Both the position numbers and the translations under genes were made by a program. Of a stretch of 64,000 nt of DNA, positions 1-64,000 are shown piece by piece; within the stretch, counting starts at the first letter, position 1; every line of letters begins with the position of its first letter. Source of the stretch: a virus; the IMG/VR virus record IMGVR_UViG_3300043446_004500, positions 1-64,000 of that record; one strand, given 5' to 3'. The notes beneath the pieces are model-generated. The model did no database searches and was not told where the DNA came from. It saw only the letters and a list, made by a program, of their open reading frames with translations.

Positions 1-603
1 GTTCAGATTACAAATCCCGGATATGGATATACTGTAGTTCCTGGAGTAAGGTTTATTAGTGGTGGTGGAAGTGGTGCTGCAGCAACAGCAACTCTTGGAA
101 ATGGAATTGTTGGAATTATTACGGTCAATAATTCTGGTTCGGGATATGTTTTACCACCTTCTATAACATTTACTGGCATCTCCTCAGTCTCTGCAGCTGC
201 CACTGCCGTCGTTTCTGCTGGCGGTTCAATAACTTCAATATTAATCACAAATGCCGGTCTTGGATATACTCAATCTCCAATAATAACTATCGGAAATCCT
301 GCACTGTCATCTACAGGAAACTTTATATTCAATGAAGTAGTTACTGGCACTACTTCTGGAGTTACTGCAAGAGTTAAATCTTGGAATTCAGTTACAAATA
401 TTCTTCAAGTTTCTCAAATTACTGGAACATTTACTCTTGGAGAAAATATTGTAGGTTCTGCATCTTCAGCATCTCACTATTTGAGATCTATAGAAGAATA
501 TGCATATTCTGCAAAGGATGGATATACGGAAAATGATGAAATTGAAGAAGAGTCTGATCAAATAATTGATTTTAATGAAATTAATCCTTTTGGAATGCCA
601 TAA
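1..603 (+). CDS. gp14: Neck protein gp14, C-terminal part (gene cut by window start)
   Basis: The reading frame is open from base 1 and stops at 601-603, so the start lies outside the window. The visible 200 residues hold Gly/Thr/Ser-rich beta-type repeats (GYGYT- and GLGYT-like units about 60 residues apart) and an acidic tail ending NPFGMP. In T4 gp14 joins the neck to the tail. The call rests mainly on its place directly before gp15 and on the acidic tail, which I remember from gp14 of cyanophages. The glycine-rich repeats would be an extension relative to T4 gp14. Another neck or virion protein is possible. Confidence 0.65.
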   Translation, partial: VQITNPGYGYTVVPGVRFISGGGSGAAATATLGNGIVGIITVNNSGSGYVLPPSITFTGISSVSAAATAVVSAGGSITSILITNAGLGYTQSPIITIGNPALSSTGNFIFNEVVTGTTSGVTARVKSWNSVTNILQVSQITGTFTLGENIVGSASSASHYLRSIEEYAYSAKDGYTENDEIEEESDQIIDFNEINPFGMP

Positions 604-605
604 TG

Positions 606-613
606 AATAAATA
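606..613 (+). promoter_or_regulatory. Late promoter (AATAAATA) of gp15, overlapping a hairpin arm
   Basis: AATAAATA is one mismatch from the T4 late consensus TATAAATA and lies 43 bases before the gp15 ATG. A perfect 7-base inverted repeat (610-616 with 635-641) overlaps the promoter, so a late transcript starting near 619 would lack the 5' arm. Confidence 0.55.
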
Positions 614-655
614 CTAGTTAATTATAGAAAACCGTAGTATTGTAAGTTAAATCAT

Positions 656-1657
656 ATGTTTGAATATTTTTATCACGAGATTTTAAGAAAAACGGTAATT
701 TCTTTTGGATCTCTATTCAACAACATAAACATTCATCATAAAAACTCTGATAATGAAGTTGTTAGTATTATTAAAGTTCCTTTGGCCTATGGACCAACTC
801 AAAAATTTCTTGCTAGATTAAATCAATCTCCAGATTTAAATAAACCAGTTCAAATTACATTACCAAGAATGTCATTTGAATTTACTGGATTAACTTATGA
901 TGCTACAAGAAAATCTACTACAACACAATCTTTTACTGTAAAGTCTGCGGCGGATGGGAAACAAGTTAAAAAAACTTATCTTCCGGTCCCCTATAATATG
1001 CAATTTGAATTGAGTATTATGTCAAAATTGAATGACGATGCTCTTCAAATTATTGAACAAATTTTACCATATTTTCAACCCGCATATACAATGACGGTTG
1101 AAATGATTGATGATATTAATGAAAAAAGAGATATTCCTGTTGTTTTAGAAAATATTACAATGCAAGATGATTATGAAGGCGATTTTACAACAAGAAGGGT
1201 ATTAGTTTATACATTAAGATTTACAGCAAAAACATATCTATTTGGTCCAATATCTACAGTCAACGACAATATCATCAGAAAGAGTACTATTACATATATT
1301 GCTGGAGATGTAAATAATAGTGCAAGTAGAGGAATTGTATATTCTTCTGAACCTAGAGCAATTAAAAATTACACAGGAATTGTTCTCACCAATTTGGCAA
1401 ATGATATTACAACTGAAGATGTTTTGATTTCAGTAAATGATGCTTCGTCAATTTCAATCAATACTTATATTGATCTTGAAGGGGAAGAATTATTAGTAAA
1501 ATCAAAATCTGGAAACGTATTGACTGTTGAGAGGGGAAAAGATAATACAACAATTACATCGCATTTAACAGGATCTCCAATTAAATCAATTACTGCTGCT
1601 GATGATATATTAATTGAAGTTGGCGATGATTTTGGATTCAGTGGTTCAGCATTTTAA
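656..1657 (+). CDS. gp15: Tail sheath stabilizer and tail terminator gp15
   Basis: The N-terminal 200 residues match the T4 gp15 family. They start MFEYFYHE, then have FGSLFNNI, FLARLNQ, a QIIEQILPYFQP core and a final Arg-rich strand before FGP. gp15 forms the hexameric ring that caps the tube and sheath and binds the neck. The product is 333 residues, about 60 longer than T4 gp15 as I remember it. The extra C-terminal part (from about residue 210) is beta-rich and looks like a small added domain of unknown role. It lies between gp14 and gp16 as in T4. Start ATG at 656; the ribosome-binding site is weak. Confidence 0.9.
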   Translation: MFEYFYHEILRKTVISFGSLFNNINIHHKNSDNEVVSIIKVPLAYGPTQKFLARLNQSPDLNKPVQITLPRMSFEFTGLTYDATRKSTTTQSFTVKSAADGKQVKKTYLPVPYNMQFELSIMSKLNDDALQIIEQILPYFQPAYTMTVEMIDDINEKRDIPVVLENITMQDDYEGDFTTRRVLVYTLRFTAKTYLFGPISTVNDNIIRKSTITYIAGDVNNSASRGIVYSSEPRAIKNYTGIVLTNLANDITTEDVLISVNDASSISINTYIDLEGEELLVKSKSGNVLTVERGKDNTTITSHLTGSPIKSITAADDILIEVGDDFGFSGSAF

Positions 1658-1667
1658 ATGAGTAAAA

Positions 1668-2111
1668 ATGAAAATGACGAAAAAATTTGACAAGTTAAAT
1701 GAAACTTTTAATGTTGATGCAGAGATAATTGCTGCAGAAAAAGAACCTATTGCCATTGAAAAGAAAATAGAGGAATTGGAAACCACTGCAAGTGATATTA
1801 AAAAAGATTATGAATATGCGAGAGGAAATTTATATTCTCTTATAGAAAAAGGTCAAGAAGCAATTAATGGAATTCTTGAACTTGCTCAAGAAAGTGAAAT
1901 GCCAAGAGCATATGAGGTTGCAGGTCAGTTAATTAAAAATACTGGAGAAATTGCGGAAAAACTTTTGTCTCTACAAAAAACTCTCAAAGATGTTGAAGAA
2001 GAAAAGCAAAAAGGTCCTACAACAGTTAATAATGCTCTTTTTGTAGGGTCTACTGCAGACTTAGCTAAATTTTTAAAGCAACAAAGTTCTGAAGAAGCAT
2101 CAAATCAATAA
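1668..2111 (+). CDS. gp16: Small terminase subunit gp16
   Basis: Recognised by the central family signature DYEYARGNLYSLIEKG followed by an ESEMPRAYEVAGQLIK helix, typical of T4-type small terminases. These proteins form a ring that recognises or regulates packaging of concatemeric DNA by gp17. Length 147 residues, mostly helical and coiled coil, with a disordered polar tail. An alternative ATG lies two codons downstream at 1674. Unlike T4, gp16 and gp17 are not adjacent: a 2.1-kb gene separates them. Confidence 0.9.
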   Translation: MKMTKKFDKLNETFNVDAEIIAAEKEPIAIEKKIEELETTASDIKKDYEYARGNLYSLIEKGQEAINGILELAQESEMPRAYEVAGQLIKNTGEIAEKLLSLQKTLKDVEEEKQKGPTTVNNALFVGSTADLAKFLKQQSSEEASNQ

Positions 2112-2114
2112 ATA
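2107..2114 (+). promoter_or_regulatory. Late promoter (AATAAATA) before the mosaic virion protein gene
   Basis: AATAAATA overlaps the gp16 stop and lies 24 bases before the next ATG (2138), the spacing seen for other late promoters here. Confidence 0.5.
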
Positions 2115-2137
2115 ATAAAGACGAGATAATACTTCAA

Positions 2138-4249
2138 ATGGTTTGGTCTAAAGATTATAAAAGATCAATTGATTGCGATAGTCCTAAGGGGTTTTCTCAA
2201 CGTGCTCATTGTGCTGCTCGTAGAAAAAGATCAAAGGGTGAAGAGACCAAATCAAAATCACCATTTAATGAAATGCATCAAGTAAAGTCACATAAATCAG
2301 TTGAAAGTATTGCAAAGAAACATCGTCTAGAAGTTTCTTTTGTAAAAAAGCAACTTGAAATGGGAATTCCTATTGAACATGAGCATACAAAGGATAAAGA
2401 TCTTGCAACTGATATAGCACTTCAACATCTTGATGAAATTCCAGATTATTATACTCGTTTGAAAAGGATGGAGTCTGATGCTAAAAAGCATCATAAAAAG
2501 TTCAAGGATGTAAAAGAAGCATTAGATGGAAAAACTCCAAGAGATCCCGATTATTCTTTAAAAGATTGGTTTAAGGGGTGGGTTCAAACTGGTGGAAAAT
2601 ATGATGGTAAACCTTGTGCTCGTCAACCAGGACAAACAACTAAACCATATTGCAGAGATGCTGATGTTCGTGCTTCTATGAGTAAAGATGAAAGGAATAA
2701 AAGAGCTGCTAAAAAACGTAAAGAAGATCCAAATCCAGATAGATCGGGAGATGCAAAAATTGTGACACAGGAAGAATACATTCAAGAAAAAAAAGGTGAA
2801 AAAGATGCTTGTTATCATAAAGTAAAAAGTAGGTATAAAATTTGGCCCAGTGCGTATGCATCTGGAGCATTGGTCAAATGTCGTGAAGTTGGTGCTTCCA
2901 ATTGGGGAACTAAATCAGAGGATGTTGGTGATTCATCATTGGCAGACTTAGATTCTCCAGTTCATATGCCTCCAATTCATGGAGTGCATGTTGATTATGA
3001 AAAGAGGTATTGTTCAAAGTGTCAAAAAGAAGAATTGAGAAGTGAGTGCAAATATGGACCAAAATACTGGGATATCTATTCTATTCCTACCAAATTAAAA
3101 GATATGGTTAAAACAGAAGAAAAAGACCACGAGTATTCAATGGCAAGATCAGAACTATCTACTATTGATAATGCAGTAAAAAGATTAAGAAAAAGATTAA
3201 AAGGTGAGGGTAATATTGAGGCATGGGTACAATCAAAAATTACCAAAGCAGCAGATTATATTGATACTGCAGCAGATTATATGGAAAGTGGTGAGCATGA
3301 TGTTGATGAAGGTGTAAGTTTTGATGTAACACACACTTCAGCAGATGTAAGAAAATCACAAAGAGCAAAGAAAATTGCAAACCTAGCACAGAGGGGTGTG
3401 GGTGGTGAAAAGTCTACTGCTGCTCGTATGTCGGGGGTATCCCTACCATCAATTAAAAAAGAAGAAAAACTTGTTGATAAGATTGTAGATGAAATGAAGT
3501 GTTGGCCTGGATACAAAAAGAAGGGAACTCAAAAACTTTTTGGTAAGAAGTATAATCGTTGTGTAAAAGCAGAGGATGTGTCCCTTGAAGATGTAAATGG
3601 AAATACTTTTGCAGAAGTAGTTGATTTAATCAAACCAGAACCAATTAAGGGATTTAAGTCACAAGTTGACGAAGCAACCAGAATGCAAGCACAAACTGGC
3701 AATGTGATTATGGTTACTCTTATGTGGAGAGGTAAGTATTATTCACTTAAGATGTTTTTCCCTCAAGTTAAACTTCCAACACGTCAAGATATTAATGATG
3801 AGTTGCAAAAAGTTTATCCGGGTTCAAAAGTAGTTTATCATTCAGTTTCCGAAATTCAACCAGGACAACCTCTTATTCAAGTATGTGGACCTCAAGGTGG
3901 TAGTTCTGCAAAACCAGGACCTAATAGAAATTATGTAAAACCTATGGGAGAAGAAGTTGAAATTGATGAATCAGTTAGATTGGATAAATCAAAAATGAAG
4001 TGTAATAAACCAAAAGCACAAGCAGTAGGAGATTCTCTTACAGGAAAATCACATGTTGTTAAGGCATGTTCTGGAGGAGAGGAGAAGATTATTCGTTTTG
4101 GACAAAGAGGAGTAAAAGGTTCTCCCAAAAAGAAAGGTGAATCTAAAGCATATGCAATGCGTCGTCATAAGTTTAAAACAAGACACGCAGAGAATATTGC
4201 TAAAGGTCCAATGTCCGCAGCTTATTGGGCAAATAAAGTTAAGTGGTAA
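2138..4249 (+). CDS. Large basic mosaic protein inserted between gp16 and gp17; probable virion or head-internal protein
   Basis: 703 residues, very Lys/Arg-rich, built from many short modules rather than one fold. In order: a CDSPKGFSQRAHC segment (about 13-25); a helical SIAKKHRLEVSFVKKQLEMG module with EHEHTKD (about 50-110); a Cys-containing GGKYDGKPCARQPGQ module (about 150-180); a CYHKVKSRYKIWPSAYASGALVKC module (about 225-250); two helical blocks (about 335-440); a CWPGYKKKGTQKLFGKKYNRC block (about 455-478); a beta module (about 520-590) resembling the product of 11093-11413; and a basic tail ending in AYWANKVKW. Similar modules recur in cyanophage structural proteins. No enzyme motif is seen. 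A DNA-binding internal head protein is an inference. Confidence 0.6.
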   Translation: MVWSKDYKRSIDCDSPKGFSQRAHCAARRKRSKGEETKSKSPFNEMHQVKSHKSVESIAKKHRLEVSFVKKQLEMGIPIEHEHTKDKDLATDIALQHLDEIPDYYTRLKRMESDAKKHHKKFKDVKEALDGKTPRDPDYSLKDWFKGWVQTGGKYDGKPCARQPGQTTKPYCRDADVRASMSKDERNKRAAKKRKEDPNPDRSGDAKIVTQEEYIQEKKGEKDACYHKVKSRYKIWPSAYASGALVKCREVGASNWGTKSEDVGDSSLADLDSPVHMPPIHGVHVDYEKRYCSKCQKEELRSECKYGPKYWDIYSIPTKLKDMVKTEEKDHEYSMARSELSTIDNAVKRLRKRLKGEGNIEAWVQSKITKAADYIDTAADYMESGEHDVDEGVSFDVTHTSADVRKSQRAKKIANLAQRGVGGEKSTAARMSGVSLPSIKKEEKLVDKIVDEMKCWPGYKKKGTQKLFGKKYNRCVKAEDVSLEDVNGNTFAEVVDLIKPEPIKGFKSQVDEATRMQAQTGNVIMVTLMWRGKYYSLKMFFPQVKLPTRQDINDELQKVYPGSKVVYHSVSEIQPGQPLIQVCGPQGGSSAKPGPNRNYVKPMGEEVEIDESVRLDKSKMKCNKPKAQAVGDSLTGKSHVVKACSGGEEKIIRFGQRGVKGSPKKKGESKAYAMRRHKFKTRHAENIAKGPMSAAYWANKVKW

Positions 4250-4266
4250 AAGTTTATGCTTTAGTA

Positions 4267-4350
4267 ATGGATTATAATCATCAAACTGGAAAATTTAGAG
4301 CAAGCAATTTTATACTTAAAAAATACAGGTTAATTTATTATGTCAAATGA
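4267..4350 (+). CDS. Possible 27-residue peptide before gp17
   Basis: A short open frame, beginning MDYNHQTGKF and overlapping the first codons of gp17, fills the 90-base gap. It has no family signature and no clear ribosome-binding site. It could be leader sequence only. Confidence 0.2.
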   Translation: MDYNHQTGKFRASNFILKKYRLIYYVK

Positions 4351-5989
4351 TGTATATCTTGGAAATCCGTTACTAAAAAGAGCAAATACTCCCATTGAGT
4401 TTACGCAAGAACAAATTATTGAATTTGTGAAGTGTAAAGATGATCCGGTTTATTTTGCAAATAATTATGTAAAAATTGTAACTCTGGATCATGGTCTCCA
4501 GACATTTAAACCATATCATTTCCAAGAAAAGTTAATCAACAACTTCCACAAGCACAGATTTAATATCTGCAAGATGCCTCGTCAGACAGGTAAATCTACA
4601 ACTGTGGTTTCTTTTCTTTTACACTATGCAGTTTTCAATGATAATGTAAATATTGGTATTCTTGCAAACAAAGCAGCAACCGCAAGAGAACTTTTAGACA
4701 GATTACAAACTGCATATGAGAATCTTCCCAAATGGATGCAACAGGGTATCGTATCTTGGAACAAAGGTTCTCTTGAACTTGAGAACGGAAGTAAGATCTT
4801 GGCTGCTTCTACTTCTGCTTCTGCAGTTCGTGGTATGTCATTCAATATTCTATTTTTGGACGAATTTGCGTTCGTACCTAACCACATTGCAGATTCTTTC
4901 TTTGCTTCAGTATATCCAACAATCACTTCAGGTAAAAACACAAAGGTAATTATTGTATCTACTCCACATGGTATGAATCACTTCTACCGCATGTGGCATG
5001 ATGCGGAGAAGGGTAAAAATGAATATGTATTCACTGATGTTCACTGGAGTGAAGTTCCAGGTCGTGATGAGGAGTGGAAAAAACAAACAATCTCAAACAC
5101 TTCAGAACAACAGTTCAAGGTTGAGTTTGAATGCGAATTCTTAGGATCAGTTGATACTTTGATTGCACCATCAAAACTTAGAGCACTTGTTTACGATAAT
5201 CCTAAGATCAGCAGTGGTGGTTTAGATGTTTATGAGGATCCAATTGAGAATCATGATTACTTAGCTACTGTTGACGTTGCAAGAGGGGTTGGTAACGATT
5301 ATTCTGCGTTCACTGTAGTTGATATAACAACCTTTCCGCATAAAGTAGTTGCAAAGTATAGAAATAATGAAATTAAACCAATGCTTTTTCCAAGTATTAT
5401 TGTAGACGTTGTAAAAAACTACAATAATGCCTATATTTTGTGCGAAGTAAATGATGTTGGTGATCAGGTAGCATCAATTATACATTATGATCTTGAGTAT
5501 AACAATCTTTTGATGTGCTCTATGAGAGGTAGAGCAGGTCAAATTGTTGGTCAAGGATTTTCTGGAAAGAAAACTCAGTTGGGAGTAAAGATGTCCAAAA
5601 CTGTTAAAAAAGTTGGATGTCTTAATCTTAAAACGATGATTGAAGAGAATAAACTTATTTTCAATGATTATGATATTATGAGTGAGTTAACAACGTTCAT
5701 TCAAAAGCACAATTCATTTGAGGCAGAAGAAGGTTGCAACGATGACCTTGCAATGTGCTTGGTAATTTATGCATGGTTAGTTGCTCAAGATTATTTTAAA
5801 GAGCTTACAGACCAAGATGTAAGAAAGAAATTATATGAAGAACAAAAAAATCAAATTGAACAAGATATGTCTCCATTTGGGTTTATTAACGATGGATTGG
5901 ATGATAATAGTTTTGTAGATAACAGTGGAGATAGATGGTATACTGATGAATATGGAGATCGTGCTTATATGTGGGAGTACTTGTCCTAA
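4340..5989 (+). CDS. gp17: Large terminase subunit gp17 (packaging ATPase and nuclease)
   Basis: 549 residues. The N-terminal ATPase carries Walker A PRQTGKST (about 80-88) and Walker B ILFLDEFAF (about 170-178). The C-terminal RNase H-like nuclease domain begins around 300 with TVDVARGVGNDYSAF, which carries the first metal-binding Asp, and has NDDLAMCLVIYAW near 480. It pumps DNA into the prohead through the gp20 portal and cuts headful lengths. Somewhat shorter than T4 gp17. Its stop overlaps the start of the next gene (TAATG). No intein or intron interrupts it. Confidence 0.97.
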   Translation: MSNDVYLGNPLLKRANTPIEFTQEQIIEFVKCKDDPVYFANNYVKIVTLDHGLQTFKPYHFQEKLINNFHKHRFNICKMPRQTGKSTTVVSFLLHYAVFNDNVNIGILANKAATARELLDRLQTAYENLPKWMQQGIVSWNKGSLELENGSKILAASTSASAVRGMSFNILFLDEFAFVPNHIADSFFASVYPTITSGKNTKVIIVSTPHGMNHFYRMWHDAEKGKNEYVFTDVHWSEVPGRDEEWKKQTISNTSEQQFKVEFECEFLGSVDTLIAPSKLRALVYDNPKISSGGLDVYEDPIENHDYLATVDVARGVGNDYSAFTVVDITTFPHKVVAKYRNNEIKPMLFPSIIVDVVKNYNNAYILCEVNDVGDQVASIIHYDLEYNNLLMCSMRGRAGQIVGQGFSGKKTQLGVKMSKTVKKVGCLNLKTMIEENKLIFNDYDIMSELTTFIQKHNSFEAEEGCNDDLAMCLVIYAWLVAQDYFKELTDQDVRKKLYEEQKNQIEQDMSPFGFINDGLDDNSFVDNSGDRWYTDEYGDRAYMWEYLS

Positions 5990-6219
5990 TGGATTTAGAT
6001 AAACAAATACTGCTAGGTCATTTATTACTTACAGATAGAAGATGTAGAACTTGTGGAGAAGTTAAAAATTTAATAGATGGATTTTATAGGACTCGCAAAG
6101 ATAGGGGTCCGGTTTCTTCATCATATTCATATGAGTGTAAAGAATGTTCTATACATAGAGTAAAAAATAATAAAAATAGTCGTACTTACTATGTTTGTTG
6201 GGAATATCCAGATTGGTAG
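5989..6219 (+). CDS. Small zinc-finger protein between gp17 and gp18
   Basis: 76 residues starting at the ATG that overlaps the gp17 stop. An in-frame start further upstream at 5971 lies inside gp17 and is less likely. Two CxxC pairs (RCRTCGE near residue 20 and YECKECS near 50) predict one zinc site. The C-terminus is aromatic, ending YPDW. The C-x2-C...C-x2-C layout is like truncated HNH or DNA-binding fingers, but no catalytic HNH residues are evident. Function unknown. Translational coupling to gp17 suggests a late role. Confidence 0.75.
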   Translation: MDLDKQILLGHLLLTDRRCRTCGEVKNLIDGFYRTRKDRGPVSSSYSYECKECSIHRVKNNKNSRTYYVCWEYPDW

Positions 6220-6257
6220 TGTTCACGTCACGTTTTCTCCGCTTAAAATAATATTTT

Positions 6258-6265
6258 AATAAATA
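6258..6265 (+). promoter_or_regulatory. gp18: Late promoter (AATAAATA) of gp18, located in a hairpin loop
   Basis: AATAAATA lies 33 bases before the gp18 ATG. TTTTCTCCG at 6233-6241 is complementary to CGGAGAAAA at 6288-6296, which contains the gp18 ribosome-binding site GGAG. Read-through RNA can mask the site; RNA starting near 6271 cannot. Confidence 0.6.
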
Positions 6266-6298
6266 TTTTTAGTAAAACTGAGATTTACGGAGAAAAAA

Positions 6299-8494
6299 AT
6301 GGCGACTCCTCAATTATCTCCTGGAGTACTAATCAGAGAGGTTGATTTAACTGTAGGAAGAGCTGAAAATGTTCTTGACAACATCGGTGCTATTGCCGGA
6401 CCCTTTACAAAAGGTCCAGTAGATGAGGTCGTTGATATTACGACCGAACAAGAACTAATTAATGTATTTGGCAAACCAATCTCTACAGATAGTCAGTATG
6501 AGTATTGGATGAGTGCTTCCTCATTCCTATCTTATGGTGGTATTCTTAAGGTTGTAAGAACTTCAGGCACAACTTTAAATAATTCCAATGCAGGTTTTAA
6601 TACCACCGCAAATACAAGCCTTAAAATTGACAATTTTGAAGATTATAACGATAATCACTCTTCAGATAGTGTAACCTTTGCATATGCTGCAAAAAATCCA
6701 GGTAACTGGGCAAATGATCTAAAAGTTTGTGTAATTGATGATAAAGCTGACCAAACTATTGGAATTGCAACCACAAATCCAAGTGCTCTAGGAGCAGTCA
6801 TTGGATATGGAGTTACAACAACGTTAAGTGCAGTAACAATTGCCAAGAATGATGGAACTACAGAAACATTTACTGGTTATTTAAAAGGTATAATTACTGG
6901 AGTCACCACATCAGCATCTGGTTCAAGTTCCATTGATGTAAAAATTCTTTCAAGAGTTGCATCAAATGGAACTGTTACACCAATTTCATATGCCGAAGGA
7001 AATGCTGGATATAGTTTTGAAGCTTCGGATACTATAACATTTATCAACAATTCCGGCATTACAACTGGTACTACTGCATCAGTTAGTACAATTCTTGACT
7101 GGTACGATCAACAAACACTTGGACTAACTAATTCAACTGTTTACTGGAAGTCTTTAGCACCAAAACCAGTTTCTACAAGTTATTCACTTGATAGAAGTGG
7201 AAAGAATGATGCTATTCACGTTGTTGTTATTGATGACAAGGGTTCTGTAACTGGAATTCAAGGAAATCTCCTCGAAAAGCATCTGTTCCTTTCCAAAGCT
7301 GCAGATTCAGTATCGGCCGTAAATTCTTCACAAAAGAATTTTTGGAAGAATTATCTTGCAATCTATTCGCAGTATGTATATGCTGGAGCAAATCCTTCAG
7401 ACCAAATTGACACTCAAAATGCAACTGCTCCAGTAGCAACAGCGTTTACAACAGCATCGGGATGGGCAGGCATTTCTACAGCATCTGGAATTTGGAACCA
7501 AGACGCACAAGGGGTTACCTTCAATGCAATTGGTAACGTAACTTATACATTAACAGCAGGTAAGAACTATTCTGCTGGCAATGGGATGACAGCTGCACTT
7601 TCTGATCTTATCAGTTCTTATACTCTATTCTCAAACAAAGATGAAGTTGCGGTAGATTACTTGATTATGGGTCCTGGTTTAGGAGAAGAACCACAGTCTC
7701 AAGCAAAAGCAAATCACCTTATTTCTATTGCGAATGAAAGAAAAGACTGTGTTGCTGTAATTTCACCACATAGATCTAATGTTATCGGAGATTTGACTGC
7801 GGCAACTCAAACAACAAACGTTGTTAGATTCTTCAGTTCACTACAGTCTTCTTCTTATGCAGTATTTGATAGTGGATATAAGTATACCTATGATAGATTC
7901 AATAATACCTTCAGATACATTCCTTGCAACCCAGATGTTGCAGGTCTGATGGTTAGAACTTCTATTGTCGCATATCCTTGGTTCTCTCCTGCTGGTCAAC
8001 AAAGAGGCATTTTAAATAATGCTGTCAAACTTGCATACAATCCAAGCAAGGCACAAAGGGATCAACTTTATGCACAAAGAATCAATTCTGTTGTAAATCA
8101 ACCAGGAATTGGTATTCTTCTCTTTGGAGATAAAACTGCTCTCGGTTATGCTTCAGCATTTGATAGAATTAATGTTCGTCGTCTTTTCCTCACCGTTGAG
8201 CAAGCATTAGAGAAAGCTGCACAAGCACAACTCTTTGAACTCAATGACGAGATCACAAGAGCAAACTTTGTAAACATTGTAGAGCCTTATTTGAGAGATG
8301 TTCAGGCAAAACGTGGTCTATATGACTTCCTAGTTGTCTGTGACACTACAAATAATACTCCTGATGTTATTGATAATAATGAATTTAGAGCTAACATCTT
8401 CCTGAAGCCAACTAAATCAATCAACTATGTAACTCTGACTTTCGTTGCTACACGTACTGGAGTCAGTTTTGAAGAAGTTGCTGGTAGAGTTTAA
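6299..8494 (+). CDS. gp18: Contractile tail sheath protein gp18
   Basis: 731 residues. The start SPGVLIREVDLT and the conserved C-terminal third (YPWFSPAGQQRGI near 560, then VNQPGIGILLFGDKTA, RINVRRLFLTVE and FVATRTGVSFEEVAGRV at the end) are diagnostic of T4-type sheath subunits. The middle (about 100-420) is Ser/Thr/Gly-rich and variable, as expected for the surface-exposed domains. It contracts around the gp19 tube during infection. Longer than T4 gp18. It has its own late promoter and a ribosome-binding site that can be hidden in a hairpin. Confidence 0.97.
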   Translation: MATPQLSPGVLIREVDLTVGRAENVLDNIGAIAGPFTKGPVDEVVDITTEQELINVFGKPISTDSQYEYWMSASSFLSYGGILKVVRTSGTTLNNSNAGFNTTANTSLKIDNFEDYNDNHSSDSVTFAYAAKNPGNWANDLKVCVIDDKADQTIGIATTNPSALGAVIGYGVTTTLSAVTIAKNDGTTETFTGYLKGIITGVTTSASGSSSIDVKILSRVASNGTVTPISYAEGNAGYSFEASDTITFINNSGITTGTTASVSTILDWYDQQTLGLTNSTVYWKSLAPKPVSTSYSLDRSGKNDAIHVVVIDDKGSVTGIQGNLLEKHLFLSKAADSVSAVNSSQKNFWKNYLAIYSQYVYAGANPSDQIDTQNATAPVATAFTTASGWAGISTASGIWNQDAQGVTFNAIGNVTYTLTAGKNYSAGNGMTAALSDLISSYTLFSNKDEVAVDYLIMGPGLGEEPQSQAKANHLISIANERKDCVAVISPHRSNVIGDLTAATQTTNVVRFFSSLQSSSYAVFDSGYKYTYDRFNNTFRYIPCNPDVAGLMVRTSIVAYPWFSPAGQQRGILNNAVKLAYNPSKAQRDQLYAQRINSVVNQPGIGILLFGDKTALGYASAFDRINVRRLFLTVEQALEKAAQAQLFELNDEITRANFVNIVEPYLRDVQAKRGLYDFLVVCDTTNNTPDVIDNNEFRANIFLKPTKSINYVTLTFVATRTGVSFEEVAGRV

Positions 8495-8530
8495 TTTAAT
8501 TAGTTAATTAACAAAAGGAGGACCCTAAAA

Positions 8531-9154
8531 ATGGCAAACTTAAGAACTATCACTCAGTTTAAATCAGCACTTCAAGGTGGTGGAGCCAGACCCAATCTAT
8601 TTGAAGTAAGAATGCCTACTTTACCAACAGCAGCTGTTGGTGCTGATTGGGATGCAACTAATTTCGAATTCCTTTGCAAGGCAGCAGCTCTACCAGCATC
8701 AAATATTGCAGCAATTGATGTTCCATTCAGAGGACGTATTTTAAAAGTTGCTGGTGATCGCACATTTGATACTTGGACAGTAACAGTTATTAACGATGAA
8801 GACTTTAAGATCAGAAGTGCTTTTGAAAATTGGATGAATGGTATCAGCAAACTTGATAACAATACTGGTGCAACTGAACCCCTTCAGTATATGACCGACG
8901 CCGAAGTATTCCAACTTGGCAGAGGTTATGATAAGGGAAGATTTAGTGACACCAATAATGGCGGAACTGCTGCTGGCGGAACTGCAACTCCATTGAAGTC
9001 ATACAAGTTCTATAGCATTTTCCCAACCAATATTTCCGCAATTGATCTTTCATATGATACATCAGACACTATTGAAGAATTCACCGTAGAGTTCCAAGTT
9101 CAGTACTGGACTGCTGGTGAGACTACCGACCAAACTGGTATCGTATTAACCTAA
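8531..9154 (+). CDS. gp19: Tail tube protein gp19
   Basis: 207 residues, starting after a strong AGGAGG site. The sequence shows the tube fold: KAAALPASNIAAIDVPFRGR, then KVAGDRTFDTWTVTV, an NWMNGISKL helix and a final EFTVEFQVQYW strand. Hexameric rings stack to form the conduit for DNA. It follows gp18 by 36 bases with no obvious late promoter, so it is probably co-transcribed with the sheath gene and set apart by its strong ribosome-binding site. Confidence 0.95.
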   Translation: MANLRTITQFKSALQGGGARPNLFEVRMPTLPTAAVGADWDATNFEFLCKAAALPASNIAAIDVPFRGRILKVAGDRTFDTWTVTVINDEDFKIRSAFENWMNGISKLDNNTGATEPLQYMTDAEVFQLGRGYDKGRFSDTNNGGTAAGGTATPLKSYKFYSIFPTNISAIDLSYDTSDTIEEFTVEFQVQYWTAGETTDQTGIVLT

Positions 9155-9156
9155 TA

Positions 9157-9201
9157 TTTAACCTTAATAAATAGTCAAAACGACTATTGTATAAGGTTAA
9201 A
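9157..9201 (+). promoter_or_regulatory. gp20: Late promoter inside a nested hairpin that hides the gp20 ribosome-binding site
   Basis: TTTAACCTTA (9157-9166) pairs perfectly with TAAGGTTAAA (9192-9201). Inside it AATAGTC (9170-9176) pairs with GACTATT (9182-9188). The AAGG before the gp20 ATG lies in the 3' arm. The late promoter AATAAATA is at 9166-9173, so late transcripts starting near 9179 lack both 5' arms and leave the site open. Confidence 0.6.
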
Positions 9202-9209
9202 AATAAATT

Positions 9210-10898
9210 ATGGCAAAACTTTTTGGTTTTTCAATTGAAGATAACGAACCATTATCACCAAATGTTGTTTCCCCCGTTCCTCCCAATAAAGAGGACGGGG
9301 TTGACCATTATTTGAGTAGTGGTTTTTTTGGTTCGTATGTAGATATTGAAGGTGTTTATAGAACAGAATTTGATCTTATTAAAAGATACAGAGAAATGGC
9401 ACTTCATCCGGAATGTGATAGTGCTATTGAAGATATTGTTAACGAAGCAATTGTAGCAGACACTAACGACAGTCCTGTTCAAATTGATTTGGACAATCTA
9501 AATGCTAGTGATGGTATTAAAAAGAAAATCAGACAAGAATTTAAACATATTTTAGAATTATTAGATTTTGATAAGAAGGCACACGAAATCTATAGAAATT
9601 GGTATGTTGATGGTAGACTTTATTACCATAAATTAATTGATCTCAAAAATCCTGAGGCAGGAATCCAGGAATTGAGGTATATTGACGCAATGAAAATGCG
9701 TTATGTGCGTCAAGGAAAGAAAAAAGACGCAAACAAATATAACGTTTCAAATAGAATGGTTGATAATCCTATGGATTATGACTTTCCTGAGATTGAAGAA
9801 TATTTCATCTATGAACCAAAAATGACCTACCCAACAGGAACACCTGCTCCTGGAACGATGGGTGGTTCAAACTCCGGGATCCGAATGACTAAGGATTCTA
9901 TCACATATTGCACTTCAGGTCTCGTAGATAGAAATAAAGGATCAACTCTTTCTTATCTCCATAAAGCAATTAAATCTCTCAATCAACTTCGTATGATTGA
10001 GGATTCACTCGTAATTTACAGATTGTCTCGTGCTCCAGAACGTAGAATTTTCTACATTGATGTAGGTAATCTACCAAAAGTAAAAGCAGAACAATATCTT
10101 CGTGATGTTATGATGCGTTATCGCAATAAACTTGTATATGATGCAAACACTGGTGAAATCCGTGATGATCGTAAGTTTATGGCAATGCTTGAAGACTTTT
10201 GGCTTCCAAGAAGAGAAGGTGGTAGAGGAACTGAGATCTCCACACTTCCTGGTGGTCAGAATCTTGGAGAAATTACTGATATTGAATACTTCAAGAAGAA
10301 ACTGTATCGTTCTCTAAACGTTCCTCCCTCAAGAATGGATGGAGAAGGTGGTTTTAATCTTGGACGTTCATCGGAAATTCTTCGTGATGAAGTTAAGTTC
10401 AGCAAGTTTGTTGCAAGATTGAGAAAGAGATTTTCATATATGTTTAGTGATATGTTGAGAACGCAATTGATTCTCAAGAACATTATCACTCCAGAAGATT
10501 GGCAGCAAATGGATGAGCATATTCAATATGATTTCCTATATGACAACCACTTTGCAGAACTAAAAGATGCAGAGTTGCTAAATGAAAGATTGTCAATGGT
10601 ACAAATTGCAGAACCTTATGTTGGAAAATATTTCTCTCAAGATTATGTAAGACGTAAAATTCTTCGTCAAACCGATATTGAAATAATTGAGCAGGATGCA
10701 ATTATTAAAAAAGAAATTAAAGATGGGGTTATTCCAGATCCAAGCATTCCTATTGATCCTGCAACTGGTTTACCTCTAGATCAAACTTCTCAAATGGATC
10801 TTGGTCAACCAGTAATGGAACCGGATCTGGGAGCAGACAATAAAGCAACTCAAATAAATGCAAAAGCAGCTGAGATGCCCAAAGGTGGTGAAATATAA
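9210..10898 (+). CDS. gp20: Portal vertex protein gp20
   Basis: 562 residues of the T4 portal family. Seen: IKRYREMALHPECDSAIEDIVNEAIV near the N-terminus, the crown and clip region with YFIYEPKM, and the conserved core RRIFYIDVGNLPK, DFWLPRREGGRGTEI and YRSLNVPPSRMDGEGGF. The dodecamer sits at one capsid vertex, nucleates the prohead and is the channel for gp17. The C-terminus is acidic and Pro/Gln-rich. A TATAAATA late promoter for the next genes overlaps its stop codon. Confidence 0.97.
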   Translation: MAKLFGFSIEDNEPLSPNVVSPVPPNKEDGVDHYLSSGFFGSYVDIEGVYRTEFDLIKRYREMALHPECDSAIEDIVNEAIVADTNDSPVQIDLDNLNASDGIKKKIRQEFKHILELLDFDKKAHEIYRNWYVDGRLYYHKLIDLKNPEAGIQELRYIDAMKMRYVRQGKKKDANKYNVSNRMVDNPMDYDFPEIEEYFIYEPKMTYPTGTPAPGTMGGSNSGIRMTKDSITYCTSGLVDRNKGSTLSYLHKAIKSLNQLRMIEDSLVIYRLSRAPERRIFYIDVGNLPKVKAEQYLRDVMMRYRNKLVYDANTGEIRDDRKFMAMLEDFWLPRREGGRGTEISTLPGGQNLGEITDIEYFKKKLYRSLNVPPSRMDGEGGFNLGRSSEILRDEVKFSKFVARLRKRFSYMFSDMLRTQLILKNIITPEDWQQMDEHIQYDFLYDNHFAELKDAELLNERLSMVQIAEPYVGKYFSQDYVRRKILRQTDIEIIEQDAIIKKEIKDGVIPDPSIPIDPATGLPLDQTSQMDLGQPVMEPDLGADNKATQINAKAAEMPKGGEI

Positions 10899-10901
10899 AT
10901 A
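10894..10901 (+). promoter_or_regulatory. Late promoter TATAAATA overlapping the gp20 stop
   Basis: Exact TATAAATA, 28 bases before the ATG at 10930. It probably drives the prohead core genes 10930-11413. Confidence 0.65.
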
Positions 10902-10929
10902 AAGACGATTATTAATTTATTTTGCACTT

Positions 10930-11091
10930 ATGGACGATTTACTGGATATGATTGCTACTGACGAATCACCTTCTCAAATTAGTGATAAAATCAAAGAACT
11001 TTTATTTGCAAAAGCATCTGAAAAGATTGATGATTTTCGTCCTGCAGTAGCAATGGATATGTTTGGACAAATTAATCAAGAAGAGGAATGA
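10930..11091 (+). CDS. Small acidic protein in the gp67 (prohead core) position
   Basis: 53 residues, acidic and helical (starts MDDLLDMIA, ends NQEEE), with a late promoter just upstream. In T4 the gene after 20 is 67, a small acidic prohead core protein cut up by gp21. I infer a positional counterpart. There is not enough sequence for a family match. Confidence 0.6.
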   Translation: MDDLLDMIATDESPSQISDKIKELLFAKASEKIDDFRPAVAMDMFGQINQEEE

Positions 11092-11092
11092 A

Positions 11093-11413
11093 ATGAAATC
11101 TTATAAGCAATTTATTTCCGAATCGGTTAATATTGCTGGCGATTTCACGGGAAATCTTTATATCAACTCACAATCAGAACAACCACAGCAAGTTGGTGAA
11201 GAATATGTTGCTGATGTAATGTGGAATGGAAGTCTATATCGTTTAGAATTAGTTACTAAAACTGGAATTCCATCGACAAGAGAACTTGGTGAACAACTTC
11301 AGTCTGATTACCCTGGAGCAGTTGTTCATCAAATCTATCCAGTTACAGAAAAGAATTTAAATATCAAAAACGCACAGAGATACCACCCATCCAAGTTAGA
11401 ATGGATTGATTGA
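11093..11413 (+). CDS. Prohead-core or head-internal protein with a capsid-targeting N-terminus (gp68 position)
   Basis: 106 residues from the ATG 1 base after the preceding stop. The start MKSYKQFISE|S is very close to the capsid-targeting peptide of T4 internal proteins, with an I-S-E site for gp21 cleavage. The body (about 35-95) is a beta module with VMWNGSLYRLEL and YPGAVV that resembles residues 520-590 of the 2138-4249 product. It occupies the place of T4 gene 68. Likely packaged in the prohead; exact role unknown. Confidence 0.65.
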   Translation: MKSYKQFISESVNIAGDFTGNLYINSQSEQPQQVGEEYVADVMWNGSLYRLELVTKTGIPSTRELGEQLQSDYPGAVVHQIYPVTEKNLNIKNAQRYHPSKLEWID

Positions 11414-11416
11414 TAA

Positions 11417-12847
11417 ATGGCTCAGTGGAATATAACTACACAAGATTATTTAAATCAAGAAAGAAGTTTATTTGAAGTTGTTGGCGTTGCTTCCAGTGAT
11501 GGACAAATTATTAGTGCCCAAAATCCTTTTCCAGTTACAGGAACGGTTGGAATATCATCAGAAACTATTGTAACAATCAACGCAGATACAAATTCAGTAG
11601 ATGCTTTTGGAAGACAAAGAGTTTCTGAACCTTTTACTCTTGGAGATTATAAACATCTTTATGCAATTGATCCAAACTTTTTAGACAGTTATTCTGGTGC
11701 TGGTTCTACAGTTTCATTTTTATCAAATCAAGCGTGTGCAAGACTAATCACTGGAATTGGTTCTACTGCATATTCAGTTCATCAAACAAAATTTTATCAT
11801 CATTATCAACCAGGAAAATCTCAACTAATTTTTAGTTCTTTTAATTTTTATGCACCTCAAAAAAATGCAACAAAAAGAACTGGATACTTTGATGATAGAG
11901 ATGGAATATTTTTTGAACAGGTTGGCATAAACACATCAGATGGTGTACATGCTGGTATAGGAACTTACAACTGGGTTATAAGAAGTTATGTGAGTGGAAT
12001 TGCATCAGAAACAAGAATTCCACAATCTGAATGGAACAGAGATAAATTTAATGGAACTGGTGCATCTGGAATAACTTTAGATTTCACAAAAACTCAACTT
12101 GCATTTATTGATTTTCAATGGTTAGGTGTGGGTAGAGTTCGTTGTGGGTTTGCTCATGATGGACAATTAGTAACAGCACATGAGTTTTTCCATTCAAATA
12201 ATTTACCTACAGTATATCTTGCAAATCCCAATCTTCCAGTTCGTTGTGAGATAAGAAATACTGGAGTGGGTATTGGCGCATCATTTGACCAAATTTGTGC
12301 TTCCGTAATGTCTGAAGGTGGATATGTAGAAAGTGGAATTGATTTTTCTCAAACTATGCTTACCACAAGAACAACTCCAACTCCAGCAGGAACAGAGTTT
12401 CCTTTGATTGCTATTAGATTAAAAAATAGTTTTCAAGGATATCCAAATAGATTATCAGTTAGGTTGAATAACTTATCAATACATTGTGAAACAAATAGCA
12501 TTGTATATAGAGTTGTAAAACTTCCAAGTTCTGCATACATAGGCAATGCAGGATCTTTAACTTGGACTTCTACAGCAAACAATAGTGGTGTTGAATATTG
12601 TGTAGATGCTACAACTTATTCTGATGGTGATGAGTTTGCATCAGGATTTGTTCCTTCTGGTGCATCTCAAAACTCACTTTCTCCTGTTGCATCAGGAACA
12701 TTAAGTTCTGCAAAGAAAAATATTATAGTTCAGAATATTGATTCCACAAACTCTGAAATTTACGCAATTATTGTGAGAACAATTACAACTACTGGTAATG
12801 CAGTAGCAAACGTTGCATGTTCTGTGCAATGGAGAGAGATTTATTAA
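11417..12847 (+). CDS. Probable virion structural protein (beta-rich)
   Basis: 476 residues, Ser/Thr/Gly/Asn-rich, with no enzyme motif. It contains VDAFGRQRVSEPFTLGDYKHLY near residue 60 and many short strands, which suggests a head or tail surface protein. I remember similar proteins in cyanophages annotated as virion structural proteins. It starts 3 bases after the preceding stop, inside the T4-type head gene block between the 20 and 21 positions, where T4 has no such gene. It could be a capsid decoration protein; this is inference. Confidence 0.6.
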   Translation: MAQWNITTQDYLNQERSLFEVVGVASSDGQIISAQNPFPVTGTVGISSETIVTINADTNSVDAFGRQRVSEPFTLGDYKHLYAIDPNFLDSYSGAGSTVSFLSNQACARLITGIGSTAYSVHQTKFYHHYQPGKSQLIFSSFNFYAPQKNATKRTGYFDDRDGIFFEQVGINTSDGVHAGIGTYNWVIRSYVSGIASETRIPQSEWNRDKFNGTGASGITLDFTKTQLAFIDFQWLGVGRVRCGFAHDGQLVTAHEFFHSNNLPTVYLANPNLPVRCEIRNTGVGIGASFDQICASVMSEGGYVESGIDFSQTMLTTRTTPTPAGTEFPLIAIRLKNSFQGYPNRLSVRLNNLSIHCETNSIVYRVVKLPSSAYIGNAGSLTWTSTANNSGVEYCVDATTYSDGDEFASGFVPSGASQNSLSPVASGTLSSAKKNIIVQNIDSTNSEIYAIIVRTITTTGNAVANVACSVQWREIY

Positions 12848-12850
12848 TTT

Positions 12851-12858
12851 AATAAATA
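12851..12858 (+). promoter_or_regulatory. Late promoter (AATAAATA)
   Basis: AATAAATA, 23 bases before the ATG at 12882, in the only gap of this gene pair. Confidence 0.5.
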
Positions 12859-12881
12859 ACTAAAAGTGTATTATACGAATA

Positions 12882-13433
12882 ATGGCTCATAGACCAGTTG
12901 GAACTGGATCCTCTGTTGCATTTACTGCAGGAGCTGCATCCACATCATCCTCATTTTCAGTTCAATCAAGTGTTTTGAGAGTGGTTGCTGTCGGAGGCGC
13001 TGCTCATATTGCAGTTGGAGCAACTCCTTCAGCAACTATTGCTGATTATTATGTTCCTGCAAATGGGACAGCAACTCTTGCACTTACTAAAGCATCAAAT
13101 CGTGTTGTAGGTGTTACGACTGGAACAACAACTATAGTTACTGTTCCAGAAGGAACTCAAGTTCCATTTGGTGTTGGAGATTATGTTTCTTTAACTGTGT
13201 CTGGTCAATCTTATTATAATTTTACTCATCAACAAGTTTTATCAGTTAATACAACATCGGGAGTAGGTGGTTATTTTCAAACCAGAATGACAGTCAATTA
13301 CAATTCAACCGGAATTGCTACCGCATTTTCTTCTGCGGATGCACACGTTATTAACTCAAACAAAGTTTCTGCATATGGTGTAGGATCTGGATCTGTTTAT
13401 TACCAACAAGTTCAAATTACAGGAGACGCATGA
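12882..13433 (+). CDS. Probable virion structural protein, small beta-rich
   Basis: 183 residues, almost entirely Ala/Ser/Thr/Val/Gly with few charges (SSVAFTAGAASTSSSFSVQS near the start; FGVGDYVSLTVSGQSYYNF near 105). The composition matches head decoration or fibre proteins. It lies directly upstream of the prohead protease and overlaps its start (TGATG). No family name can be given. Confidence 0.55.
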   Translation: MAHRPVGTGSSVAFTAGAASTSSSFSVQSSVLRVVAVGGAAHIAVGATPSATIADYYVPANGTATLALTKASNRVVGVTTGTTTIVTVPEGTQVPFGVGDYVSLTVSGQSYYNFTHQQVLSVNTTSGVGGYFQTRMTVNYNSTGIATAFSSADAHVINSNKVSAYGVGSGSVYYQQVQITGDA

Positions 13434-14083
13434 TGAAACTCATCACAGAAGAAATTGAATCAGTAGAAGTTATTACTGAGGAAAAAAACGGTAAAAAAAC
13501 TCTATACATTCAAGGACCATTCCTTCAAACCGAACAAAAAAATCGTAATAATAGAGTATATCGTAAATCTATAATGGAACGTGAGGTAAAAAGATATACA
13601 GAACAATATATTTGCAAAGGTCGTGCTTTAGGTGAACTTGGGCACCCAGATGGTCCAACTGTAAATCTTGATAGGGTTTCCCATATGATTGTTTCCCTTG
13701 AACAACGTGGAAATGATTTTATTGGTAAAGCACAAATTCTTTCTACACCTATGGGTAAGATTGCGGAGTCACTTCTCAAAGAAGGAGTAACTCTTGGAGT
13801 TTCTTCTCGTGGTCTTGGTTCTACGAGACAACATCCAGATGGATATGTGGAAGTTGGTGAAGATTTTATGCTTGCAACTGCTGCCGATATTGTTGCTGAT
13901 CCTTCTGCACCTGATGCTTTTGTTCAGGGAATTATGGAAGGAAAGGAATGGTGCTGGGAAGGTGGAATGCTAAGAGAAAAAGTAGCAGAAAACACCAAAC
14001 ACAAAATAAATACATTTGTTGATCAAGGTATACTTGAAGAATATAAACTATCACTTTTCAATGAGTTTTTAAATTCATTGTAA
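13430..14083 (+). CDS. gp21: Prohead maturation protease gp21
   Basis: 217 residues with the two catalytic blocks of the T4 gp21 serine protease family: GELGHPD (His72) and GVSSRGLGS (Ser125 or Ser126). The protease sits in the prohead core and cuts scaffold, capsid and internal proteins after (I/L)-x-E. This matters here because many other products in this window carry such sites near their N-terminus. The start could be either of two tandem ATG codons (13430 or 13433), both overlapping the preceding stop. Confidence 0.95.
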   Translation: MMKLITEEIESVEVITEEKNGKKTLYIQGPFLQTEQKNRNNRVYRKSIMEREVKRYTEQYICKGRALGELGHPDGPTVNLDRVSHMIVSLEQRGNDFIGKAQILSTPMGKIAESLLKEGVTLGVSSRGLGSTRQHPDGYVEVGEDFMLATAADIVADPSAPDAFVQGIMEGKEWCWEGGMLREKVAENTKHKINTFVDQGILEEYKLSLFNEFLNSL

Positions 14084-14093
14084 ATTATTAAAT

Positions 14094-14101
14094 TATAAAT
14101 A
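14094..14101 (+). promoter_or_regulatory. gp22: Late promoter TATAAATA of the scaffold gene
   Basis: Exact TATAAATA, 38 bases before the gp22 ATG. The ribosome-binding site is GGAG at 14130-14133. Confidence 0.65.
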
Positions 14102-14139
14102 AATATAGTTTATAACGTAAGGTTAAACGGAGAGTTCAA

Positions 14140-15303
14140 ATGTCTCGTGGAGATTTACAAGAAATGGAAGTAGGCACTAAGCAATCCAGAACCGCTGTGA
14201 ATGCAAATGCAAAAGCAGCGGACGCAATGCCAAAATTAGCAGCAGGTGCTGTTGCAGGTCAGACTGGTAGCTGGGAAGATTTAGGTGGTCCAGATCCTTC
14301 TAACTATCGCCCAGATGATGATTCAGCAAAACTGAAAACACCCGGATCAACACTTAAGGCAGTTAAGAATGTTGTGAATAAAGGTGCTAGTGCAGCAATG
14401 CCAATGCAGAGTCTTGCTTCTGGTGCTGTAAAAGAAGATGAAGATCTTGAATATGATGAAGACGAAGAACTTCTAGAAGCTAAGGAAGAAGAGGAGGAAG
14501 AGGAAGAAGAGGAAGAAGGAGGCAAAAAGAAAAAGTCTGATAAGGAAGAAGAGGAAGAAGAAGAGGAAATGGAGGAAGAGTTTAGCATTGAGGAAGATGT
14601 TAATGCTCTTCTAGAGGGTGAGAATCTTTCTGAGGAATTCCAAGAGAAGGCACGTACCATCTTTGAAGCTGCTCTTCGTTCCAAAGTTTCTCAAATTCAA
14701 GAAACAATTGAAGAGCAGTATGCTCTTGCTCTTGCAGAAGAAGTTGAAGAAATTAAGACCGAACTTTCCGAAAGAGTAGATTCATATCTTGAGTATGTTG
14801 CCGACGAGTGGATGCAAGAAAATGCACTCGTCATTGAACAAGGTCTTAAGACCGAAATGACCGAATCATTCCTTCAAGGAATGAGAGGTCTTTTTGAAGA
14901 ACATTATGTATCAATCCCTGAAGATAAATATGATGTGCTTGAGAGCATGGTAGAAAAACTTGATGAAATGGAGACAAAACTCAACGAGCAGATCGAGAAA
15001 AATGTTTCCCTAAACAAGCGTCTCGCAGAGTCGGTTGCTGATGGAATCTTTGAACAGGTCTCTGAGGGCCTTGCTGCTACTCAGAAAGACAAGCTCGCTT
15101 CACTTGCCGAGAGTGTTGAGTTTGAAAGTGAAGAAGAATATCGTGAAAAACTGGAGACTTTGAAGGAATCATATTTCCCTTCAAGAGTAGTATCTCCTTC
15201 AACTAAATCTGATACTCTTTCTGAGGGAGTAAGCATTGCACATGAGTCATACTCACCAGCAATGTCTGCTTATCTTAAGAGCCTCTCAGCATTTAGTAAA
15301 TAA
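14140..15303 (+). CDS. gp22: Prohead core scaffold protein gp22
   Basis: 387 residues. An N-terminal low-complexity Ala/Gly/Pro region is followed by a long Glu tract broken by GGKKKKS (about 110-150), then a helical coiled-coil body rich in Glu/Leu. The extreme acidity, the coiled coil and the position before gp23 fit the T4 scaffold, which fills the prohead and is destroyed by gp21. The Glu tract is encoded by GAA/GAG codons in a nearly pure purine run. Confidence 0.88.
   Translation: MSRGDLQEMEVGTKQSRTAVNANAKAADAMPKLAAGAVAGQTGSWEDLGGPDPSNYRPDDDSAKLKTPGSTLKAVKNVVNKGASAAMPMQSLASGAVKEDEDLEYDEDEELLEAKEEEEEEEEEEEGGKKKKSDKEEEEEEEEMEEEFSIEEDVNALLEGENLSEEFQEKARTIFEAALRSKVSQIQETIEEQYALALAEEVEEIKTELSERVDSYLEYVADEWMQENALVIEQGLKTEMTESFLQGMRGLFEEHYVSIPEDKYDVLESMVEKLDEMETKLNEQIEKNVSLNKRLAESVADGIFEQVSEGLAATQKDKLASLAESVEFESEEEYREKLETLKESYFPSRVVSPSTKSDTLSEGVSIAHESYSPAMSAYLKSLSAFSK
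14478..14580 (+). repeat. GAA/GAG purine tract encoding poly-Glu
   Basis: A simple-sequence run of GAA and GAG codons, interrupted once by Gly-Gly-Lys4-Ser. Such tracts vary in length between related phages. Confidence 0.8.
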
Positions 15304-15360
15304 TTGAATTTAATATAATTCAAACCCAAAAAACGCACTTTAGTAAAAAGGTAAACGCAA

Positions 15361-16788
15361 ATGTTCCATTCCGAGCATCTGCAGGAAAAGTGGGCACCTC
15401 TACTTGACTATCAGGGCATTGACCCTATCAAAGATTCTCATCGTAGAGCTGTAACCGCAGTCCTGCTAGAAAACCAAGAAAGATTTTTAAGAGAGCAATC
15501 CTCATTTGAGCATGGCTCAATGGGTATGCTTATGGAAACCCCAACCAACGCAGGTAATGCTGCTGGTGCTTCAGGTGGTTTCTCAGGTAGTGCAGCTGCT
15601 GCAGGTCCTACCGCAGGTTTTGACCCAGTACTGATTTCACTTATTCGTCGTTCAATGCCTAACCTGGTCGCATATGACCTGGCTGGCGTTCAACCAATGA
15701 GTGGTCCTACTGGACTTATCTTCGCAATGCGTTCACGTTACACCAACCAGAGTGGTACTGAAACCTTCTACAATGAAGTAGATACTGCATTCTCAGGTCA
15801 GGATTCATCCTTTGGACTTGCTGGTTTTGGTAGCACTGCTGCTGGTATCGGTACTACAACTCAGGCTGGAACTAATCCATCAGTTCTAAACCCTGTTGGT
15901 GGTGCTGGCGATCAGACCGCATATAACGTTGGTCAGGGTATGGTAACTGGAGATTCTGAGAATCTCGGTGCTTCCGGCCATGACTTTAACCAGATGGCAT
16001 TCTCAATTGAGAAGGTCACTGTAACTGCAAAGTCAAGAGCACTCAAGGCTGAGTACAGCTTAGAACTCGCACAAGACCTAAAAGCAATTCATGGTCTGAA
16101 TGCAGAGGCTGAGCTTGCTAACATCCTCAGCTCTGAGATTCTTGCTGAAATCAACCGTGAGGTCATCAGAACCATCTACAAGGTTGCTGAGCAAGGTGCT
16201 GTTCAAAACGTAGCAACTCCTGGAATCTTTGACCTTGATGTTGACTCTAACGGTCGTTGGTCAGTTGAGAAGTTCAAGGGTCTACTCTTCCAAATTGAGA
16301 GAGATGCAAACGCAATTGCACAAAGAACTCGTAGAGGAAAGGGTAACATCATCATGTGCTCTGCTGACGTTGCTTCAGCACTGACCATGGCTGGTGTTCT
16401 AGATTACACCCCTGCACTCAATGCAAACCTTCAGGTAGATGATACCGGCAATACCTTTGCTGGTACTCTAATGGGCAAGTATCGTGTATACATTGACCCA
16501 TATGCTGCAAACCTCACCGCAGGTAATGCAACTCCTGGTAACCAGTACTACGTTGTTGGTTATAAGGGTTCCAGCCCATATGATGCTGGTCTCTTCTATT
16601 GCCCATACGTTCCTCTCCAAATGGTACGTGCCGTTGGTGAGAACACCTTCCAGCCCAAGATCGGCTTTAAGACCCGTTATGGTCTCGTTGCAAACCCATT
16701 TGCAGAGGGAACCACTCAGGGTCTTGGTGCTCTCAAAGTTGACAGCAACCGTTACTACAGAAGAGTTGCAGTTAAGAACCTTATGTGA
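15361..16788 (+). CDS. gp23: Major capsid protein gp23
   Basis: 475 residues of the HK97-fold T4 capsid family. Seen: HRRAVTAVLLENQERFL in the propeptide, NLVAYDLAGVQPMSGPTGLIFAMRSRY, FSIEKVTVTAKSRALKAEYSLELAQDL, and the C-terminal GFKTRYGLVANPFAEG. The propeptide likely ends at Glu59 in GMLMET (L-M-E), a gp21-type site. Codon use is more GC-rich than in the flanking genes, as expected of a highly expressed gene. A rho-independent terminator follows. Confidence 0.98.
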   Translation: MFHSEHLQEKWAPLLDYQGIDPIKDSHRRAVTAVLLENQERFLREQSSFEHGSMGMLMETPTNAGNAAGASGGFSGSAAAAGPTAGFDPVLISLIRRSMPNLVAYDLAGVQPMSGPTGLIFAMRSRYTNQSGTETFYNEVDTAFSGQDSSFGLAGFGSTAAGIGTTTQAGTNPSVLNPVGGAGDQTAYNVGQGMVTGDSENLGASGHDFNQMAFSIEKVTVTAKSRALKAEYSLELAQDLKAIHGLNAEAELANILSSEILAEINREVIRTIYKVAEQGAVQNVATPGIFDLDVDSNGRWSVEKFKGLLFQIERDANAIAQRTRRGKGNIIMCSADVASALTMAGVLDYTPALNANLQVDDTGNTFAGTLMGKYRVYIDPYAANLTAGNATPGNQYYVVGYKGSSPYDAGLFYCPYVPLQMVRAVGENTFQPKIGFKTRYGLVANPFAEGTTQGLGALKVDSNRYYRRVAVKNLM

Positions 16789-16810
16789 TCTATTTCACAT
16801 AAAATTTTCA

Positions 16811-16836
16811 AGAGGGTCTTCGGACCCTCTTTTTTT
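16811..16836 (+). terminator. Rho-independent terminator after gp23
   Basis: AGAGGGTC (16811-16818), loop TTCG, GACCCTCT (16823-16830), then a T run. A stable 8-bp UUCG hairpin. Confidence 0.92.
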
Positions 16837-16857
16837 ATCTAAATATTTAAAAAAAAG

Positions 16858-17406
16858 ATGACTAGAGGACAGATAGATAATAGAAACTTTTTATCCCCAA
16901 CAGGATTTAAGTTTACTCTCTCAAGAGAACCTAAAGTTGCATTCTTTTGCAATCAAGCAAATATTCCTGATTTAAACCTAGGTGTTGCTTTGCAACCATC
17001 TTATTTAAAACCATTACCAAATCCTGGTGAAATCATTGAATTTGGAGATTTGACTATAAGATTTTTGGTTGATGAAAATCTTGAAAATTATATGTGCATT
17101 CAAAATTGGATTCGTGGATTAGGATTCCCAGAAGTACTAACACAATATAGTGATCTTGAAAGAAGAGGATTCATTCAAGGTAATTATGCAAACGATAAGG
17201 AAAATATTTATTCTGACGGAACATTACAAGTTTTAACAAGTAGTCAAATACCAAATTTTCAAGTTGTTTTTAGAGATTTATTTCCTTATACTCTCTCTAC
17301 GTTAACATTTGATGCAACAGATACCGATATTAATTACTTTACAGCAGACGTAAGTTTCAAGTATACTATTTACGATATAGTTGATTTAACTGGAAAACCA
17401 TTATGA
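16858..17406 (+). CDS. gp3: Tail-tube-fold protein in the gp3 position (tail completion)
   Basis: 182 residues. The pattern IRFLVDENLENYMCIQNWIRGL, then FRDLFPYTLSTLTFDAT and a final VSFKYTIYDIVDL resembles the tube fold shared by gp19 and gp54. Cyanophages usually carry the tail-terminator gene called gp3 directly after gp23, which is the basis of the name. A gp54-like tube initiator is the alternative. It overlaps uvsY by 4 bases. Confidence 0.65.
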   Translation: MTRGQIDNRNFLSPTGFKFTLSREPKVAFFCNQANIPDLNLGVALQPSYLKPLPNPGEIIEFGDLTIRFLVDENLENYMCIQNWIRGLGFPEVLTQYSDLERRGFIQGNYANDKENIYSDGTLQVLTSSQIPNFQVVFRDLFPYTLSTLTFDATDTDINYFTADVSFKYTIYDIVDLTGKPL

Positions 17407-17840
17407 GTATTGATTTGGATACAATCCAAAAAATGTGGGAGCAAGATTCCAAAATGGACATGGATAATCTTCACACAGAATCTTTAAATATTCCAATGCT
17501 TCATGCAAAATATTATGATCTTTATAATACTATCAATCTTTTAAAAAAGAAAGCAGAGCAACAAAGAAAAAAGATCAGACATGAAAGATACGAATATTTT
17601 ACAGGTAAAGCAGATCCAGACGTTTATTTAGAAAATCCATTTCCAAAGAAAATCCGTGATAAAGAAACTCTACAAGGATATTTGGATTCTGATGAGAAGT
17701 TATCGCAAGTTGCATTAAAACTTGAATATTATGACACTCTTTTAAATTATATTGAAAGTATTCTAAAGATGATTCAAAATAGAACTTATCAGATTAAAAA
17801 TGCAATTGAATTTATTCGTTTTCAATCTGGATTAGGGTAA
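17403..17840 (+). CDS. uvsY: Recombination mediator UvsY
   Basis: 145 residues, helical and basic, with KIRHERYEYFTGKADPDVYLENPFPKKIRDK in the middle, typical of UvsY. It loads UvsX on single-stranded DNA coated with the phage SSB. The ATGA overlap with the preceding gene and the adjacent uvsW agree with the usual order. The uvsW late promoter overlaps its stop. Confidence 0.93.
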   Translation: MSIDLDTIQKMWEQDSKMDMDNLHTESLNIPMLHAKYYDLYNTINLLKKKAEQQRKKIRHERYEYFTGKADPDVYLENPFPKKIRDKETLQGYLDSDEKLSQVALKLEYYDTLLNYIESILKMIQNRTYQIKNAIEFIRFQSGLG

Positions 17841-17873
17841 ATAAATACTCATAGCAATACAAATGCTATGAGT
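17840..17873 (+). promoter_or_regulatory. uvsW: Late promoter plus start-codon hairpin of uvsW
   Basis: AATAAATA at 17840-17847 is followed by a perfect 10-bp inverted repeat, 17847-17856 with 17864-17873. The uvsW ATG (17868-17870) lies inside the 3' arm. RNA coming from uvsY would hide the start. RNA begun at the late promoter (near 17853) loses most of the 5' arm and would be translated. Confidence 0.7.
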
Positions 17874-19340
17874 GACGTAATTATTGAAAAGAAAAACGAA
17901 GTATTTTTAAAACTTCATTGTGAACCACACATTCTCTACGAACTTCAACCATATTTCACATTTGAAGTAGAATCTGCAAAATTTATGTCTCAGTATAGAA
18001 GTAGGCACTGGGACGGAAAGATTCGTTTACTCAGCACTCATACTGGAGAAATCTATGCAGGATTGCTTCCTAAAGTAATTGATAAACTAAGCAATCACAA
18101 TTACAAATATGAGTTTAAAGAAAATAAATTTTATGGTCAACCATTTGAGGTGAATGAGAACATCTCATACGAAGGTGTTAAAGATTATATGCAATCTATT
18201 TGTGCTCATTCTCCAAGAGATTATCAAATAGAGGGAGTATATGATGCCCTACGACATAATCGAAAGTTATTGATAAGTCCCACTGCGTCAGGAAAAAGTC
18301 TGATGATTTACGCCCTCGTGCGGTATTATGTGGATAAAGGGCAAAAAATTCTTTTAGTTGTTCCAACGACATCTCTTGTAGAGCAGATATACAAGGATTT
18401 CCAGGATTATGGTTGGGATGCTGAGTCATATTGTCACCGCATTTATTCGGGTAGAGAAAAAACAAATGAACATCCAGTCACAATTACTACTTGGCAATCT
18501 GTATACAAGTTAGAACGTTCATTTTTTGAAGGATATGATTGCATTATAGGTGATGAAGCACATTTATTCAAGAGCAAATCACTTGTAGATATTATGACAA
18601 AACTTCATCATACAAAATATAGATTTGGATTTACAGGAACTCTTGACGGAACTCAAACGCATAAGTGGGTTTTAGAAGGTTTGTTTGGACCGTCATATAA
18701 AGTTACTAGAACCGACGAGTTAATGAGACAGGGACATTTATCTCAATTGGATATTAGATGTATTGTATTAAAACATTCCCCTCAAAAATTTGAAACTTAT
18801 GAAGATGAAATTCAATATTTAATTTCTCATGAACAAAGAAATAAATTTATTACCAATCTTGCTTTAGATCTAAAAGGTAACACTCTAGTTCTTTTTAGTA
18901 GAGTAGAAGCACATGGAGCAATACTCTATGAAAAGATAAATAATACAAAGCAACAAAACCGTAAAGTATTTTTTGTACATGGTGGAGTTGATACTGAAGA
19001 AAGAGAATTGGTCAGAGAAATTACTGAAAGAGAAAATAATGCAATAATTGTTGCTTCTTATGGAACATTTTCTACAGGAATTAACATCAAAAATTTGCAT
19101 AATGTAATATTTGCATCACCAAGTAAATCAAGAATTAGGAATTTACAATCAATTGGACGAGTATTAAGAAAAGGAAAAAATAAAACCAAAGCAGTTCTTT
19201 ATGATATTGCTGATGACTGTACTTACAACTCAAGAAAAAATTATACTTTAAATCATTTAATTGAAAGAATTAAAATTTATAATGAAGAGAATTTTAATTA
19301 CGAGATAATCACAATTCAACTTAAGAAAAATGGGAATTGA
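17868..19340 (+). CDS. uvsW: DNA/RNA helicase UvsW
   Basis: 490 residues, superfamily 2. An N-terminal UvsW-type domain (YRSRHWDGKIRLL near 45) precedes motif I SPTASGKSLM (about 138-147), motif II GDEAH (near 228), motif III FTGT, and the C-terminal SIGRVLRKGKNK motif VI. It unwinds R-loops and branched DNA and shifts the phage from origin-dependent to recombination-dependent replication late in infection. That fits the late promoter and hairpin timing device at its start. Confidence 0.96.
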   Translation: MSDVIIEKKNEVFLKLHCEPHILYELQPYFTFEVESAKFMSQYRSRHWDGKIRLLSTHTGEIYAGLLPKVIDKLSNHNYKYEFKENKFYGQPFEVNENISYEGVKDYMQSICAHSPRDYQIEGVYDALRHNRKLLISPTASGKSLMIYALVRYYVDKGQKILLVVPTTSLVEQIYKDFQDYGWDAESYCHRIYSGREKTNEHPVTITTWQSVYKLERSFFEGYDCIIGDEAHLFKSKSLVDIMTKLHHTKYRFGFTGTLDGTQTHKWVLEGLFGPSYKVTRTDELMRQGHLSQLDIRCIVLKHSPQKFETYEDEIQYLISHEQRNKFITNLALDLKGNTLVLFSRVEAHGAILYEKINNTKQQNRKVFFVHGGVDTEERELVREITERENNAIIVASYGTFSTGINIKNLHNVIFASPSKSRIRNLQSIGRVLRKGKNKTKAVLYDIADDCTYNSRKNYTLNHLIERIKIYNEENFNYEIITIQLKKNGN

Positions 19341-19725
19341 AGAAGATTTTTACGCAACACTTAAATTAAAATCAGGTGAAGAAATATTTGCTAAAATAGC
19401 AGCATCGGAAGAAGAAGATAGAACTTTTTTGATTGTTTCTAATCCCATCACTATTTCGGAAATAAAAAGTAGAAATGGAATATACGGATATAAAATGGAA
19501 CCATGGTTAAAAACTACCACTGAAGATATGTTTATTTTAAACTTAGAAGATGTCATGACTTTATCCGAGTCATTTGATGTTGAGATGATATCAATGTATC
19601 AAACTTATTTAAGACAATCAAATAAAGAAAAAAATAATCAATCAAAGATAAGTCGTAGAATGGGATATATATCTAACGTTAATGATGCTAAAGAGATTTT
19701 AGAGAAGATCTTTAAAGGTAATTAA
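19330..19725 (+). CDS. Small Sm/Lsm-like conserved phage protein
   Basis: 131 residues, overlapping the end of uvsW. The first 85 residues look like an Sm-type beta barrel: YATLKLKSGEEIFAKIA, then TFLIVSNPITISEI, EPWLKTTTEDMFILNLEDVMTL. The same outline occurs in the products of 33178-33573 and 33515-33772. The tail is polar and Lys/Asn-rich. An RNA-binding role is only inferred from the fold-like pattern. Confidence 0.6.
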   Translation: MGIEEDFYATLKLKSGEEIFAKIAASEEEDRTFLIVSNPITISEIKSRNGIYGYKMEPWLKTTTEDMFILNLEDVMTLSESFDVEMISMYQTYLRQSNKEKNNQSKISRRMGYISNVNDAKEILEKIFKGN

Positions 19726-19780
19726 GTATATAATTAATCTTTAACCTCGACAAAGGTAATTATATCTGGATTTAAGGGGG

Positions 19781-19809
19781 TTGTCAACTATTTGATTTGA
19801 TGGTATTAT
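19781..19809 (+). promoter_or_regulatory. Sigma-70-type promoter of gene 55
   Basis: TTGTCA (19781-19786), 17-base spacer, TATTAT (19804-19809), one mismatch in each box. It sits in the 109-base gap before the late sigma gene, allowing expression before the late stage. Confidence 0.7.
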
Positions 19810-19834
19810 TGATACATAATAATGATAAAAACTT

Positions 19835-20329
19835 ATGATAACCACGGCAGTCATGACCAAGAGAAAAAGGTCAGAGCATTACGTCAATAATAAAGAGTTT
19901 CTTGCTGCTCTAATTAGGTATCGTGAAGATAAAGAAATTGCAGAGATTCAAGGAAAACCAAAACCTCCTATTCCACGATATATTGGAGAGTGTTTTTTGA
20001 AGATCGCAAATCATCTCTCTTTTAAACCTAACTTTGTGAATTACATGTTTAAAGAAGACATGATTTCCGATGGCATTGAAAATTGTGTACAGTACATTCA
20101 CAATTTCAATCCCGAGAAGTCTCAGAATCCTTTTGCATATTTTACTCAAATCATTCACTATGCATTTCTAAGACGTATTCAAAGAGAAAAACGTCAGATG
20201 GAAATCAAAAATAAAATTCTTGAAAAATCTGGATACTCTGAAGTATTTGAGGACAATTCCCTTGACGGATCCAACTATTCAGATTACAATAGTATTAAGG
20301 ATAATATCCATTCTAAACTTCGTTACTGA
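19835..20329 (+). CDS. gp55: Late-transcription sigma factor gp55
   Basis: 164 residues. The helix YIHNFNPEKSQNPFAYFTQIIHYAFLRRIQREKRQ is the region-2-like core of T4-type late sigma factors, which recognise TATAAATA. It directs host RNA polymerase to the late promoters scattered through this window, helped by the gp45 clamp. A second ATG lies at 19853. The gene is preceded by a sigma-70-type promoter and joined to gene 47 by a one-base overlap. Confidence 0.93.
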   Translation: MITTAVMTKRKRSEHYVNNKEFLAALIRYREDKEIAEIQGKPKPPIPRYIGECFLKIANHLSFKPNFVNYMFKEDMISDGIENCVQYIHNFNPEKSQNPFAYFTQIIHYAFLRRIQREKRQMEIKNKILEKSGYSEVFEDNSLDGSNYSDYNSIKDNIHSKLRY

Positions 20330-21363
20330 TGCGTATTGCTTTGATTAACGACACTCACTATGGTGCTCGTAAAGGTTCAAAACTATTTCATGATTATTTT
20401 GAACTCTTCTATAAGAATGTGTTCTTCCCGACGCTGGAACAGTACGGGATCACAACAGTTATTCACATGGGAGATGCTTTTGATAGTCGTAAATCAATTG
20501 ACTATCAAAGTTTAGAGTGGGCAAAAAGAGTTGTATTTGATCCTCTCTCCAAATATGACGTTCATATGATTGTTGGTAATCATGATTCTTACTATAAGAA
20601 TACAAATAATACCAATTCTCCACAACTTCTTCTTAAAGATTATCCAAATGTAAAAACATATTCAAGTCCAACAGAAATTAAAGTAGGAAATCTTGATATT
20701 CTACTTCTTCCTTGGATTTGTATGGATAATGAACAACAATCTTTGAAGATGATTCAAAAGACCAATGCAAAAGTTGCTATGGGTCATTTAGAACTTCAGG
20801 GATTTCGGGTGAATCGTTCTTTGGTTATGGATCATGGATTGGAAGCAGATATTTTTAAAAACTTCAAAAAGGTATTTTCTGGTCATTACCACACTCGTTC
20901 TAATAATGGAACTGTATTCTATACGGGAAATCCTTATGAGATTTACTGGACGGATGTAGGTGATACTCGTGGATTTACTATTTTTGATACTGAAACTCTA
21001 GAGCATGAACCAATAAACAATCCTTATAAAATGTTTTATAACATTTACTATGAGGACACTAACTATCAAACTTTTGATACAAGGGAATATGAAAACAAAA
21101 TCGTAAAAGTTGTCGTTCGCAAAAAGTCAGACACAAAAAAGTTTGAAAAGTTTATTGATAAACTTTATTCTTCAAATATTGCCGAACTCAAAGTTGTAGA
21201 AAACTTTGAAATTCAAGAATCTGAAAATTTTGAAGCATTTGAATCTGAAGATACACTTTCTATCTTAAATAGATACGTAGAGGAATCTGAAGTAAATATT
21301 GATAAATCAATTATTCAAAAATTACTTCAAGAAGTTTATCAAGAGGCATGTGAACTAGTCTAA
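20329..21363 (+). CDS. gp47: Recombination nuclease subunit gp47 (Mre11/SbcD family)
   Basis: 344 residues with the calcineurin-like phosphoesterase motifs: NDTHYGAR (start), HMGDAFDSRKS (about 45), MIVGNHDSYYKNT (about 83), GHLELQGF and SGHYHTR (about 185). With gp46 it forms the Rad50/Mre11-like complex that resects DNA ends and helps degrade host DNA. Gene order 55-47-46 is conserved. Confidence 0.97.
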   Translation: MRIALINDTHYGARKGSKLFHDYFELFYKNVFFPTLEQYGITTVIHMGDAFDSRKSIDYQSLEWAKRVVFDPLSKYDVHMIVGNHDSYYKNTNNTNSPQLLLKDYPNVKTYSSPTEIKVGNLDILLLPWICMDNEQQSLKMIQKTNAKVAMGHLELQGFRVNRSLVMDHGLEADIFKNFKKVFSGHYHTRSNNGTVFYTGNPYEIYWTDVGDTRGFTIFDTETLEHEPINNPYKMFYNIYYEDTNYQTFDTREYENKIVKVVVRKKSDTKKFEKFIDKLYSSNIAELKVVENFEIQESENFEAFESEDTLSILNRYVEESEVNIDKSIIQKLLQEVYQEACELV

Positions 21364-21364
21364 A

Positions 21365-21637
21365 ATGTTTATTTTAACCATCAACGGAAGAGAAACAGAA
21401 GGAGCATATTCAGTTCAAAATGAAGATGGAGAACAAATTCTTTATCTTTTTGAAGAAGAGGATGATGCTATTCGTTTTGCAATGATGCTTGAGGAAGATG
21501 GTTATCCTGAGATGCATGTTCTTGAAATTGAAGATGAAGTTATGATAAAAACTTGCGAAATGCACGGATACGACTATACTGTTATTACTTCTGATGATAT
21601 TGTAATCCCGCCAAATACTTATCATGATTTTATTTAA
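21365..21637 (+). CDS. DUF3110-like small protein between gp47 and gp46
   Basis: 90 residues, acidic, with ILYLFEEEDDAIRFAMMLEEDGYPEMHV, which resembles the DUF3110 family best known from cyanobacteria. It lies between the two subunits of the nuclease and overlaps gp46 by 14 bases, so it may be made together with them. Function unknown. Confidence 0.7.
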   Translation: MFILTINGRETEGAYSVQNEDGEQILYLFEEEDDAIRFAMMLEEDGYPEMHVLEIEDEVMIKTCEMHGYDYTVITSDDIVIPPNTYHDFI

Positions 21638-23336
21638 AAAAATCCGATGGAAAAATTTCTTAAGCACTGGAAATAGTTTCACCGAACTTGATCTTACTCA
21701 GCACTCTACAAATTTAATCATCGGTACAAATGGTGCGGGTAAGTCCACAGTTCTTGATGCTCTGTGCTTTTCTTTGTTTGGTAAACCATTTCGTAAGATT
21801 AATAAACCTCAATTAGCCAATACTGTAAACGAAAAAGATTGTAAAGTTGAAGTAGAATTTTCCATCGGAAAAACGGAATGGAAAGTGGTTCGTGGAATCA
21901 AGCCAGCAGTATTTGAAATTGAAAGAGATGGTAAAATTCTTGATCAATCTTCTGCTGCTCTTGATCAGCAAAAATGGTTGGAACAAAGTGTTCTTAAAAT
22001 GAACTATAAGTCCTTTACTCAGATTGTAATTCTGGGATCAAGTACTTTTGTTCCCTTTATGCAACTTTCTGCAGCACATCGTAGAGAAGTGATTGAGGAT
22101 CTTCTTGATATTAAGATCTTTTCTTCTATGAATGTCGTGATCAAGGAAAAAATTCGTTCCCTCAAAGAAGAAATCAAAACTTTAGAACTTAAGAAAGAAT
22201 CACTTCTTGATAAAGTTAAAATGCAAAACAACTTTATTGAGGAGTTGGAAAATCGTGGGAAAGATAACATAAACAATAATAATCGGAAAATTTCCGATTT
22301 AATGCAAGAAGTTGAACGATATATGGGAGAAAACCTCCTCATTGAAGAGGATATTTTTAAACACACTGAGAGACAAGAACTTGTAACAGGTGCTGCAGAA
22401 AAACTTCGCAAGTTGGGTAATCTAAAAGGAAAGATTTCTCAGAAGGTATCGACAATTACTAAGGAGCATAAGTTTTTCACTGAGAATACGGTTTGTCCTA
22501 CCTGCACACAAGAGATTGATGAGACCTTCAGGATAAATAGGATTAACGACGCTCAAGATAAAGCAAAGGAGTTGCAATCTGGTTATAAAGAACTAGAGGA
22601 GGCAATTAAAGAAGAAGAACTGCGAGAGCGTCAATTTACCATCCTATCTAAGGAGATTACAAAACTAACGAATGAAATTTCTCAAAACAATACTCGGATT
22701 TCCCTCAACCAGAGACAAATCAGAGATCTTGAAAATGAAATTCAAACTATTACCGAACAACTTAAAAACCGAAATACTGAACATCAGAAGTTAGAGGAAT
22801 TTAAAAACAATCTCCAAATTGCATACGACGAACTAGCAGAAAAAAAGGACTCTATTAATTATTACGATTTTACGTATAGTTTACTTAAAGACGGTGGAGT
22901 AAAGACCAAAATCATTAAGAAGTATCTGCCACTGATAAATCAGCAAGTTAACCGTTATCTACAGATGATGGATTTCTATATTAACTTCACTCTTGATGAG
23001 GAATTTAACGAAACCGTCCAGTCTCCAATTCATGAAGATTTTTCTTATGCATCTTTTAGTGAAGGTGAAAAAATGAGAATTGACCTTGCACTTCTCTTCA
23101 CTTGGCGTGAAGTTGCGAGGATGAAAAATTCCGTGAATACTAATCTATTAATTATGGACGAAGTATTTGATTCTTCACTTGATGGATTTGGAACAGAAGA
23201 ATTTTTAAAAATTATTAAATATGTAATTAAGGATGCAAACGTATTTGTAATTTCTCATAAAACTGGACTTGATGATAGATTTGAAAACGTAATCAAATTT
23301 GAAAAAGTAAAAGGATTTAGTAGGATGGTTTCTTAA
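21624..23336 (+). CDS. gp46: Recombination nuclease subunit gp46 (Rad50/SbcC family)
   Basis: 570 residues. Walker A GTNGAGKST (about 34-42), a long coiled coil (about 170-420) with a CPTCTQ zinc-hook motif near 290, the ABC signature FSEGEKMRIDLALLF (about 475) and Walker B NLLIMDEVFDSSLDG (about 505). It is the ATPase partner of gp47. The start overlaps the preceding small gene. Confidence 0.97.
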   Translation: MILFKKIRWKNFLSTGNSFTELDLTQHSTNLIIGTNGAGKSTVLDALCFSLFGKPFRKINKPQLANTVNEKDCKVEVEFSIGKTEWKVVRGIKPAVFEIERDGKILDQSSAALDQQKWLEQSVLKMNYKSFTQIVILGSSTFVPFMQLSAAHRREVIEDLLDIKIFSSMNVVIKEKIRSLKEEIKTLELKKESLLDKVKMQNNFIEELENRGKDNINNNNRKISDLMQEVERYMGENLLIEEDIFKHTERQELVTGAAEKLRKLGNLKGKISQKVSTITKEHKFFTENTVCPTCTQEIDETFRINRINDAQDKAKELQSGYKELEEAIKEEELRERQFTILSKEITKLTNEISQNNTRISLNQRQIRDLENEIQTITEQLKNRNTEHQKLEEFKNNLQIAYDELAEKKDSINYYDFTYSLLKDGGVKTKIIKKYLPLINQQVNRYLQMMDFYINFTLDEEFNETVQSPIHEDFSYASFSEGEKMRIDLALLFTWREVARMKNSVNTNLLIMDEVFDSSLDGFGTEEFLKIIKYVIKDANVFVISHKTGLDDRFENVIKFEKVKGFSRMVS

Positions 23337-23492
23337 GTGGCACAAGACAAAGACTGGTTAGATCGTTTAGTTGATAGGATGAGTGACTGGTTTGATTCAC
23401 TAACAGAGTACGATGAGACACAAAATCTGGGAGAGTGGTCGTACTCCATTTCGGAGGAACGACAAGGGGAAGAAGAAACCTCAAGCAATTAG
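23337..23492 (+). CDS. Small acidic protein, GTG start directly after gp46
   Basis: 51 residues beginning at a GTG adjoining the gp46 stop: a DWLDRLVDRMSDWFDSL helix, then an acidic tail with EERQGEEETSS. The amphipathic helix is protein-like, but there is no family match. It overlaps the next small gene for 80 bases in another frame. Confidence 0.5.
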   Translation: MAQDKDWLDRLVDRMSDWFDSLTEYDETQNLGEWSYSISEERQGEEETSSN

Positions 23493-23559
23493 ACAAGCAA
23501 AAGCACGAAGACAAGCACTCAAGAAGCATCTCAAAAATAGAGATGCTTCTTTTTTATAA
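23413..23559 (+). CDS. Small basic protein overlapping the preceding gene
   Basis: 48 residues, highly basic: RRNDKGKKKPQAIRQAKARRQALKKH forms an amphipathic Arg/Lys/Ala helix, a likely nucleic-acid binder. Its end runs through a terminator hairpin (23524-23548). The two overlapping frames have opposite charge, so both may be used or only one may be real. Confidence 0.5.
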   Translation: MRHKIWESGRTPFRRNDKGKKKPQAIRQAKARRQALKKHLKNRDASFL

Positions 23560-23562
23560 ATA
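23524..23562 (+). terminator. Terminator fused to a late promoter
   Basis: AAGCATCTC (23524-23532) pairs with GAGATGCTT (23540-23548), followed by a T run. The last T of the run begins an exact TATAAATA (23555-23562), the late promoter of the gene at 23583. Confidence 0.82.
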
Positions 23563-23582
23563 TATAAAAAGTCTTTATAAAA

Positions 23583-24668
23583 ATGGAAAGTAAGGAAATT
23601 CGAGGATTGATGGAAGCATATGTTTCAGTTTATGCTCCACAGCAAGAACTTAATGAAGAAGTTACAATTGCTGCTCATTATTTCTATGAAATGGGTTTGA
23701 ACGAAGATGGTGTTGATATTTTAATTGAAGAACTTGGTGTAGAAGAATTTGCCGAGTTTGTTTATGATATTTCTGAAGAGTATGTTTTAGCAGAAGCAAG
23801 AGCAGGTGGTGCAAGAATTGAACCTGTAACTGCAAAAGGACAAAAGTTTAAATCTGGAAAACCAACTGGCAAATCTCTTGCTAGACTTCGTGCTCAAAAA
23901 GAAGCAAGAAAATCCGCAGAAGAAAAAGCATCCGCATCAAAACCATCTGGATTGAAGGCATCCCTACAAAGACAATCTGCAGTTGCTACTGCTGCAAAGA
24001 AACAACCAAAGAAACCAGGTATTTTTGATCGTGTTGTAAGTGCTGTTGATAGAGGAATTGCAAGACATAATGCTGCTATGGGTGAACTGCAGAAAATGAA
24101 AGCAGCAACTGCCGTAACTGCAGGTAAAGTTAAAAAAGCTGCTGGACAATTTAAAAAGGGTTTTACTGGTGAAGAAATAGAACTTCAGGGTTATGTTGCA
24201 TCAAAGAAACTTGAAGAGGGCCATGATAGCAGAATGGGAAGAGGTGAAATGGGTGAACCAAAAGAAACTCAATACCCAAAAGTTGATAAGAAGCAGTATG
24301 ATAAGGATATGGATTTCTGGAAATCAAGAATTAGAACAGCTACAGCTCAGTTTAGATTGAAGAAAAGGGGTAAAGTCCCTAAAAAGGGTGGTAAGGATAT
24401 GTTTGAGCATATCCTAGAACACCTAGTTGCCGAAGGTTATGCGGATACAAATGAGGCAGCAATAGCTATTATGGCAAACATGAGTGAAGAATGGAAGCAG
24501 AGTATTGTTGAAGAAACCAAGAGAACAGAATATCTTCAAAAAAAATTTAATAAAGAAAATCAAAGAAAATCTGGTTCTGCTCATACTTACATTCCGGGAA
24601 AACAAAACACTGGACAAGCGTTAATAAAATCAAGAGAGTCTGAAAGACATATGCGTGGTGAGAATTGA
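23583..24668 (+). CDS. Basic late protein with capsid-targeting-type N-terminus and shared C-terminal module (family A)
   Basis: 361 residues. N-terminus MESKEIRGLMEAY has an L-M-E site at residues 9-11. A helical acidic segment then ends in VLAEARAGG (second L-A-E site, about residue 75). The middle is a disordered Ala/Lys-rich region, and the C-terminal module is EHILEHLVAEGYADTNEAAIAIMANMSEEW (about 275-303). The same N- and C-terminal modules occur in the products of 39361-39804 and 41475-42635. An exact late promoter lies 20 bases upstream. I infer a gp21-processed, DNA-condensing head-internal protein. Confidence 0.65.
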   Translation: MESKEIRGLMEAYVSVYAPQQELNEEVTIAAHYFYEMGLNEDGVDILIEELGVEEFAEFVYDISEEYVLAEARAGGARIEPVTAKGQKFKSGKPTGKSLARLRAQKEARKSAEEKASASKPSGLKASLQRQSAVATAAKKQPKKPGIFDRVVSAVDRGIARHNAAMGELQKMKAATAVTAGKVKKAAGQFKKGFTGEEIELQGYVASKKLEEGHDSRMGRGEMGEPKETQYPKVDKKQYDKDMDFWKSRIRTATAQFRLKKRGKVPKKGGKDMFEHILEHLVAEGYADTNEAAIAIMANMSEEWKQSIVEETKRTEYLQKKFNKENQRKSGSAHTYIPGKQNTGQALIKSRESERHMRGEN

Positions 24669-24693
24669 GACCACTTTTCAAACTGTCCACATG

Positions 24694-24725
24694 GAGGTCG
24701 CAAGACCTCCTTTTTTTGTATAATA
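24694..24725 (+). terminator. Terminator, followed by a TATAAT box
   Basis: GGAGGTC (24694-24700), loop GCAA, GACCTCC (24705-24711), T run. TATAAT at 24720-24725 may be the -10 box for the CobT-like gene, but no good -35 box is visible. Confidence 0.85.
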
Positions 24726-24746
24726 AGGTCATCCGAAACAAAACCA

Positions 24747-26927
24747 ATGGCTGTCCGTCACGAAATCAAATCCCAACTTGCCAAACTTCTTGCCACTGAA
24801 GATCTTGTAGTTGAGCACAAGAAAGTGGAAACTGCCTGTTTTAATGTTCACACTAGGGTTTTGACTCTTCCTCTCTGGGAACGGGCAAGCAACACCGTAT
24901 ACGACCTTCTGGTGGGTCATGAGGTTGGACATGCACTGTTCACTCCCAATGAAGATTGGGAAGAAAAATATAAAGTTCCTCAACAATTTGTGAATGTTGT
25001 TGAGGATGCTCGTGTAGAAAAATTGATGAAACGCAAGTACATGGGACTTGCTAAAACATTCTTTAATGGTTATAAGGAACTAAAAGATCAGGACTTCTTT
25101 CAATTGGAAGGTGAAGATATTTCAAAACTGAATCTTGCTGATCGTGCAAATCTTTATTTTAAAATTGGGAACTTTCTTCCTTTGGATTTTAATCCTGAGG
25201 AAAAGGAAATCGTTGATCTGATTGCTGTAAGTGAAACTTTTGCTGATGTGATGATTGCGGCAGAAGAACTTTACAAATACTGTAAAAAAGAACAACAGCA
25301 GCAAAAACTTCCTGATCTTGATTCTCATCAAAAACAAGATAACGGAGCAAAAACACCTTCAACCGAAACTGTAGAAACTGAGTCTGAGCAAGAATCGGAA
25401 GAAAATAATAATTCTAGTCAATCTCAGCAAGAAAATACTACTCCTGGAAATGCTCAAGGAGAACAAGTTTCTGTAAGCAGTTCTGCTCCAGAAAAAGAAC
25501 CTGAAATTCGCACTGCAGATTCTTTGGAAAATAAACTCCGTGATCTTGTGAATAACTCTGGATATGAAAACATTTACATTGAGATTCCTAAACTGAATCT
25601 TAATACTGTGATTGCTTCTAATACTGAAGTTCATAAAGAGATCAATAACTCTTTTAAAACTCAACAAAATTCTTATAACATCGTAAAACCAAACGATCCC
25701 AAAAATTTGTTTCAGGAATCTGATGAAGAATTTAGAAAGTTCAAACTATCTGCTCAGAAAGAAGTCAACTATCTTGTAAAGGAATTTGAGTGTCGTAAAG
25801 CAGCAGATCAGTATGCCCGTGCTTCTACTGCTCGCACTGGTGTTCTTGACACTGCCCGTCTACATTCTTATAAGTTTAGTGAAGACCTGTTCAAAAAAGT
25901 AACTATTCTTCCTGATGGTAAAAATCACGGACTGGTTTTTATTCTTGATTGGTCGGGTTCAATGCAAAACGTTCTTTTAGATACTTGCAAGCAACTCTTT
26001 AATCTTGTTTGGTTTTGTAAAAAAGTTTCTATTCCATTTGAAGTGTATGCATTTACTAATGAATGGCGTCGTTATCAGATTGATTATGAAACTGGTAAAT
26101 ACCTTCCTTCAGATAGAACTCCTCATTATGAAAGTAAAGAGCATGTATTTGACATTTCTGAAGATTTCAATCTAATGAATATTCTTACCAGTAAAGTTTC
26201 TGGAAATGAACTTGAAAAACAGTTGCTGAATATTTGGAGGATTGCTGATTGTTTCCGTAACACCTATGGATCTTCGTATACTTATCCCCCTCGTCTCTGT
26301 CTCTCTGGAACTCCTCTAAATGAAGCACTTGTATGCCTTCATCAGATTCTTCCAAAATTCCAGCAAGAGAATAAACTCCAAAAAGTTCAGTGCATTGTTC
26401 TTACTGATGGAGAAGCATCTCATCTTCCTTATACTGTTGAGGTCAAACGTGGTTGGGAAAAAGAACCTTATATGGGAACTCGCCACGTAAATCCAAATAC
26501 TACAATTCTCCGTGATCGTAAACTTGGAACTACTTATAAGTTTGACTATGATGGATTTGGATATCATCATTTTACTGATGTTCTTCTAAAAAATCTTAAG
26601 GATAAGTTCTCATCTGTAAATTTCATTGGTATTCGTGTACTTGAACCTCGTCAAGCACAGAGTTTCATCAATCTTTATCACAAAGTATCTGACAAACAAT
26701 ATGGTCCCATACAAAATGACTGGAAAAAACTGAGGAGTTTTACAATTACTGGATCTGGGTATGATGCATACTTTGGTCTCTCATCTACTGCACTCTCTCA
26801 AGAATCGGAATTTGAGGTTGCAGAAACAGCAACCAAAGCACAAATTAAATCTGCATTTGTTAAGTCACTTAAGACCAAAAAACTAAATAAAAAAGTTCTT
26901 GGCGAGTTCATTTCTCTTGTTGCATAA
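24747..26927 (+). CDS. cobT: CobT-like VWA-domain protein with HExxH motif
   Basis: 726 residues. An N-terminal putative metallopeptidase-like domain has HEVGH (58-62). A Gln/Glu/Ser-rich linker spans about 185-260. The C-terminal von Willebrand A domain has the MIDAS motif DWSGS (about 401-405). The layout resembles the CobT subunit of cobaltochelatase and, with the MoxR/CobS-type ATPase encoded next, MoxR-VWA chaperone pairs. Cyanophages commonly carry this pair; a role in cobalamin or in protein remodelling is debated. No CobN-like subunit is present in this window. Confidence 0.8.
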   Translation: MAVRHEIKSQLAKLLATEDLVVEHKKVETACFNVHTRVLTLPLWERASNTVYDLLVGHEVGHALFTPNEDWEEKYKVPQQFVNVVEDARVEKLMKRKYMGLAKTFFNGYKELKDQDFFQLEGEDISKLNLADRANLYFKIGNFLPLDFNPEEKEIVDLIAVSETFADVMIAAEELYKYCKKEQQQQKLPDLDSHQKQDNGAKTPSTETVETESEQESEENNNSSQSQQENTTPGNAQGEQVSVSSSAPEKEPEIRTADSLENKLRDLVNNSGYENIYIEIPKLNLNTVIASNTEVHKEINNSFKTQQNSYNIVKPNDPKNLFQESDEEFRKFKLSAQKEVNYLVKEFECRKAADQYARASTARTGVLDTARLHSYKFSEDLFKKVTILPDGKNHGLVFILDWSGSMQNVLLDTCKQLFNLVWFCKKVSIPFEVYAFTNEWRRYQIDYETGKYLPSDRTPHYESKEHVFDISEDFNLMNILTSKVSGNELEKQLLNIWRIADCFRNTYGSSYTYPPRLCLSGTPLNEALVCLHQILPKFQQENKLQKVQCIVLTDGEASHLPYTVEVKRGWEKEPYMGTRHVNPNTTILRDRKLGTTYKFDYDGFGYHHFTDVLLKNLKDKFSSVNFIGIRVLEPRQAQSFINLYHKVSDKQYGPIQNDWKKLRSFTITGSGYDAYFGLSSTALSQESEFEVAETATKAQIKSAFVKSLKTKKLNKKVLGEFISLVA

Positions 26928-26933
26928 TCAACA

Positions 26934-26994
26934 GTGTGCCAGTTAAATCACTGGCACACCCCTTTGAGAAATGGCCCTCTTTTTGCCCTATAAT
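26934..26994 (+). promoter_or_regulatory. Inverted repeat and putative promoter of cobS
   Basis: GTGTGCCAGT (26934-26943) pairs with ACTGGCACAC (26950-26959). TTGAGA at 26964-26969 and TATAAT at 26989-26994 could form a promoter with a long 19-base spacer. The core ACTGGCACA also appears at 52465-52473, in another inverted repeat next to a promoter, which hints at a shared operator or terminator element. Confidence 0.5.
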
Positions 26995-27023
26995 AACTTC
27001 AGTTGAAACAAACCACTCACATC

Positions 27024-28151
27024 ATGACTCGCATCCAAATGACCGACGATCAAATTCTTACCGACCTTAAAACCACTTTTGGTTCTGTAATTACTGCTGC
27101 AGACGTTCGTGGTTATTGTGCATCCAAAAATCTTTCTTATCCCACTGTTACCAAACGACTAGATTCTTTCAAAGTTGGTCGTGGTAAGTGGAATCTAGAA
27201 GTAACTCAACAAAAAGTTCAGGAAATGGAACGTTCATTTAGTAATGTTTCTGTTCTTCCTGAAGTTCATCAAAATCTTATTCCCGATAAAGATGATACCT
27301 TCGTCAAGTTTGGTAACTTTAACGATATTAAAAAAATTATTCAGTCCCGTCTTTTCTATCCTACGTTTATTACGGGTCTTTCGGGTAATGGTAAAACGTT
27401 CAGTGTGGAGCAAGCATGTGCTCAACTCAATCGTGAACTAATCCGTGTCAACATCACCATTGAGACCGACGAGGATGACCTGATTGGTGGTTTCCGTCTT
27501 GTCAACGGTGAGACTGCTTGGCATAACGGTCCCGTAATTGAAGCACTTGAACGTGGAGCAATCCTTCTTCTGGATGAAATTGACCTTGCCTCCAACAAAA
27601 TCCTCTGTCTGCAATCTGTTCTGGAAGGAAAGGGGGTCTTCCTGAAGAAAATTGGTAAGTTTGTCAAACCTGCTGCTGGGTTTAACGTGATTGCGACTGC
27701 AAATACTAAAGGTAAGGGTTCTGATGATGGCCGTTTTATCGGCACCAATGTTTTGAATGAAGCATTCCTGGAACGATTCCCTGTTACCTTTGAACAGTCC
27801 TATCCTGCTCCCACAACCGAGCAGAAGATCCTTGAAGGTATTGCTCTAGATCTTGGAGTGGAAGATCGTGACTTTTGCAAGCGTCTGGTGGATTGGGCAG
27901 ATATCATTCGTAAAACTTTCTATGATGGTGGTATTGAAGAAATCATCAGTACCCGTCGTTTGGTTCATATTGTCCGTGCTTATAGTATTTTTGATAACAA
28001 AGCAAAGGCAATTGATGTATGTACTGCACGATTTGATGATGAAACTAAGCAGGCATTCCTTGAACTCTATGATAAGGTTGATGCTGACTTCCAAATGCCT
28101 ACTGATGGTGAACATGTAACTTTTGACCTTGACCAACAACCCCAATCCTGA
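27024..28151 (+). CDS. cobS: CobS/MoxR-type AAA+ ATPase
   Basis: 375 residues from the ATG at 27024; an upstream in-frame TTG is less likely. Walker A GLSGNGKTF (about 118-126), Walker B ILLLDEIDL (about 180-188) and a sensor region IATANTKGKG (about 226). The N-terminal 70 residues look like a small helical DNA-binding-type domain. Cyanophages annotate this gene cobS. Paired with the CobT-like gene, it likely acts as the ATPase half of a chelatase or chaperone. Confidence 0.88.
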   Translation: MTRIQMTDDQILTDLKTTFGSVITAADVRGYCASKNLSYPTVTKRLDSFKVGRGKWNLEVTQQKVQEMERSFSNVSVLPEVHQNLIPDKDDTFVKFGNFNDIKKIIQSRLFYPTFITGLSGNGKTFSVEQACAQLNRELIRVNITIETDEDDLIGGFRLVNGETAWHNGPVIEALERGAILLLDEIDLASNKILCLQSVLEGKGVFLKKIGKFVKPAAGFNVIATANTKGKGSDDGRFIGTNVLNEAFLERFPVTFEQSYPAPTTEQKILEGIALDLGVEDRDFCKRLVDWADIIRKTFYDGGIEEIISTRRLVHIVRAYSIFDNKAKAIDVCTARFDDETKQAFLELYDKVDADFQMPTDGEHVTFDLDQQPQS

Positions 28152-28157
28152 TATAAT
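28129..28157 (+). promoter_or_regulatory. Sigma-70-type promoter before the DUF3310-like gene and gp45
   Basis: TTGACC (28129-28134), 17-base spacer, TATAAT (28152-28157), inside the end of cobS. AGGTAAAAA follows at 28164-28172, a -10 plus AGGTAAAAA pairing also seen at 36268 and 39860. Confidence 0.75.
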
Positions 28158-28172
28158 TTAAAAAGGTAAAAA

Positions 28173-28538
28173 GTGCCTTCCTTTATGATTGAACAAACTT
28201 TTACTATTACTATGAACGAAACAACTAATCATCTTTGGAAATATAATGAGGATAAAATCCTTAAGGATATTCAAGATTATGTAACCAGCACTTACGGCAG
28301 TCATTACTGTGGGCACAATCAAGATTACAAAGATATTCAAACTATTGATCTGATGGCAGCAAAAGATCTTGCTCCTGGTTTTTGTCAAGCAAATATTCTA
28401 AAATATGGAAGTCGTTATGGTGATAAAGACGGACGCAACAAACGTGATCTTCTAAAAGTGATTCACTACGCAATGCTTCTACTTCACTTTGATGGTCATT
28501 ATTCTCGCAAAGATAACGGTCTAACTGAATTTCGTTGA
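28173..28538 (+). CDS. DUF3310-like protein
   Basis: 121 residues from a GTG well placed after AAGG; an ATG at 28185 is an alternative. YGSHYCGHNQDYKDIQTIDLMAA and FCQANILKYGSRYGDKDGRNKRDLLKVIHYAMLLL match what I remember of the DUF3310 family, found in many phages near nucleotide metabolism or replication genes. Biochemical role unknown. It lies directly upstream of the clamp gene and probably shares its transcript. Confidence 0.75.
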   Translation: MPSFMIEQTFTITMNETTNHLWKYNEDKILKDIQDYVTSTYGSHYCGHNQDYKDIQTIDLMAAKDLAPGFCQANILKYGSRYGDKDGRNKRDLLKVIHYAMLLLHFDGHYSRKDNGLTEFR

Positions 28539-28543
28539 TTATT

Positions 28544-29209
28544 ATGAAACTATCTGAAACAACTCTAAATCTTCTCAAAAACTTTTCTTCAATCAATCAG
28601 TCCATTCTATTCAAGCAAGGCAATTCACTTCGCACTATTTCTGTGATGAAGAACATTCTTGCCGAAGCAACAATTGAGGAAGATCTTCCTAAGGACTTTG
28701 GTATCTATGATCTAAACCAATTCCTAAACGGTCTCAATCTTCATAACAATCCTGAACTTGATTTTAATAATGAAGGTTATGTCGTGATTCGTGAAGGTAA
28801 AATGCGATCCAAGTATTTCTTCTCAGATCCCAGTGTAATTATTACTCCTCCCGATAAAGACATTGTTCTTCCCAGTCAGGATGTTTGTTTTGAACTGAGT
28901 ACTCAGCAACTAGATAAACTTCTCAAGGCATCTGCAGTTTATCAACTTCCCGATCTTTCTGCTGTTGGTGAAGCAGGTGTAGTTAAACTAGTTGTTCGTG
29001 ACAAGAAGAATGAAACTTCAAACGATTTTTCAATTGTCGTTGGTGAAACTGATAGTGAGTTCGTATTCAACTTCAAAGTAGAAAATATTAAGATTCTGCA
29101 AGGAACTTATGAAGTTGTAATCTCACAAAAACTTTTGTCACAGTTTAAGAGCAAGACATATCCCGTACAGTATTATATTGCTCTGGAACCTGACTCAACT
29201 TTCGGATGA
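28544..29209 (+). CDS. gp45: Sliding clamp gp45
   Basis: 221 residues from the ATG at 28544. The sequence follows T4-type clamps: MKLSETTLNLLKNFSSINQSILFKQG, then IYDLNQFLNGLNL and FELSTQQLDKLLKASAVYQLPDL. The trimeric ring holds the polymerase on DNA and, in T4, activates late transcription with gp55 and gp33. It is loaded by gp44/gp62 encoded downstream. Confidence 0.95.
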   Translation: MKLSETTLNLLKNFSSINQSILFKQGNSLRTISVMKNILAEATIEEDLPKDFGIYDLNQFLNGLNLHNNPELDFNNEGYVVIREGKMRSKYFFSDPSVIITPPDKDIVLPSQDVCFELSTQQLDKLLKASAVYQLPDLSAVGEAGVVKLVVRDKKNETSNDFSIVVGETDSEFVFNFKVENIKILQGTYEVVISQKLLSQFKSKTYPVQYYIALEPDSTFG

Positions 29210-29715
29210 ACATCTTCGTCACAAATCCATTTCCTGCTGAAAGTGCTATCTGCCTTCCCGATAAGCACATTGTCAAAATGCCACTTGAGTGTTGCCAAAT
29301 GCTTAGCATCGTAGCATCGCAGTGGTATTATGGGTATGGGACCCTGCCCAAGGCAGACGGAACCCCTTACAGTACCTCTAAGGGAGCATTCAGGAATCAT
29401 CCCTGCACCAAATGGGCAGCAGAAACCATTGATAATGCTTACTGGTTAATAAAATGGGGGATGAATCTCTGTGATGAGTACTCTGTTCGTTATGGAAAAA
29501 CTCATTCATGTTATAATACACTTGTGGAAGCATATTATTTGTTTCCTAAAGGTAAAATAACAAATGTGACACCTTTTGCTCGTGCAATGCCAGATGAGTA
29601 TAAACTTGACACAAGCATTGACACTTTTACTGCTTACAAGATGTATATCGCATCCAAACCTTGGGTTGCATCTAATTATCTTCGTATGCCGCAACGCAAA
29701 CCTGACTGGGTATAA
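29206..29715 (+). CDS. Conserved phage protein between gp45 and gp44, function unknown
   Basis: 169 residues, ATGA overlap with gp45. MNIFVTNPFPAESAICLPDKHIVKMPLECCQML is the signature of a phage family sometimes annotated, without good evidence, as a pyrimidine-dimer glycosylase. Conserved His/Lys and several Trp/Cys residues follow (HPCTKWAA). Its place in the replisome operon suggests a DNA metabolism role. Confidence 0.6.
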   Translation: MNIFVTNPFPAESAICLPDKHIVKMPLECCQMLSIVASQWYYGYGTLPKADGTPYSTSKGAFRNHPCTKWAAETIDNAYWLIKWGMNLCDEYSVRYGKTHSCYNTLVEAYYLFPKGKITNVTPFARAMPDEYKLDTSIDTFTAYKMYIASKPWVASNYLRMPQRKPDWV

Positions 29716-29721
29716 TTGATT

Positions 29722-30669
29722 ATGAACAACACTGATTTTCTTTTCGTAGAACGATATCGTCCTCAAGTAATTGATGATTGCATTCTTCCTGAAGAAACTA
29801 AAAAAACTTTTAAGGACTTTGTTGCAAAGGGAGAAATTCCTAATCTTCTTCTTGCAGGACCTCCTGGAATTGGTAAAACTACAATCGCAAAAGCACTTTG
29901 TAATGAACTGGGAGCAGATTATTATGTCATCAACGGATCCGACGAAGGACGTTTCTTGGATACTGTACGGAACCAGGCAAAGAACTTTGCTTCGACCGTC
30001 TCACTTACGGGATCTTCTAAACACAAAGTCATCATCATTGACGAAGCGGACAACACAGGAAACGATGTTCAACTCTTACTACGGGCGAATATTGAGGCAT
30101 TTTATAGCAACTGCAGATTCATCTTCACTTGCAACTACAAGAACAAGATCATTGAACCACTGCACTCAAGGTGTGCCGTCATTGATTTCACTGTCAAAGG
30201 AAAGGAAAAGGCACAACTTGCTTCCTCTTTCTTTAAAAGACTTCAAACAATCCTTGAAACAGAAAACATTGATTATGACCAAAAGGTTCTTGCCGAACTG
30301 GTCTCAAAACATTTTCCAGATTTCCGACGTGTTCTCAACGAATGTCAAAGGTATTCGGTGGGGGGAAAAATTGACTCAGCAATTCTTGCATCTTTCTCAG
30401 ACATCTCTGTAAATGAATTGGTTAAATCTCTCAAGGATAAAAACTTTACTGAAGTCCGAAAGTGGGTGGTCTCCAACTTGGACAACGATTCTTCTCACCT
30501 ACTTCGCAGGGTGTATGACGCCTGTTATGATGTGCTTCTTCCCCAATCTATCCCTGCTGCCGTTCTTGTTATTGCTAAGTATCAATACCAATGTGCGTTT
30601 GTGGCTGATCAAGAAATTAACCTCTTAGCAGCATTAACTGAAATTATGTGTGAATGTGAATTCAAATGA
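29722..30669 (+). CDS. gp44: Clamp loader large subunit gp44
   Basis: 315 residues from the ATG at 29722. AAA+ motifs: LLLAGPPGIGKTTIAKAL (Walker A, about 45), KVIIIDEADNTG (Walker B, about 104), and the arginine-finger region EPLHSRCAVIDF (about 148). Four copies combine with one gp62 to load gp45. The start of the dam gene overlaps its end (ATGA). Confidence 0.96.
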   Translation: MNNTDFLFVERYRPQVIDDCILPEETKKTFKDFVAKGEIPNLLLAGPPGIGKTTIAKALCNELGADYYVINGSDEGRFLDTVRNQAKNFASTVSLTGSSKHKVIIIDEADNTGNDVQLLLRANIEAFYSNCRFIFTCNYKNKIIEPLHSRCAVIDFTVKGKEKAQLASSFFKRLQTILETENIDYDQKVLAELVSKHFPDFRRVLNECQRYSVGGKIDSAILASFSDISVNELVKSLKDKNFTEVRKWVVSNLDNDSSHLLRRVYDACYDVLLPQSIPAAVLVIAKYQYQCAFVADQEINLLAALTEIMCECEFK

Positions 30670-31553
30670 AAGTAAAAACTTTTCCATTAAAAACCTGTTT
30701 GAGGTATCCTGGAGGAAAGTCTAAAGCAACTAAGACTCTTGCTCCTTGGTATCCAGAAGACTTTAAAGAATATAGAGAACCATTTATTGGTGGTGGGTCT
30801 GTTGCCTTTTACACGACACAAGCATATCCAGATGTTCCTATTTGGATTAATGATCTTTATGTTCCTCTTTATAATTTTTGGGTTCAACTTCGTGACAACG
30901 GAGAAGAACTCTCAGAACGTTTGAATGAAATTAAAACAAAAGCATCGGATTATATTACTCAAGACGAAATAGATTCTGCTCATAAAGAATTGTTTGATCA
31001 AACACGACAAGATATTAATACTCAAGAAGGACTTGAAAGAGCAGCAAGTTTTTTTGTTCTGAATAAGTGTAGTTTTTCTGGATTGACTGAAAATAGCACC
31101 TTTTCTGTCACAGCATCAAGGTCTAATTTTTCCTTTGTAGGTATTGAAAAATTAAAAGAATATTCAAAATTAATGAAAGATTGGAAGATTACAAATATTG
31201 ATTATTCGGAAGTGATGAATGCCCCTGGAGAAGATGTATTTGTTTTTCTAGATCCACCTTATGATATTAAGGATTTTCTCTATGGTAAAAACAGGGAAAT
31301 GCACAAGTCATTTGATCACGATCTTTTTGCAGAGAATGTTTATAAGTGTCCTCACAAGTTTATGATTACATACAATGTGAATGATAGACTTATTGAATTG
31401 TATAAAAATTATCATTTAAAAGAGTGGAAACTCAGATATTCTATGGCACATAGGGGTGAAAAGGGAACGGATGATAATGTAAAAACAGAACTTCTGGTTA
31501 CGAATTATCCAACAGAATCTACTAATAGTTTAGAATCTATGCTTTATGATTGA
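30666..31553 (+). CDS. dam: DNA adenine-N6 methyltransferase (Dam, D12 class)
   Basis: 295 residues with LRYPGGKSKA at the N-terminus, EPFIGGGSVAFY (SAM-binding motif I, about 37-48) and the catalytic DPPY (about 196-199). It methylates adenine, in this family usually in GATC, perhaps shielding phage DNA from nucleases. It is inserted between the two clamp loader genes, which are adjacent in T4, with ATGA or short overlaps on both sides, so it is translated as part of the replisome operon. Confidence 0.93.
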   Translation: MKVKTFPLKTCLRYPGGKSKATKTLAPWYPEDFKEYREPFIGGGSVAFYTTQAYPDVPIWINDLYVPLYNFWVQLRDNGEELSERLNEIKTKASDYITQDEIDSAHKELFDQTRQDINTQEGLERAASFFVLNKCSFSGLTENSTFSVTASRSNFSFVGIEKLKEYSKLMKDWKITNIDYSEVMNAPGEDVFVFLDPPYDIKDFLYGKNREMHKSFDHDLFAENVYKCPHKFMITYNVNDRLIELYKNYHLKEWKLRYSMAHRGEKGTDDNVKTELLVTNYPTESTNSLESMLYD

Positions 31554-31926
31554 ACTTAAAGATTGGTTAAATTCTATCAATTTTTCAAAAGAAAATCTGA
31601 TGGAAGATGCTGCAGCAATTAAAGAGTATACTCCTTATATTATTAATCGTTGTTTTTCTGGACATATTGATTGTGTTCTCTTTGCAAATGAGATGAATAT
31701 TCATCACCATCTTGACAAAGATATGCAATATTCATTTTATCTAAATAGTCTTAGGAAAAGGAAGAGATTTTCTCCCTGGCTCCGTAAGGATAAAGTTACA
31801 GACTTAGAATGTGTCAAACGTTATTATGGTTATAGTAATGAAAAAGCATCTCAAGCTCTGAAGATCCTAAATAAGGAACAAATAAATTTCATTAAAAAAC
31901 GACTTGACATTGGAGGAAAAAAATGA
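31546..31926 (+). CDS. gp62: Clamp loader small subunit gp62
   Basis: 126 residues, overlapping dam by 8 bases and regA by 4. LKDWLNSINFSKENLM, then YTPYIINRCFSGHIDCVLFANEMN, is typical of cyanophage gp62, which is shorter than the T4 protein. It bridges the gp44 ring. Confidence 0.9.
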   Translation: MIELKDWLNSINFSKENLMEDAAAIKEYTPYIINRCFSGHIDCVLFANEMNIHHHLDKDMQYSFYLNSLRKRKRFSPWLRKDKVTDLECVKRYYGYSNEKASQALKILNKEQINFIKKRLDIGGKK

Positions 31927-32360
31927 CTACTACGGTAGAACCTACTGTTGAATGGTCTCAAGACCAAATGGTAGAGGTAATTCTTAATGAACCTGATGAC
32001 TTTCTAAAAGTTCGTGAGACTTTAACTCGTATCGGAGTTGCTTCAAGAAAGGAAAAGAAAATCTATCAATCTTGCCATATTCTTCACAAGCAAGGTAGAT
32101 ATTACATCGTTCATTTTAAAGAACTATTTGCCCTTGATGGCAAACATGCAAATCTTACAGTGAATGATGTTCAAAGACGTAATCGTATTGCTCGTCTTCT
32201 TGCGGATTGGGGTTTGATTACTGTTGTAAAACCAGATTCTGTTGCTGATATTGCTCCTCTGAATCAAATCAAAGTTCTTTCTTATAAAGATAAGAGTGAT
32301 TGGATTCTTGAGCAGAAATATAACATTGGTAAAAAGGGAAAGGTTCAGGAAACCGAATGA
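31923..32360 (+). CDS. regA: Translational repressor RegA
   Basis: 145 residues. MVEVILNEPDDFLKVRETLTRIGVAS and CHILHKQGRYYIVHFKELFALDGK match RegA, which binds the start regions of early mRNAs and shuts off their translation. Basic RNA-binding residues and the NRIARLLADWGL helix are present. It ends the clamp loader operon before a terminator. Confidence 0.95.
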   Translation: MTTTVEPTVEWSQDQMVEVILNEPDDFLKVRETLTRIGVASRKEKKIYQSCHILHKQGRYYIVHFKELFALDGKHANLTVNDVQRRNRIARLLADWGLITVVKPDSVADIAPLNQIKVLSYKDKSDWILEQKYNIGKKGKVQETE

Positions 32361-32366
32361 TTTTGT

Positions 32367-32407
32367 AGGGAGTTCAACACTCCCTTTTTTTGTATTTGTT
32401 GTATAAT
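32367..32407 (+). terminator. Terminator after regA with a TATAAT box behind it
   Basis: AGGGAGT (32367-32373), loop TCAAC, ACTCCCT (32379-32385), T run. TATAAT at 32402-32407 is a possible -10 box for hsp20, without a clear -35 box. Confidence 0.85.
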
Positions 32408-32467
32408 TAATATTGGATGCCATAAGGGTCCACAAAACACAAACTCGCTTTAAAAGGAGCTACCATA

Positions 32468-32902
32468 ATGACTAACATTGCACGTTATACTGCTGCGGAT
32501 CTTCCTACTCTGATGGATAAGATTACCAAAAACAGTATTGGATTGGATGAATATTTTGATCGTATTTTCAGTCTTCATGAAACGACTTCTAACTATCCTC
32601 CATATAATCTGGTTCAAGTTAGTAATGTAGAATCTAGACTGGAACTTGCACTTGCTGGATTTAAAAAGAATGAAGTATATGTTTACACTCAAGACGGTAA
32701 ACTGTTTATTGAGGGTCAAAAAGAAGATAAGGAAACAGATACCAAGTATGTTCACAAAGGTTTGGCTCAAAGGTCATTTACACGTTCATGGACACTCTCT
32801 GACGACACGGAAGTTAGATCGGTTGATTTTGAAGATGGTCTTTTGACAGTGACTCTTGGTAGAATTGTTCCTGAGCATCATAAGAGAAAAGATTATCTCT
32901 AA
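32468..32902 (+). CDS. hsp20: Small heat-shock protein Hsp20
   Basis: 144 residues with an alpha-crystallin domain: YNLVQVSNVESRLELALAGFKKNEVYVYTQDGKLFIEGQK (about 40-80), then FTRSWTLSDDTEVRSVDFEDGLLTVTL. A common cyanophage gene, thought to protect host or virion proteins during infection. It has a good AGGAG ribosome-binding site (32455-32459). Confidence 0.93.
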   Translation: MTNIARYTAADLPTLMDKITKNSIGLDEYFDRIFSLHETTSNYPPYNLVQVSNVESRLELALAGFKKNEVYVYTQDGKLFIEGQKEDKETDTKYVHKGLAQRSFTRSWTLSDDTEVRSVDFEDGLLTVTLGRIVPEHHKRKDYL

Positions 32903-32914
32903 ATAAAAATAAAA

Positions 32915-33076
32915 ATGAAAACTTTCCAGGAATTTGTTTCTATTATTAAAGAAATGAAAGGTGATTATGGATCTGGAGTTAAACCATCAAAACCAAAATG
33001 TGGTTCAGAAGGAACCACATCATATGCGATGCTTCCTGGAAAGAAAGTTTGCAAGTTTCACAGAAAACGTGAGTGA
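32915..33076 (+). CDS. Small late protein with capsid-targeting N-terminus
   Basis: 53 residues: MKTFQEFVSIIKE, then a Gly/Pro/Lys-rich tail with two Cys (KPKCGSEG and KVCKFHRK). The start is nearly the same as the targeting peptide of T4 internal head proteins, with I-K-E as a possible gp21 site. CTAAATAAA just upstream may be a weak late promoter. Likely packaged in the head. Confidence 0.6.
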   Translation: MKTFQEFVSIIKEMKGDYGSGVKPSKPKCGSEGTTSYAMLPGKKVCKFHRKRE

Positions 33077-33103
33077 TAAATAAAATTGAATATCGTCGGC
33101 GCA

Positions 33104-33156
33104 GAGGAGCACCTGGCAAAAACCAGGTTGACTCCTCCTTTTTTTGTTGCTAGAAT
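33104..33156 (+). promoter_or_regulatory. Terminator hairpin overlapping a sigma-70-type promoter
   Basis: GAGGAG/CTCCTC and ACCTGG/CCAGGT form a two-part hairpin (33104-33137) followed by a T run. The -35 box TTGACT (33128-33133) lies in its 3' arm; after 17 bases comes TAGAAT (33151-33156). Transcription can end and restart in the same 50 bases. Confidence 0.72.
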
Positions 33157-33177
33157 AGTAGGAGGCACGGAGTAAAA

Positions 33178-33573
33178 ATGACTGTAAAACTGGTTTTGTT
33201 AAAATCTGGAGAAGATATTATTACAGATCTTCAAGAAATGGTTATTCCTGTAAAAAATCAAGAAGAAATTGAGGAAAAGGTTGTTGGATATTTCTTCAAT
33301 AAACCTTGTATTATAAGCATGAAATCTCCAGAAATTATTGTAGAAACTGATGATATGCCAGCACAAAATAAGATAGAAATTAAATTGAGTCCATGGATTC
33401 CTCTATCTAAAAGTGCTAAAGTTCCAGTTCCACCAGATTGGGTTGTCACTATTGTGGACCCTATTGATAAAGTTAAAGAAATGTATGAAAATCAAGTATT
33501 AGAGACTGAAAAAAATGAAACCAATCAAGATATTAGTATTGACCAACAATCTGATTCTGATCAGTCAGATTGA
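33178..33573 (+). CDS. Sm/Lsm-like conserved phage protein
   Basis: 131 residues. VKLVLLKSGEDIITDLQEM, VGYFFNKPCIISM and KIEIKLSPWIPLS follow the same strand order as the 19330-19725 product, suggesting an Sm-like barrel, with an acidic Ser/Asp/Gln tail. The tail region is also coding in a second frame (the next gene). Its place just before the DNA polymerase gene is noted; function unknown. Confidence 0.6.
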   Translation: MTVKLVLLKSGEDIITDLQEMVIPVKNQEEIEEKVVGYFFNKPCIISMKSPEIIVETDDMPAQNKIEIKLSPWIPLSKSAKVPVPPDWVVTIVDPIDKVKEMYENQVLETEKNETNQDISIDQQSDSDQSD

Positions 33574-33772
33574 AGAAGTTTCTTCCGAACTTGGAGAACC
33601 TGATTGTAAATTAATTAAACCTTTTGTAATTGGAAAGGAAAGGACATTGGAACCTTTTCTATGCGAATATACTAAACAGGACACATTTATGATGAGTTCT
33701 GATAAGATTCTTACACTTGCTACTGCAACTCCAACTCTTCTTGAAAAATACGAGGACTTAATTAAAGAATGA
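33515..33772 (+). CDS. Second Sm/Lsm-like small protein, overlapping the preceding gene
   Basis: 85 residues: IKILVLTNNLILISQIEEVSSELGEPDCKLIKPFVI, then FMMSSDKILTLATATP. I remember close relatives directly upstream of gp43 in cyanophages. It overlaps the preceding gene by 59 bases in another frame and gp43 by 4 bases. The paired, overlapping arrangement suggests duplication or joint function. Confidence 0.6.
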   Translation: MKPIKILVLTNNLILISQIEEVSSELGEPDCKLIKPFVIGKERTLEPFLCEYTKQDTFMMSSDKILTLATATPTLLEKYEDLIKE

Positions 33773-36264
33773 GATTTTATACTAATGTCCAGATGATTGG
33801 AAATCAATTTCTGGTTCGTGGATATGAAAATGGCAAACACGTCATGTTTAAAGAAGAGTACTTTCCTACTCTTTTTGTAAAATCAAATAAACCGACAAAA
33901 TATAAAACACTTGAGGGTGAATTTGTAGAAGCAGTTAATCCAGGTACAGTTCGGGATTGTCGTGATTTTTACAAAAAATATGATTCTGTAGATAACTTTA
34001 AAATCTATGGAAATGACAGATACATCTATCAATATATTTCTGATAAGTATCCTGACGATGAAATTAAGTTTGACATTAGTAAAATTAAACTAGCAACACT
34101 AGACATTGAGGTAGCATCGGAGAATGGATTTCCAGATCCTAAAAACTGCGATGAAGAAATTCTTTTGATTACTATTCAAGATTATAATACGAAGAAAATT
34201 ACAACTTGGGGTACTAAACCCTATCAAAATACTAGAGAAGATGTAAAGTATATCTATTGCGAATCCGAGTATGCACTTTTAAATTCTTTCCTTCATACTT
34301 GGGAAAATAATATCCCAGAAGTCATTACTGGGTGGAATATTCAATTCTATGATATTCCTTATATTTGTGGAAGATTGACAAAAGTTCTTGGAGAAAAACG
34401 AATGAAAAGTTTTTCTCCATGGGGACTTGTGACTGAAAATGAAGTCTGGGCAAACAATAGGCAGCAGATATGTATGGATGTTGGGGGTATTACTCAACTA
34501 GATTATCTTGATCTTTATAAGAAATTTACTTATACTGCACAAGAAACATATCGTCTTGACCATATTGCTTCAGTAGAACTTGGACAGAAAAAGCTTGATC
34601 ACTCTGAGTTTGATACTTTCAAAGATTTCTACACTAAGGGTTGGAAAAAATTCGTAGACTATAACATCGTTGACGTAGAACTTGTTGACCGTTTGGAAGA
34701 CAAGATGAAACTGATTGAACTTGCGATTACGATGGCATATGACGCAAAGGTCAACTTTGCTGATGTGTTCTATCAAGTTCGTATGTGGGATAATATTATC
34801 TACACGTATTTAAAGAAACGAGATATTGTTATTCCCCCTAAGGATAAATCGGAAAAGAGTGAAAAGTATGCTGGTGCATATGTAAAGGAACCTATTCCTG
34901 GAGTTTATGATTGGGTTGTGAGTTTTGACTTGAACTCACTATATCCTCATTTGATCATGCAATATAATATTAGCCCAGAAACCTTGATGGACGAAAGGCA
35001 CCCATCCGTAAATGTGGATAAAATTCTAAACAAACAGATTACCTTTGAAATGTATAAGGATTATGCTGTATGTGCTAATGGGGCAATGTTCCGCAAAGAT
35101 GTTCGTGGATTTCTTCCTGAGTTGATGGAGAAGATCTACAATGAACGTGTCATTTTCAAAAAGAAAATGCTTGCTGCTGAGCAAGAGTATGAGAAGACAA
35201 AGAACAAGCAGTTAGTAAAAGAGATTGCACGGTGCAATAATATTCAGATGGCACGTAAGATTCAACTTAACTCTGCTTATGGTGCTATTGGTAATCAGTA
35301 TTTTCGTTATTACAAACTAGAAAATGCTGAAGCAATTACTCTTTCTGGGCAGGTATCCATTCAATGGATCATGAATAAGATGAATTCTTATTTGAATAAA
35401 ATTCTTAAGACAGGAAATGTAGATTATGTTATTGCTTCTGATACCGACTCTCTTTATGTTAATATGGGTCCTCTGGTTGAGAGTGTATTCAAGGGAAGAG
35501 AGAAAACTACTGAAAGCATTGTCTCATTCCTTGATAAGGTCTGTCAGATGGAATTTGAAAAGTATATTGAAAGTTCTTACCAAGAATTGGCTGAGTATGT
35601 AAATGCCTATGATCAGAAAATGTTCATGAAACGTGAATGTATTTCTGAACGTGGAATTTGGACAGCAAAGAAAAGATATATTTTAAGTGTCTGGGACAGT
35701 GAAGGTGTTCGTTATGAAGAACCTAAACTAAAGATCAAAGGTATTGAAGCAATCAAATCATCTACTCCTGCTCCTTGTAGGAAAATGTTGAAAGATTCAT
35801 TTAAGATTATGATGACTGGAACTGAAACTGATATGATCAATTATATTGATAAATGCAGATCGGAATTTAATAAATTCCCTCCAGAAGACATTTCATTTCC
35901 TCGATCAGCTTCAGATGTTCGTAAATATCAATCTTCTTCTGACATATATTCAAAAGGAACTCCAATACATATCAGGGGATGTATCTTGTTCAATCATTAT
36001 ATTAAGGACAAAAAACTAACAAAGAAATATTCTTTGATTCAGAATGGAGAAAAGATCAAGTTTTGCTATCTTAAGAAACCAAATCCAATTCATGAGAATG
36101 TAATCTCTTTCATTCAAGATTTTCCAAAAGAACTTGCCATAACTCAATATGTTGATTATGATACGCAGTTTGAGAAGGGATTTCTTGAACCACTTAAAAC
36201 AATTCTAAATGCAATTGGATGGAATTGTGAAAGAAAAATGACCCTTGATTCTTTCTTCATGTGA
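33769..36264 (+). CDS. gp43: DNA polymerase gp43 (family B)
   Basis: 831 residues. The proofreading exonuclease starts with LDIEVASENG (about 111). Polymerase motif A is DLNSLYPHLIMQYN (about 387), motif B KIQLNSAYGAIGNQYF (about 500) and motif C SDTDSLYV (about 557). The C-terminal helix ends SFFM, similar to clamp-binding tails. It is the replicative polymerase working with gp45. Somewhat shorter than T4 gp43. No intein or split is seen. Confidence 0.98.
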   Translation: MRFYTNVQMIGNQFLVRGYENGKHVMFKEEYFPTLFVKSNKPTKYKTLEGEFVEAVNPGTVRDCRDFYKKYDSVDNFKIYGNDRYIYQYISDKYPDDEIKFDISKIKLATLDIEVASENGFPDPKNCDEEILLITIQDYNTKKITTWGTKPYQNTREDVKYIYCESEYALLNSFLHTWENNIPEVITGWNIQFYDIPYICGRLTKVLGEKRMKSFSPWGLVTENEVWANNRQQICMDVGGITQLDYLDLYKKFTYTAQETYRLDHIASVELGQKKLDHSEFDTFKDFYTKGWKKFVDYNIVDVELVDRLEDKMKLIELAITMAYDAKVNFADVFYQVRMWDNIIYTYLKKRDIVIPPKDKSEKSEKYAGAYVKEPIPGVYDWVVSFDLNSLYPHLIMQYNISPETLMDERHPSVNVDKILNKQITFEMYKDYAVCANGAMFRKDVRGFLPELMEKIYNERVIFKKKMLAAEQEYEKTKNKQLVKEIARCNNIQMARKIQLNSAYGAIGNQYFRYYKLENAEAITLSGQVSIQWIMNKMNSYLNKILKTGNVDYVIASDTDSLYVNMGPLVESVFKGREKTTESIVSFLDKVCQMEFEKYIESSYQELAEYVNAYDQKMFMKRECISERGIWTAKKRYILSVWDSEGVRYEEPKLKIKGIEAIKSSTPAPCRKMLKDSFKIMMTGTETDMINYIDKCRSEFNKFPPEDISFPRSASDVRKYQSSSDIYSKGTPIHIRGCILFNHYIKDKKLTKKYSLIQNGEKIKFCYLKKPNPIHENVISFIQDFPKELAITQYVDYDTQFEKGFLEPLKTILNAIGWNCERKMTLDSFFM

Positions 36265-36273
36265 TGTTATACT
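36245..36273 (+). promoter_or_regulatory. Sigma-70-type promoter of uvsX
   Basis: TTGATT (36245-36250), 17-base spacer, TATACT (36268-36273), overlapping the end of gp43. The ribosome-binding AGGTAAAAA follows at 36282-36290. Confidence 0.7.
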
Positions 36274-36294
36274 GATTTTATAGGTAAAAATTTT

Positions 36295-37302
36295 ATGGAT
36301 TTTCTTAAAGACATTGTAAAAGAAATTGGTGACGATTACACCAAACTCGCATCTGACATTGATGAAACAGAAACTTATGTTGACACAGGTTCGTATATTT
36401 TTAATGCACTGGTTTCAGGTAGTATTTTTGGTGGTGTATCTGGGAATAAGATTACTGCTATTGCTGGAGAGTCTTCTACTGGAAAGACTTTCTTCAGCCT
36501 CGCCGTTGTTAAGAATTTTCTTAATAATAATCCCGATGGTTATTGTCTCTACTTTGATACTGAGGCTGCCATTACTAAATCTCTCTTAGAAAGTCGTGGA
36601 GTTGACACATCAAGGATTGTTGTGGTTAACGTTGTCACTGTAGAAGAGTTTCGCACTAAGGCACTTAAAGCGGTTGATCTTTATATGAAGAAACCTGAGG
36701 AAGAACGTAGTCCGTGCATGTTCGTTCTTGATTCTTTGGGGATGCTCTCTACAAGTAAAGAAATTAATGATGCACTGAATGAAAAGGAAGTTAGAGATAT
36801 GACTAAATCTCAACTTATTAAAGGTGCTTTCCGAATGCTAACACTTAAACTAGGTCAAGCAAATGTTCCACTTATTGTCACAAATCATACATACGATGTC
36901 ATCGGAGCTTACGTACCAACGAAAGAAATGGGAGGAGGTTCTGGACTCAAATACGCAGCAAGTACGATCATTTATCTCAGCAAAAAGAAAGAAAAAGATG
37001 GAACAGAAGTGGTCGGAAATATTATCAAGGCTAAGACTGCTAAATCACGTCTGAGTAAAGAAAACAAAGATGTAGAAATTCGTTTGTTTTATGATGAACG
37101 TGGTCTTGATCGTTATTATGGTCTTCTTGAACTTGGTGAAATTGGTGGACTATGGAAAAATGTAGCAGGACGTTATGAGATTGATGGTAAAAAACTTTAT
37201 GCTAAACAGATTCTGAAAGAACCTGAAGTATATTTCACTGAAGAAGTAATGCAACAATTGGACGAAATCGCACGTAAGGAATTTAGTTATGGAGAAAGTT
37301 GA
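36295..37302 (+). CDS. uvsX: RecA-like recombinase UvsX
   Basis: 335 residues. Walker A GESSTGKTF (about 58-66), Walker B MFVLDSLGML (about 142-151) and KEMGGGSGLKYAASTIIYL near 210. It catalyses strand exchange and starts recombination-dependent replication, loaded by UvsY. The gene has its own promoter and overlaps the helicase gene by 14 bases. Confidence 0.97.
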   Translation: MDFLKDIVKEIGDDYTKLASDIDETETYVDTGSYIFNALVSGSIFGGVSGNKITAIAGESSTGKTFFSLAVVKNFLNNNPDGYCLYFDTEAAITKSLLESRGVDTSRIVVVNVVTVEEFRTKALKAVDLYMKKPEEERSPCMFVLDSLGMLSTSKEINDALNEKEVRDMTKSQLIKGAFRMLTLKLGQANVPLIVTNHTYDVIGAYVPTKEMGGGSGLKYAASTIIYLSKKKEKDGTEVVGNIIKAKTAKSRLSKENKDVEIRLFYDERGLDRYYGLLELGEIGGLWKNVAGRYEIDGKKLYAKQILKEPEVYFTEEVMQQLDEIARKEFSYGES

Positions 37303-38620
37303 GTTTCTAATTCTTAGAAACCTATTGCATAATGAGGAGTTTATTAGGAAAGTACTTCCATTTTTAAAATCAGAATATTTTGAAGATCAAAATCAAAAAA
37401 TTGTATTTGAAGAGATTTCTTCTTTTGTTCAACAATACAACCAACTAGCAACTAAAGAAGTTCTTTTTATTGAAGTAGAAAAAAGAAAAGACATCAACGA
37501 ATCTTCTTTTAAAGAAGTTTCTCATTTAATTGATTGTTTGGACAACGTTGTAGTTGAATTAGAATGGTTGACAACTACAACAGAAAAGTGGTGTCGTGAC
37601 CGTGCCATTTATTTGGCATTGATGGAATCTATTCATATTGCTGATGGCAAGGATGAAAAGAAAAGTAGAGATAGTATTCCTTCAATTCTTTCTGATGCAC
37701 TTGCAGTAAGTTTTGATAATCATGTTGGACATGATTATTTGCTTGATTATGAAAAAAGATATGAAGCATATCATAAAAAGGAGGATAAAATTGAATTTGA
37801 TCTGGAATACTTTAACAAAATTACCAAAGGTGGTCTCCCTAACAAAACTCTTAATATCGCTCTTGCTGGTACGGGTGTCGGCAAATCTCTATTCATGTGC
37901 CACGTTGCTAGCTCCGTCTTGTTGCAAGGACGGAACGTTTTGTACATTACGTTGGAAATGGCGGAAGAACGAATTGCTGAACGAATTGACGCAAATCTCT
38001 TGAATGTTCCTATTCAAGATATTGTAGATTTGCCAAAACAAATGTTTGAGAACAAGGTCAACAACCTTGCAAAGAAAACTCAAGGATCACTTATAATTAA
38101 GGAATATCCAACTGCTTCAGCACATGCAGGACATTTTAAAGCACTTCTTAATGAACTTGCACTTAAGAAGTCATTTAGACCTGATATTATTTTTATTGAT
38201 TACCTTAATATTTGTGCTTCCTCTAGGTATAAGGGAAATCTTTCTGTTAATTCTTATTCGTATATTAAAGCAATTGCAGAGGAACTTAGAGGACTCGCCG
38301 TGGAGTTTAATGTCCCGATTGTCTCCGCTACTCAGACCACTCGTTCAGGGTATTGCTTGGACTTGAAAACACAAGTTCAAACACCGCAAGGTATGAAAGA
38401 ACTTTCAAATATTCAAGTTGGAGATTTGGTGCTTTCTAATACTGGTTATAATGAAGTTCTAAATGTCTTTCCAAAATCTAAAAAGAAATCTTATAAGATT
38501 ACTTTGGATGATGGTAAAGAAATCATTTGTAGTGAAGAACATTTGTTCCCAACTCAAAATGGTGAAGTGAATATCAAAGGGGGTTTGAAAGAAGGTATGT
38601 GTCTTTATGTAAAGGAATAG
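37289..38620 (+). CDS. gp41: Replicative helicase gp41, N-terminal piece fused to the N-part of a split intein
   Basis: 443 residues. 1-355 is the DnaB-type helicase: an N-terminal helical domain, Walker A GTGVGKS (about 194-200), Walker B IIFIDYLNIC (about 305) and a final SATQTTRSGY. At Cys356 the helicase sequence stops and an 88-residue intein N-domain begins. The helicase C-terminus is missing here and is encoded at 39885-40307. Active helicase therefore needs trans-splicing. This half is probably transcribed with uvsX. Confidence 0.96.
   Translation: MEKVEFLILRNLLHNEEFIRKVLPFLKSEYFEDQNQKIVFEEISSFVQQYNQLATKEVLFIEVEKRKDINESSFKEVSHLIDCLDNVVVELEWLTTTTEKWCRDRAIYLALMESIHIADGKDEKKSRDSIPSILSDALAVSFDNHVGHDYLLDYEKRYEAYHKKEDKIEFDLEYFNKITKGGLPNKTLNIALAGTGVGKSLFMCHVASSVLLQGRNVLYITLEMAEERIAERIDANLLNVPIQDIVDLPKQMFENKVNNLAKKTQGSLIIKEYPTASAHAGHFKALLNELALKKSFRPDIIFIDYLNICASSRYKGNLSVNSYSYIKAIAEELRGLAVEFNVPIVSATQTTRSGYCLDLKTQVQTPQGMKELSNIQVGDLVLSNTGYNEVLNVFPKSKKKSYKITLDDGKEIICSEEHLFPTQNGEVNIKGGLKEGMCLYVKE
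38354..38617 (+). other. Split intein N-part (88 residues, gp41-1 type)
   Basis: It starts at the catalytic Cys in CLDLKTQVQTPQG (block A), continues with NIQVGDLVLSNTGYN, and has block B CSEEHLFPT with its His. The length of 88 and the sequence agree, apart from a few substitutions, with my memory of the gp41-1 IntN found in marine metagenomes. Confidence 0.95.
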
Positions 38621-38625
38621 TATGT

Positions 38626-38665
38626 GTAAGTTCTACTTCTTATAAATAATAGTAGTATAACTTAC
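38626..38665 (+). promoter_or_regulatory. Hairpin with TATAAATA in its loop, before the GIY-YIG gene
   Basis: GTAAGTT (38626-38632) pairs with AACTTAC (38659-38665); CTACT (38633-38637) pairs with AGTAG (38651-38655). The exact late promoter 38641-38648 fills the loop. The ATG is at 38670. Confidence 0.7.
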
Positions 38666-38669
38666 TGAT

Positions 38670-39335
38670 ATGAAAGTAAAGATTTATTTGATTACCAACA
38701 CAGCAGTCAATCCACATATGTATTATGTTGGATTGACTAAAAATGAATTAAATAGAAGATTACAAGAACATATTACTCTTGGAAGGCACGAAGGAAATAA
38801 ACTTCTGTCTGATGCTATTATTGAATATGGTAAAAGAAACTTTACTATTGAGGTAATAGAAGAAGTTGATGAGAGTGAAGCAAGAATAAAAGAAGATTAT
38901 TATATTCGCAAATATAAATCTCATTATAGAGATGGGTGTGGATATAATATGAAATATGAAACTTGCAATCATGAGAAACACTATCACGGAGCAAATCAAG
39001 AACTAATAGAAGAGAATATTAGAAATGGTAGGGTGTGGAACTATGGAATAAGTTTTTCTACACAATCAAAAGAAAAAATGAGAAAAACTAAAAAACATAG
39101 ATACTCTCTTGGTCTTTATACTAAATTTAATACAAACCATACACAAGAAACAAAAGATAAAATATCAGAAAGTAAAAGAGGACAAAAACTTACAGAGGAA
39201 CATAAAAATAATATTTCTAAATCTTCTGTTGGTAGAACTTGGATTTATAATCCAGAGTTAGATGAAAGAAAGTTTGTAAAACAGGATGAGTTGGAAATGT
39301 TCTTGGAAAGTGGTTGGAAGAAAGGTAGGTTATAA
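38670..39335 (+). CDS. GIY-YIG homing endonuclease in the fractured helicase gene
   Basis: 221 residues. The N-terminal nuclease domain has the GIY-YIG-type pair KIYLITN and YYVGLTKNELNRRLQEH (about 17-33), with a later Glu in the catalytic region. The C-terminal part holds NUMOD3-like repeats (TKDKISESKRGQKLTEEHKNNISKSSVGR) and ends in a short helix. Such enzymes cut intein-less or insert-less alleles and spread by repair. It has a late promoter inside a hairpin loop, as T4 mobile endonucleases do. Confidence 0.88.
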   Translation: MKVKIYLITNTAVNPHMYYVGLTKNELNRRLQEHITLGRHEGNKLLSDAIIEYGKRNFTIEVIEEVDESEARIKEDYYIRKYKSHYRDGCGYNMKYETCNHEKHYHGANQELIEENIRNGRVWNYGISFSTQSKEKMRKTKKHRYSLGLYTKFNTNHTQETKDKISESKRGQKLTEEHKNNISKSSVGRTWIYNPELDERKFVKQDELEMFLESGWKKGRL

Positions 39336-39338
39336 ATA
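39331..39338 (+). promoter_or_regulatory. Late promoter TATAAATA
   Basis: Exact TATAAATA overlapping the end of the endonuclease gene, 22 bases before the ATG at 39361. Confidence 0.65.
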
Positions 39339-39360
39339 AACTTATAGTGTAAAAAAAAAG

Positions 39361-39804
39361 ATGGACGCACAAAATTTTCGTGGGATTCAAGAAGCATATA
39401 TGGAAGTTGTTAGTAACAATAATGAGTTGAGTGAAATGTCTTATAAAAAACTTCCTGTCGGCAAAATGATGAGAAAAGTTGAATATAGGGCAGAAAGAGA
39501 AGCAGATACGAGAGCAGATGCAGAAACAGCAGACACAACTGCTTTTATGAGTCATAATCGGGCATTAAGAGCACACAAACGCGCAGAAAGAAATAAAGAA
39601 AGAAGCAATAGAATGATAAATGTTGCTGATACTCATAGTAAGAAAGCAGCAAAGGCAAAATCAAAACTTAAAAAAGAACAAGTAGACCTATACGACATCA
39701 TTCTTTCGCACCTTCTTGATGAAGGATATGCTGAAACACCAGAAGCAGCAGAAGCAATTATGGTGAATATGAGTGAAGAGTGGAGAGATAGTATTATTGG
39801 TTGA
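39361..39804 (+). CDS. Basic late protein of family A (capsid-targeting N-terminus) inside the gp41 insert
   Basis: 147 residues. The start MDAQNFRGIQEAY has an I-Q-E site like its relatives at 23583 and 41475. A highly charged Arg/Ala/Glu helix follows, and the shared C-terminal module DLYDIILSHLLDEGYAETPEAAEAIMVNMSEEW (about 108-140). It lacks the long middle of the other two. Late promoter directly upstream. Its location as cargo of a homing cassette is unusual. Probable packaged head-internal protein. Confidence 0.65.
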   Translation: MDAQNFRGIQEAYMEVVSNNNELSEMSYKKLPVGKMMRKVEYRAEREADTRADAETADTTAFMSHNRALRAHKRAERNKERSNRMINVADTHSKKAAKAKSKLKKEQVDLYDIILSHLLDEGYAETPEAAEAIMVNMSEEWRDSIIG

Positions 39805-39825
39805 TAAAATCATAAAATCTTTCTC

Positions 39826-39865
39826 AACCACTCACCTTGCTTTTGGTGAGTGGTTTTGTTATAAT
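39826..39865 (+). promoter_or_regulatory. Terminator with an overlapping sigma-70-type promoter for the second gp41 piece
   Basis: AACCACTCACC (39826-39836) pairs with GGTGAGTGGTT (39845-39855). The loop and 3' arm begin the promoter: TTGCTT (39837-39842), 17 bases, TATAAT (39860-39865). It gives the helicase C-piece its own early-type promoter independent of the insert. Confidence 0.78.
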
Positions 39866-39884
39866 GTGAATAGGTAAAAACTCT

Positions 39885-39995
39885 ATGATGCTGAAAAAAA
39901 TTCTAAAAATTGAAGAACTTGATGAAAGAGAACTTATAGATATTGAAGTGTCTGGAAATCATTTGTTCTATGCGAATGCTATTCTCACACATAAT
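39885..39995 (+). other. Split intein C-part (37 residues, gp41-1 type)
   Basis: It ends in THN, with Ser as the first C-extein residue. The length of 37 and the sequence agree with gp41-1 IntC as I remember it, with Ala instead of Asp four residues after FY in FYANAIL. Confidence 0.95.
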
Positions 39996-40307
39996 AGTAG
40001 TTCTGATGTTGAACTTACTGATACTAGTGAGTCCTTTGGTCTCCCTGCTACTGCTGATCTTATGTTTGCCCTTATTAGTACAGAAGAGTTGGAAGGGATG
40101 GGACAAATACTTGTGAAGCAACTTAAAAATCGTTATAATGATCCAACAATTTTCAAGAGATTTGTTCTTGGAATTGACAGAGCAAAAATGCGTCTTTATG
40201 ATTGCGAACAATCTGCACAAGATAATATACTTGACTCTGGACAAGAAGGAGAGTATGATTATGAAGAAAGAAAACCTAAAAAATCATTTGAAGGATTTAA
40301 ATTCTAA
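39885..40307 (+). CDS. gp41: Split intein C-part fused to the C-terminal piece of helicase gp41
   Basis: 140 residues. 1-37 is the intein C-domain: ELIDIEVSGNHLFYANAIL (block F) and the splice junction THN|S (block G). 38-140 is the C-extein with SSDVELTDTSES, LISTEELEGMGQILVKQLKNRYND and an acidic basic-ended tail. After splicing, 355 plus 103 residues give a 458-residue helicase, close to T4 gp41. Start ATG at 39885, with a second ATG next to it. Confidence 0.95.
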   Translation: MMLKKILKIEELDERELIDIEVSGNHLFYANAILTHNSSSDVELTDTSESFGLPATADLMFALISTEELEGMGQILVKQLKNRYNDPTIFKRFVLGIDRAKMRLYDCEQSAQDNILDSGQEGEYDYEERKPKKSFEGFKF

Positions 40308-40308
40308 T

Positions 40309-40722
40309 ATGACACAAGTTATTGATACAAACAAATATATTGAATTCGTTCGTCAAACTACAAGTCCTGCAAGTAGTGATCTAGCACAACTTCTTGCTCG
40401 TATTACTGAACTTGAAGCACGGGATGATGCTGATGTTCCTCGTCTTCTGACTGCTGCTCTTGGTATGAGTGCTGAGGCAGGTGAGTTTACTGAGGTTGTC
40501 AAAAAAATCATCCTTCAAGGCAAACCTTATAATGAAGAAAATTCTTTTCACCTGAAACGTGAACTTGGTGACATCTGTTGGTATCTTTCTCAGGCATTTA
40601 TGGCACTTGATACTAACTTTGAAGAGATTCTTCAGATGAACTATGAGAAACTGAGTGCTCGTTATCCAGAGGGAACGTTTGACGTATGGAGGAGTGAAAA
40701 TCGTGTGGAGGGAGACCTGTGA
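40309..40722 (+). CDS. mazG: MazG-like nucleotide pyrophosphohydrolase
   Basis: 137 residues from the ATG one base after gp41-C. LTAALGMSAEAGEFTEVVKK (about 54-73) and LKRELGDICWYLSQAF (about 85-100) carry the EExxE...ExxD metal-binding pattern of MazG enzymes. Marine cyanophages commonly encode MazG; it may hydrolyse dGTP/dCTP or alter ppGpp. An overlapping GTG starts the next gene. Confidence 0.9.
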   Translation: MTQVIDTNKYIEFVRQTTSPASSDLAQLLARITELEARDDADVPRLLTAALGMSAEAGEFTEVVKKIILQGKPYNEENSFHLKRELGDICWYLSQAFMALDTNFEEILQMNYEKLSARYPEGTFDVWRSENRVEGDL

Positions 40723-40904
40723 GTAAAGAAAAACAAGTAACAATTAAAATGGATGCTCGTCAAGCAGCAGCAGTTCGTCAAATTCTTTTTGAGGCGCAAA
40801 AAGGATACACTTATGATGAAGTGAGTGTTCCTCCTCGTATTGCTGATGTTCGTTCTGTAATCCAAACTCTTGATGATAATATTGGTGCAGTTCTGGGTAT
40901 TTGA
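40719..40904 (+). CDS. Small conserved protein after mazG
   Basis: 61 residues, GTG start overlapping the mazG stop (GTGA). Helical, with TIKMDARQAAAVRQILFEAQKGYTYDE. No family recognised. Probably translated with mazG. Confidence 0.6.
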   Translation: MSKEKQVTIKMDARQAAAVRQILFEAQKGYTYDEVSVPPRIADVRSVIQTLDDNIGAVLGI

Positions 40905-40910
40905 TAAATA
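40903..40910 (+). promoter_or_regulatory. Late promoter (GATAAATA)
   Basis: GATAAATA, 15 bases before the ATG at 40925. GTATTT (40897-40902) and AAATAC (40906-40911) form a small hairpin over it. Confidence 0.45.
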
Positions 40911-40924
40911 CTTAGAAAACGACA

Positions 40925-41437
40925 ATGTATTTTTCTGAGTGGAGAAAACTTCAAAGAGACTGTGGGATGTTTAACATTTCGCAGTCTTTTGTTGCAGAAG
41001 GAATATCTAAAGATGATTTTGAAAAGATAGTTCATACCTTCTTGCCTTTTGTAAAAAAAGAATTGGGTATAAAGGAACTTCCAAAAATTCATTTTGTTGA
41101 TGATCCAAAGTTTGCAAAAAGAATCGCAGCATTTGGTCAAATTAAAGATAATCGTATTGTAATTGATATTCAGGGTCGTCAAACTATGGATATCTTGAGA
41201 ACAGTTGCTCATGAATTGACACATTATCGTCAACATAAAAGAGGAACTATTGGTAGTGGTCATGCAGGAAGTTCCACTGAAAATGAGGCAAACAAACTTG
41301 CTGGAACTATAGTAAGAAAGTTTGGTGAGAAACATTCTGGTCTATTTCAATTACCGTCAGTAAATGAAGCAAAGAAAAGAAAAAGAAGAAATATGATTGA
41401 TATTGATTCTGAGCATTATCCAATAGAGTTGTCTTGA
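40925..41437 (+). CDS. Late putative zinc metallopeptidase
   Basis: 170 residues. The zinc motif VAHELTHYRQHKRG (HExxH, about 97-101) is followed by STENEANKLA, which could supply the third ligand. The N-terminus MYFSEWRKLQ, then FVAEG, is hydrophobic-aromatic and might act like the targeting peptides nearby; V-A-E is a weak gp21 site. The tail is basic (KKRKRRN). Late promoter upstream. A packaged or late protease is an inference; its target is unknown. Confidence 0.7.
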   Translation: MYFSEWRKLQRDCGMFNISQSFVAEGISKDDFEKIVHTFLPFVKKELGIKELPKIHFVDDPKFAKRIAAFGQIKDNRIVIDIQGRQTMDILRTVAHELTHYRQHKRGTIGSGHAGSSTENEANKLAGTIVRKFGEKHSGLFQLPSVNEAKKRKRRNMIDIDSEHYPIELS

Positions 41438-41462
41438 ATTATAAATAACTAGAAAGTAATTC
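41436..41462 (+). promoter_or_regulatory. Late promoter TATAAATA overlapping a hairpin arm
   Basis: Exact TATAAATA at 41440-41447. GAATTAT (41436-41442) pairs with GTAATTC (41456-41462), one G-T pair. The ATG candidates are at 41469 and 41475. Confidence 0.6.
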
Positions 41463-41468
41463 GTAACA

Positions 41469-42635
41469 ATGGCGATGGATTCAAAGGAAATTAGAGGTTT
41501 GTGCGAAGCATATTCTGCCGTTTATAATGAAGATCTTAGAGATGAATTAGAAACTTTTTCAATCGAGGAAGATCTCTCAATCATTGATGATCTAAGTGAT
41601 AATGAGTTGGATTTAGTAATGGAAAATATTTTTCTCTCAGGAGAATTTGATATTGATGAGTGCTTTGAATCTTTAGATCTTGTTCTCAGTGAAGCAACAG
41701 TAACAAGTTCTGAGGATAGACCTTCTGGTTCTGCAAGAGTTACTTCAAGTGCAGAAAGACCAAGTAGAGCAAAGAGAACTTCAGAAAGACAAAAACAAGT
41801 TAGAGTTGGTAGAATTGCTCAAGCAGCTCAACGTGCTGGAGAAAGGGTAAAGTCGGGTGTTGTAGGTAAAGCAAAGGCAGCAGGTGCAAAGGTTGCTTCT
41901 GCTACTCAAAAGGTAAAGGGATTTTTGGGTAAGGTTGGTCGTGCTGCTGCGGCAGGAGCATCTGCTGCTAGAAAAGAATTCGGTGGTGAGGCAGGAAGAG
42001 AAGCAAAGGCAAGAAAAACTGGTCGTCAAATGAGACGAGCAGCAAGAAAACAAGCATCTGCTGCTAGAGCAAAAGATACTAGTGCTTTCCAAAAACCAAA
42101 AGCACCTGTTGGAACTTCAGCAAATCCCAGAATTGGTCAACCTGGAAAAGAAAGACCAGCACTTCCTGCAGCAAAGACTAAAACAGTTTCTGTAGATAGA
42201 AGAAAAGCAGCAGCTGCTAAACTTGCTTCTGCAGCTGCTGGATCTGGACCATCCGGATCAGTTCAGCAAGGACAACCTGCTGGAACTTTTAAAACCAAAA
42301 AGTCTAGAATGCAAGCACAAAAAAGAGAGGCAAGACTTACTGCAGCAGAGAGTTTTGAACTTCTGGATATTTTAGTTCAAGATATGATTAATGATGGATA
42401 TGTAAACAGTGTTCATGAAGCATACGATTTAATTGAGAATTTGGATGATACTCAAACTATCAATTTAGTTGAATCATATCTAATTGAAGAGGTAGAAACT
42501 CTAGATCTTTATGATGTAGTTCTTGAGCATCTGATTGAGAATGGATATGCTGAAACTGAAGAGGCAGCAGAAGTCATCATGGTAAACATGAGTGAAGAGT
42601 GGAGAGAAGAAATTCTACGTAAAAATAATGGATGA
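41469..42635 (+). CDS. Basic late protein of family A with two predicted gp21 sites
   Basis: 388 residues from 41469; starting at 41475 gives MDSKEIRGLCEAY, which matches the relatives better. L-C-E near residue 13 and VLSEAT (L-S-E, about 75) are cleavage-type sites. A long Ala/Arg/Lys/Ser-rich disordered region with histone-like composition follows (about 80-285). Then comes a helical repeat (LLDILVQDMINDGYVNSVHEAYDLIENL) and the shared DLYDVVLEHLIENGYAETEEAAEVIMVNMSEEW module. Probable DNA-condensing internal head protein. Confidence 0.65.
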   Translation: MAMDSKEIRGLCEAYSAVYNEDLRDELETFSIEEDLSIIDDLSDNELDLVMENIFLSGEFDIDECFESLDLVLSEATVTSSEDRPSGSARVTSSAERPSRAKRTSERQKQVRVGRIAQAAQRAGERVKSGVVGKAKAAGAKVASATQKVKGFLGKVGRAAAAGASAARKEFGGEAGREAKARKTGRQMRRAARKQASAARAKDTSAFQKPKAPVGTSANPRIGQPGKERPALPAAKTKTVSVDRRKAAAAKLASAAAGSGPSGSVQQGQPAGTFKTKKSRMQAQKREARLTAAESFELLDILVQDMINDGYVNSVHEAYDLIENLDDTQTINLVESYLIEEVETLDLYDVVLEHLIENGYAETEEAAEVIMVNMSEEWREEILRKNNG

Positions 42636-42664
42636 GAAATGAGTAAAAAGTAAATAAAAAAATT

Positions 42665-42700
42665 AACCACCTTCGGGTGGTTTTTTTGTTCCTATAAATA
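42665..42700 (+). terminator. Terminator followed by late promoter TATAAATA
   Basis: AACCACC (42665-42671), loop TTCG, GGTGGTT (42676-42682), T run; exact TATAAATA at 42693-42700. A TATAAT at 42727-42732 is also present before the next ATG. Confidence 0.85.
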
Positions 42701-42741
42701 TAGAAAACGTTGAAAATAAATAAAGTATAATAGAAAATAAT

Positions 42742-44034
42742 ATGAAGAGTTTTTTCTACTTTCTATCAGAAGCAAAGCAGTCACGGGCTTCAATGCAGGC
42801 AAAGAAGCTTGGTCTGCGAGGAGACGGTCATGGTGGATGGGTTGACCGTAGTGGAAAAACTGTAGCAAGAACAGAAGATGGTAAACTGCAGTTTATTGAT
42901 GGTAGAGAAGCAGCAGCACAAGAAACTCAAGCAAAGCAACCAACTGCTGCAACACCTATCCCAACACAAGCACCTAAACAGCAAGCACCGGTTACTCCTA
43001 CTCCGCAAGTACAGAAAGCACCTTCAGATGAAGAGAAACCAGAAGAGGGTGGAACAGTTACTATAGTTTTTGGACGTTTCAATCCACCTACAGTTGGACA
43101 TGAAAAACTTTTAAAATCTGCAAAGAGAATTTCTGCAGGAAGTGATATTAAGATATATCCATCAAGAACACAGGATTCTAAAAAGAATCCTCTGGAAGCA
43201 TCAACAAAAATATCTTATATGAGAAAGATGTTCCCAGAATTTAAAGATAATATTATTAACGATCCTGATATGAAAACAATTTTTAATGTGTTAACCACTG
43301 CATATGAAGATGGATATTCAAATGTTAACATTGTAGTAGGTTCTGATCGTCAAGCAGAGTTTGAAAATCTTGCTCAGAAGTATAATGGAGATCTTTACAC
43401 TTTTGATTTGATTCGTGTTGTATCTGCTGGTGTTCGTGATGCAGATGCTGAAGGTGTGGAAGGAATGTCGGCATCTAAAATGAGAAAAGCAGTTATGGAC
43501 AATGACTTTGAATCTTTCCGTAGAGGAACTCCTAAGACATTAGATGATGGAGATGCACAGACTTTATTTGATGCTGTTCGTCAGGGAATGAAAGTTAAGA
43601 AAACTAAAGTTAAAAAGGAAAGTTATAATGTTTGGGAAATTGCTCCAAAGTGTGACATGAAAAATCTTCGTGAAAATTATGTAAGGGGTAAAATTTTTAG
43701 AATTGGAGATAAGGTTGAAAACTTAAATACTGGTTTGATTGGTGAGGTAATGCGTAGAGGAACTAATCATTTAATCTGTGTAACTGAAGAAGGTTATATG
43801 TTTAAATCTTGGATTAAAGATTTGATGGAATATACTGAAGTAAAAGTGGATAGTCCAATGAGAGATAAAACTCATCCTACTACTTTAGTCGGTACAAAAG
43901 GAACATTTATAAATTATGCGTCAAAAACTCCAGGTGCAATTGGTACTGGAAAACAAAATTTGCAAATGGGAGGAAAGGCTTATGGTATCAATTTCATAAA
44001 TAAGTATAAGGCAAAGAAAGTAAGTACTTATTAA
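42742..44034 (+). CDS. Capsid-targeted nucleotidyltransferase-like protein
   Basis: 430 residues. N-terminus MKSFFYFLSEAKQ (L-S-E site at about 8-10) resembles the internal-protein targeting peptide. A GDGHGGWVDRSGK module and a Gln/Pro/Thr linker follow. From about 110 a cytidylyltransferase/NMNAT-type Rossmann domain has IVFGRFNPPTVGHEKL (TxGH variant of HxGH) and MSASKMRKAV (the ISxTxxR-like motif, about 235). A KOW/SH3-like segment (GDKVENLNTGLIGEVMRRG) follows. An NAD- or nucleotide-transferring enzyme carried in the head is inferred. Confidence 0.7.
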   Translation: MKSFFYFLSEAKQSRASMQAKKLGLRGDGHGGWVDRSGKTVARTEDGKLQFIDGREAAAQETQAKQPTAATPIPTQAPKQQAPVTPTPQVQKAPSDEEKPEEGGTVTIVFGRFNPPTVGHEKLLKSAKRISAGSDIKIYPSRTQDSKKNPLEASTKISYMRKMFPEFKDNIINDPDMKTIFNVLTTAYEDGYSNVNIVVGSDRQAEFENLAQKYNGDLYTFDLIRVVSAGVRDADAEGVEGMSASKMRKAVMDNDFESFRRGTPKTLDDGDAQTLFDAVRQGMKVKKTKVKKESYNVWEIAPKCDMKNLRENYVRGKIFRIGDKVENLNTGLIGEVMRRGTNHLICVTEEGYMFKSWIKDLMEYTEVKVDSPMRDKTHPTTLVGTKGTFINYASKTPGAIGTGKQNLQMGGKAYGINFINKYKAKKVSTY

Positions 44035-44035
44035 G

Positions 44036-45451
44036 ATGTCTATTAATCCTCTGAACGATATTTCTAAAGTTTATTTGGAGCAGGTTGCTGAATCGGCAGT
44101 TCCTGGTAAACCTGCAGAAAAACTTGGTGCTGTGACTGCTATTCCGCAAGAGGAACGTGATGCTGCAAGAAAAAGAGCACTTGCAAAAGCAGCTGCTATA
44201 AGAGCAAAGAAAGGTATTAAAGAAGCAACAAAAGCAAAACCAGATTATTTGGATTTTGATGGAGATGGTAATACGAAAGAGTCAATGAAAAAAGCTTTAA
44301 GAGATAAAGCAAAACAAAAAGTACAAGAAGCAAAAAAACCAAATGATGGTAATTTAGCAAACAACTATCCTCCATATGACAAAGTTACTAGAGGAGATAT
44401 AATTGCTGGCGCTCTAGGTCAAGATCAAATGGGAGGTAAAAAAAAGAAAAAATCAGTAAAAGAAGGATATTCAAATTGGAGAGAGGAACTTTCCGAAGTA
44501 ATAGAAGTAGTTGGAAAGGATAAGAATGATGAAAAAATAATAGAGAAAAAAGTCAGTAATAAAATTAAAATTAATCCAAGCATACGTGAAGCAGTAGAAA
44601 ATCTTGGTGGAATTCTTCTAGAAATGGAAGAACTTGATGAGAAAGCTTATAGAAATCTAGGTGTCGGTAGGGTTGAAAGAGTAAGTAGTGGTTCTTATGT
44701 TGCGCCAGAAACAACAGGTGCTGCTGCTAAGAAAAAATCTGCAGCTGCTGCGTCAAAATCAAAACCAGAAAAACCAGTTACTGCAATTACAACTGTTGAG
44801 AAACCTAAACCAAAAGCAAAACCAGAAAAACCAGTTGCGGTAAATGTTGAGAAACCTCAACCAAAAGAAGAAGGAAGAAGAGCAAGAAGAAGAAGGAAGA
44901 GTAGTCCTTCCTATCCCGAAATCAAAGCAGGTATTGAAGCAAGAGAGGCAAAGAAAAAAAGAAGAGGAAAGAAAAAAAGAACTGATAAGTTAGATGATTT
45001 ACTTGCTTCAATAAGAAGTGAAAAAAATGAAAGTTTTCAACTTTCAGAAAAGGCAGAGAGTGAACAGCAACAAAAACTTTTTGGACTTGCTCTTTCAGTA
45101 AAAAGAGGACAAACATCAAGATCTGAAGTAAGTGATGCTGTTCTTAAAATTGCTGATGGTATGAGTGAGAAAAAGATTCGTGATTTTGCTAAAACTAAGC
45201 ACGAAGGACTTCCTAAAAAAGTTGAAACAAAGGAAGAAGCAATTCAATATGCTTTGATTGATAGAATGACAAAAAAGATTGCAGAGCAAGCAGTAGAAAC
45301 ACCAAAAAAAACTCCACAACAGAAAAACATTAGTCAACTTAATCAAGTTTTGACTGCAAAGAAAACTGTTAATGATGCTCAAAAGAAACTTGATCAAGCT
45401 TTAAAAACTGCTGCTCAAAGAAACCTTGATTTACAATCTATCTCTTCATAA
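44036..45451 (+). CDS. Large basic modular late protein with DUF3008-like segment
   Basis: 471 residues. N-terminus VYLEQVAESAV may be a variant targeting signal. An acidic loop DFDGDGNTKE (about 75-85) is EF-hand-like. Then come GYSNWREEL (common in cyanophage structural proteins), two KPEKPV repeats in a Lys/Pro/Ala linker (about 240-285), and an Arg-rich block. QKLFGLALSVKRGQTSRSEVSDAVLKIADGMSEKKIRDFAKTKHEGLP (about 342-392) resembles DUF3008. It starts one base after the previous stop, so the two are likely made together. Probable virion protein. Confidence 0.6.
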   Translation: MSINPLNDISKVYLEQVAESAVPGKPAEKLGAVTAIPQEERDAARKRALAKAAAIRAKKGIKEATKAKPDYLDFDGDGNTKESMKKALRDKAKQKVQEAKKPNDGNLANNYPPYDKVTRGDIIAGALGQDQMGGKKKKKSVKEGYSNWREELSEVIEVVGKDKNDEKIIEKKVSNKIKINPSIREAVENLGGILLEMEELDEKAYRNLGVGRVERVSSGSYVAPETTGAAAKKKSAAAASKSKPEKPVTAITTVEKPKPKAKPEKPVAVNVEKPQPKEEGRRARRRRKSSPSYPEIKAGIEAREAKKKRRGKKKRTDKLDDLLASIRSEKNESFQLSEKAESEQQQKLFGLALSVKRGQTSRSEVSDAVLKIADGMSEKKIRDFAKTKHEGLPKKVETKEEAIQYALIDRMTKKIAEQAVETPKKTPQQKNISQLNQVLTAKKTVNDAQKKLDQALKTAAQRNLDLQSISS

Positions 45452-45461
45452 GAGTTAAATC

Positions 45462-45493
45462 CTAAATAGGAGAGGATACTCTCTATAAGGAGG
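45462..45493 (+). promoter_or_regulatory. Late-promoter-like CTAAATA, small hairpin and strong ribosome-binding site
   Basis: CTAAATA (45462-45468) is followed by GAGAG-GATA-CTCTC (45470-45483) and AAGGAGG (45487-45493) before the ATG at 45502. Confidence 0.4.
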
Positions 45494-45501
45494 ACAACAT
45501 C

Positions 45502-45672
45502 ATGGGTGCATTAGTAAATGCTTTAAAACCACTTCTTATTGCTGCCATGAATTCTTGCCAAACCAAGAAACTTGTATGTGAACTTCTTGATCGTTATGTA
45601 AATACAACTGACAATGACATTGATAATGTAATTGCAGCAACAGTAAGAACAGCACTTCTCAAAGATTGCTGA
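45502..45672 (+). CDS. Small conserved late protein
   Basis: 56 residues: a helical protein starting MGALVNALKPLLIAAMNSCQ, with KKLVCELLDRYV and an acidic turn TTDNDIDN. Strong ribosome-binding site AAGGAGG. Overlaps the next gene (TGATG). The N-terminal amphipathic or hydrophobic helix and the coupling to a membrane protein could indicate a lysis or membrane role; this is speculative. Confidence 0.6.
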   Translation: MGALVNALKPLLIAAMNSCQTKKLVCELLDRYVNTTDNDIDNVIAATVRTALLKDC

Positions 45673-45833
45673 TGCTTACTTGTTTATTGACAAATTGGGG
45701 AGCTACTGTTATTCTTGCTTTACTTTTATCTTTTTCGGAATTTCTTGCGAAAACAGAACGATTTAAAGAGAATGGAATAATAGATTTTATATCTTATTAT
45801 TTGAGATTAGTGTTAAAGAGGGATCAAAACTAA
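45672..45833 (+). CDS. Small single-span membrane protein
   Basis: 53 residues. One predicted membrane segment near the N-terminus (WGATVILALLLSFSEFLA), then a basic cytoplasmic-type tail ending VLKRDQN. Translationally coupled to the preceding gene. Holin-like proteins are often this small, but nothing here is specific. Confidence 0.55.
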   Translation: MLTCLLTNWGATVILALLLSFSEFLAKTERFKENGIIDFISYYLRLVLKRDQN

Positions 45834-45854
45834 GGTCTCTCTTTTTTATAAATA
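45815..45854 (+). terminator. Terminator whose T run starts a late promoter
   Basis: AAAGAGGGATC (45815-45825) pairs with GGTCTCTCTTT (45834-45844), two G-T pairs. The following T run joins exact TATAAATA (45847-45854), the promoter of the gene at 45889. Confidence 0.82.
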
Positions 45855-45888
45855 TTTCATAGCAAATAATTTTTACGGAAGAAAAAAC

Positions 45889-46662
45889 ATGGCACTCTGG
45901 GGAAATAATGATGCAAAAGGTTCTGGTGGAACAGTATCTCTAAACTATGCCACCCTAACTGTTACTGGTAGTGGAACAACTTTCGGACAAGTTGGTGCAG
46001 CTGCAACTGGTGATGTAATTCGTTTTGGGTTAAGAACAGGAACTTATTATGGTGATGCCGTAATTGTTGGAATTGCAAGTACAACTCAACTTTCAATTGC
46101 TTCCACTTCTAATCTAAGTGGTGCTTCTATTTCTGGGGTACAATTTGACATTAGTCAACTTCCCAAGTACACAGTTCTTGATAGTACTTTCAGTGCAGCA
46201 AACATTGCAAGTCCCTCTTTTGTTTCTATTTCATATGTTGGTACTGCAACAACAAATGCTGGAATTGGAACAAATATTGTTCCTGTAGTTGTTAAGAGTG
46301 GTGCAACTACTGTAGTTGTTGGAGATGCTCTTGTAAATAATGGCAACAATATACAAATTACAGCAATTGGTGCAGCAAATATTTCTTTAGCATCGACAAT
46401 TAGTGCTGGAATTGCTACTGGTGCTACTCTCACATTTAAGAGACTTGCTGATGGTTATTCCAAGTCTGTTTATGGTGTAGCAGATGCTGGAATTGCTGCA
46501 GCACAAGGAACTGCATATGAACTAACTCATGAAGGATGGGTTGGACTTACAACTTATAGAGGTTCTGAAGGAGAATTGAGAGTTAAGAAAGAAGTTCTTG
46601 TTGCAATGTCTGGAATTACCACTGGAAACACTCCATTGTATGATGCAAATCCACTAGTATGA
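45889..46662 (+). CDS. Virion structural protein (beta-rich, late)
   Basis: 257 residues, rich in Gly/Ala/Thr/Ser/Val with few charges: WGNNDAKGSGGTVSLNYATLTV at the start, repeated beta strands in the middle, HEGWVGLTTYRGSEGELRVKKEVLVAMSGIT near the end. The Trp-containing ends are typical of a well-conserved cyanophage structural protein. An exact late promoter lies upstream. Confidence 0.7.
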   Translation: MALWGNNDAKGSGGTVSLNYATLTVTGSGTTFGQVGAAATGDVIRFGLRTGTYYGDAVIVGIASTTQLSIASTSNLSGASISGVQFDISQLPKYTVLDSTFSAANIASPSFVSISYVGTATTNAGIGTNIVPVVVKSGATTVVVGDALVNNGNNIQITAIGAANISLASTISAGIATGATLTFKRLADGYSKSVYGVADAGIAAAQGTAYELTHEGWVGLTTYRGSEGELRVKKEVLVAMSGITTGNTPLYDANPLV

Positions 46663-46668
46663 TAACTT

Positions 46669-47061
46669 ATGATTTTTAATGAACTGAATGAGGATAATTT
46701 CCTCTTATTTGCTATTAAAAATTATGAGAATCCTCAGGCAGTCACTAAGGAAGATTTTGATAAGGATTTAAATCATTTCAAGTATATTAAAAGATTGTTG
46801 AAAAGATATAAAAAATCAGGTGAACTAAAAACTCACCTGATTTTAAATCACTTTATAATTCTTTATAATATATTTGGTGAAGCAGCAACTCCTATGTTAT
46901 TTTTTAAGATTGAAAAGGAGTTATGGTCTTCTTTAAAATCTTTTGTATTATTTTTGGGAAAACTTCCCGAATATCCAAAATCAGGTATTCATGATATTCA
47001 AGTTGACTTATATTGTTTGTCGCAACTTTACAAAATCTACAATGGAAAAGAAGAAGATTGA
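46669..47061 (+). CDS. Conserved phage protein, probable baseplate or assembly role
   Basis: 130 residues, helical: LLFAIKNYENPQAVTKEDFDKDLNHFKYIKRLLKRY, then LKTHLILNHFIILYNIFGEAATPMLFFKIE. I recognise it as a conserved gene of marine T4-like phages that follows a structural gene, but no function is known. It begins 6 bases after the preceding stop and overlaps the next gene by 20 bases. Confidence 0.6.
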   Translation: MIFNELNEDNFLLFAIKNYENPQAVTKEDFDKDLNHFKYIKRLLKRYKKSGELKTHLILNHFIILYNIFGEAATPMLFFKIEKELWSSLKSFVLFLGKLPEYPKSGIHDIQVDLYCLSQLYKIYNGKEED

Positions 47062-47281
47062 TAGAATTATTGAAGCATTTCGGAATTATATAAATCTGAA
47101 AGAAGAAGGAATGGTTGTAGGTCCAACTAATAATGTTGGTGGTGGAAAAATATCAGGAACTCCTCAAGCAGATCCTGGAAACCCTCCAGTGTTCAGAAAA
47201 AGAAAAAAAGATGAGAAGAAACCGCAGAAATATATTTATCAAAAAGGATTGAGAAAGTGGTGGCGTCAGAATATTGGATAA
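47042..47281 (+). CDS. Small basic protein coupled to the preceding gene
   Basis: 79 residues: KKIDRIIEAFRNYINLKEEGMVVGPTNNVGGGKI, then a Pro/Lys/Arg tail with RKWWRQNIG. A conserved partner of the preceding gene in cyanophages as far as I remember. I-I-E near residue 10 looks like a gp21 site, but the start does not match the targeting peptide well. Confidence 0.6.
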   Translation: MEKKKIDRIIEAFRNYINLKEEGMVVGPTNNVGGGKISGTPQADPGNPPVFRKRKKDEKKPQKYIYQKGLRKWWRQNIG

Positions 47282-47351
47282 AATAAATAATAACAAAACT
47301 ACTTGAGTTGCTTGTTTTAGTAGTATACGAAAATAATAACTCAAAAAAAAA

Positions 47352-47789
47352 ATGTTTAATCCTAATCAATCTGCAGATACTAAAATTGCTGTATTAGAAG
47401 AACGTCTTTCATCTTATGAAATTATGATGAAAAAAATTGATGAAGCAATTCAGATTATGGGAAAGACAAGTCAAAATATCAGTAAAATGCTTGCAGTTCA
47501 TGATGAAAGAATTGAGCAGTGTCACAAAGCAGATGATTATATTGGGAGAGTTATAGAAGAATTGCGATTGGAAAATAAAGATCAACATGAAGCAGTATCA
47601 GAAAGAATTGATAAGATAGAAGTAGAAGTAAAAGAAATAGGTAAAATTAAATGGATGACTGTCGGATGTGGAATTCTTCTCGCAGTTTTAACAACAGCAT
47701 TTTCAACACTTGCTTCTGGATGGTGGACACCATCAGAAATGCAAATGCAACATCAGGGACATATTCATCAACAAAATGTTACTGATTAA
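47352..47789 (+). CDS. Coiled-coil protein with one C-terminal membrane segment
   Basis: 145 residues. A long coiled coil (about 8-95; KIAVLEERLSSYEIMMKKID, AVSERIDKIEVEVKEI) is followed by a membrane span WMTVGCGILLAVLTTAFSTLA (about 100-120) and a His/Gln-rich end. The layout resembles XhlA-type lysis proteins and phage spanin or hemolysin-associated proteins. AATAAATA-like late promoter sequence lies at 47281-47289. Lysis role is inferred only. Confidence 0.6.
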   Translation: MFNPNQSADTKIAVLEERLSSYEIMMKKIDEAIQIMGKTSQNISKMLAVHDERIEQCHKADDYIGRVIEELRLENKDQHEAVSERIDKIEVEVKEIGKIKWMTVGCGILLAVLTTAFSTLASGWWTPSEMQMQHQGHIHQQNVTD

Positions 47790-47910
47790 TAAATAATCAA
47801 GTGTTGGCATAAGATGCCAATGAAAACTAAAAAGAAAATAACAAACTACACTCTACAAAAGACAACAAATTCAGTCATTAAGTGGACGGCAATAATCACC
47901 TCTCTGTGTC

Positions 47911-47938
47911 TTGACAAAGTAAGATAAACAAGTAGAAT
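47911..47938 (+). promoter_or_regulatory. Sigma-70-type promoter of the primase-nrd operon
   Basis: TTGACA (47911-47916), 16-base spacer, TAGAAT (47933-47938). The gap 47790-47964 also has a 7-bp hairpin (TTGGCAT/ATGCCAA, 47804-47820); no convincing gene is seen in it. Confidence 0.75.
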
Positions 47939-47964
47939 AGTAGGACTGTTCTCTCAACCTGATT

Positions 47965-48933
47965 ATGGATTTTGTTGATGTTAAGTACATCAATTTGATT
48001 TCTTCTCGACTTCAAAGATTTAAAAAGGTCAAAAATAATCTTTATAACTTTAGGTGTCCAATATGCGGAGATTCGCAGAAAAATAAAACGAAGGCTAGGG
48101 GATACCTGTATCAAGTAAAAAACAATACAAATTATAAGTGTCATAATTGTGGATTAAATATATCCTTTAATAATTTTCTAAAACAAATTGATAATACGAC
48201 ACACAAACAATACATTTTTGAGAAATTTAAAGAGGGACATTCTGGGAAAAACTTTACTGCAGAAAAACCAAAACTGGAATTTACTGCTCCAAAATTTAAA
48301 CCGAAATTGGATCTACCAAAAGCATCTGCAAATACCTTTGCAAAAAAATATCTGGAAGATAGAAAATTAAACCCGGATAAATTTTATTACACGGACAATT
48401 TTAAATCGTGGACCAATTCTATAAAGAAAGTCTTCGATGATACTTCTAAAGATGAACCTAGGATTATTATTCCTTTGTTCTATCAAAATACACTTATCGG
48501 ATTTCAAGGAAGAGCACTTGGTCCAAATAAAGTTAAATATATCACTATAATGCTGGATGATGATGCTCCAAAAATATACGGTCTTGATGAAATCGACAAA
48601 AGTAAAACAGTCTACATTACCGAAGGTCCTTTTGATTCAACATTCATACATAACTCTATTGCACTCTGCGGTGCTGATGGTGATGTTAGTAAGTGGGGTA
48701 TTAACGACTGTGTGTGGATATATGATAACGAACCACGTAATTCAGAAATCTTATCCAGAATATCCCGTGTCATTGAAAGTGGACAAAAAATTGTAATATG
48801 GCCTTCAACTGTAAATCAAAAAGACATTAATGATATGATTTTATCTGGACTTAATGTTCAGTCTATGATAGAATTAAATACCTATTCTGGTTTAGAAGCA
48901 AAACTTAAGTTTACCACCTGGAAAAAAATATGA
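47965..48933 (+). CDS. gp61: DNA primase gp61
   Basis: 322 residues. The N-terminal zinc ribbon has CPIC (31-34) and CHNC (59-62); the Toprim core has YITEGPFDST (about 216) and a later WIYDNEPRN acidic motif. It makes RNA primers on the lagging strand with the gp41 helicase. Its gene overlaps nrdA by 4 bases. Confidence 0.93.
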   Translation: MDFVDVKYINLISSRLQRFKKVKNNLYNFRCPICGDSQKNKTKARGYLYQVKNNTNYKCHNCGLNISFNNFLKQIDNTTHKQYIFEKFKEGHSGKNFTAEKPKLEFTAPKFKPKLDLPKASANTFAKKYLEDRKLNPDKFYYTDNFKSWTNSIKKVFDDTSKDEPRIIIPLFYQNTLIGFQGRALGPNKVKYITIMLDDDAPKIYGLDEIDKSKTVYITEGPFDSTFIHNSIALCGADGDVSKWGINDCVWIYDNEPRNSEILSRISRVIESGQKIVIWPSTVNQKDINDMILSGLNVQSMIELNTYSGLEAKLKFTTWKKI

Positions 48934-51230
48934 GCAACGGAACCAAAGTTAAAAAACGTGATGGAAGAATTGAGTCACTTGACCTAGAGAAGATGCACTT
49001 GATGGTTGAAGAGGCATGTAAGGGTCTTGCAGGGGTCTCTGCGAGTCAAGTTGAGATGACCTCTGGTATACAGTTTTATGATGGAATTACTACTGCAGAA
49101 ATTCAAGAGATTTTGATTCGTAGTGCTAGTGACCTAATTGATTTGGATCATCCAAATTACCAATATGTTGCTGCTCGTTTGCTCCTTTTTGCCGTTCGTA
49201 AGCAATTGTATGGAAAAATGCGAGAACTTCCTGATCTTGAACAACACATTTATAATTGTGTAAATTCTGAAGTATATGACTCTGATATTTACAGTAAGTA
49301 TTCTAAAGAAGATATTGTTAAGGCAAATTCATATATTGATCATGATCGAGATTATCTTTTCACTTATGCGGGCCTTCGTCAGGTAGTAGATAAATATTTG
49401 GTTCAGGATCGTAGTAGTGGTGGAGTATATGAAACTCCTCAGTTTATGTACATGATGATTGCTCTGACAATCTTTGCCGAATATCCCAAAGAAACAAGAA
49501 TGTCATACGTTAAGAGGTACTATGACGCAATCTCAAAACACAAAATCAACATCCCAACCCCAATCATGGCAGGAGTGCGAACTCCGCTTAGACAATTTGC
49601 TAGCTGTGTTCTTGTTGACGTTGATGACACCCTCGATAGTATCTTTAGCAGTGATATGGCTATTGGCAGATACGTTGCACAGAGGGCGGGCATCGGCATC
49701 AACGCAGGTCGAATCCGTGGCATCAATTCTAAAATCAGAGGTGGAGAAGTTCAACATACAGGTGTTGTCCCTTTCCTCAAGAAGTTTGAGGCGACTGTCC
49801 GATGCTGCACACAAAATGGCATTAGAGGTGGAAGCGCAACTGTCCACTTCCCAATTTGGCACCAAGAAATAGAGGATATTCTGGTACTAAAAAACAATAA
49901 AGGTACAGAGGATAATCGTGTTCGTAAACTTGATTACAGTATTCAAATTAGCAAACTCTTCTATGAAAGGTTCATTCAAGATGGTGAGATCACGCTTTTC
50001 TCCCCACATGATGTACCTGGACTATATGATAGCTTCGGACTCCCTAATTTTGATGATCTCTACGTTTCGTATGAAAAAGATCCGTCCATTAAGAAAAAAA
50101 CTGTTAAAGCACAGGAACTTATTCTTGACCTTCTCAAGGAACGTGCAGAAACGGGTCGTATCTACATTATGAATATTGATCATTGTAATTCTCATTCTTC
50201 ATTTAAAGATAAAGTCGAGATGAGTAATTTGTGTCAAGAGATTACTCTTCCAACATATCCAATTCAGCATATTGATGATACTAGTGGTGAAATTGCTCTT
50301 TGCATTCTTTCTGCTATTAACGTTGGTAAAGTAAAGTCTGATGAAGAACTTGAAGAACTATGCGATCTTTCAGTTCGTGGACTTGATGAACTGATTGATT
50401 ACCAGAAGTATCCTGTGGCAGCAGCAGAACTTGCTACAAAGGCACGTAGATCCCTTGGGATTGGTTTTATTGGTCTTGCTCATTATCTTGCTAAACTTGG
50501 ATTTAACTATGACTCTCAGGAGGCATGGGATGCAGTTCATGGACTTTCTGAGTCATTCCAATATTATCTCTTGAAAGCATCCAATCAACTTGCTAAAGAA
50601 AAGGGTTATTGTGAATACTTTGGACGTACTAAGTATGCTGATGGTATTCTTCCGATTGATACTTACAAAAAGGATGTAGATGAAATTTCTTCCGTCGCAT
50701 ATGAACACGATTGGGAATCTCTCAGAACTTCTATCTTGGAACACGGTCTCAGGCACTCAACACTGTCCGCACAGATGCCATCGGAGAGCAGTTCCGTTGT
50801 GTCAAATGCCACAAACGGAATTGAACCTCCTAGAGATTACTTGTCCGTTAAGAAGTCCAAAAAAGGACCTCTCAAACAGATTGTTCCGCAGTATCATACC
50901 CTTAAGAACAACTATACACTTCTTTGGGAGATGTCTAGCAATCGTGGGTATATTAATATTGTTGCAGTTATGCAGAAGTTCTTTGATCAAGCGATTTCTG
51001 GAAACTGGTCCTATAATCCAGAGAATTATGAAAACAATGAAGTTCCTACTTCAGTGATGGCGCACGATATGCTTTACTCATATTCTGTTGGTTGGAAAAC
51101 GAGTTATTATCAAAACACCTATGATATTAAGACCGATGAAGTAGTGGAAGAACCAAAACAAGACCTTCAATCACTCCTTCAAGAACTTTCTGGTGCTGAA
51201 GAGGAAGATTGCGAAAGTTGTAAAATTTGA
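48930..51230 (+). CDS. nrdA: Ribonucleotide reductase large subunit NrdA (class I)
   Basis: 766 residues, uninterrupted. The N-terminal ATP-cone KKRDGRIESLDLEKMH, the barrel with FASCVLVDVDDTLDSIF and GIGINAGRIRG, the catalytic NLCQEITLPTYP region and the SAQMPSESSSVVSNATNG loop are all present. The C-terminal redox tail ends CESCKI (Cys761, Cys764). It supplies dNTPs with NrdB. An unusual hairpin with a late promoter follows, then an endonuclease cassette rather than nrdB. No intein is seen. Confidence 0.97.
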   Translation: MSNGTKVKKRDGRIESLDLEKMHLMVEEACKGLAGVSASQVEMTSGIQFYDGITTAEIQEILIRSASDLIDLDHPNYQYVAARLLLFAVRKQLYGKMRELPDLEQHIYNCVNSEVYDSDIYSKYSKEDIVKANSYIDHDRDYLFTYAGLRQVVDKYLVQDRSSGGVYETPQFMYMMIALTIFAEYPKETRMSYVKRYYDAISKHKINIPTPIMAGVRTPLRQFASCVLVDVDDTLDSIFSSDMAIGRYVAQRAGIGINAGRIRGINSKIRGGEVQHTGVVPFLKKFEATVRCCTQNGIRGGSATVHFPIWHQEIEDILVLKNNKGTEDNRVRKLDYSIQISKLFYERFIQDGEITLFSPHDVPGLYDSFGLPNFDDLYVSYEKDPSIKKKTVKAQELILDLLKERAETGRIYIMNIDHCNSHSSFKDKVEMSNLCQEITLPTYPIQHIDDTSGEIALCILSAINVGKVKSDEELEELCDLSVRGLDELIDYQKYPVAAAELATKARRSLGIGFIGLAHYLAKLGFNYDSQEAWDAVHGLSESFQYYLLKASNQLAKEKGYCEYFGRTKYADGILPIDTYKKDVDEISSVAYEHDWESLRTSILEHGLRHSTLSAQMPSESSSVVSNATNGIEPPRDYLSVKKSKKGPLKQIVPQYHTLKNNYTLLWEMSSNRGYINIVAVMQKFFDQAISGNWSYNPENYENNEVPTSVMAHDMLYSYSVGWKTSYYQNTYDIKTDEVVEEPKQDLQSLLQELSGAEEEDCESCKI

Positions 51231-51239
51231 CGAAAGTGT

Positions 51240-51278
51240 AAAGACCTGTTATTATAAATAGTAATAGGTCTTTATTTT
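51240..51278 (+). promoter_or_regulatory. Terminator hairpin with TATAAATA at its apex
   Basis: 51240-51254 pairs with 51259-51273 over 15 positions (two G-T pairs), followed by TATTTTAT. The exact late promoter TATAAATA (51253-51260) forms the tip of the stem and the loop. The endonuclease ATG is at 51284. Confidence 0.78.
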
Positions 51279-51283
51279 ATCTT

Positions 51284-51973
51284 ATGGAAGGTCGTATTTA
51301 CAAAATAACAAATCAATCCAATGGTAAGTTCTATGTTGGTATGACCAGAAAGAAATTGAAATATAGATTTAATAATCATTGTTATGATGCATTAATTAGA
51401 AACTCAAATTCTTATTTTCATAAAGCAATAAGAAAATATGGTAAAGAAAATTTTATCATTGAAGAAATTGAGGTGTGTGAAAAAAATTTGCCCGATAGAG
51501 AAGTATTTTGGATTTCTAAATTAAAACCTGATTATAACCAAACTATTGGTGGAGATAATGGTATTCTTGGATTTAGACATACCGAAGAAACTAAAAACTT
51601 TCTTTCCAAAAAAAGAAAGGGAAAATATACTGGAGAAAAAAATCCTTTTTATGGGCAGCATCATACACAAAAAACAAAAGATAAACTAAGTCAAATGAGA
51701 AAAGGACAACCATCACCTTGCGGATTTGCTGGAAAATCACATAAAGAGGAAAGTAAATCTAAAACTTCTCAAACACTTAAAAATAATCCAAATGTAAAAA
51801 GAACCAAAGTATTTCAGTATGATATTGAAGGAAACTTTTTAAGGGAGTTCCAATCTATTAGTGATGCTTCTAAATTCGTAGGAACAACTCCTTCTAATAT
51901 AAAATATACCTGCGAAGGAAAATTTAATCATTGTAAAGGATATAAATGGAGTTATGAAAAACTAAATACCTAA
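51284..51973 (+). CDS. GIY-YIG homing endonuclease between nrdA and nrdB
   Basis: 229 residues. GRIYKITNQSNGKFYVGMTRKKLKYRFNNH (about 3-32) is the GIY-YIG core with its Arg; a catalytic Glu lies near 60-65. NUMOD3-type repeats (NPFYGQHHTQKTKDKLSQMRKGQ and GKSHKEESKSKTSQTL) and a C-terminal NUMOD1-like helix-turn-helix (EFQSISDASKFVGTTPSNIKYTCEG) bind DNA. Same general plan as the 38670-39335 enzyme. Free-standing, Seg-like. Confidence 0.9.
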   Translation: MEGRIYKITNQSNGKFYVGMTRKKLKYRFNNHCYDALIRNSNSYFHKAIRKYGKENFIIEEIEVCEKNLPDREVFWISKLKPDYNQTIGGDNGILGFRHTEETKNFLSKKRKGKYTGEKNPFYGQHHTQKTKDKLSQMRKGQPSPCGFAGKSHKEESKSKTSQTLKNNPNVKRTKVFQYDIEGNFLREFQSISDASKFVGTTPSNIKYTCEGKFNHCKGYKWSYEKLNT

Positions 51974-51986
51974 AAACAAATAAGAA

Positions 51987-52451
51987 ATGAAAACATTTCA
52001 AGAGTTTATTGCAGAAGCAAAAAGAATAAAATTTTATACATTACATCACGGCACTTCTCCTGAAGCAAAAAAATCAATTCAACAATCTGGATTTAGAAAT
52101 TCTGGTTCTGCTGGTGCTTATGGTCCTGGAGTATATACTTCTACTAATAGAAGAGTAGCAAATGTACACGGGAGTAGTACAATAACTATGAGAGTTCCTG
52201 CAAAGAAAGTAAAAACAATGGATATTAAACCTAAATCTCAATCTGGAACTAATGCATTAGATAAAGGTGAAACTGCAGTTAGAATACCAAATGCAGGAAC
52301 AAGAACAAGTGCATATAGAAATCTAAAAGGAAAAAAACATTTTGTTGTAGTTGATAAAGATGTAGCAAATAAAAATGTTGTAAAAAATCCTTCACCTACA
52401 CTTAAATCTGGTAAAGACAAAAGAACAAAAACACAACCAAAGAAAAAATAA
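51987..52451 (+). CDS. Capsid-targeted ADP-ribosyltransferase-like protein
   Basis: 154 residues. MKTFQEFIAE|AKR is almost identical to the T4 internal-protein targeting peptide, with the I-A-E site at 8-10. The body resembles the PARP/diphtheria-toxin ART fold: TLHHGTSPEAKKSIQQSGF (His21), GAYGPGVYTSTNRRVANVHG (Tyr50) and DKGETAVRIPNAG (Glu95), giving an H-Y-E-type triad. The tail is very basic. By analogy with T4 Alt, it may be injected and modify host proteins. The enzyme assignment is from motif pattern only. Confidence 0.68.
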   Translation: MKTFQEFIAEAKRIKFYTLHHGTSPEAKKSIQQSGFRNSGSAGAYGPGVYTSTNRRVANVHGSSTITMRVPAKKVKTMDIKPKSQSGTNALDKGETAVRIPNAGTRTSAYRNLKGKKHFVVVDKDVANKNVVKNPSPTLKSGKDKRTKTQPKKK

Positions 52452-52460
52452 AACCATTTA

Positions 52461-52509
52461 ATTAACTGGCACATACTATCTTGTTAAGTGTCAGTTAATG
52501 CTTTATAAT
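52461..52509 (+). promoter_or_regulatory. Inverted repeat enclosing the -35 box of a sigma-70-type promoter
   Basis: ATTAACTGGCAC (52461-52472) pairs with GTGTCAGTTAAT (52488-52499), one G-T pair. TTGTTA (52481-52486), 17 bases, TATAAT (52504-52509). The ACTGGCACA core is shared with 26950-26958. Confidence 0.65.
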
Positions 52510-52546
52510 GACTTTGTTGGTAAAATCTAAAGCATTAGGTGAAGTT

Positions 52547-52741
52547 ATGATTAAAAAGCAATATCCTTTTGTTGAAACTCCTAAACCTGTGAACGAAATG
52601 ACGCAGGATGAATTGACTTATTTTCTCAACAAAAGTTTTCCAGATGGCAAAATAATTCCAGATTACATCGTGACAGAATGGACTATTCCTTGGTGGGCAA
52701 TTGCTTTAGGTTTGCTTGTCTTTATTTTAATCGTATTATGA
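52547..52741 (+). CDS. Small membrane protein before nrdB
   Basis: 64 residues. An upstream in-frame ATG (52508) overlaps the -10 box, so the start after AGGTGAAG at 52547 is preferred. A soluble N-terminal part with MTQDELTYFLNKSFPDG is followed by a C-terminal span WWAIALGLLVFILIVL. Function unknown. Overlaps the next small frame (ATGA). Confidence 0.6.
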   Translation: MIKKQYPFVETPKPVNEMTQDELTYFLNKSFPDGKIIPDYIVTEWTIPWWAIALGLLVFILIVL

Positions 52742-52824
52742 AATCCAAATATTTTTTAGAGGTAAATAGAATGTGTGAGTTAAGTTCAGTAGAGGAGGGA
52801 GAGTGTGAATCCTGTGCAGTTTAA
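52738..52824 (+). CDS. 28-residue peptide resembling a detached NrdA CxxC tail
   Basis: It ends MCELSSVEEGECESCAV, which aligns without gaps with the NrdA end QELSGAEEEDCESCKI, including CESC and the stop codon. The ATG overlaps the preceding stop (ATGA) and the end overlaps the GTG of nrdB. It is either a fossil of the original nrdA 3' end displaced by the insert, or a small redox peptide still in use. Confidence 0.5.
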   Translation: MKSKYFLEVNRMCELSSVEEGECESCAV

Positions 52825-53995
52825 GATTTCTTCCACAGAAGAACCCCAAACAAATATTAAAGGAATGACTGTATTTAATACTGAAAAAGTTGACACTAAA
52901 AAACAACCAATGTTTTTTGGAAAACCTCTTGGAATTCAGAGATACGATTCATACAAATATCCCGTATTTGATAAATTAACAACCCAACAACTTGGATATT
53001 TCTGGAGACCTGAAGAGGTTTCTCTCCAGAAGGATCGTGGAGATTATCAAACACTTCGTCCTGAACAAAAACATATCTATACTTCTAATTTGAAATATCA
53101 GATCATGCTTGATTCTGTTCAGGGTCGTGGTCCTGGTATGGCATTTATTCCATATTGTTCTCTTCCTGAATTGGAAGCATGTATGGAAGTATGGGGATTT
53201 ATGGAGATGATCCATTCACGTTCATACACTTATATCATTAAGAACGTTTATTCGGACCCTTCTGAGGTGTTTGATACTATTATTCAAGATGAACGCATTC
53301 TAGAACGTGCTAAGAGTGTTACGGAGTCATATGATGACTTTATTCAATCAGCACAAAGTTATGGTACATCCAATGCTTGGATGCATAATCTTGAGGGAGT
53401 TTCATATGCAAAGGAATCAATCAACGATGTCAAAAGAAAACTTTACAGGGCAGTTGCGAACGTGAATATCCTTGAGGGTATTCGTTTTTATGTTTCTTTT
53501 GCTTGCAGTTTTGCTTTTGGTGAACTAAAACTCATGGAAGGATCCGCTAAAATCATTTCTCTTATCGCAAGAGACGAAAACCAACATCTAGCAATTACTC
53601 AAAATATTCTAAACAAGTGGAGGGATGGTGACGATCCTGAGATGAAGCAGATTATGAAAGAAGAAGAAGAGTGGACGTATAAGATGTTTGATATTGCTGT
53701 AAATGAAGAAAAGCGTTGGGCAGATTATCTGTTCAAAGATGGAAGTATGATTGGTCTGAATGATAAACTTCTTCAGCAATATGTTGAATGGATTGCTAAT
53801 CGTCGTCTAAAATCTATTGGTCTTAAACCTCAATATGATATTTCGGCAAACAATAACCCTCTTCCATGGACTCAGCACTGGATTTCTTCCAAAGGTCTTC
53901 AGGTTGCTCCACAAGAAACGGAAATCGAAAGTTACGTAGTTGGAGGAATTAAGCAAGATGTTACCAAAAATACTTTTGCAGGATTCCAACTATGA
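52805..53995 (+). CDS. nrdB: Ribonucleotide reductase small subunit NrdB (class I)
   Basis: 396 residues from the GTG placed 6 bases after AGGAGG (52793-52798); an internal ATG at 52865 (MTVFNTEKVDTKKQ) gives the length usual in relatives and may be the true start. The ferritin-like fold shows DERILE, EMIHSRSYTYI and ARDENQHLAIT, which supply iron ligands. It houses the radical cofactor for NrdA. The end is overlapped by the next small gene. Confidence 0.95.
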   Translation: MNPVQFKISSTEEPQTNIKGMTVFNTEKVDTKKQPMFFGKPLGIQRYDSYKYPVFDKLTTQQLGYFWRPEEVSLQKDRGDYQTLRPEQKHIYTSNLKYQIMLDSVQGRGPGMAFIPYCSLPELEACMEVWGFMEMIHSRSYTYIIKNVYSDPSEVFDTIIQDERILERAKSVTESYDDFIQSAQSYGTSNAWMHNLEGVSYAKESINDVKRKLYRAVANVNILEGIRFYVSFACSFAFGELKLMEGSAKIISLIARDENQHLAITQNILNKWRDGDDPEMKQIMKEEEEWTYKMFDIAVNEEKRWADYLFKDGSMIGLNDKLLQQYVEWIANRRLKSIGLKPQYDISANNNPLPWTQHWISSKGLQVAPQETEIESYVVGGIKQDVTKNTFAGFQL

Positions 53996-54107
53996 TGAAT
54001 GGTGCGAACAGGCAATCATAAATGCCTATAGAGAGGCTGCAGAATGTGATGAGTTTATGTTCGGAGATTATGACTTTTGTAACGAATGGTTGGGTGCAAA
54101 TGAATAG
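53958..54107 (+). CDS. Small acidic protein overlapping the nrdB end
   Basis: 49 residues, start after GGAGGAATTAAGCAAG, within nrdB in another frame. NYDEWCEQAIINAYREAAECDEFMFGDYDFCNEWLGANE is acidic with three Cys and aromatic residues. A conserved small gene behind nrdB is plausible; no function known. A terminator follows directly. Confidence 0.55.
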   Translation: MLPKILLQDSNYDEWCEQAIINAYREAAECDEFMFGDYDFCNEWLGANE

Positions 54108-54111
54108 ATAT

Positions 54112-54134
54112 AGGAGGTTATACCTCCTTTTTTT
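54112..54134 (+). terminator. Terminator after the nrd operon
   Basis: AGGAGGT (54112-54118), loop TAT, ACCTCCT (54122-54128), T run. Confidence 0.87.
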
Positions 54135-54290
54135 ATGTCAAAAAATCAACTTACAAAAGATGAATTAAGAGTTCGTGTTTTAAAACTAAAAGATAGATTA
54201 TATAAAGATCAACCAAGTTGGGACTCTAAAGGTCTTGCCCATAAATATCTGAATGCAGTTCTTGACATAATTGATGAGTACAGATATTGA
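54135..54290 (+). CDS. Small basic helical protein
   Basis: 51 residues starting right after the terminator T run: MSKNQLTKDELRVRVLKLKDRLYKDQ, then HKYLNAVLDIIDEYRY. Reading just behind a terminator suggests low or regulated expression. Its end overlaps the next gene. Confidence 0.5.
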   Translation: MSKNQLTKDELRVRVLKLKDRLYKDQPSWDSKGLAHKYLNAVLDIIDEYRY

Positions 54291-54717
54291 CTATGAGAAT
54301 CCTTGGAACTATAATGGAGTTCCATTTACTAGTGCAGACATTAATGATTATTTTGGGTTTGTTTATTTGATAGAAAATAAACTGAATGGTAGAAAATATA
54401 TTGGCAGAAAATATCTATGGAGTTTTAGAACTCCTAAAGGTAAAAAAAGAAAAGTAAAATCAGAATCAGATTGGAAAAAATACTATGGGTCTTGTCCGGA
54501 ACTTAAAGAAGACATTGAAAAATTTGGCAGAGAAAATTTTAGTAGAACTATCTTATCATTACATAAAACAAAGGGCAAAACAAACTACGAAGAGACACGA
54601 CAACTTTTCACAAATAACGTACTCACGGAGTCCCTTGACAACGGATATCCAGCCTATTACAATAGTAACATCCTCTCAAGGTACTACCGAAAAGATTACT
54701 ATGGAAACCCAGATTGA
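54274..54717 (+). CDS. GIY-YIG-like putative endonuclease
   Basis: 147 residues from the ATG at 54274. FGFVYLIENKLNGRKYIGRKYLWSF (about 25-49) is a GIY-YIG-type core of the short form common in T4-like phages, and ELKEDIEKFGRENFSRTIL supplies the usual helix. The domain is not followed by NUMOD repeats. Whether it is a mobile endonuclease or a host-DNA nuclease is unclear. Confidence 0.7.
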   Translation: MSTDIDYENPWNYNGVPFTSADINDYFGFVYLIENKLNGRKYIGRKYLWSFRTPKGKKRKVKSESDWKKYYGSCPELKEDIEKFGRENFSRTILSLHKTKGKTNYEETRQLFTNNVLTESLDNGYPAYYNSNILSRYYRKDYYGNPD

Positions 54718-54910
54718 TCCTGTTAATTATGTTCGTGACTGGGCAATTGAAAAAATTGAACTTCTGCATGAAGCAGATCGTCACAGGAATGCAAAAGCAC
54801 TTCTAGCAGAGTTTGATGAGTGGATTAATCTTCCAGAAGGTGAAGATGAAATCAATTATCTGTGCCTTGAAGATGATACATGGGGTGATCAAGAAATTGA
54901 TGTACGGTAA
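54701..54910 (+). CDS. Small acidic hypothetical protein
   Basis: 69 residues, overlapping the preceding gene by 17 bases: DPVNYVRDWAIEKIELLHEADRHRNAKALLAEFDEWINL, then an acidic tail. Helical. No family recognised. Confidence 0.6.
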   Translation: METQIDPVNYVRDWAIEKIELLHEADRHRNAKALLAEFDEWINLPEGEDEINYLCLEDDTWGDQEIDVR

Positions 54911-54919
54911 ACCAAATTA

Positions 54920-54990
54920 TTGACAAAACCTAAATATTAACTTATTATGGTAAAAACCGATCTAGGTTCCCCATTATGAGTGGGGTTTTC
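54920..54990 (+). promoter_or_regulatory. Consensus-like promoter followed at once by a terminator hairpin
   Basis: TTGACA (54920-54925), 17 bases, TATTAT (54943-54948). Only about 20 bases after it CCCCATT (54969-54975) pairs with AGTGGGG (54979-54985), then TTTTC. The product would be a transcript of about 35 nt or an attenuated leader of the rlpA-like gene. Confidence 0.65.
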
Positions 54991-55020
54991 TTATTATGAG
55001 TCTTTGATATTGATTTAGAG

Positions 55021-55070
55021 CCGTGGGCACTGCCCCTTGAGAAAGGGGAACTTCTCCTTTGCCTATACGG
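55021..55070 (+). promoter_or_regulatory. Structured leader RNA upstream of the RlpA-like gene
   Basis: CCGT/ACGG (55021-55024 with 55067-55070) closes two hairpins: GGGC-ACT-GCCC (55025-55035) and AAAGGGGA-ACT-TCTCCTTT (55042-55060). An alternative hairpin CCCCTT-GAGA-AAGGGG (55033-55048) excludes both. Two mutually exclusive folds suggest a switch or attenuator. Confidence 0.5.
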
Positions 55071-55092
55071 ATGTAGAGTTCTATTAATTTTA

Positions 55093-55455
55093 ATGCTTTT
55101 AAAAACACTTTCAATTATTGCTATTGCCACTGTAGGACTAGCACCCCTTCAAGCAAAAGCAGCGAGCGGATGTTCCCTCGCATCACATTATGGAATCGGT
55201 GATGGATATCATGGCAGAATTACTGCAAGTGGAGAAACATTCAATGCTTATGGTAAATCTGTTGCACATCGTTGGTTGCCATTTGGTACGAAACTGAGGG
55301 TGACTAATCAATCAAATGGTAAATCAGTGATTGTGCGTGTAAATGATCGTGGACCTTATGTTGGTGGCAGAGATCTTGATCTATCATATGGTGCATTCTC
55401 TTCTATTGCTTCACCAAGTCAAGGCGTTGCCAACATTTGCTATGCTCAGATCTAA
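55093..55455 (+). CDS. RlpA-like secreted double-psi beta-barrel protein
   Basis: 120 residues. A signal peptide (MLLKTLSIIAIATVGLAPLQAKA, cut about residue 23) precedes a DPBB domain: ASHYGIGDGYHGRITASGETFNAYGKSVAHRWLPFGTKLRV and VNDRGPYVGGRDLDLSYGAF, with the Asp-Arg-Gly motif typical of RlpA-type lytic transglycosylases. A cell-wall role at release or entry is likely. Preceded by a structured leader. Confidence 0.85.
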   Translation: MLLKTLSIIAIATVGLAPLQAKAASGCSLASHYGIGDGYHGRITASGETFNAYGKSVAHRWLPFGTKLRVTNQSNGKSVIVRVNDRGPYVGGRDLDLSYGAFSSIASPSQGVANICYAQI

Positions 55456-55469
55456 TTAGGTAATAAATA

Positions 55470-55512
55470 AGGGTGAGTGCTGCAGACCTTACCCTTTCTT
55501 AGTATATAAATA
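55470..55512 (+). terminator. Terminator-like hairpin, then late promoter TATAAATA
   Basis: AGGGTGAG/CTTACCCT (about 55469-55494, one G-T pair) then TTTCTT; exact TATAAATA at 55505-55512 before the ATG at 55535. AATAAATA at 55463-55470 is a second candidate. Confidence 0.65.
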
Positions 55513-55534
55513 ATTTTTTTTAAATTGGAGTATT

Positions 55535-55726
55535 ATGTCGGATACCGTACAAAAAATGCTTGAGGCATTTGAAAATTTGAAAATTGAAGATGAAAAATTT
55601 GTAAATGGTAATAGTTCTGCTGGAACTAGAGCACGTAAAGCACTTCAAGAAATTGCACAACTTGCAAAAGCACGTAGAGTAGAAATTACAGAGGAGAAGA
55701 ATGCTCGTAAAGGAGCAAATACCTGA
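55535..55726 (+). CDS. Histone H1/Hc1-like small protein
   Basis: 63 residues. FENLKIEDEKFVNGNSSAGTRARKALQEIAQLAKARRVEI resembles Hc1-like proteins of phages and bacteria, which bind and compact DNA. Less Lys-rich than typical Hc1. Exact late promoter upstream and a GGAG ribosome-binding site. A role in packing DNA in the head is possible. Confidence 0.65.
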   Translation: MSDTVQKMLEAFENLKIEDEKFVNGNSSAGTRARKALQEIAQLAKARRVEITEEKNARKGANT

Positions 55727-55764
55727 ACCATAAATACATGGGAGTGTGATGCTTTTCTTTCCTT

Positions 55765-56163
55765 ATGTTCAAATTTAGTTTTGGAAAAAAGAAAGCAACA
55801 ATAAAAACAATACTTATACTTAGTTTAATAGTTGCAGCACTCTCTTCTTTTTTTAAAATTGAAGACAAATATATTTGGGATATTATTTACGAAACCTTAG
55901 TAAAGTATCAACCAGATTCTCCACTTATACCAGAATTGCAGAAAGATTCTGGTATAGTGGAAAGAAAATCAAAAAGAACCGTTGATAAAGCAATCTATGA
56001 TTATGAACGGTTGACAGGGGACGATGGAACTGTTAGAATTCCATCACCACGACATTCGGAGAAACCAGTAGACACCTCTGTGTGCTACACTTCCGAATGT
56101 CAGGCATTAGGAGGAGAAATCCGACTCTGTGCTCCTTGGGTTGACGACTGCCCTAAGGACTGA
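55765..56163 (+). CDS. Membrane-anchored hypothetical protein
   Basis: 132 residues. An N-terminal basic stretch and membrane span (TILILSLIVAALSSFF, about 15-31), then an exported-looking domain with four C-terminal Cys (CYTSEC and CAPWVDDC) that could form disulfides. Unknown function. Its end contains the promoter of the tRNA cluster. Confidence 0.6.
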   Translation: MFKFSFGKKKATIKTILILSLIVAALSSFFKIEDKYIWDIIYETLVKYQPDSPLIPELQKDSGIVERKSKRTVDKAIYDYERLTGDDGTVRIPSPRHSEKPVDTSVCYTSECQALGGEIRLCAPWVDDCPKD

Positions 56164-56169
56164 TATAAT
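56141..56169 (+). promoter_or_regulatory. Sigma-70-type promoter of the tRNA cluster
   Basis: TTGACG (56141-56146), 17-base spacer, TATAAT (56164-56169), about 90 bases before the first tRNA. Confidence 0.78.
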
Positions 56170-56255
56170 AATCTCACAGGCAACAGGGGTCCAAACCTTG
56201 TGTAAGTCCTACACCTTCCATGCCTCTCAACGATGCACAAACAGGAAGGTCTCTT

Positions 56256-56329
56256 GTCTCAGTAGCTCAGTTGGATAGAGCATCTGCCTTCTAAGCAGTT
56301 GGTCGGGGGTTCAAGTCCCTCCTGAGACG
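56256..56329 (+). tRNA. tRNA-Arg (anticodon TCT)
   Basis: 74 nt. Acceptor GTCTCAG/CTGAGAC, loop CTTCTAA, T arm GGGGTTCAAGTCCCT. Reads AGA, a codon frequent in these genes. Confidence 0.95.
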
Positions 56330-56369
56330 TTTGACAATCAAACTTAAGTAGTTTATGATTGTCTCATAT

Positions 56370-56441
56370 GCGGAGTTAGTTCAGCGGTAGAACGCTATCC
56401 TTCCAAGTTAGATGTCGTCGGTTCGATTCCGATACTCCGCT
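56370..56441 (+). tRNA. tRNA-Gly (anticodon TCC)
   Basis: 72 nt. Acceptor GCGGAGT/ACTCCGC, loop CTTCCAA, T arm GTCGGTTCGATTCCGAT. Reads GGA, the favoured Gly codon here. Confidence 0.93.
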
Positions 56442-56499
56442 CTTGGAGATTATTCTCCATATATAAAAGTGATGGAGCATAAGTCCCTGTTATATTCTT

Positions 56500-56718
56500 A
56501 TGAAGTATATTACACTTATGTCATCAATCTTATTCTTTATGAAGGAAGAAGTTAATTCTATAAACATCGCAAGACTTCTAAGTGAACTTGAAGGTTCATA
56601 TGTCCTCACCAAATATATGGGATTTGAGGATGATATGAAAATTCTTGACGAAATGAAAAAACGATTTTATAAACTTTATTTCAAACTTTATAAAGAAGAA
56701 AAAAATAATGGGGTGTAG
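56500..56718 (+). CDS. Small hypothetical protein between tRNAs
   Basis: 72 residues, helical, with a hydrophobic start (MKYITLMSSILFFMKEEV) and a Lys/Tyr-rich end. Its last 10 bases overlap the tRNA-Asn gene, so the pair may be processed from one transcript. No family recognised. Confidence 0.45.
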   Translation: MKYITLMSSILFFMKEEVNSINIARLLSELEGSYVLTKYMGFEDDMKILDEMKKRFYKLYFKLYKEEKNNGV

Positions 56719-56781
56719 CTCAGCGGTAGTAGCGGGATGCTGTTAACATCTAGGTCGCAGGTTCGATCCCTGCCGCCCCAG
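56709..56781 (+). tRNA. tRNA-Asn (anticodon GTT)
   Basis: 73 nt. Acceptor TGGGGTG/CGCCCCA, loop CTGTTAA, T arm GCAGGTTCGATCCCTGC. Confidence 0.95.
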
Positions 56782-56782
56782 T

Positions 56783-56970
56783 TGATAGGGTTGGAAATGT
56801 CCGATTCTATCATATTTTCACCGCCCTCTAATGCGGTGAAAATTGCGGAAAGTGTCTTCCGCTGGTGATGGGCACTCATCACCGTTCTGTAGGTGCCAAA
56901 TACCCCTTCTGGTTACGACTGGAAGAAGTAAAGAGGGAGAACATAGGTAAAGTTCTTTCCACCTACCATA
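56783..56970 (+). ncRNA. Candidate structured RNA made of consecutive hairpins
   Basis: No gene fits here. In order: TGATAG/CTATCA (56783-56812); ATTTTCACCGC/GCGGTGAAAAT, a perfect 11-bp stem (56814-56843); GCGGAA/TTCCGC (56845-56862); GGTGATG/CATCACC (56864-56883); and GTTCT/AGAAC enclosing CTTC/GAAG (56884-56941). Hairpins adjoin with almost no spacer, which suggests a folded RNA in the tRNA transcript. Confidence 0.5.
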
Positions 56971-57045
56971 TCCTCTGCGTAGTCCATTGGTAAGGACGGG
57001 TGGACAACACACATGGAAACTGGGTTCGATTCCCAGCCAGAGGAC
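56971..57045 (+). tRNA. tRNA-like element with irregular anticodon arm
   Basis: Acceptor TCCTCTG/CAGAGGA, D-arm-like GTCC/GGAC, and a normal T arm CTGGGTTCGATTCCCAG. The anticodon region does not form a proper 5-bp stem and lacks U33; no anticodon can be assigned. Degenerate tRNA or tRNA mimic. Confidence 0.4.
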
Positions 57046-57047
57046 AC

Positions 57048-57120
57048 GGGGAATTAACTCAGTTGGTAGAGTGACAGCTTTGCAAGCTGTAAGTCAGGGG
57101 TTCAAGTCCCCTATTCTCCA
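57048..57120 (+). tRNA. tRNA-Ala (anticodon TGC)
   Basis: 73 nt. Acceptor GGGGAAT/ATTCTCC, anticodon stem ACAGC/GCTGT with loop TTTGCAA, T arm GGGGTTCAAGTCCCC. Confidence 0.95.
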
Positions 57121-57123
57121 TTG

Positions 57124-57131
57124 CATAAATA
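57124..57131 (+). promoter_or_regulatory. Late promoter (CATAAATA) of dps
   Basis: CATAAATA, three bases after tRNA-Ala and 17 bases before the dps ATG. Confidence 0.5.
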
Positions 57132-57147
57132 TTTCAAAAAGAGTATA

Positions 57148-57657
57148 ATGGAAAAACTGTTTAAACTCTTAAGTGATGCTCAGGCATCACTTTTTGTTCT
57201 ATTTCATAAAACTTGGGTTTATCATTGGAATGTTGTTGGAAAAGATTTCCAGCAACTTCATACTCTTTTTGGTGGTCAGTATGAGACTATGTTTGAGGAG
57301 ATTGATCGTCTCTCAGAACATATGAGATACTTGAATGTAAAACCTTTGAGTAGTTTAGATCGTGTTCTTGAGGTTTCTAAAATTAAAGAAGCATCAAGTT
57401 CTGCGAATTCTGAGAGTATGATCTCAGATCTTCTTCAATCAAATAATGATTTTTGTGATATGATGAGAGGAATATCTGAAGAAGCAGAAACTCAAAAACA
57501 GTATGCTACAGCAAATCTAGTTCAGGATTTAATGGAGTCTCACGGTAAGTTTGTTTGGATGCTTCGTTCATTCTCAGATTCTGGATCTAAAAAAGTTCAA
57601 GAAGAAGTGGAGGAAGTTGTTGAAGAACAAATAAAAGAAGAAACAACTGAAGAATAA
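57148..57657 (+). CDS. dps: Dps/ferritin-like DNA-protection protein
   Basis: 169 residues from the ATG at 57148. VYHWNVVGKDFQQLHTLFGGQYETMFEEIDRLSEHMR (about 24-60) carries the Dps ferroxidase pattern: His26, His38, Asp53 and Glu57. DLMESHGKFVWMLRSF is the usual C-terminal helix, followed by an acidic tail. Dps proteins store iron and bind or shield DNA. Unusual cargo for a phage; the late promoter would make it with the virion proteins. Confidence 0.85.
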   Translation: MEKLFKLLSDAQASLFVLFHKTWVYHWNVVGKDFQQLHTLFGGQYETMFEEIDRLSEHMRYLNVKPLSSLDRVLEVSKIKEASSSANSESMISDLLQSNNDFCDMMRGISEEAETQKQYATANLVQDLMESHGKFVWMLRSFSDSGSKKVQEEVEEVVEEQIKEETTEE

Positions 57658-57665
57658 TTAGGATT

Positions 57666-57923
57666 ATGGAAAACTTAAAAATAAGATGCCGTACTTGCGG
57701 CAGAGAGTTGGAGGGACATCCAACAAAAACAATATCTTGTGGTTGCTCCAACATGGCAACAATTCGTGGAGATAAGATTTCGGCACTTGACTTATCTCAA
57801 ATTGTTATGTTAAACTCATTGAAGCAAAATCAAAACAAAAGTGTCCTAACTTCTCAAGATATTGCTTGGCAAGAAGCACGTCGTCAACGTAAAGTTAGAC
57901 GACTTGATTTTGAAGTCCGTTAA
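57666..57923 (+). CDS. Small zinc-ribbon-like protein
   Basis: 85 residues. CRTCGRELEGHPTKTISCGCSNM (about 8-30) has four Cys for one zinc site. The C-terminus is basic (RRQRKVRRLDFEVR). Known to me as a conserved cyanophage gene without function. It follows dps by 8 bases. Confidence 0.65.
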   Translation: MENLKIRCRTCGRELEGHPTKTISCGCSNMATIRGDKISALDLSQIVMLNSLKQNQNKSVLTSQDIAWQEARRQRKVRRLDFEVR

Positions 57924-57935
57924 GCACTTAATATT

Positions 57936-58022
57936 GGAAGCGTGGCAGAGTCCGGTTTATTGCGTTTGTCTTGAAAACAAATGAGGGTAACACCTCCACT
58001 GGTTCAAATCCAGTCGCTTCCG
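57936..58022 (+). tRNA. tRNA-Ser (anticodon TGA)
   Basis: 87 nt with a long variable arm (GAGGGTAACACCTC). Acceptor GGAAGCG/CGCTTCC, loop CTTGAAA. Confidence 0.94.
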
Positions 58023-58082
58023 TTAATAAACATTATAAATTTAACATTTTCTTAAACAGTGTTACGTAATGAACACAATTTG

Positions 58083-58113
58083 TTGACGATGAAAAGTCTG
58101 TGATTAGTATATA
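58083..58113 (+). promoter_or_regulatory. Putative sigma-70-type promoter
   Basis: TTGACG (58083-58088) with TAGTAT 16 bases or TATATA 19 bases downstream. It precedes a run of overlapping micro-genes. Confidence 0.5.
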
Positions 58114-58135
58114 GTAGTACTAACGCAAAAAACCC

Positions 58136-58285
58136 ATGGATCAGCATACTTATGAGAACTGGGTAAAAATTAAAGCAACATTTGAAGAATCGGGTAACAC
58201 TGATAATATGTTTTATAAGAGAGCAGTGGAAATTGTAAAAACGAGGAGAGATCCTCTGGCAAAGTTTCTTGGAGATGAGAAATAA
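58136..58285 (+). CDS. Small basic hypothetical protein
   Basis: 49 residues: YENWVKIKATFEESGNTDN and FYKRAVEIVKTRRDP. Helical. First of a chain of overlapping small genes (TAATG with the next). Confidence 0.55.
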   Translation: MDQHTYENWVKIKATFEESGNTDNMFYKRAVEIVKTRRDPLAKFLGDEK

Positions 58286-58488
58286 TGATGGAACCTCAAG
58301 ACGAATTTATTACTCGTTCAGAAGTTCAGGAGATGATTGATGCAGCAATACGACGACACAACCGTAATGCTTCTATCATTAGTATGTGCGTCGGTTGGGT
58401 GGTTCTTGCTTTATTTGCTGAAGGACTACTCCGATTGATTGGTGTGATTCCCCCAATTCTACCTTGGCTTAAAATCACTTTAAACTAA
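58285..58488 (+). CDS. Small single-span membrane protein
   Basis: 67 residues. A soluble acidic/basic N-terminal helix (EFITRSEVQEMIDAAIRRHNR) and a membrane span (IISMCVGWVVLALFAEGLLRLIGVI). One of two adjacent ATG codons is the start. Coupled by overlap on both sides. Confidence 0.55.
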   Translation: MMEPQDEFITRSEVQEMIDAAIRRHNRNASIISMCVGWVVLALFAEGLLRLIGVIPPILPWLKITLN

Positions 58489-58592
58489 TGTCAGAAGAAG
58501 ATTTAGAAGAACTATTAAAAAGAGTTTTACAACAAAAAATGAATGAACTTTTTGAAGAACCTTCTACATACGAGGACGAAGAAGATGAATAG
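58488..58592 (+). CDS. 34-residue acidic peptide
   Basis: MSEEDLEELLKRVLQQKMNE and an acidic tail. Amphipathic helix. Overlaps the preceding stop (TAATG) and the next start. Confidence 0.45.
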   Translation: MSEEDLEELLKRVLQQKMNELFEEPSTYEDEEDE

Positions 58593-58674
58593 TACCATAT
58601 ATACAGCAATGACAATTTTTGGTATAATAGGATTGTTCATTATTTGGGCACTTACTCACGCATATCCACAATGA
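58585..58674 (+). CDS. 29-residue membrane peptide
   Basis: A single span, TIFGIIGLFIIWALTHAYP. Overlaps the genes on both sides (ATGAATAG and ATGA). Too short for a family match. Confidence 0.45.
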   Translation: MNSTIYTAMTIFGIIGLFIIWALTHAYPQ

Positions 58675-58787
58675 TTTTCCATATCGTTGAAGCACTCGCA
58701 GTAAATCCTTTCTTTCTTTTTCTTTGCGGGTGTGGGTTGACAATCATTCCATTTGCTGGTATTATGTATATACATAGAGATAAGTAA
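58671..58787 (+). CDS. 38-residue membrane peptide ending at tRNA-Pro
   Basis: MIFHIVEALAVNPFFLFLCGCG and IIPFAGIMYIHRDK form one or two short spans. Its stop abuts the first base of tRNA-Pro. Confidence 0.45.
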   Translation: MIFHIVEALAVNPFFLFLCGCGLTIIPFAGIMYIHRDK

Positions 58788-58861
58788 CCGGGTTTAGCGC
58801 AGTTTGGTAGCGCATCTGCTTTGGGAGCAGAGGGTCGCAGGTTCGAATCCTGCAACTCGGA
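58788..58861 (+). tRNA. tRNA-Pro (anticodon TGG)
   Basis: 74 nt. Acceptor CCGGGTT/AACTCGG, anticodon stem TCTGC/GCAGA with loop TTTGGGA, T arm GCAGGTTCGAATCCTGC. Confidence 0.94.
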
Positions 58862-58877
58862 CTCATAAAATTACTTT

Positions 58878-59111
58878 ATGAAAATGAATCAAGAAATCGA
58901 AAAACTTCCATCCTTTACAATTGAAGAGTTTCAAGTAGATTTTGATAATCTTATGAATAGAGTGGAAAACGGAGAAACACTACTTATTAAAAGTGAACAC
59001 GGAAACGCAGTAATGGTTCCTTATAAAGAAGTCGTTAGTGTATGTAATGAAGCAAGTGTGGATTTTGAAGAGATAGTTAAAATCCACACAGACCACGAAG
59101 AAGGGTCTTGA
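58878..59111 (+). CDS. Phd/YefM antitoxin-like protein
   Basis: 77 residues. FTIEEFQVDFDNLMNRVENGETLLIKSEHGNAVMVPYKEV (about 12-52) follows the Phd/YefM antitoxin fold: helix, strand, then a hydrophobic strand. No toxin gene is adjacent (tRNAs flank it on both sides), so it may block a host toxin or act as a regulator. Start ATG at 58878 or 58884. Confidence 0.7.
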   Translation: MKMNQEIEKLPSFTIEEFQVDFDNLMNRVENGETLLIKSEHGNAVMVPYKEVVSVCNEASVDFEEIVKIHTDHEEGS

Positions 59112-59149
59112 CGAAGGGTTCCAAATCTCCTACAATGATTTGGTCTTAA

Positions 59150-59221
59150 GGGGGTGTCGCATAAAGGTCAATGCGCTCTGCTTATAACGGAGTCATCCTG
59201 GTTCAAGTCCAGGCATCCCTA
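59150..59221 (+). tRNA. tRNA-Ile (anticodon TAT)
   Basis: 72 nt. Acceptor GGGGGTG/CATCCCT with G-T pairs, loop CTTATAA, T arm CCTGGTTCAAGTCCAGG. Reads ATA, which is rare in GC-richer hosts and used by AT-rich phage genes. Confidence 0.88.
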
Positions 59222-59225
59222 CCTT

Positions 59226-59298
59226 GCTGGTTTAGCTCTCTGGAGAAAGCACTGCCCTCATAAGGCAAGATAGGTCGGTTCGATCCCGACAACCAGCA
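59226..59298 (+). tRNA. tRNA with CAT anticodon (probably Met)
   Basis: 73 nt. Acceptor GCTGGTT/AACCAGC, loop CTCATAA, T arm GTCGGTTCGATCCCGAC. It is an elongator-type CAT tRNA; an Ile-lysidine tRNA cannot be excluded. Confidence 0.9.
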
Positions 59299-59301
59299 CT
59301 T

Positions 59302-59353
59302 GGACACTTACCAAAGTGTCCCACTTGACTTTCCCAAGTCAAACTTTTATAAT
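59302..59353 (+). promoter_or_regulatory. Hairpin and strong sigma-70-type promoter
   Basis: GGACACTT (59302-59309) pairs with AAGTGTCC (59314-59321). TTGACT (59325-59330), 17 bases, TATAAT (59348-59353): one mismatch in total from consensus. It drives 59376-59824. Confidence 0.82.
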
Positions 59354-59375
59354 AACAAGGTCAACATTCAAAACA

Positions 59376-59591
59376 ATGACTCTTACAGCAAAATTCAAGA
59401 AAGACGTTCAAACTCTTCGTGGTGCCGCAAATGGCGAATTCTACCTTGATGTGAAGAATCCAAAACTCTACAAAAAGGTTCGTCGTTATTATGAAAACGA
59501 AGGTGTAGTTTTCTCTGGTGATCCTCTGGATGATTATGAGATGCTTATGGAATATGTTCTTGCTGATCTTGAATCTGTAGAAGTGGCATGA
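59376..59591 (+). CDS. Small hypothetical protein
   Basis: 71 residues from the ATG at 59376; an upstream in-frame start lies in the promoter. TAKFKKDVQTLRGAANGEFYLDVKNPKLYKKVRRYYENEGV is basic, followed by an acidic helix. Strong promoter upstream suggests early expression. Unknown function. Confidence 0.6.
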   Translation: MTLTAKFKKDVQTLRGAANGEFYLDVKNPKLYKKVRRYYENEGVVFSGDPLDDYEMLMEYVLADLESVEVA

Positions 59592-59824
59592 AATCAAAAG
59601 TTATTTTTGAACGAGAAGGATATCGTTTTATTGAAGCAGGTATTCTAGAAATTAATGGGAAACCAGACTATAGAATGCAAAAACAAAATTATTATACAAA
59701 ACGTTGGAACGATATTTATCTTTTTGATAATGGTATGCAGTGTTCTCTAGCAATGGAAGACATTGAATATGCTCGTTGGCTTGATCCAGATAGAGTTCCT
59801 TGTTATGTGAGAGATGATGATTAA
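59588..59824 (+). CDS. Small hypothetical protein coupled to the preceding gene
   Basis: 78 residues, ATGA overlap. FEREGYRFIEAGILEINGKPDYRMQKQNYYTKRWNDIYLFDNG looks like a small beta sheet protein with many aromatic residues. No family recognised. Confidence 0.6.
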   Translation: MKSKVIFEREGYRFIEAGILEINGKPDYRMQKQNYYTKRWNDIYLFDNGMQCSLAMEDIEYARWLDPDRVPCYVRDDD

Positions 59825-59879
59825 ATAGTTAAATAGTCACGGAGAGACTTAAAAAGTACTGGTCGGGAGCAAACCCCTT

Positions 59880-60113
59880 ATGTCCAAAACAAGTGTCCTA
59901 AGATATCTTGGGAACCTTCTCCTCATTATTGGTTATCAAACTATGTTATGGGGAGATTTTAAATTTGGTTTGATGATAAAATGTATTGGAGGATTACTAA
60001 CAGTGCCTTTTGCTATCAAACTCAAACTCTGGGATGTACTATTCCTATGCGCTTTCTTTGGTATTTCCGAGATATCAAAGGTTGTACAACTTTTCTTAGT
60101 TAGTATAAACTAA
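59880..60113 (+). CDS. Small multi-span membrane protein
   Basis: 77 residues with two or three hydrophobic spans (YLGNLLLIIGYQTMLWG, LMIKCIGGLLTVPFAI, WDVLFLCAFFGISEI). Resembles small membrane proteins frequent in marine cyanophages. Function unknown. Confidence 0.6.
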   Translation: MSKTSVLRYLGNLLLIIGYQTMLWGDFKFGLMIKCIGGLLTVPFAIKLKLWDVLFLCAFFGISEISKVVQLFLVSIN

Positions 60114-60146
60114 GTGGTGGAACCAAATGACCCCCTTTATGAGTTT

Positions 60147-60214
60147 CCAATTTCTCTAAAAAATTGGTGGCGAGCCTGAGTACAGAAGGTGGGTTGCATA
60201 AACCCACCTTTTTT
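60147..60214 (+). terminator. Hairpin and terminator before the glycan cluster
   Basis: CCAATTT/AAATTGG (60147-60167), then AAGGTGGGTT (60186-60195) pairs with AACCCACCTT (60201-60210) followed by a T run. Confidence 0.85.
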
Positions 60215-60257
60215 AGTATGATATATACTACAGACATAATTAAAATACTGAAAAATT

Positions 60258-61304
60258 ATGAGTCAATACGTTAAAACTGCACTTGTACTTGGTGCAGGTG
60301 GTTTTATTGGAAGTCATATGGTAAGAAGGCTTCGTTCTGAGGGATATTGGGTAAGAGGAGTAGATCTTAAGAGACCTGAGTTTTCGGAAACAGAAGCACA
60401 CGAATTTATTCAAGGAGATCTTCGTGATCTAACCTTTGTAGAAAGAGTTCTTCAGTACAAAGGTCCTTATTGCAATTTCTATAACTTTGTTCCTTCAAAA
60501 CATATTGATACTTTTGATGAGATCTATCAGTTTGCTGCTGATATGGGTGGAGCAGGATTTGTTTTTACTGGTGAGAATGATGCTGATATCATGCACAACT
60601 CTGCAACTATTAACCTCAACGTCCTTGAAGCACAAAGACAACTGAATGATTTTAGAGGAGTAAATAAGACCAAAATCTTCTATTCTGGATCTGCTTGTAT
60701 GTATCCAGAGCACAATCAACTTGACCCAGATAACCCTGATTGTCGTGAAGAATCGGCATATCCAGCAAATCCAGACTCAGAATATGGATGGGAAAAACTC
60801 TTCTCTGAACGTCTATACTTTGCTTACCACCGTAATTATGGTATCCCTGTTAGGGTTGCTCGTTATCACAATATTTTTGGACCTGAGGGAACCTGGGAAG
60901 GTGGAAGAGAAAAGGCACCAGCAGCCATCTGCCGTAAAGTTGCTTATCTCCCGTCCGAAGGTGGAACTATAGAAGTTTGGGGTGATGGTAAACAGACCCG
61001 TTCATTCCTTTACATTGATGAATGTATTGAAGCAACTCGCAGAATGATGGAATCGGATTTCATTGGACCCGTAAATATTGGTTCTGAGGAAATGGTAACT
61101 ATCAACCAACTTGTTGATACTGCTGCTAAAGTTTCTGGTAAGAAAGTAGAGAAAAATCATATTAATGGTCCTCTTGGAGTTCGTGGTCGTAATTCCAATA
61201 ATGATTTGATTCGTGAAAAACTTGGTTGGGATTATTCCCAATCTCTTGAAGAGGGTATTCGTAAGACATACGAATGGATTAGTGAACAAATTGCAAAAGG
61301 TTGA
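60258..61304 (+). CDS. NAD-dependent epimerase, GDP-mannose 3,5-epimerase-like
   Basis: 348 residues of the extended short-chain dehydrogenase family. Rossmann motif GAGGFIGSH (about 12-20), DLRDL, AADMGGAGF (about 93), the active-site SGSACMYPE and YGWEK (Tyr and Lys of YxxxK, about 178), and GGREKAPAAICRK, which I associate with GDP-mannose 3,5-epimerases. It would make a modified nucleotide sugar for the transferases encoded next. The substrate is inferred. Confidence 0.82.
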   Translation: MSQYVKTALVLGAGGFIGSHMVRRLRSEGYWVRGVDLKRPEFSETEAHEFIQGDLRDLTFVERVLQYKGPYCNFYNFVPSKHIDTFDEIYQFAADMGGAGFVFTGENDADIMHNSATINLNVLEAQRQLNDFRGVNKTKIFYSGSACMYPEHNQLDPDNPDCREESAYPANPDSEYGWEKLFSERLYFAYHRNYGIPVRVARYHNIFGPEGTWEGGREKAPAAICRKVAYLPSEGGTIEVWGDGKQTRSFLYIDECIEATRRMMESDFIGPVNIGSEEMVTINQLVDTAAKVSGKKVEKNHINGPLGVRGRNSNNDLIREKLGWDYSQSLEEGIRKTYEWISEQIAKG

Positions 61305-61306
61305 AT

Positions 61307-62143
61307 ATGGATTTAAGTATTGTTCTAGGTGGCCGTGATGATAATTACGGTGAAAATTTTATTGAGAGATTAAATCAAGCATTAACAGCAAATATAAAAA
61401 ATCTAGATCAAACTGATTTAGATTATGAAATTATTGTTGTAGATTTTAATCCATTAGATCAAAAGTATCTGCACAATAATTTAATTCTCAAAGAAGTTCT
61501 ATCAAATTCGAGAGTGAGAAATATTGTTATTGATCCTTCTGTATCTGAGGAAGAGGATTTGTCTCCTGGCACTTACTATGAGTATTTTGCTAAAAATGTA
61601 GGAGCAAAACGATCAACGGGAGAATTTATTTTTACTACAAATTCTGACATTATTCTTTCAAAATCGTTGATTAATGATATTAAACACGAGTTGGGTAATG
61701 AGGAAAGAAATGATCTTTTCTATCGTTGTAGGTATAGGGGAGAAATAAATCTGGGATTTGATCCTGATGACAATACTCCAGCAGCAGATTTGCATAATCC
61801 ATCTTTTCCTGATGCTTGTATTTGTGGATTGTTCTCTGGAGATGCTACAATGTTTACTAGAGAAGTATTCTTCAATGTAGCAACTGGTTATAATGAAGGA
61901 GAAAAGAGGCATAGAACTCATCTCAGTCAATCTGCAATGGATGGTGAAATTCTTTGGAATGTTTATAAGAAAGGCAAAAAACTAAAGTTTTTAGAATCAC
62001 CTTATTACCATATTAATCATGGTAGACCAAATCCAAGAGACAATTTTTACTCTCAGGATACTTACACTAACAAAGAAAATTGGGGATTTGTTGATTACAC
62101 CGAAGATAAACTAAACGAAAACACTATTTTGATTAGATCATGA
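61307..62143 (+). CDS. Glycosyltransferase, GT-A fold
   Basis: 278 residues from the ATG at 61307. LSIVLGGRDDNYG at the start, YEIIVVDFNPL, then GAKRSTGEFIFTTNSDI (the DxD-like metal site region, about 105-122), and a C-terminal HINHGRPNPRDN. A family 2-like or related transferase. Acts on phage or host surface glycans, or on hydroxylated DNA bases; the cluster favours the first. Confidence 0.72.
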   Translation: MDLSIVLGGRDDNYGENFIERLNQALTANIKNLDQTDLDYEIIVVDFNPLDQKYLHNNLILKEVLSNSRVRNIVIDPSVSEEEDLSPGTYYEYFAKNVGAKRSTGEFIFTTNSDIILSKSLINDIKHELGNEERNDLFYRCRYRGEINLGFDPDDNTPAADLHNPSFPDACICGLFSGDATMFTREVFFNVATGYNEGEKRHRTHLSQSAMDGEILWNVYKKGKKLKFLESPYYHINHGRPNPRDNFYSQDTYTNKENWGFVDYTEDKLNENTILIRS

Positions 62144-62907
62144 TTTTAGGACTAAAAAAATATCAAGAATATATTCTACACCCAGAATCTAGACTTTTAG
62201 GAACATATTCTACAGAAAGACTAACTTCAGAAAAAGAAGTAAAGTGTCCTTGGGGATCACCTGAAACAAACTCAGCAGATCCTGGGCATAAAAATGGAGG
62301 TCTTTTTGAAAGACATGGATTCAAATATCCAAATGGGGTAATTCACGTTGGAATGTGGAAATTTGAAGAGTCTGAGGACTATGAATATCTTGTTGATAGT
62401 AATGTCATTGGTATTGAAGCACATCCAGATGTATACAAAGATTATAGTAGAGTAACTTCTGATCTTTATGGATTTAAATCATTTAACTTTGCTGCAAGTG
62501 ATGTTGATGATGATTATGCGATTCTTTTTTGCAATCCCTATAGACAAGATACTAGTACAATATGTGCTAGTTATTTGAATGATAATGCTGAGTATGAAAT
62601 TAAAAAAGTAAAAACAAAAACTCTTGATACTTTTGTTGAAGAGAACAGTATTGATGTTAAAAAGTTTAATTTCTTAAATGTTGATGCTGAAGGTGCGGAA
62701 TACAAAGTTATTAAAGGATTTTCAAAAAATTTGAAGGATATTGACTATATTGTTTTAGAAACATCTGTGAATGATAGATTTGGAAATAATCAAGATCTGG
62801 ATGTTATTAATCCTTTTTTAGAAAAACATGGTTTTGAAATTAAAGAAATGGATGGCAACTTTCTTTATGAAGGTTGGGGTGATGTATTTTTTGCAAGAGT
62901 AAAATGA
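62140..62907 (+). CDS. FkbM-family methyltransferase
   Basis: 255 residues. VIGIEAHPDVYKDY (SAM-binding acidic loop, about 90-103), then FAASDVDDDYAILF, and FLNVDAEGAEYKVIKGF (about 180-196), the FkbM hallmark. Methylates sugar hydroxyls in many glycan pathways. ATGA overlaps on both sides tie it to the two transferase genes. Confidence 0.82.
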   Translation: MILGLKKYQEYILHPESRLLGTYSTERLTSEKEVKCPWGSPETNSADPGHKNGGLFERHGFKYPNGVIHVGMWKFEESEDYEYLVDSNVIGIEAHPDVYKDYSRVTSDLYGFKSFNFAASDVDDDYAILFCNPYRQDTSTICASYLNDNAEYEIKKVKTKTLDTFVEENSIDVKKFNFLNVDAEGAEYKVIKGFSKNLKDIDYIVLETSVNDRFGNNQDLDVINPFLEKHGFEIKEMDGNFLYEGWGDVFFARVK

Positions 62908-63710
62908 AACAGAAATTTAATCTAGTTGGAAATACTTTTACCCACCTTACAGATGGCAATAAAGGATATTCTGTTCACGGGAAAGAATCTAAATTTATTG
63001 AATGGGTGAAAGATGGAAGTGGTAATGCCACTTTTTATATTGACAGTACTCTATCTCAAGCACAGTTTGATGATGTTTCTGGACCAAAATATGGATGGTT
63101 ATTGGAGTCTCAATATATTACTCCTCAGATTGTAGATTCTGTAAAAATGTTTCCAGAAAAATATTTGGAATCATTTGATGCAATTTTTACTCACAATCAA
63201 GAACTTCTTAAAATTGATTCTAAGTTTAAGTGGGTTCCTGCCCAAGGATTTTGGATTAAAGAACCTAAAATTTATGAGAAATCAAAAATGATTTCTATGA
63301 TTGCATCAAATAAAAGAATGTGTGATGGGCATAGGATTCGTTTAGAGTGGATAGAAAGATTGTGGGGACAAGTAGATCTTTACGGTAGAGGATTTAATGA
63401 AATTGCTCTAAAAGAAGAAGGTTTATGTGATTATATGTTTTCTGTTGCTATTGAAAATGGACAATATGAGACATATTTCACAGAAAAGATTTTAGACTGT
63501 TTTGCTACTGGAACTATTCCAGTTTATTTGGGTGCTCCTGATATTGGAAACTATTTTAATAAGAAAGGTATTATTGATCTTACTGAAGAATTTGACGTAT
63601 CCGATGAAATTTATTATAGTAAGATGGATGCAATTAAGGACAATTTAGAACGTGCTAAGAAAATGGAAATTTTGGAAGATTTCATTTACGAAAATTATCT
63701 GAGAGGTTGA
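62904..63710 (+). CDS. Glycosyltransferase family 10-like (fucosyltransferase type)
   Basis: 268 residues. The C-terminal nucleotide-sugar domain has YGRGFNE, then FSVAIENGQYETYFTEKILDCFATGTIPVYLGAPDI, the conserved GT10 stretch with its Glu and Lys. In this family GDP-fucose is the usual donor, which agrees with a GDP-mannose-derived sugar from the epimerase upstream. Acceptor unknown. Confidence 0.75.
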   Translation: MKQKFNLVGNTFTHLTDGNKGYSVHGKESKFIEWVKDGSGNATFYIDSTLSQAQFDDVSGPKYGWLLESQYITPQIVDSVKMFPEKYLESFDAIFTHNQELLKIDSKFKWVPAQGFWIKEPKIYEKSKMISMIASNKRMCDGHRIRLEWIERLWGQVDLYGRGFNEIALKEEGLCDYMFSVAIENGQYETYFTEKILDCFATGTIPVYLGAPDIGNYFNKKGIIDLTEEFDVSDEIYYSKMDAIKDNLERAKKMEILEDFIYENYLRG

Positions 63711-63711
63711 A

Positions 63712-64000
63712 ATGAATAATATTTCAAAAATGTTTAAGAAATATCGAAAAGGATGCTCTTACTTTATTGAAACGGGCACATATAAAGGATATGGAATTGA
63801 CGCGGCCAAAGATGTTGGATTTGAAAAATACTATAGTGCAGAATATTTAACTTCTCTTTATAAGGAGTGTTTGGAAAAATTCAAAGATCATGATGATATA
63901 TTCCTCTATAATGGATCTTCTGAAGATTGTTTAGAATCATTTCTTGATGAAGTTGATAAAAGAAGTCTATTTTGGTTAGATGCTCACGACAGCTTTGGTA
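63712..64000 (+). CDS. Putative methyltransferase-like protein (gene cut by window end)
   Basis: 96 residues visible, starting MNNISKMFKKYRKGCSYFIETGTYKGYGIDAA and continuing to RSLFWLDAHDSFG. FIETGTYKG and FWLDAH are typical of class I SAM-dependent methyltransferase-like proteins in phage and bacterial glycan clusters. It runs past the window edge. Confidence 0.65.
   Translation, partial: MNNISKMFKKYRKGCSYFIETGTYKGYGIDAAKDVGFEKYYSAEYLTSLYKECLEKFKDHDDIFLYNGSSEDCLESFLDEVDKRSLFWLDAHDSFG

Follow-up and report, generated by a model that had tools for sequence, protein, structure and literature searches.

A gp41 helicase gene in two pieces, with a gp41-1-type split intein and genes for a homing endonuclease and a passenger protein at the break, in a T4-like cyanophage

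In the stretch of viral DNA analyzed here (64,000 nucleotides; the window), the gp41 helicase gene of a T4-like cyanophage lies in two ORFs (37289-38620 and 39885-40307). This is very probably a fractured gene whose halves are joined through trans-splicing by a gp41-1 split intein and whose gap is used by two genes, one for a homing endonuclease and one termed orf147. The presence of these genes explains why gp41 is fractured.

Two coding pieces and a gp41-1-type split intein

The first ORF (443 aa) encodes 355 gp41 helicase residues ending in TTRSGY (the N-extein; 37289-38353, + strand) and an 88-residue IntN that begins at Cys356 (38354-38617, + strand) and is followed by a TAG stop. The second ORF (140 aa) has its own ATG and encodes a 37-residue IntC ending THN|S (39885-39995, + strand), followed by 103 helicase residues from Ser+1 and a stop codon (the C-extein; 39996-40307, + strand). 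The N-extein matched phrog_19 over residues 2-355 (E 2e-109) and the PDB entries 8due/8dtp, named “DnaB-like replicative helicase” (E 1e-76), and the C-extein matched phrog_19 positions 512-595. Together the exteins give 355 + 103 = 458 residues; the best match, from Synechococcus phage S-SCSM1, is an uninterrupted gene of 1377 bp, or 458 codons plus a stop. The fragment lengths, the 458-residue product and the T4-like cyanophage home in the original prediction were thus borne out. Searching the 153,677-bp record, a metagenome contig that may be incomplete, with phrog_19 recovered the two pieces and a weak match inside uvsX (E 4e-4). An intact gp41 elsewhere, which would have spoken against the prediction, was not among these matches, and the gene for this essential enzyme is in two at the intein.

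Aligned with PDB 6qaz (“cyanophage-like gp41-1 intein”), IntN had 82/87 identical residues and IntC had 36/37, or about 95% overall (118/124), in agreement with the predicted gp41-1-type identity and junction residues. The translations contain the class 1 residues, namely Cys1, HN closing IntC and Ser+1 as the nucleophile, and the TAG behind IntN and the ATG of IntC place the two parts on separate polypeptides. PMC11766414 gives Cys1 and Ser+1 for gp41-1, PMC7090010 states its native SSS junction, and, among split inteins used in the laboratory, PMC13014065 and PMC11766414 count it with the fastest. Judged from sequence, trans-splicing by this intein fits far better than any alternative: gp41 would be made as two polypeptides and joined into one 458-residue helicase. 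With splicing mending the protein, the DNA of the gap would be free for the homing endonuclease gene and orf147.

Replicative helicases of the gp41 type are hexameric. Such a hexamer might tolerate nicks, and the two pieces could in principle serve as separate subunits, unspliced, with inert intein parts. We consider this very unlikely: the intein is more conserved than the exteins, Cys1, THN and Ser+1 are kept, and the break falls inside the DnaB_C domain, with the Pfam match ending at profile position 181 of 255. The intein is also nearly identical to gp41-1, whose speed is proven according to PMC13014065.

Genes and control-like signals in the gap

The predicted interval (37289-40307) captured both helicase pieces but overlooked two ORFs between them. 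The first (38670-39335, + strand) is a free-standing gene for a GIY-YIG-type homing endonuclease of 221 aa. Its product matched phrog_314 (E 1e-24) and phrog_5123, annotated as “homing endonuclease with GIY-YIG motif” (3e-11), contains a NUMOD3 match and has the invariant residues Y6, Y19, G21, R30 and E75; these features place a homing endonuclease gene between the helicase halves, as in a fractured gene. The Pfam GIY-YIG model did not reach E 0.01 on this protein, and its AlphaFold2 model was poor (mean pLDDT 53). Among 50,697 deposited phage records, which may lack records very near the window's genome, the endonuclease had four matches at E 1e-8, all in Vibrio phages and below 60% identity, and IntN matched in 212 records at E 0.01, likewise always below 60%. 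The endonuclease would cut uninterrupted gp41 alleles brought in by co-infecting phages, at the insertion site or close to it (the TCAGGGTAT|AGTAGT junction), and repair would copy the unit (IntN, endonuclease, passenger and IntC) along with short extein flanks.

The second ORF, orf147 (39361-39804, + strand), is a passenger gene whose product has near-invariant termini and a variable, K/R-rich core. Its one PHROGs match was phrog_3708, of unknown function, and its C-terminal tag is found at two further places of the window, 24360-24509 and 42480-42617. The product is possibly a virion protein. According to PMC9026906, the T4 internal head proteins and Alt are basic and poorly conserved with conserved targeting ends, and Alt is trimmed at both ends. 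The orf147 product is likewise basic and poorly conserved with conserved ends, and a family match is absent. We did not find a T4-type N-terminal capsid targeting sequence in it, and phrog_2667 was unmatched at E 0.01. The internal-head-protein family was matched weakly (E 0.006-0.007, over the first 22-26 residues), and only by the passenger of one relative (L038) and by the protein encoded at 51987-52451. More widely, orf147-type proteins have near-invariant ends around variable cores and often have an endonuclease as neighbor, which suggests that their genes may be exchangeable late cargo. The neighbor analysis excluded eight gp41-fracture loci, and because its endonucleases came largely from beside tagged genes, the background rate of endonuclease neighbors is biased low.

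The motif TATAAATA, which we take to be a T4-late-type promoter motif, occurs ahead of the endonuclease gene (38641-38648, + strand) and again ahead of orf147 (39331-39338, + strand), 30 nt upstream, where it would provide the late expression expected of an internal head protein gene. The window holds ten copies on the + strand and none on the − strand. In every locus with an endonuclease gene (41/41), the motif lies no more than 60 nt upstream of that gene, and it precedes orf147 in 15 of 18 loci. Further downstream is an intrinsic-terminator-like hairpin with an 11-bp stem (39826-39855, + strand; z −3.9). In L015 one of its pairs is changed on both sides, L012 shows the one-sided intermediate, and stem mismatches in L019, L021, L036 and L039 argue against strict conservation.

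An extended −10 promoter-like site, TGTTATAAT, follows ahead of the C-piece (39857-39865, + strand). The same nine bases are found in all 17 orf147-class loci that reach the region, the window and its twin L003 included, and in L038. A sigma-70 scan did not list this site, which has a weak −35 match, so its promoter-like reading rests on conservation; between 37000 and 41000, promoter-like sites were no commoner than in shuffled sequence (11 versus 16.0). Since the start codon of the N-piece (37289) falls within the 3′ end of uvsX (36295-37302), the N-piece is most simply part of the uvsX operon. The proposal that each piece has its own promoter therefore fails for the N-piece and is retained for the C-piece, as the candidate site TGTTATAAT. 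From the order of these elements, control of the split locus looks insulated: the N-piece would follow uvsX, the endonuclease gene and orf147 would be transcribed from behind the late-type motifs, and the terminator-like hairpin and promoter-like site would set the C-piece apart.

Relatives, transfer of the unit and selection on the exteins

We fetched 49 relatives from IMG/VR by IntN similarity and filtered the locus tally by identity, since inteins cross-match. Both helicase halves were present in 43 of the 49, all with IntN at least 83% identical, and none of these 43 loci had a contiguous gp41-1-type intein. In 48 of the 49 relatives the frame meets a stop no more than 12 codons past IntN, and in the remaining one (L050) the contig ends there. 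The split is therefore not a chance event, and these stops, together with the two ORFs and the IntN and IntC at the break, sustain the predicted fracture of gp41. The endonuclease is absent from seven of the 43 two-half loci and is thus not needed to keep the gene fractured; in one endonuclease-less locus, L031, a stop closes IntC and the C-extein gave no match. Passengers vary between loci. In three contigs the helicase is in three pieces through two split inteins. An intein at Walker A, not present in the window, is split after an IntN of 16-17 residues in L013, L037, L043 and others and is contiguous (142 aa) in L005, L007-L009, L084 and L090.

Comparison with L002 gave direct evidence of recent transfer of the whole 1.7-kb unit between diverged phages. 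The two sequences share 38327-40025 (1699 bp) with one mismatch, a block that takes in 27 bp of the 5′ extein and 30 bp of the 3′ extein, and the helicase DNA around it is 63-90% identical per 100-bp bin, the edge bins containing the ends of the block. Across 693 locus pairs with diverged exteins, identity at third codon positions was 0.54 for the N-extein after Walker A and 0.82 for IntN, with IntN above the extein in every pair (693/693). The corresponding values were 0.57 for the C-extein (426 pairs) and 0.81 for the endonuclease (403 pairs); fetching by IntN inflates the identity of IntN but not that of the endonuclease. Duplicates (L003, L086-L088 and L118) were dropped from this comparison, and the identical lineage L005/L007-L009 was kept. 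With L007-L009 also dropped, Mantel tests gave weak correlations of extein distances with intein distances (r 0.15, P 0.036) and with endonuclease distances (r 0.23, P 0.005), indicating some shared descent.

At first and second codon positions, extein identity was 0.83-0.93, which indicates that both halves are under purifying selection. The N-extein is present in 47 of 50 loci with its frame unbroken before IntN in each, and IntC reads on openly in 43 of 44 loci. These data, and the recovery of only one gp41 from the 153,677-bp record, make it improbable in the extreme that the split gene is a dead remnant replaced by another helicase of host or phage, despite the possible incompleteness of the record, the broken-looking L031 and a second gp41-like ORF, lacking Walker A, that adjoins the fractured gene of L027. 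Weaker still is the idea that the gap reflects faulty assembly or an intron of group I or II, although introns do harbor such endonucleases. We rejected the intron reading because no Rfam family matched 37000-41000 at E 0.1. Against the idea as a whole also speak the stop that follows IntN in 48 of 49 contigs, which come from many metagenomes, and the twin L003, identical over 8 kb.

Known systems and a possible cargo bay

Compared with gp41-1 (PDB 6qaz and 6riz), the window intein has the same host protein family, half lengths, split point and Cys1/Ser+1 sides, and its sequence departs at five positions of IntN and at one of IntC. To gp41-1 the locus adds full flanks, the endonuclease, the passenger gene and control-like signals. 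The long contig with both flanks makes the claim of a genomic home useful, but not novel, since a cyanophage-like origin is in print in the title of PDB 6qaz and in PMC10882715. What the locus offers is a native setting for a fast split intein and the form in which it spreads, a 1.7-kb unit that also holds an endonuclease and a passenger.

The fractured-gene arrangement is known in kind. Dassa et al. reportedly described in 2009 conserved enzyme genes split by an intein, whose halves are separated by a free-standing endonuclease gene. Relative to those, the window locus and its relatives may add an exchangeable passenger, states that lack the endonuclease, and doubly fractured helicases. The states of the relatives (contiguous, stop/start overlap, passenger-filled and endonuclease-less) inform the origins of split inteins, and some relatives have a natural helicase in three pieces that carries two of them. 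In the portions of the literature that our search covered, we recognized neither a natural gene interrupted twice by split inteins nor cargo travelling with homing endonucleases. The atypically split intein VidaL has an IntN given as 16 aa in PMC13014065, a split like that of the Walker A intein of L013, L037, L043 and others, which is contiguous in some loci.

We tentatively suggest, as a possibility we would not favor over its negation, that the fracture is a mobile cargo bay in which the split intein and endonuclease travel jointly with a late gene that can be exchanged, homing spreads packaged effectors, and repeated invasion leads to three-piece helicases. The cargo pool might comprise virion-targeted proteins (of the orf147 type, or the ART/KptA-like protein of L038) or others, such as a DNA methyltransferase. 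If so, homing would be a route for spreading virion effectors.

A comparable fracture in a deposited Tequatrovirus record, that of Shigella phage ESh36 (ON528746.1, marked UNVERIFIED), would allow tests in laboratory strains. In this coliphage-type genome gp41 is split by an intein, with an ORF between the halves. Unlike the endonuclease of the window, this middle ORF and that of L122 could not be assigned to an endonuclease family by Pfam or PHROGs; we presume the ESh36 ORF and the 354-aa ORF of L122/L125 to be Vsr-like, and L034 and L122-L126 to be gp41-8-like. The insertion site in ESh36 also differs (AE|C ... TKN|SAGLP), and its IntN is 44% identical to the window IntN over residues 1-81.

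The fractured helicase gene and its relatives

The 153,677-bp virus record that includes the window carries consecutive genes read as 43 (33769-36264), uvsX (36295-37302) and 41 (N-piece, 37289-38620). Because of this 43-uvsX-41 gene order, and because the gp41 region matched mostly Synechococcus phages (374 of 485 matching records), the phage is a T4-like cyanophage, in keeping with the T4-like home originally predicted. The N-piece consists of 355 helicase residues and an 88-residue intein N-domain (IntN) whose first residue is Cys356; the C-piece (39885-40307) consists of a 37-residue intein C-domain (IntC) ending in THN and 103 helicase residues beginning with Ser. Both ORFs thus match the predicted split. 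A match in phage S-SCSM1 spanned 1377 bp, or 458 codons plus a stop; the two exteins add up to precisely this number of residues, as does the helicase length originally proposed. Alignment to the solved gp41-1 intein (6qaz) showed identity at 82 of 87 aligned IntN residues and 36 of 37 IntC residues, confirming that the window's gp41 is a fractured gene with a gp41-1 intein. As a kind of arrangement it is unremarkable, but its set of relatives is unusually rich. The further claim that each piece has its own promoter was unsupported, because the N-piece begins inside uvsX.

Scanning IMG/VR with IntN yielded 49 loci (given L numbers here), those with a full IntN being 83-100% identical. A stop codon lay within 12 codons past IntN in 48 of them, and the remaining locus was truncated at a contig end. 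IntC of at least 80% identity was present in 43 of the 49 loci, and none of these 43 carried a contiguous gp41-1-type intein. With the window included, the N-extein was visible in 47 of 50 loci, with no frame break before IntN, and the other three started too late; IntC was present in 44, and the reading frame stayed open beyond it in all except L031. That locus (L031:4565-5580) has orf147, a gene described below, in a gap lacking an endonuclease, an IntN eight codons longer, a stop where IntC ends and no C-extein match; it is a decayed or misassembled state. Separately, the fractured gp41 of L027 is followed immediately on its 3' side by another gp41-like ORF (1873-2658), which lacks a Walker A motif.

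Genes and signals between the halves

Two genes overlooked in the original prediction sit in the gap: a predicted homing endonuclease gene (38670-39335; phrog_314, E 1e-24; phrog_5123, E 3e-11; NUMOD3) and orf147 (39361-39804), which lies between the endonuclease gene and the C-piece. The motif TATAAATA, which corresponds to the T4 late promoter core, occurred ten times on the plus strand of the 64-kb window and not on the minus strand, and eight copies fell 28-49 nt upstream of one of 56 listed starts. Among these distances were -29 for the endonuclease, -30 for orf147, -28 and -29 for two larger ORFs of the window that also bear the conserved C-terminal tag of orf147, and -31 for a second endonuclease at 51284. 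Upstream of the C-piece, a hairpin resembling a terminator, with a stem of 11 bp (39826-39855; z -3.9), is followed by TGTTATAAT (39857-39865). Positions 37000-41000 held three terminator-like sites versus a mean of 1.4 in shuffles. TGTTATAAT was unchanged in all 17 orf147-class loci reaching that region and in L038; in the stem, one pair was changed on both sides in L015, L012 held the intermediate form, and L019, L021, L036 and L039 had mismatches.

An endonuclease occupied the gap in 36 of the 43 two-half loci and was lacking in seven (L005, L007-L009, L031, L047 and L049). Counting the window, 41 of 50 loci had one, each with TATAAATA at most 60 nt upstream; none was visible in the other nine, among which L004 and L050 are contig ends. 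We tallied plus-strand ORFs of at least 40 aa between the halves in these 50 loci as passengers. The orf147 family was found in 18 loci (three with an extra 56-aa ORF), including L003, which shows no difference from the window across 8 kb. A 177-187-aa family was found in seven loci and its 75-aa remnant, without an endonuclease, in six (four compared, all identical). Three loci (L028, L030 and L040) carried a DNA methyltransferase (Pfam N6_N4_Mtase, E 3e-29 in L028), placed between the endonuclease and IntC, which might have a protective or competing role. In L038 the passenger was an ART/KptA-like protein whose N-terminus resembles that of internal head proteins (phrog_5470, E 2e-5; Pfam under its cut-off). 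Two loci had other single ORFs, eight had none and five were truncated by contig ends.

We aligned 15 orf147-type proteins, of which 14 came from the gp41-1 gap (the remaining four of its 18 are twins) and one from the Walker A gap of L043. About 17 residues at the N-terminus and 40 at the C-terminus were near-invariant, and the cores of 58-142 residues were mostly unrelated, with shared cores in the window and L024 and in L011 and L036; K+R (15-31%) exceeded D+E (10-19%) in all 15 cores. A scan with the tag, from which the best 80 of 560 relatives were taken further, gave 79 loci for a neighbor count (L138-L216), minus eight gp41-fracture loci. Among these, 36 of 78 tagged genes (22 of 55 with identical proteins collapsed) adjoined an endonuclease-like gene, compared with 17 of 348 genes at least three places off, a biased background and an overstated contrast, because the endonuclease set was taken largely from those neighbors. 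The neighbors were diverse, of GIY-YIG or HNH type. PMC9026906 describes T4 internal proteins as variable, with targeting ends, and T4 Alt as trimmed at both ends. For orf147, which had no match of its own to the internal-head-protein family, virion cargo is accordingly a hypothesis.

Elsewhere in the window, 51284-52451 falls between ORFs read as nrdA and nrdB and holds a GIY-YIG endonuclease gene (at 51284) with a late-type motif upstream, followed by a gene for a protein, ART-like by eye, whose first 26 residues weakly match an internal-head-protein family. A SegE-like GIY-YIG gene (54271-54717; Pfam E 2e-54) lies 3' of nrdB.

Mobility of the unit

The related locus L002 was colinear with the window from 38327 to 40025 with one mismatch, a block that extends from 27 bp of the 5' extein through both intein halves with the endonuclease and orf147 and 30 bp into the 3' extein; around it, helicase identity was 63-90% per 100-bp bin. 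Comparing codon positions in 38 loci (703 pairs), we found mean third-position identities of 0.55 for the N-extein after Walker A and 0.82 for IntN, the latter conditioned by the retrieval of the loci through IntN. For pairs having the segment, the means were 0.81 for the endonuclease, which is free of that conditioning, and 0.58 for the C-extein. IntN exceeded the extein in all 693 pairs with diverged exteins. Third-position identity reached 0.77 in the last five codons before the junction, and first and second extein positions were 0.83-0.93 identical. Across 29 loci, IntN and endonuclease distances were correlated (Mantel r 0.52), and extein distances correlated weakly with those of IntN (0.15, P 0.036) and of the endonuclease (0.23, P 0.005). 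Judged by sequence comparison, this pattern of identities and distances is as predicted for whole-unit homing plus some shared descent. We read the window's gp41 as carrying a mobile unit whose passenger can be exchanged. The other gp41-site endonucleases aligned (n = 17) were 78-94% identical to that of the window.

Two fractures in one gene

A second intein was present in 11 of the 49 loci. In L005 and L007-L009 the Walker A loop holds a contiguous intein of 142 residues (ALAG|C...HN|TGVGKS), and in L013, L037 and L043 the same intein is broken after 16-17 residues. Its gap contains a reverse-strand HNH-type endonuclease in L013 and an orf147 homologue in L043, and its halves overlap by one base (stop/start) in L037. 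Only the C part was visible in L011, L014 and L040. L034 has another split intein 12 residues past the gp41-1 site, its halves separated by 6 nt; the resulting three-piece helicase (L034:148-3255) has a middle polypeptide made of IntC, 12 extein residues and IntN. All three pieces lie on a single contig in L013, L034 and L043, and the C-piece of L037 falls past the contig end. The relatives thus include natural two-fracture helicases; our literature search, of incomplete coverage, found no natural three-piece protein with two split inteins.

The Walker A intein, used as a query, retrieved 75 loci, part of them contigs already in the set. The L034-type IntN was found in six loci. L125 has this split intein complete, with a 354-aa ORF in between; L122 is similar, with a broken helicase frame and a cut end. 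The gp41 of Shigella phage ESh36 is fractured at the same site as the L034-type intein. This Tequatrovirus locus (L051:2882-5862; ON528746.1, a record marked UNVERIFIED) has a split intein with overlapping genes.
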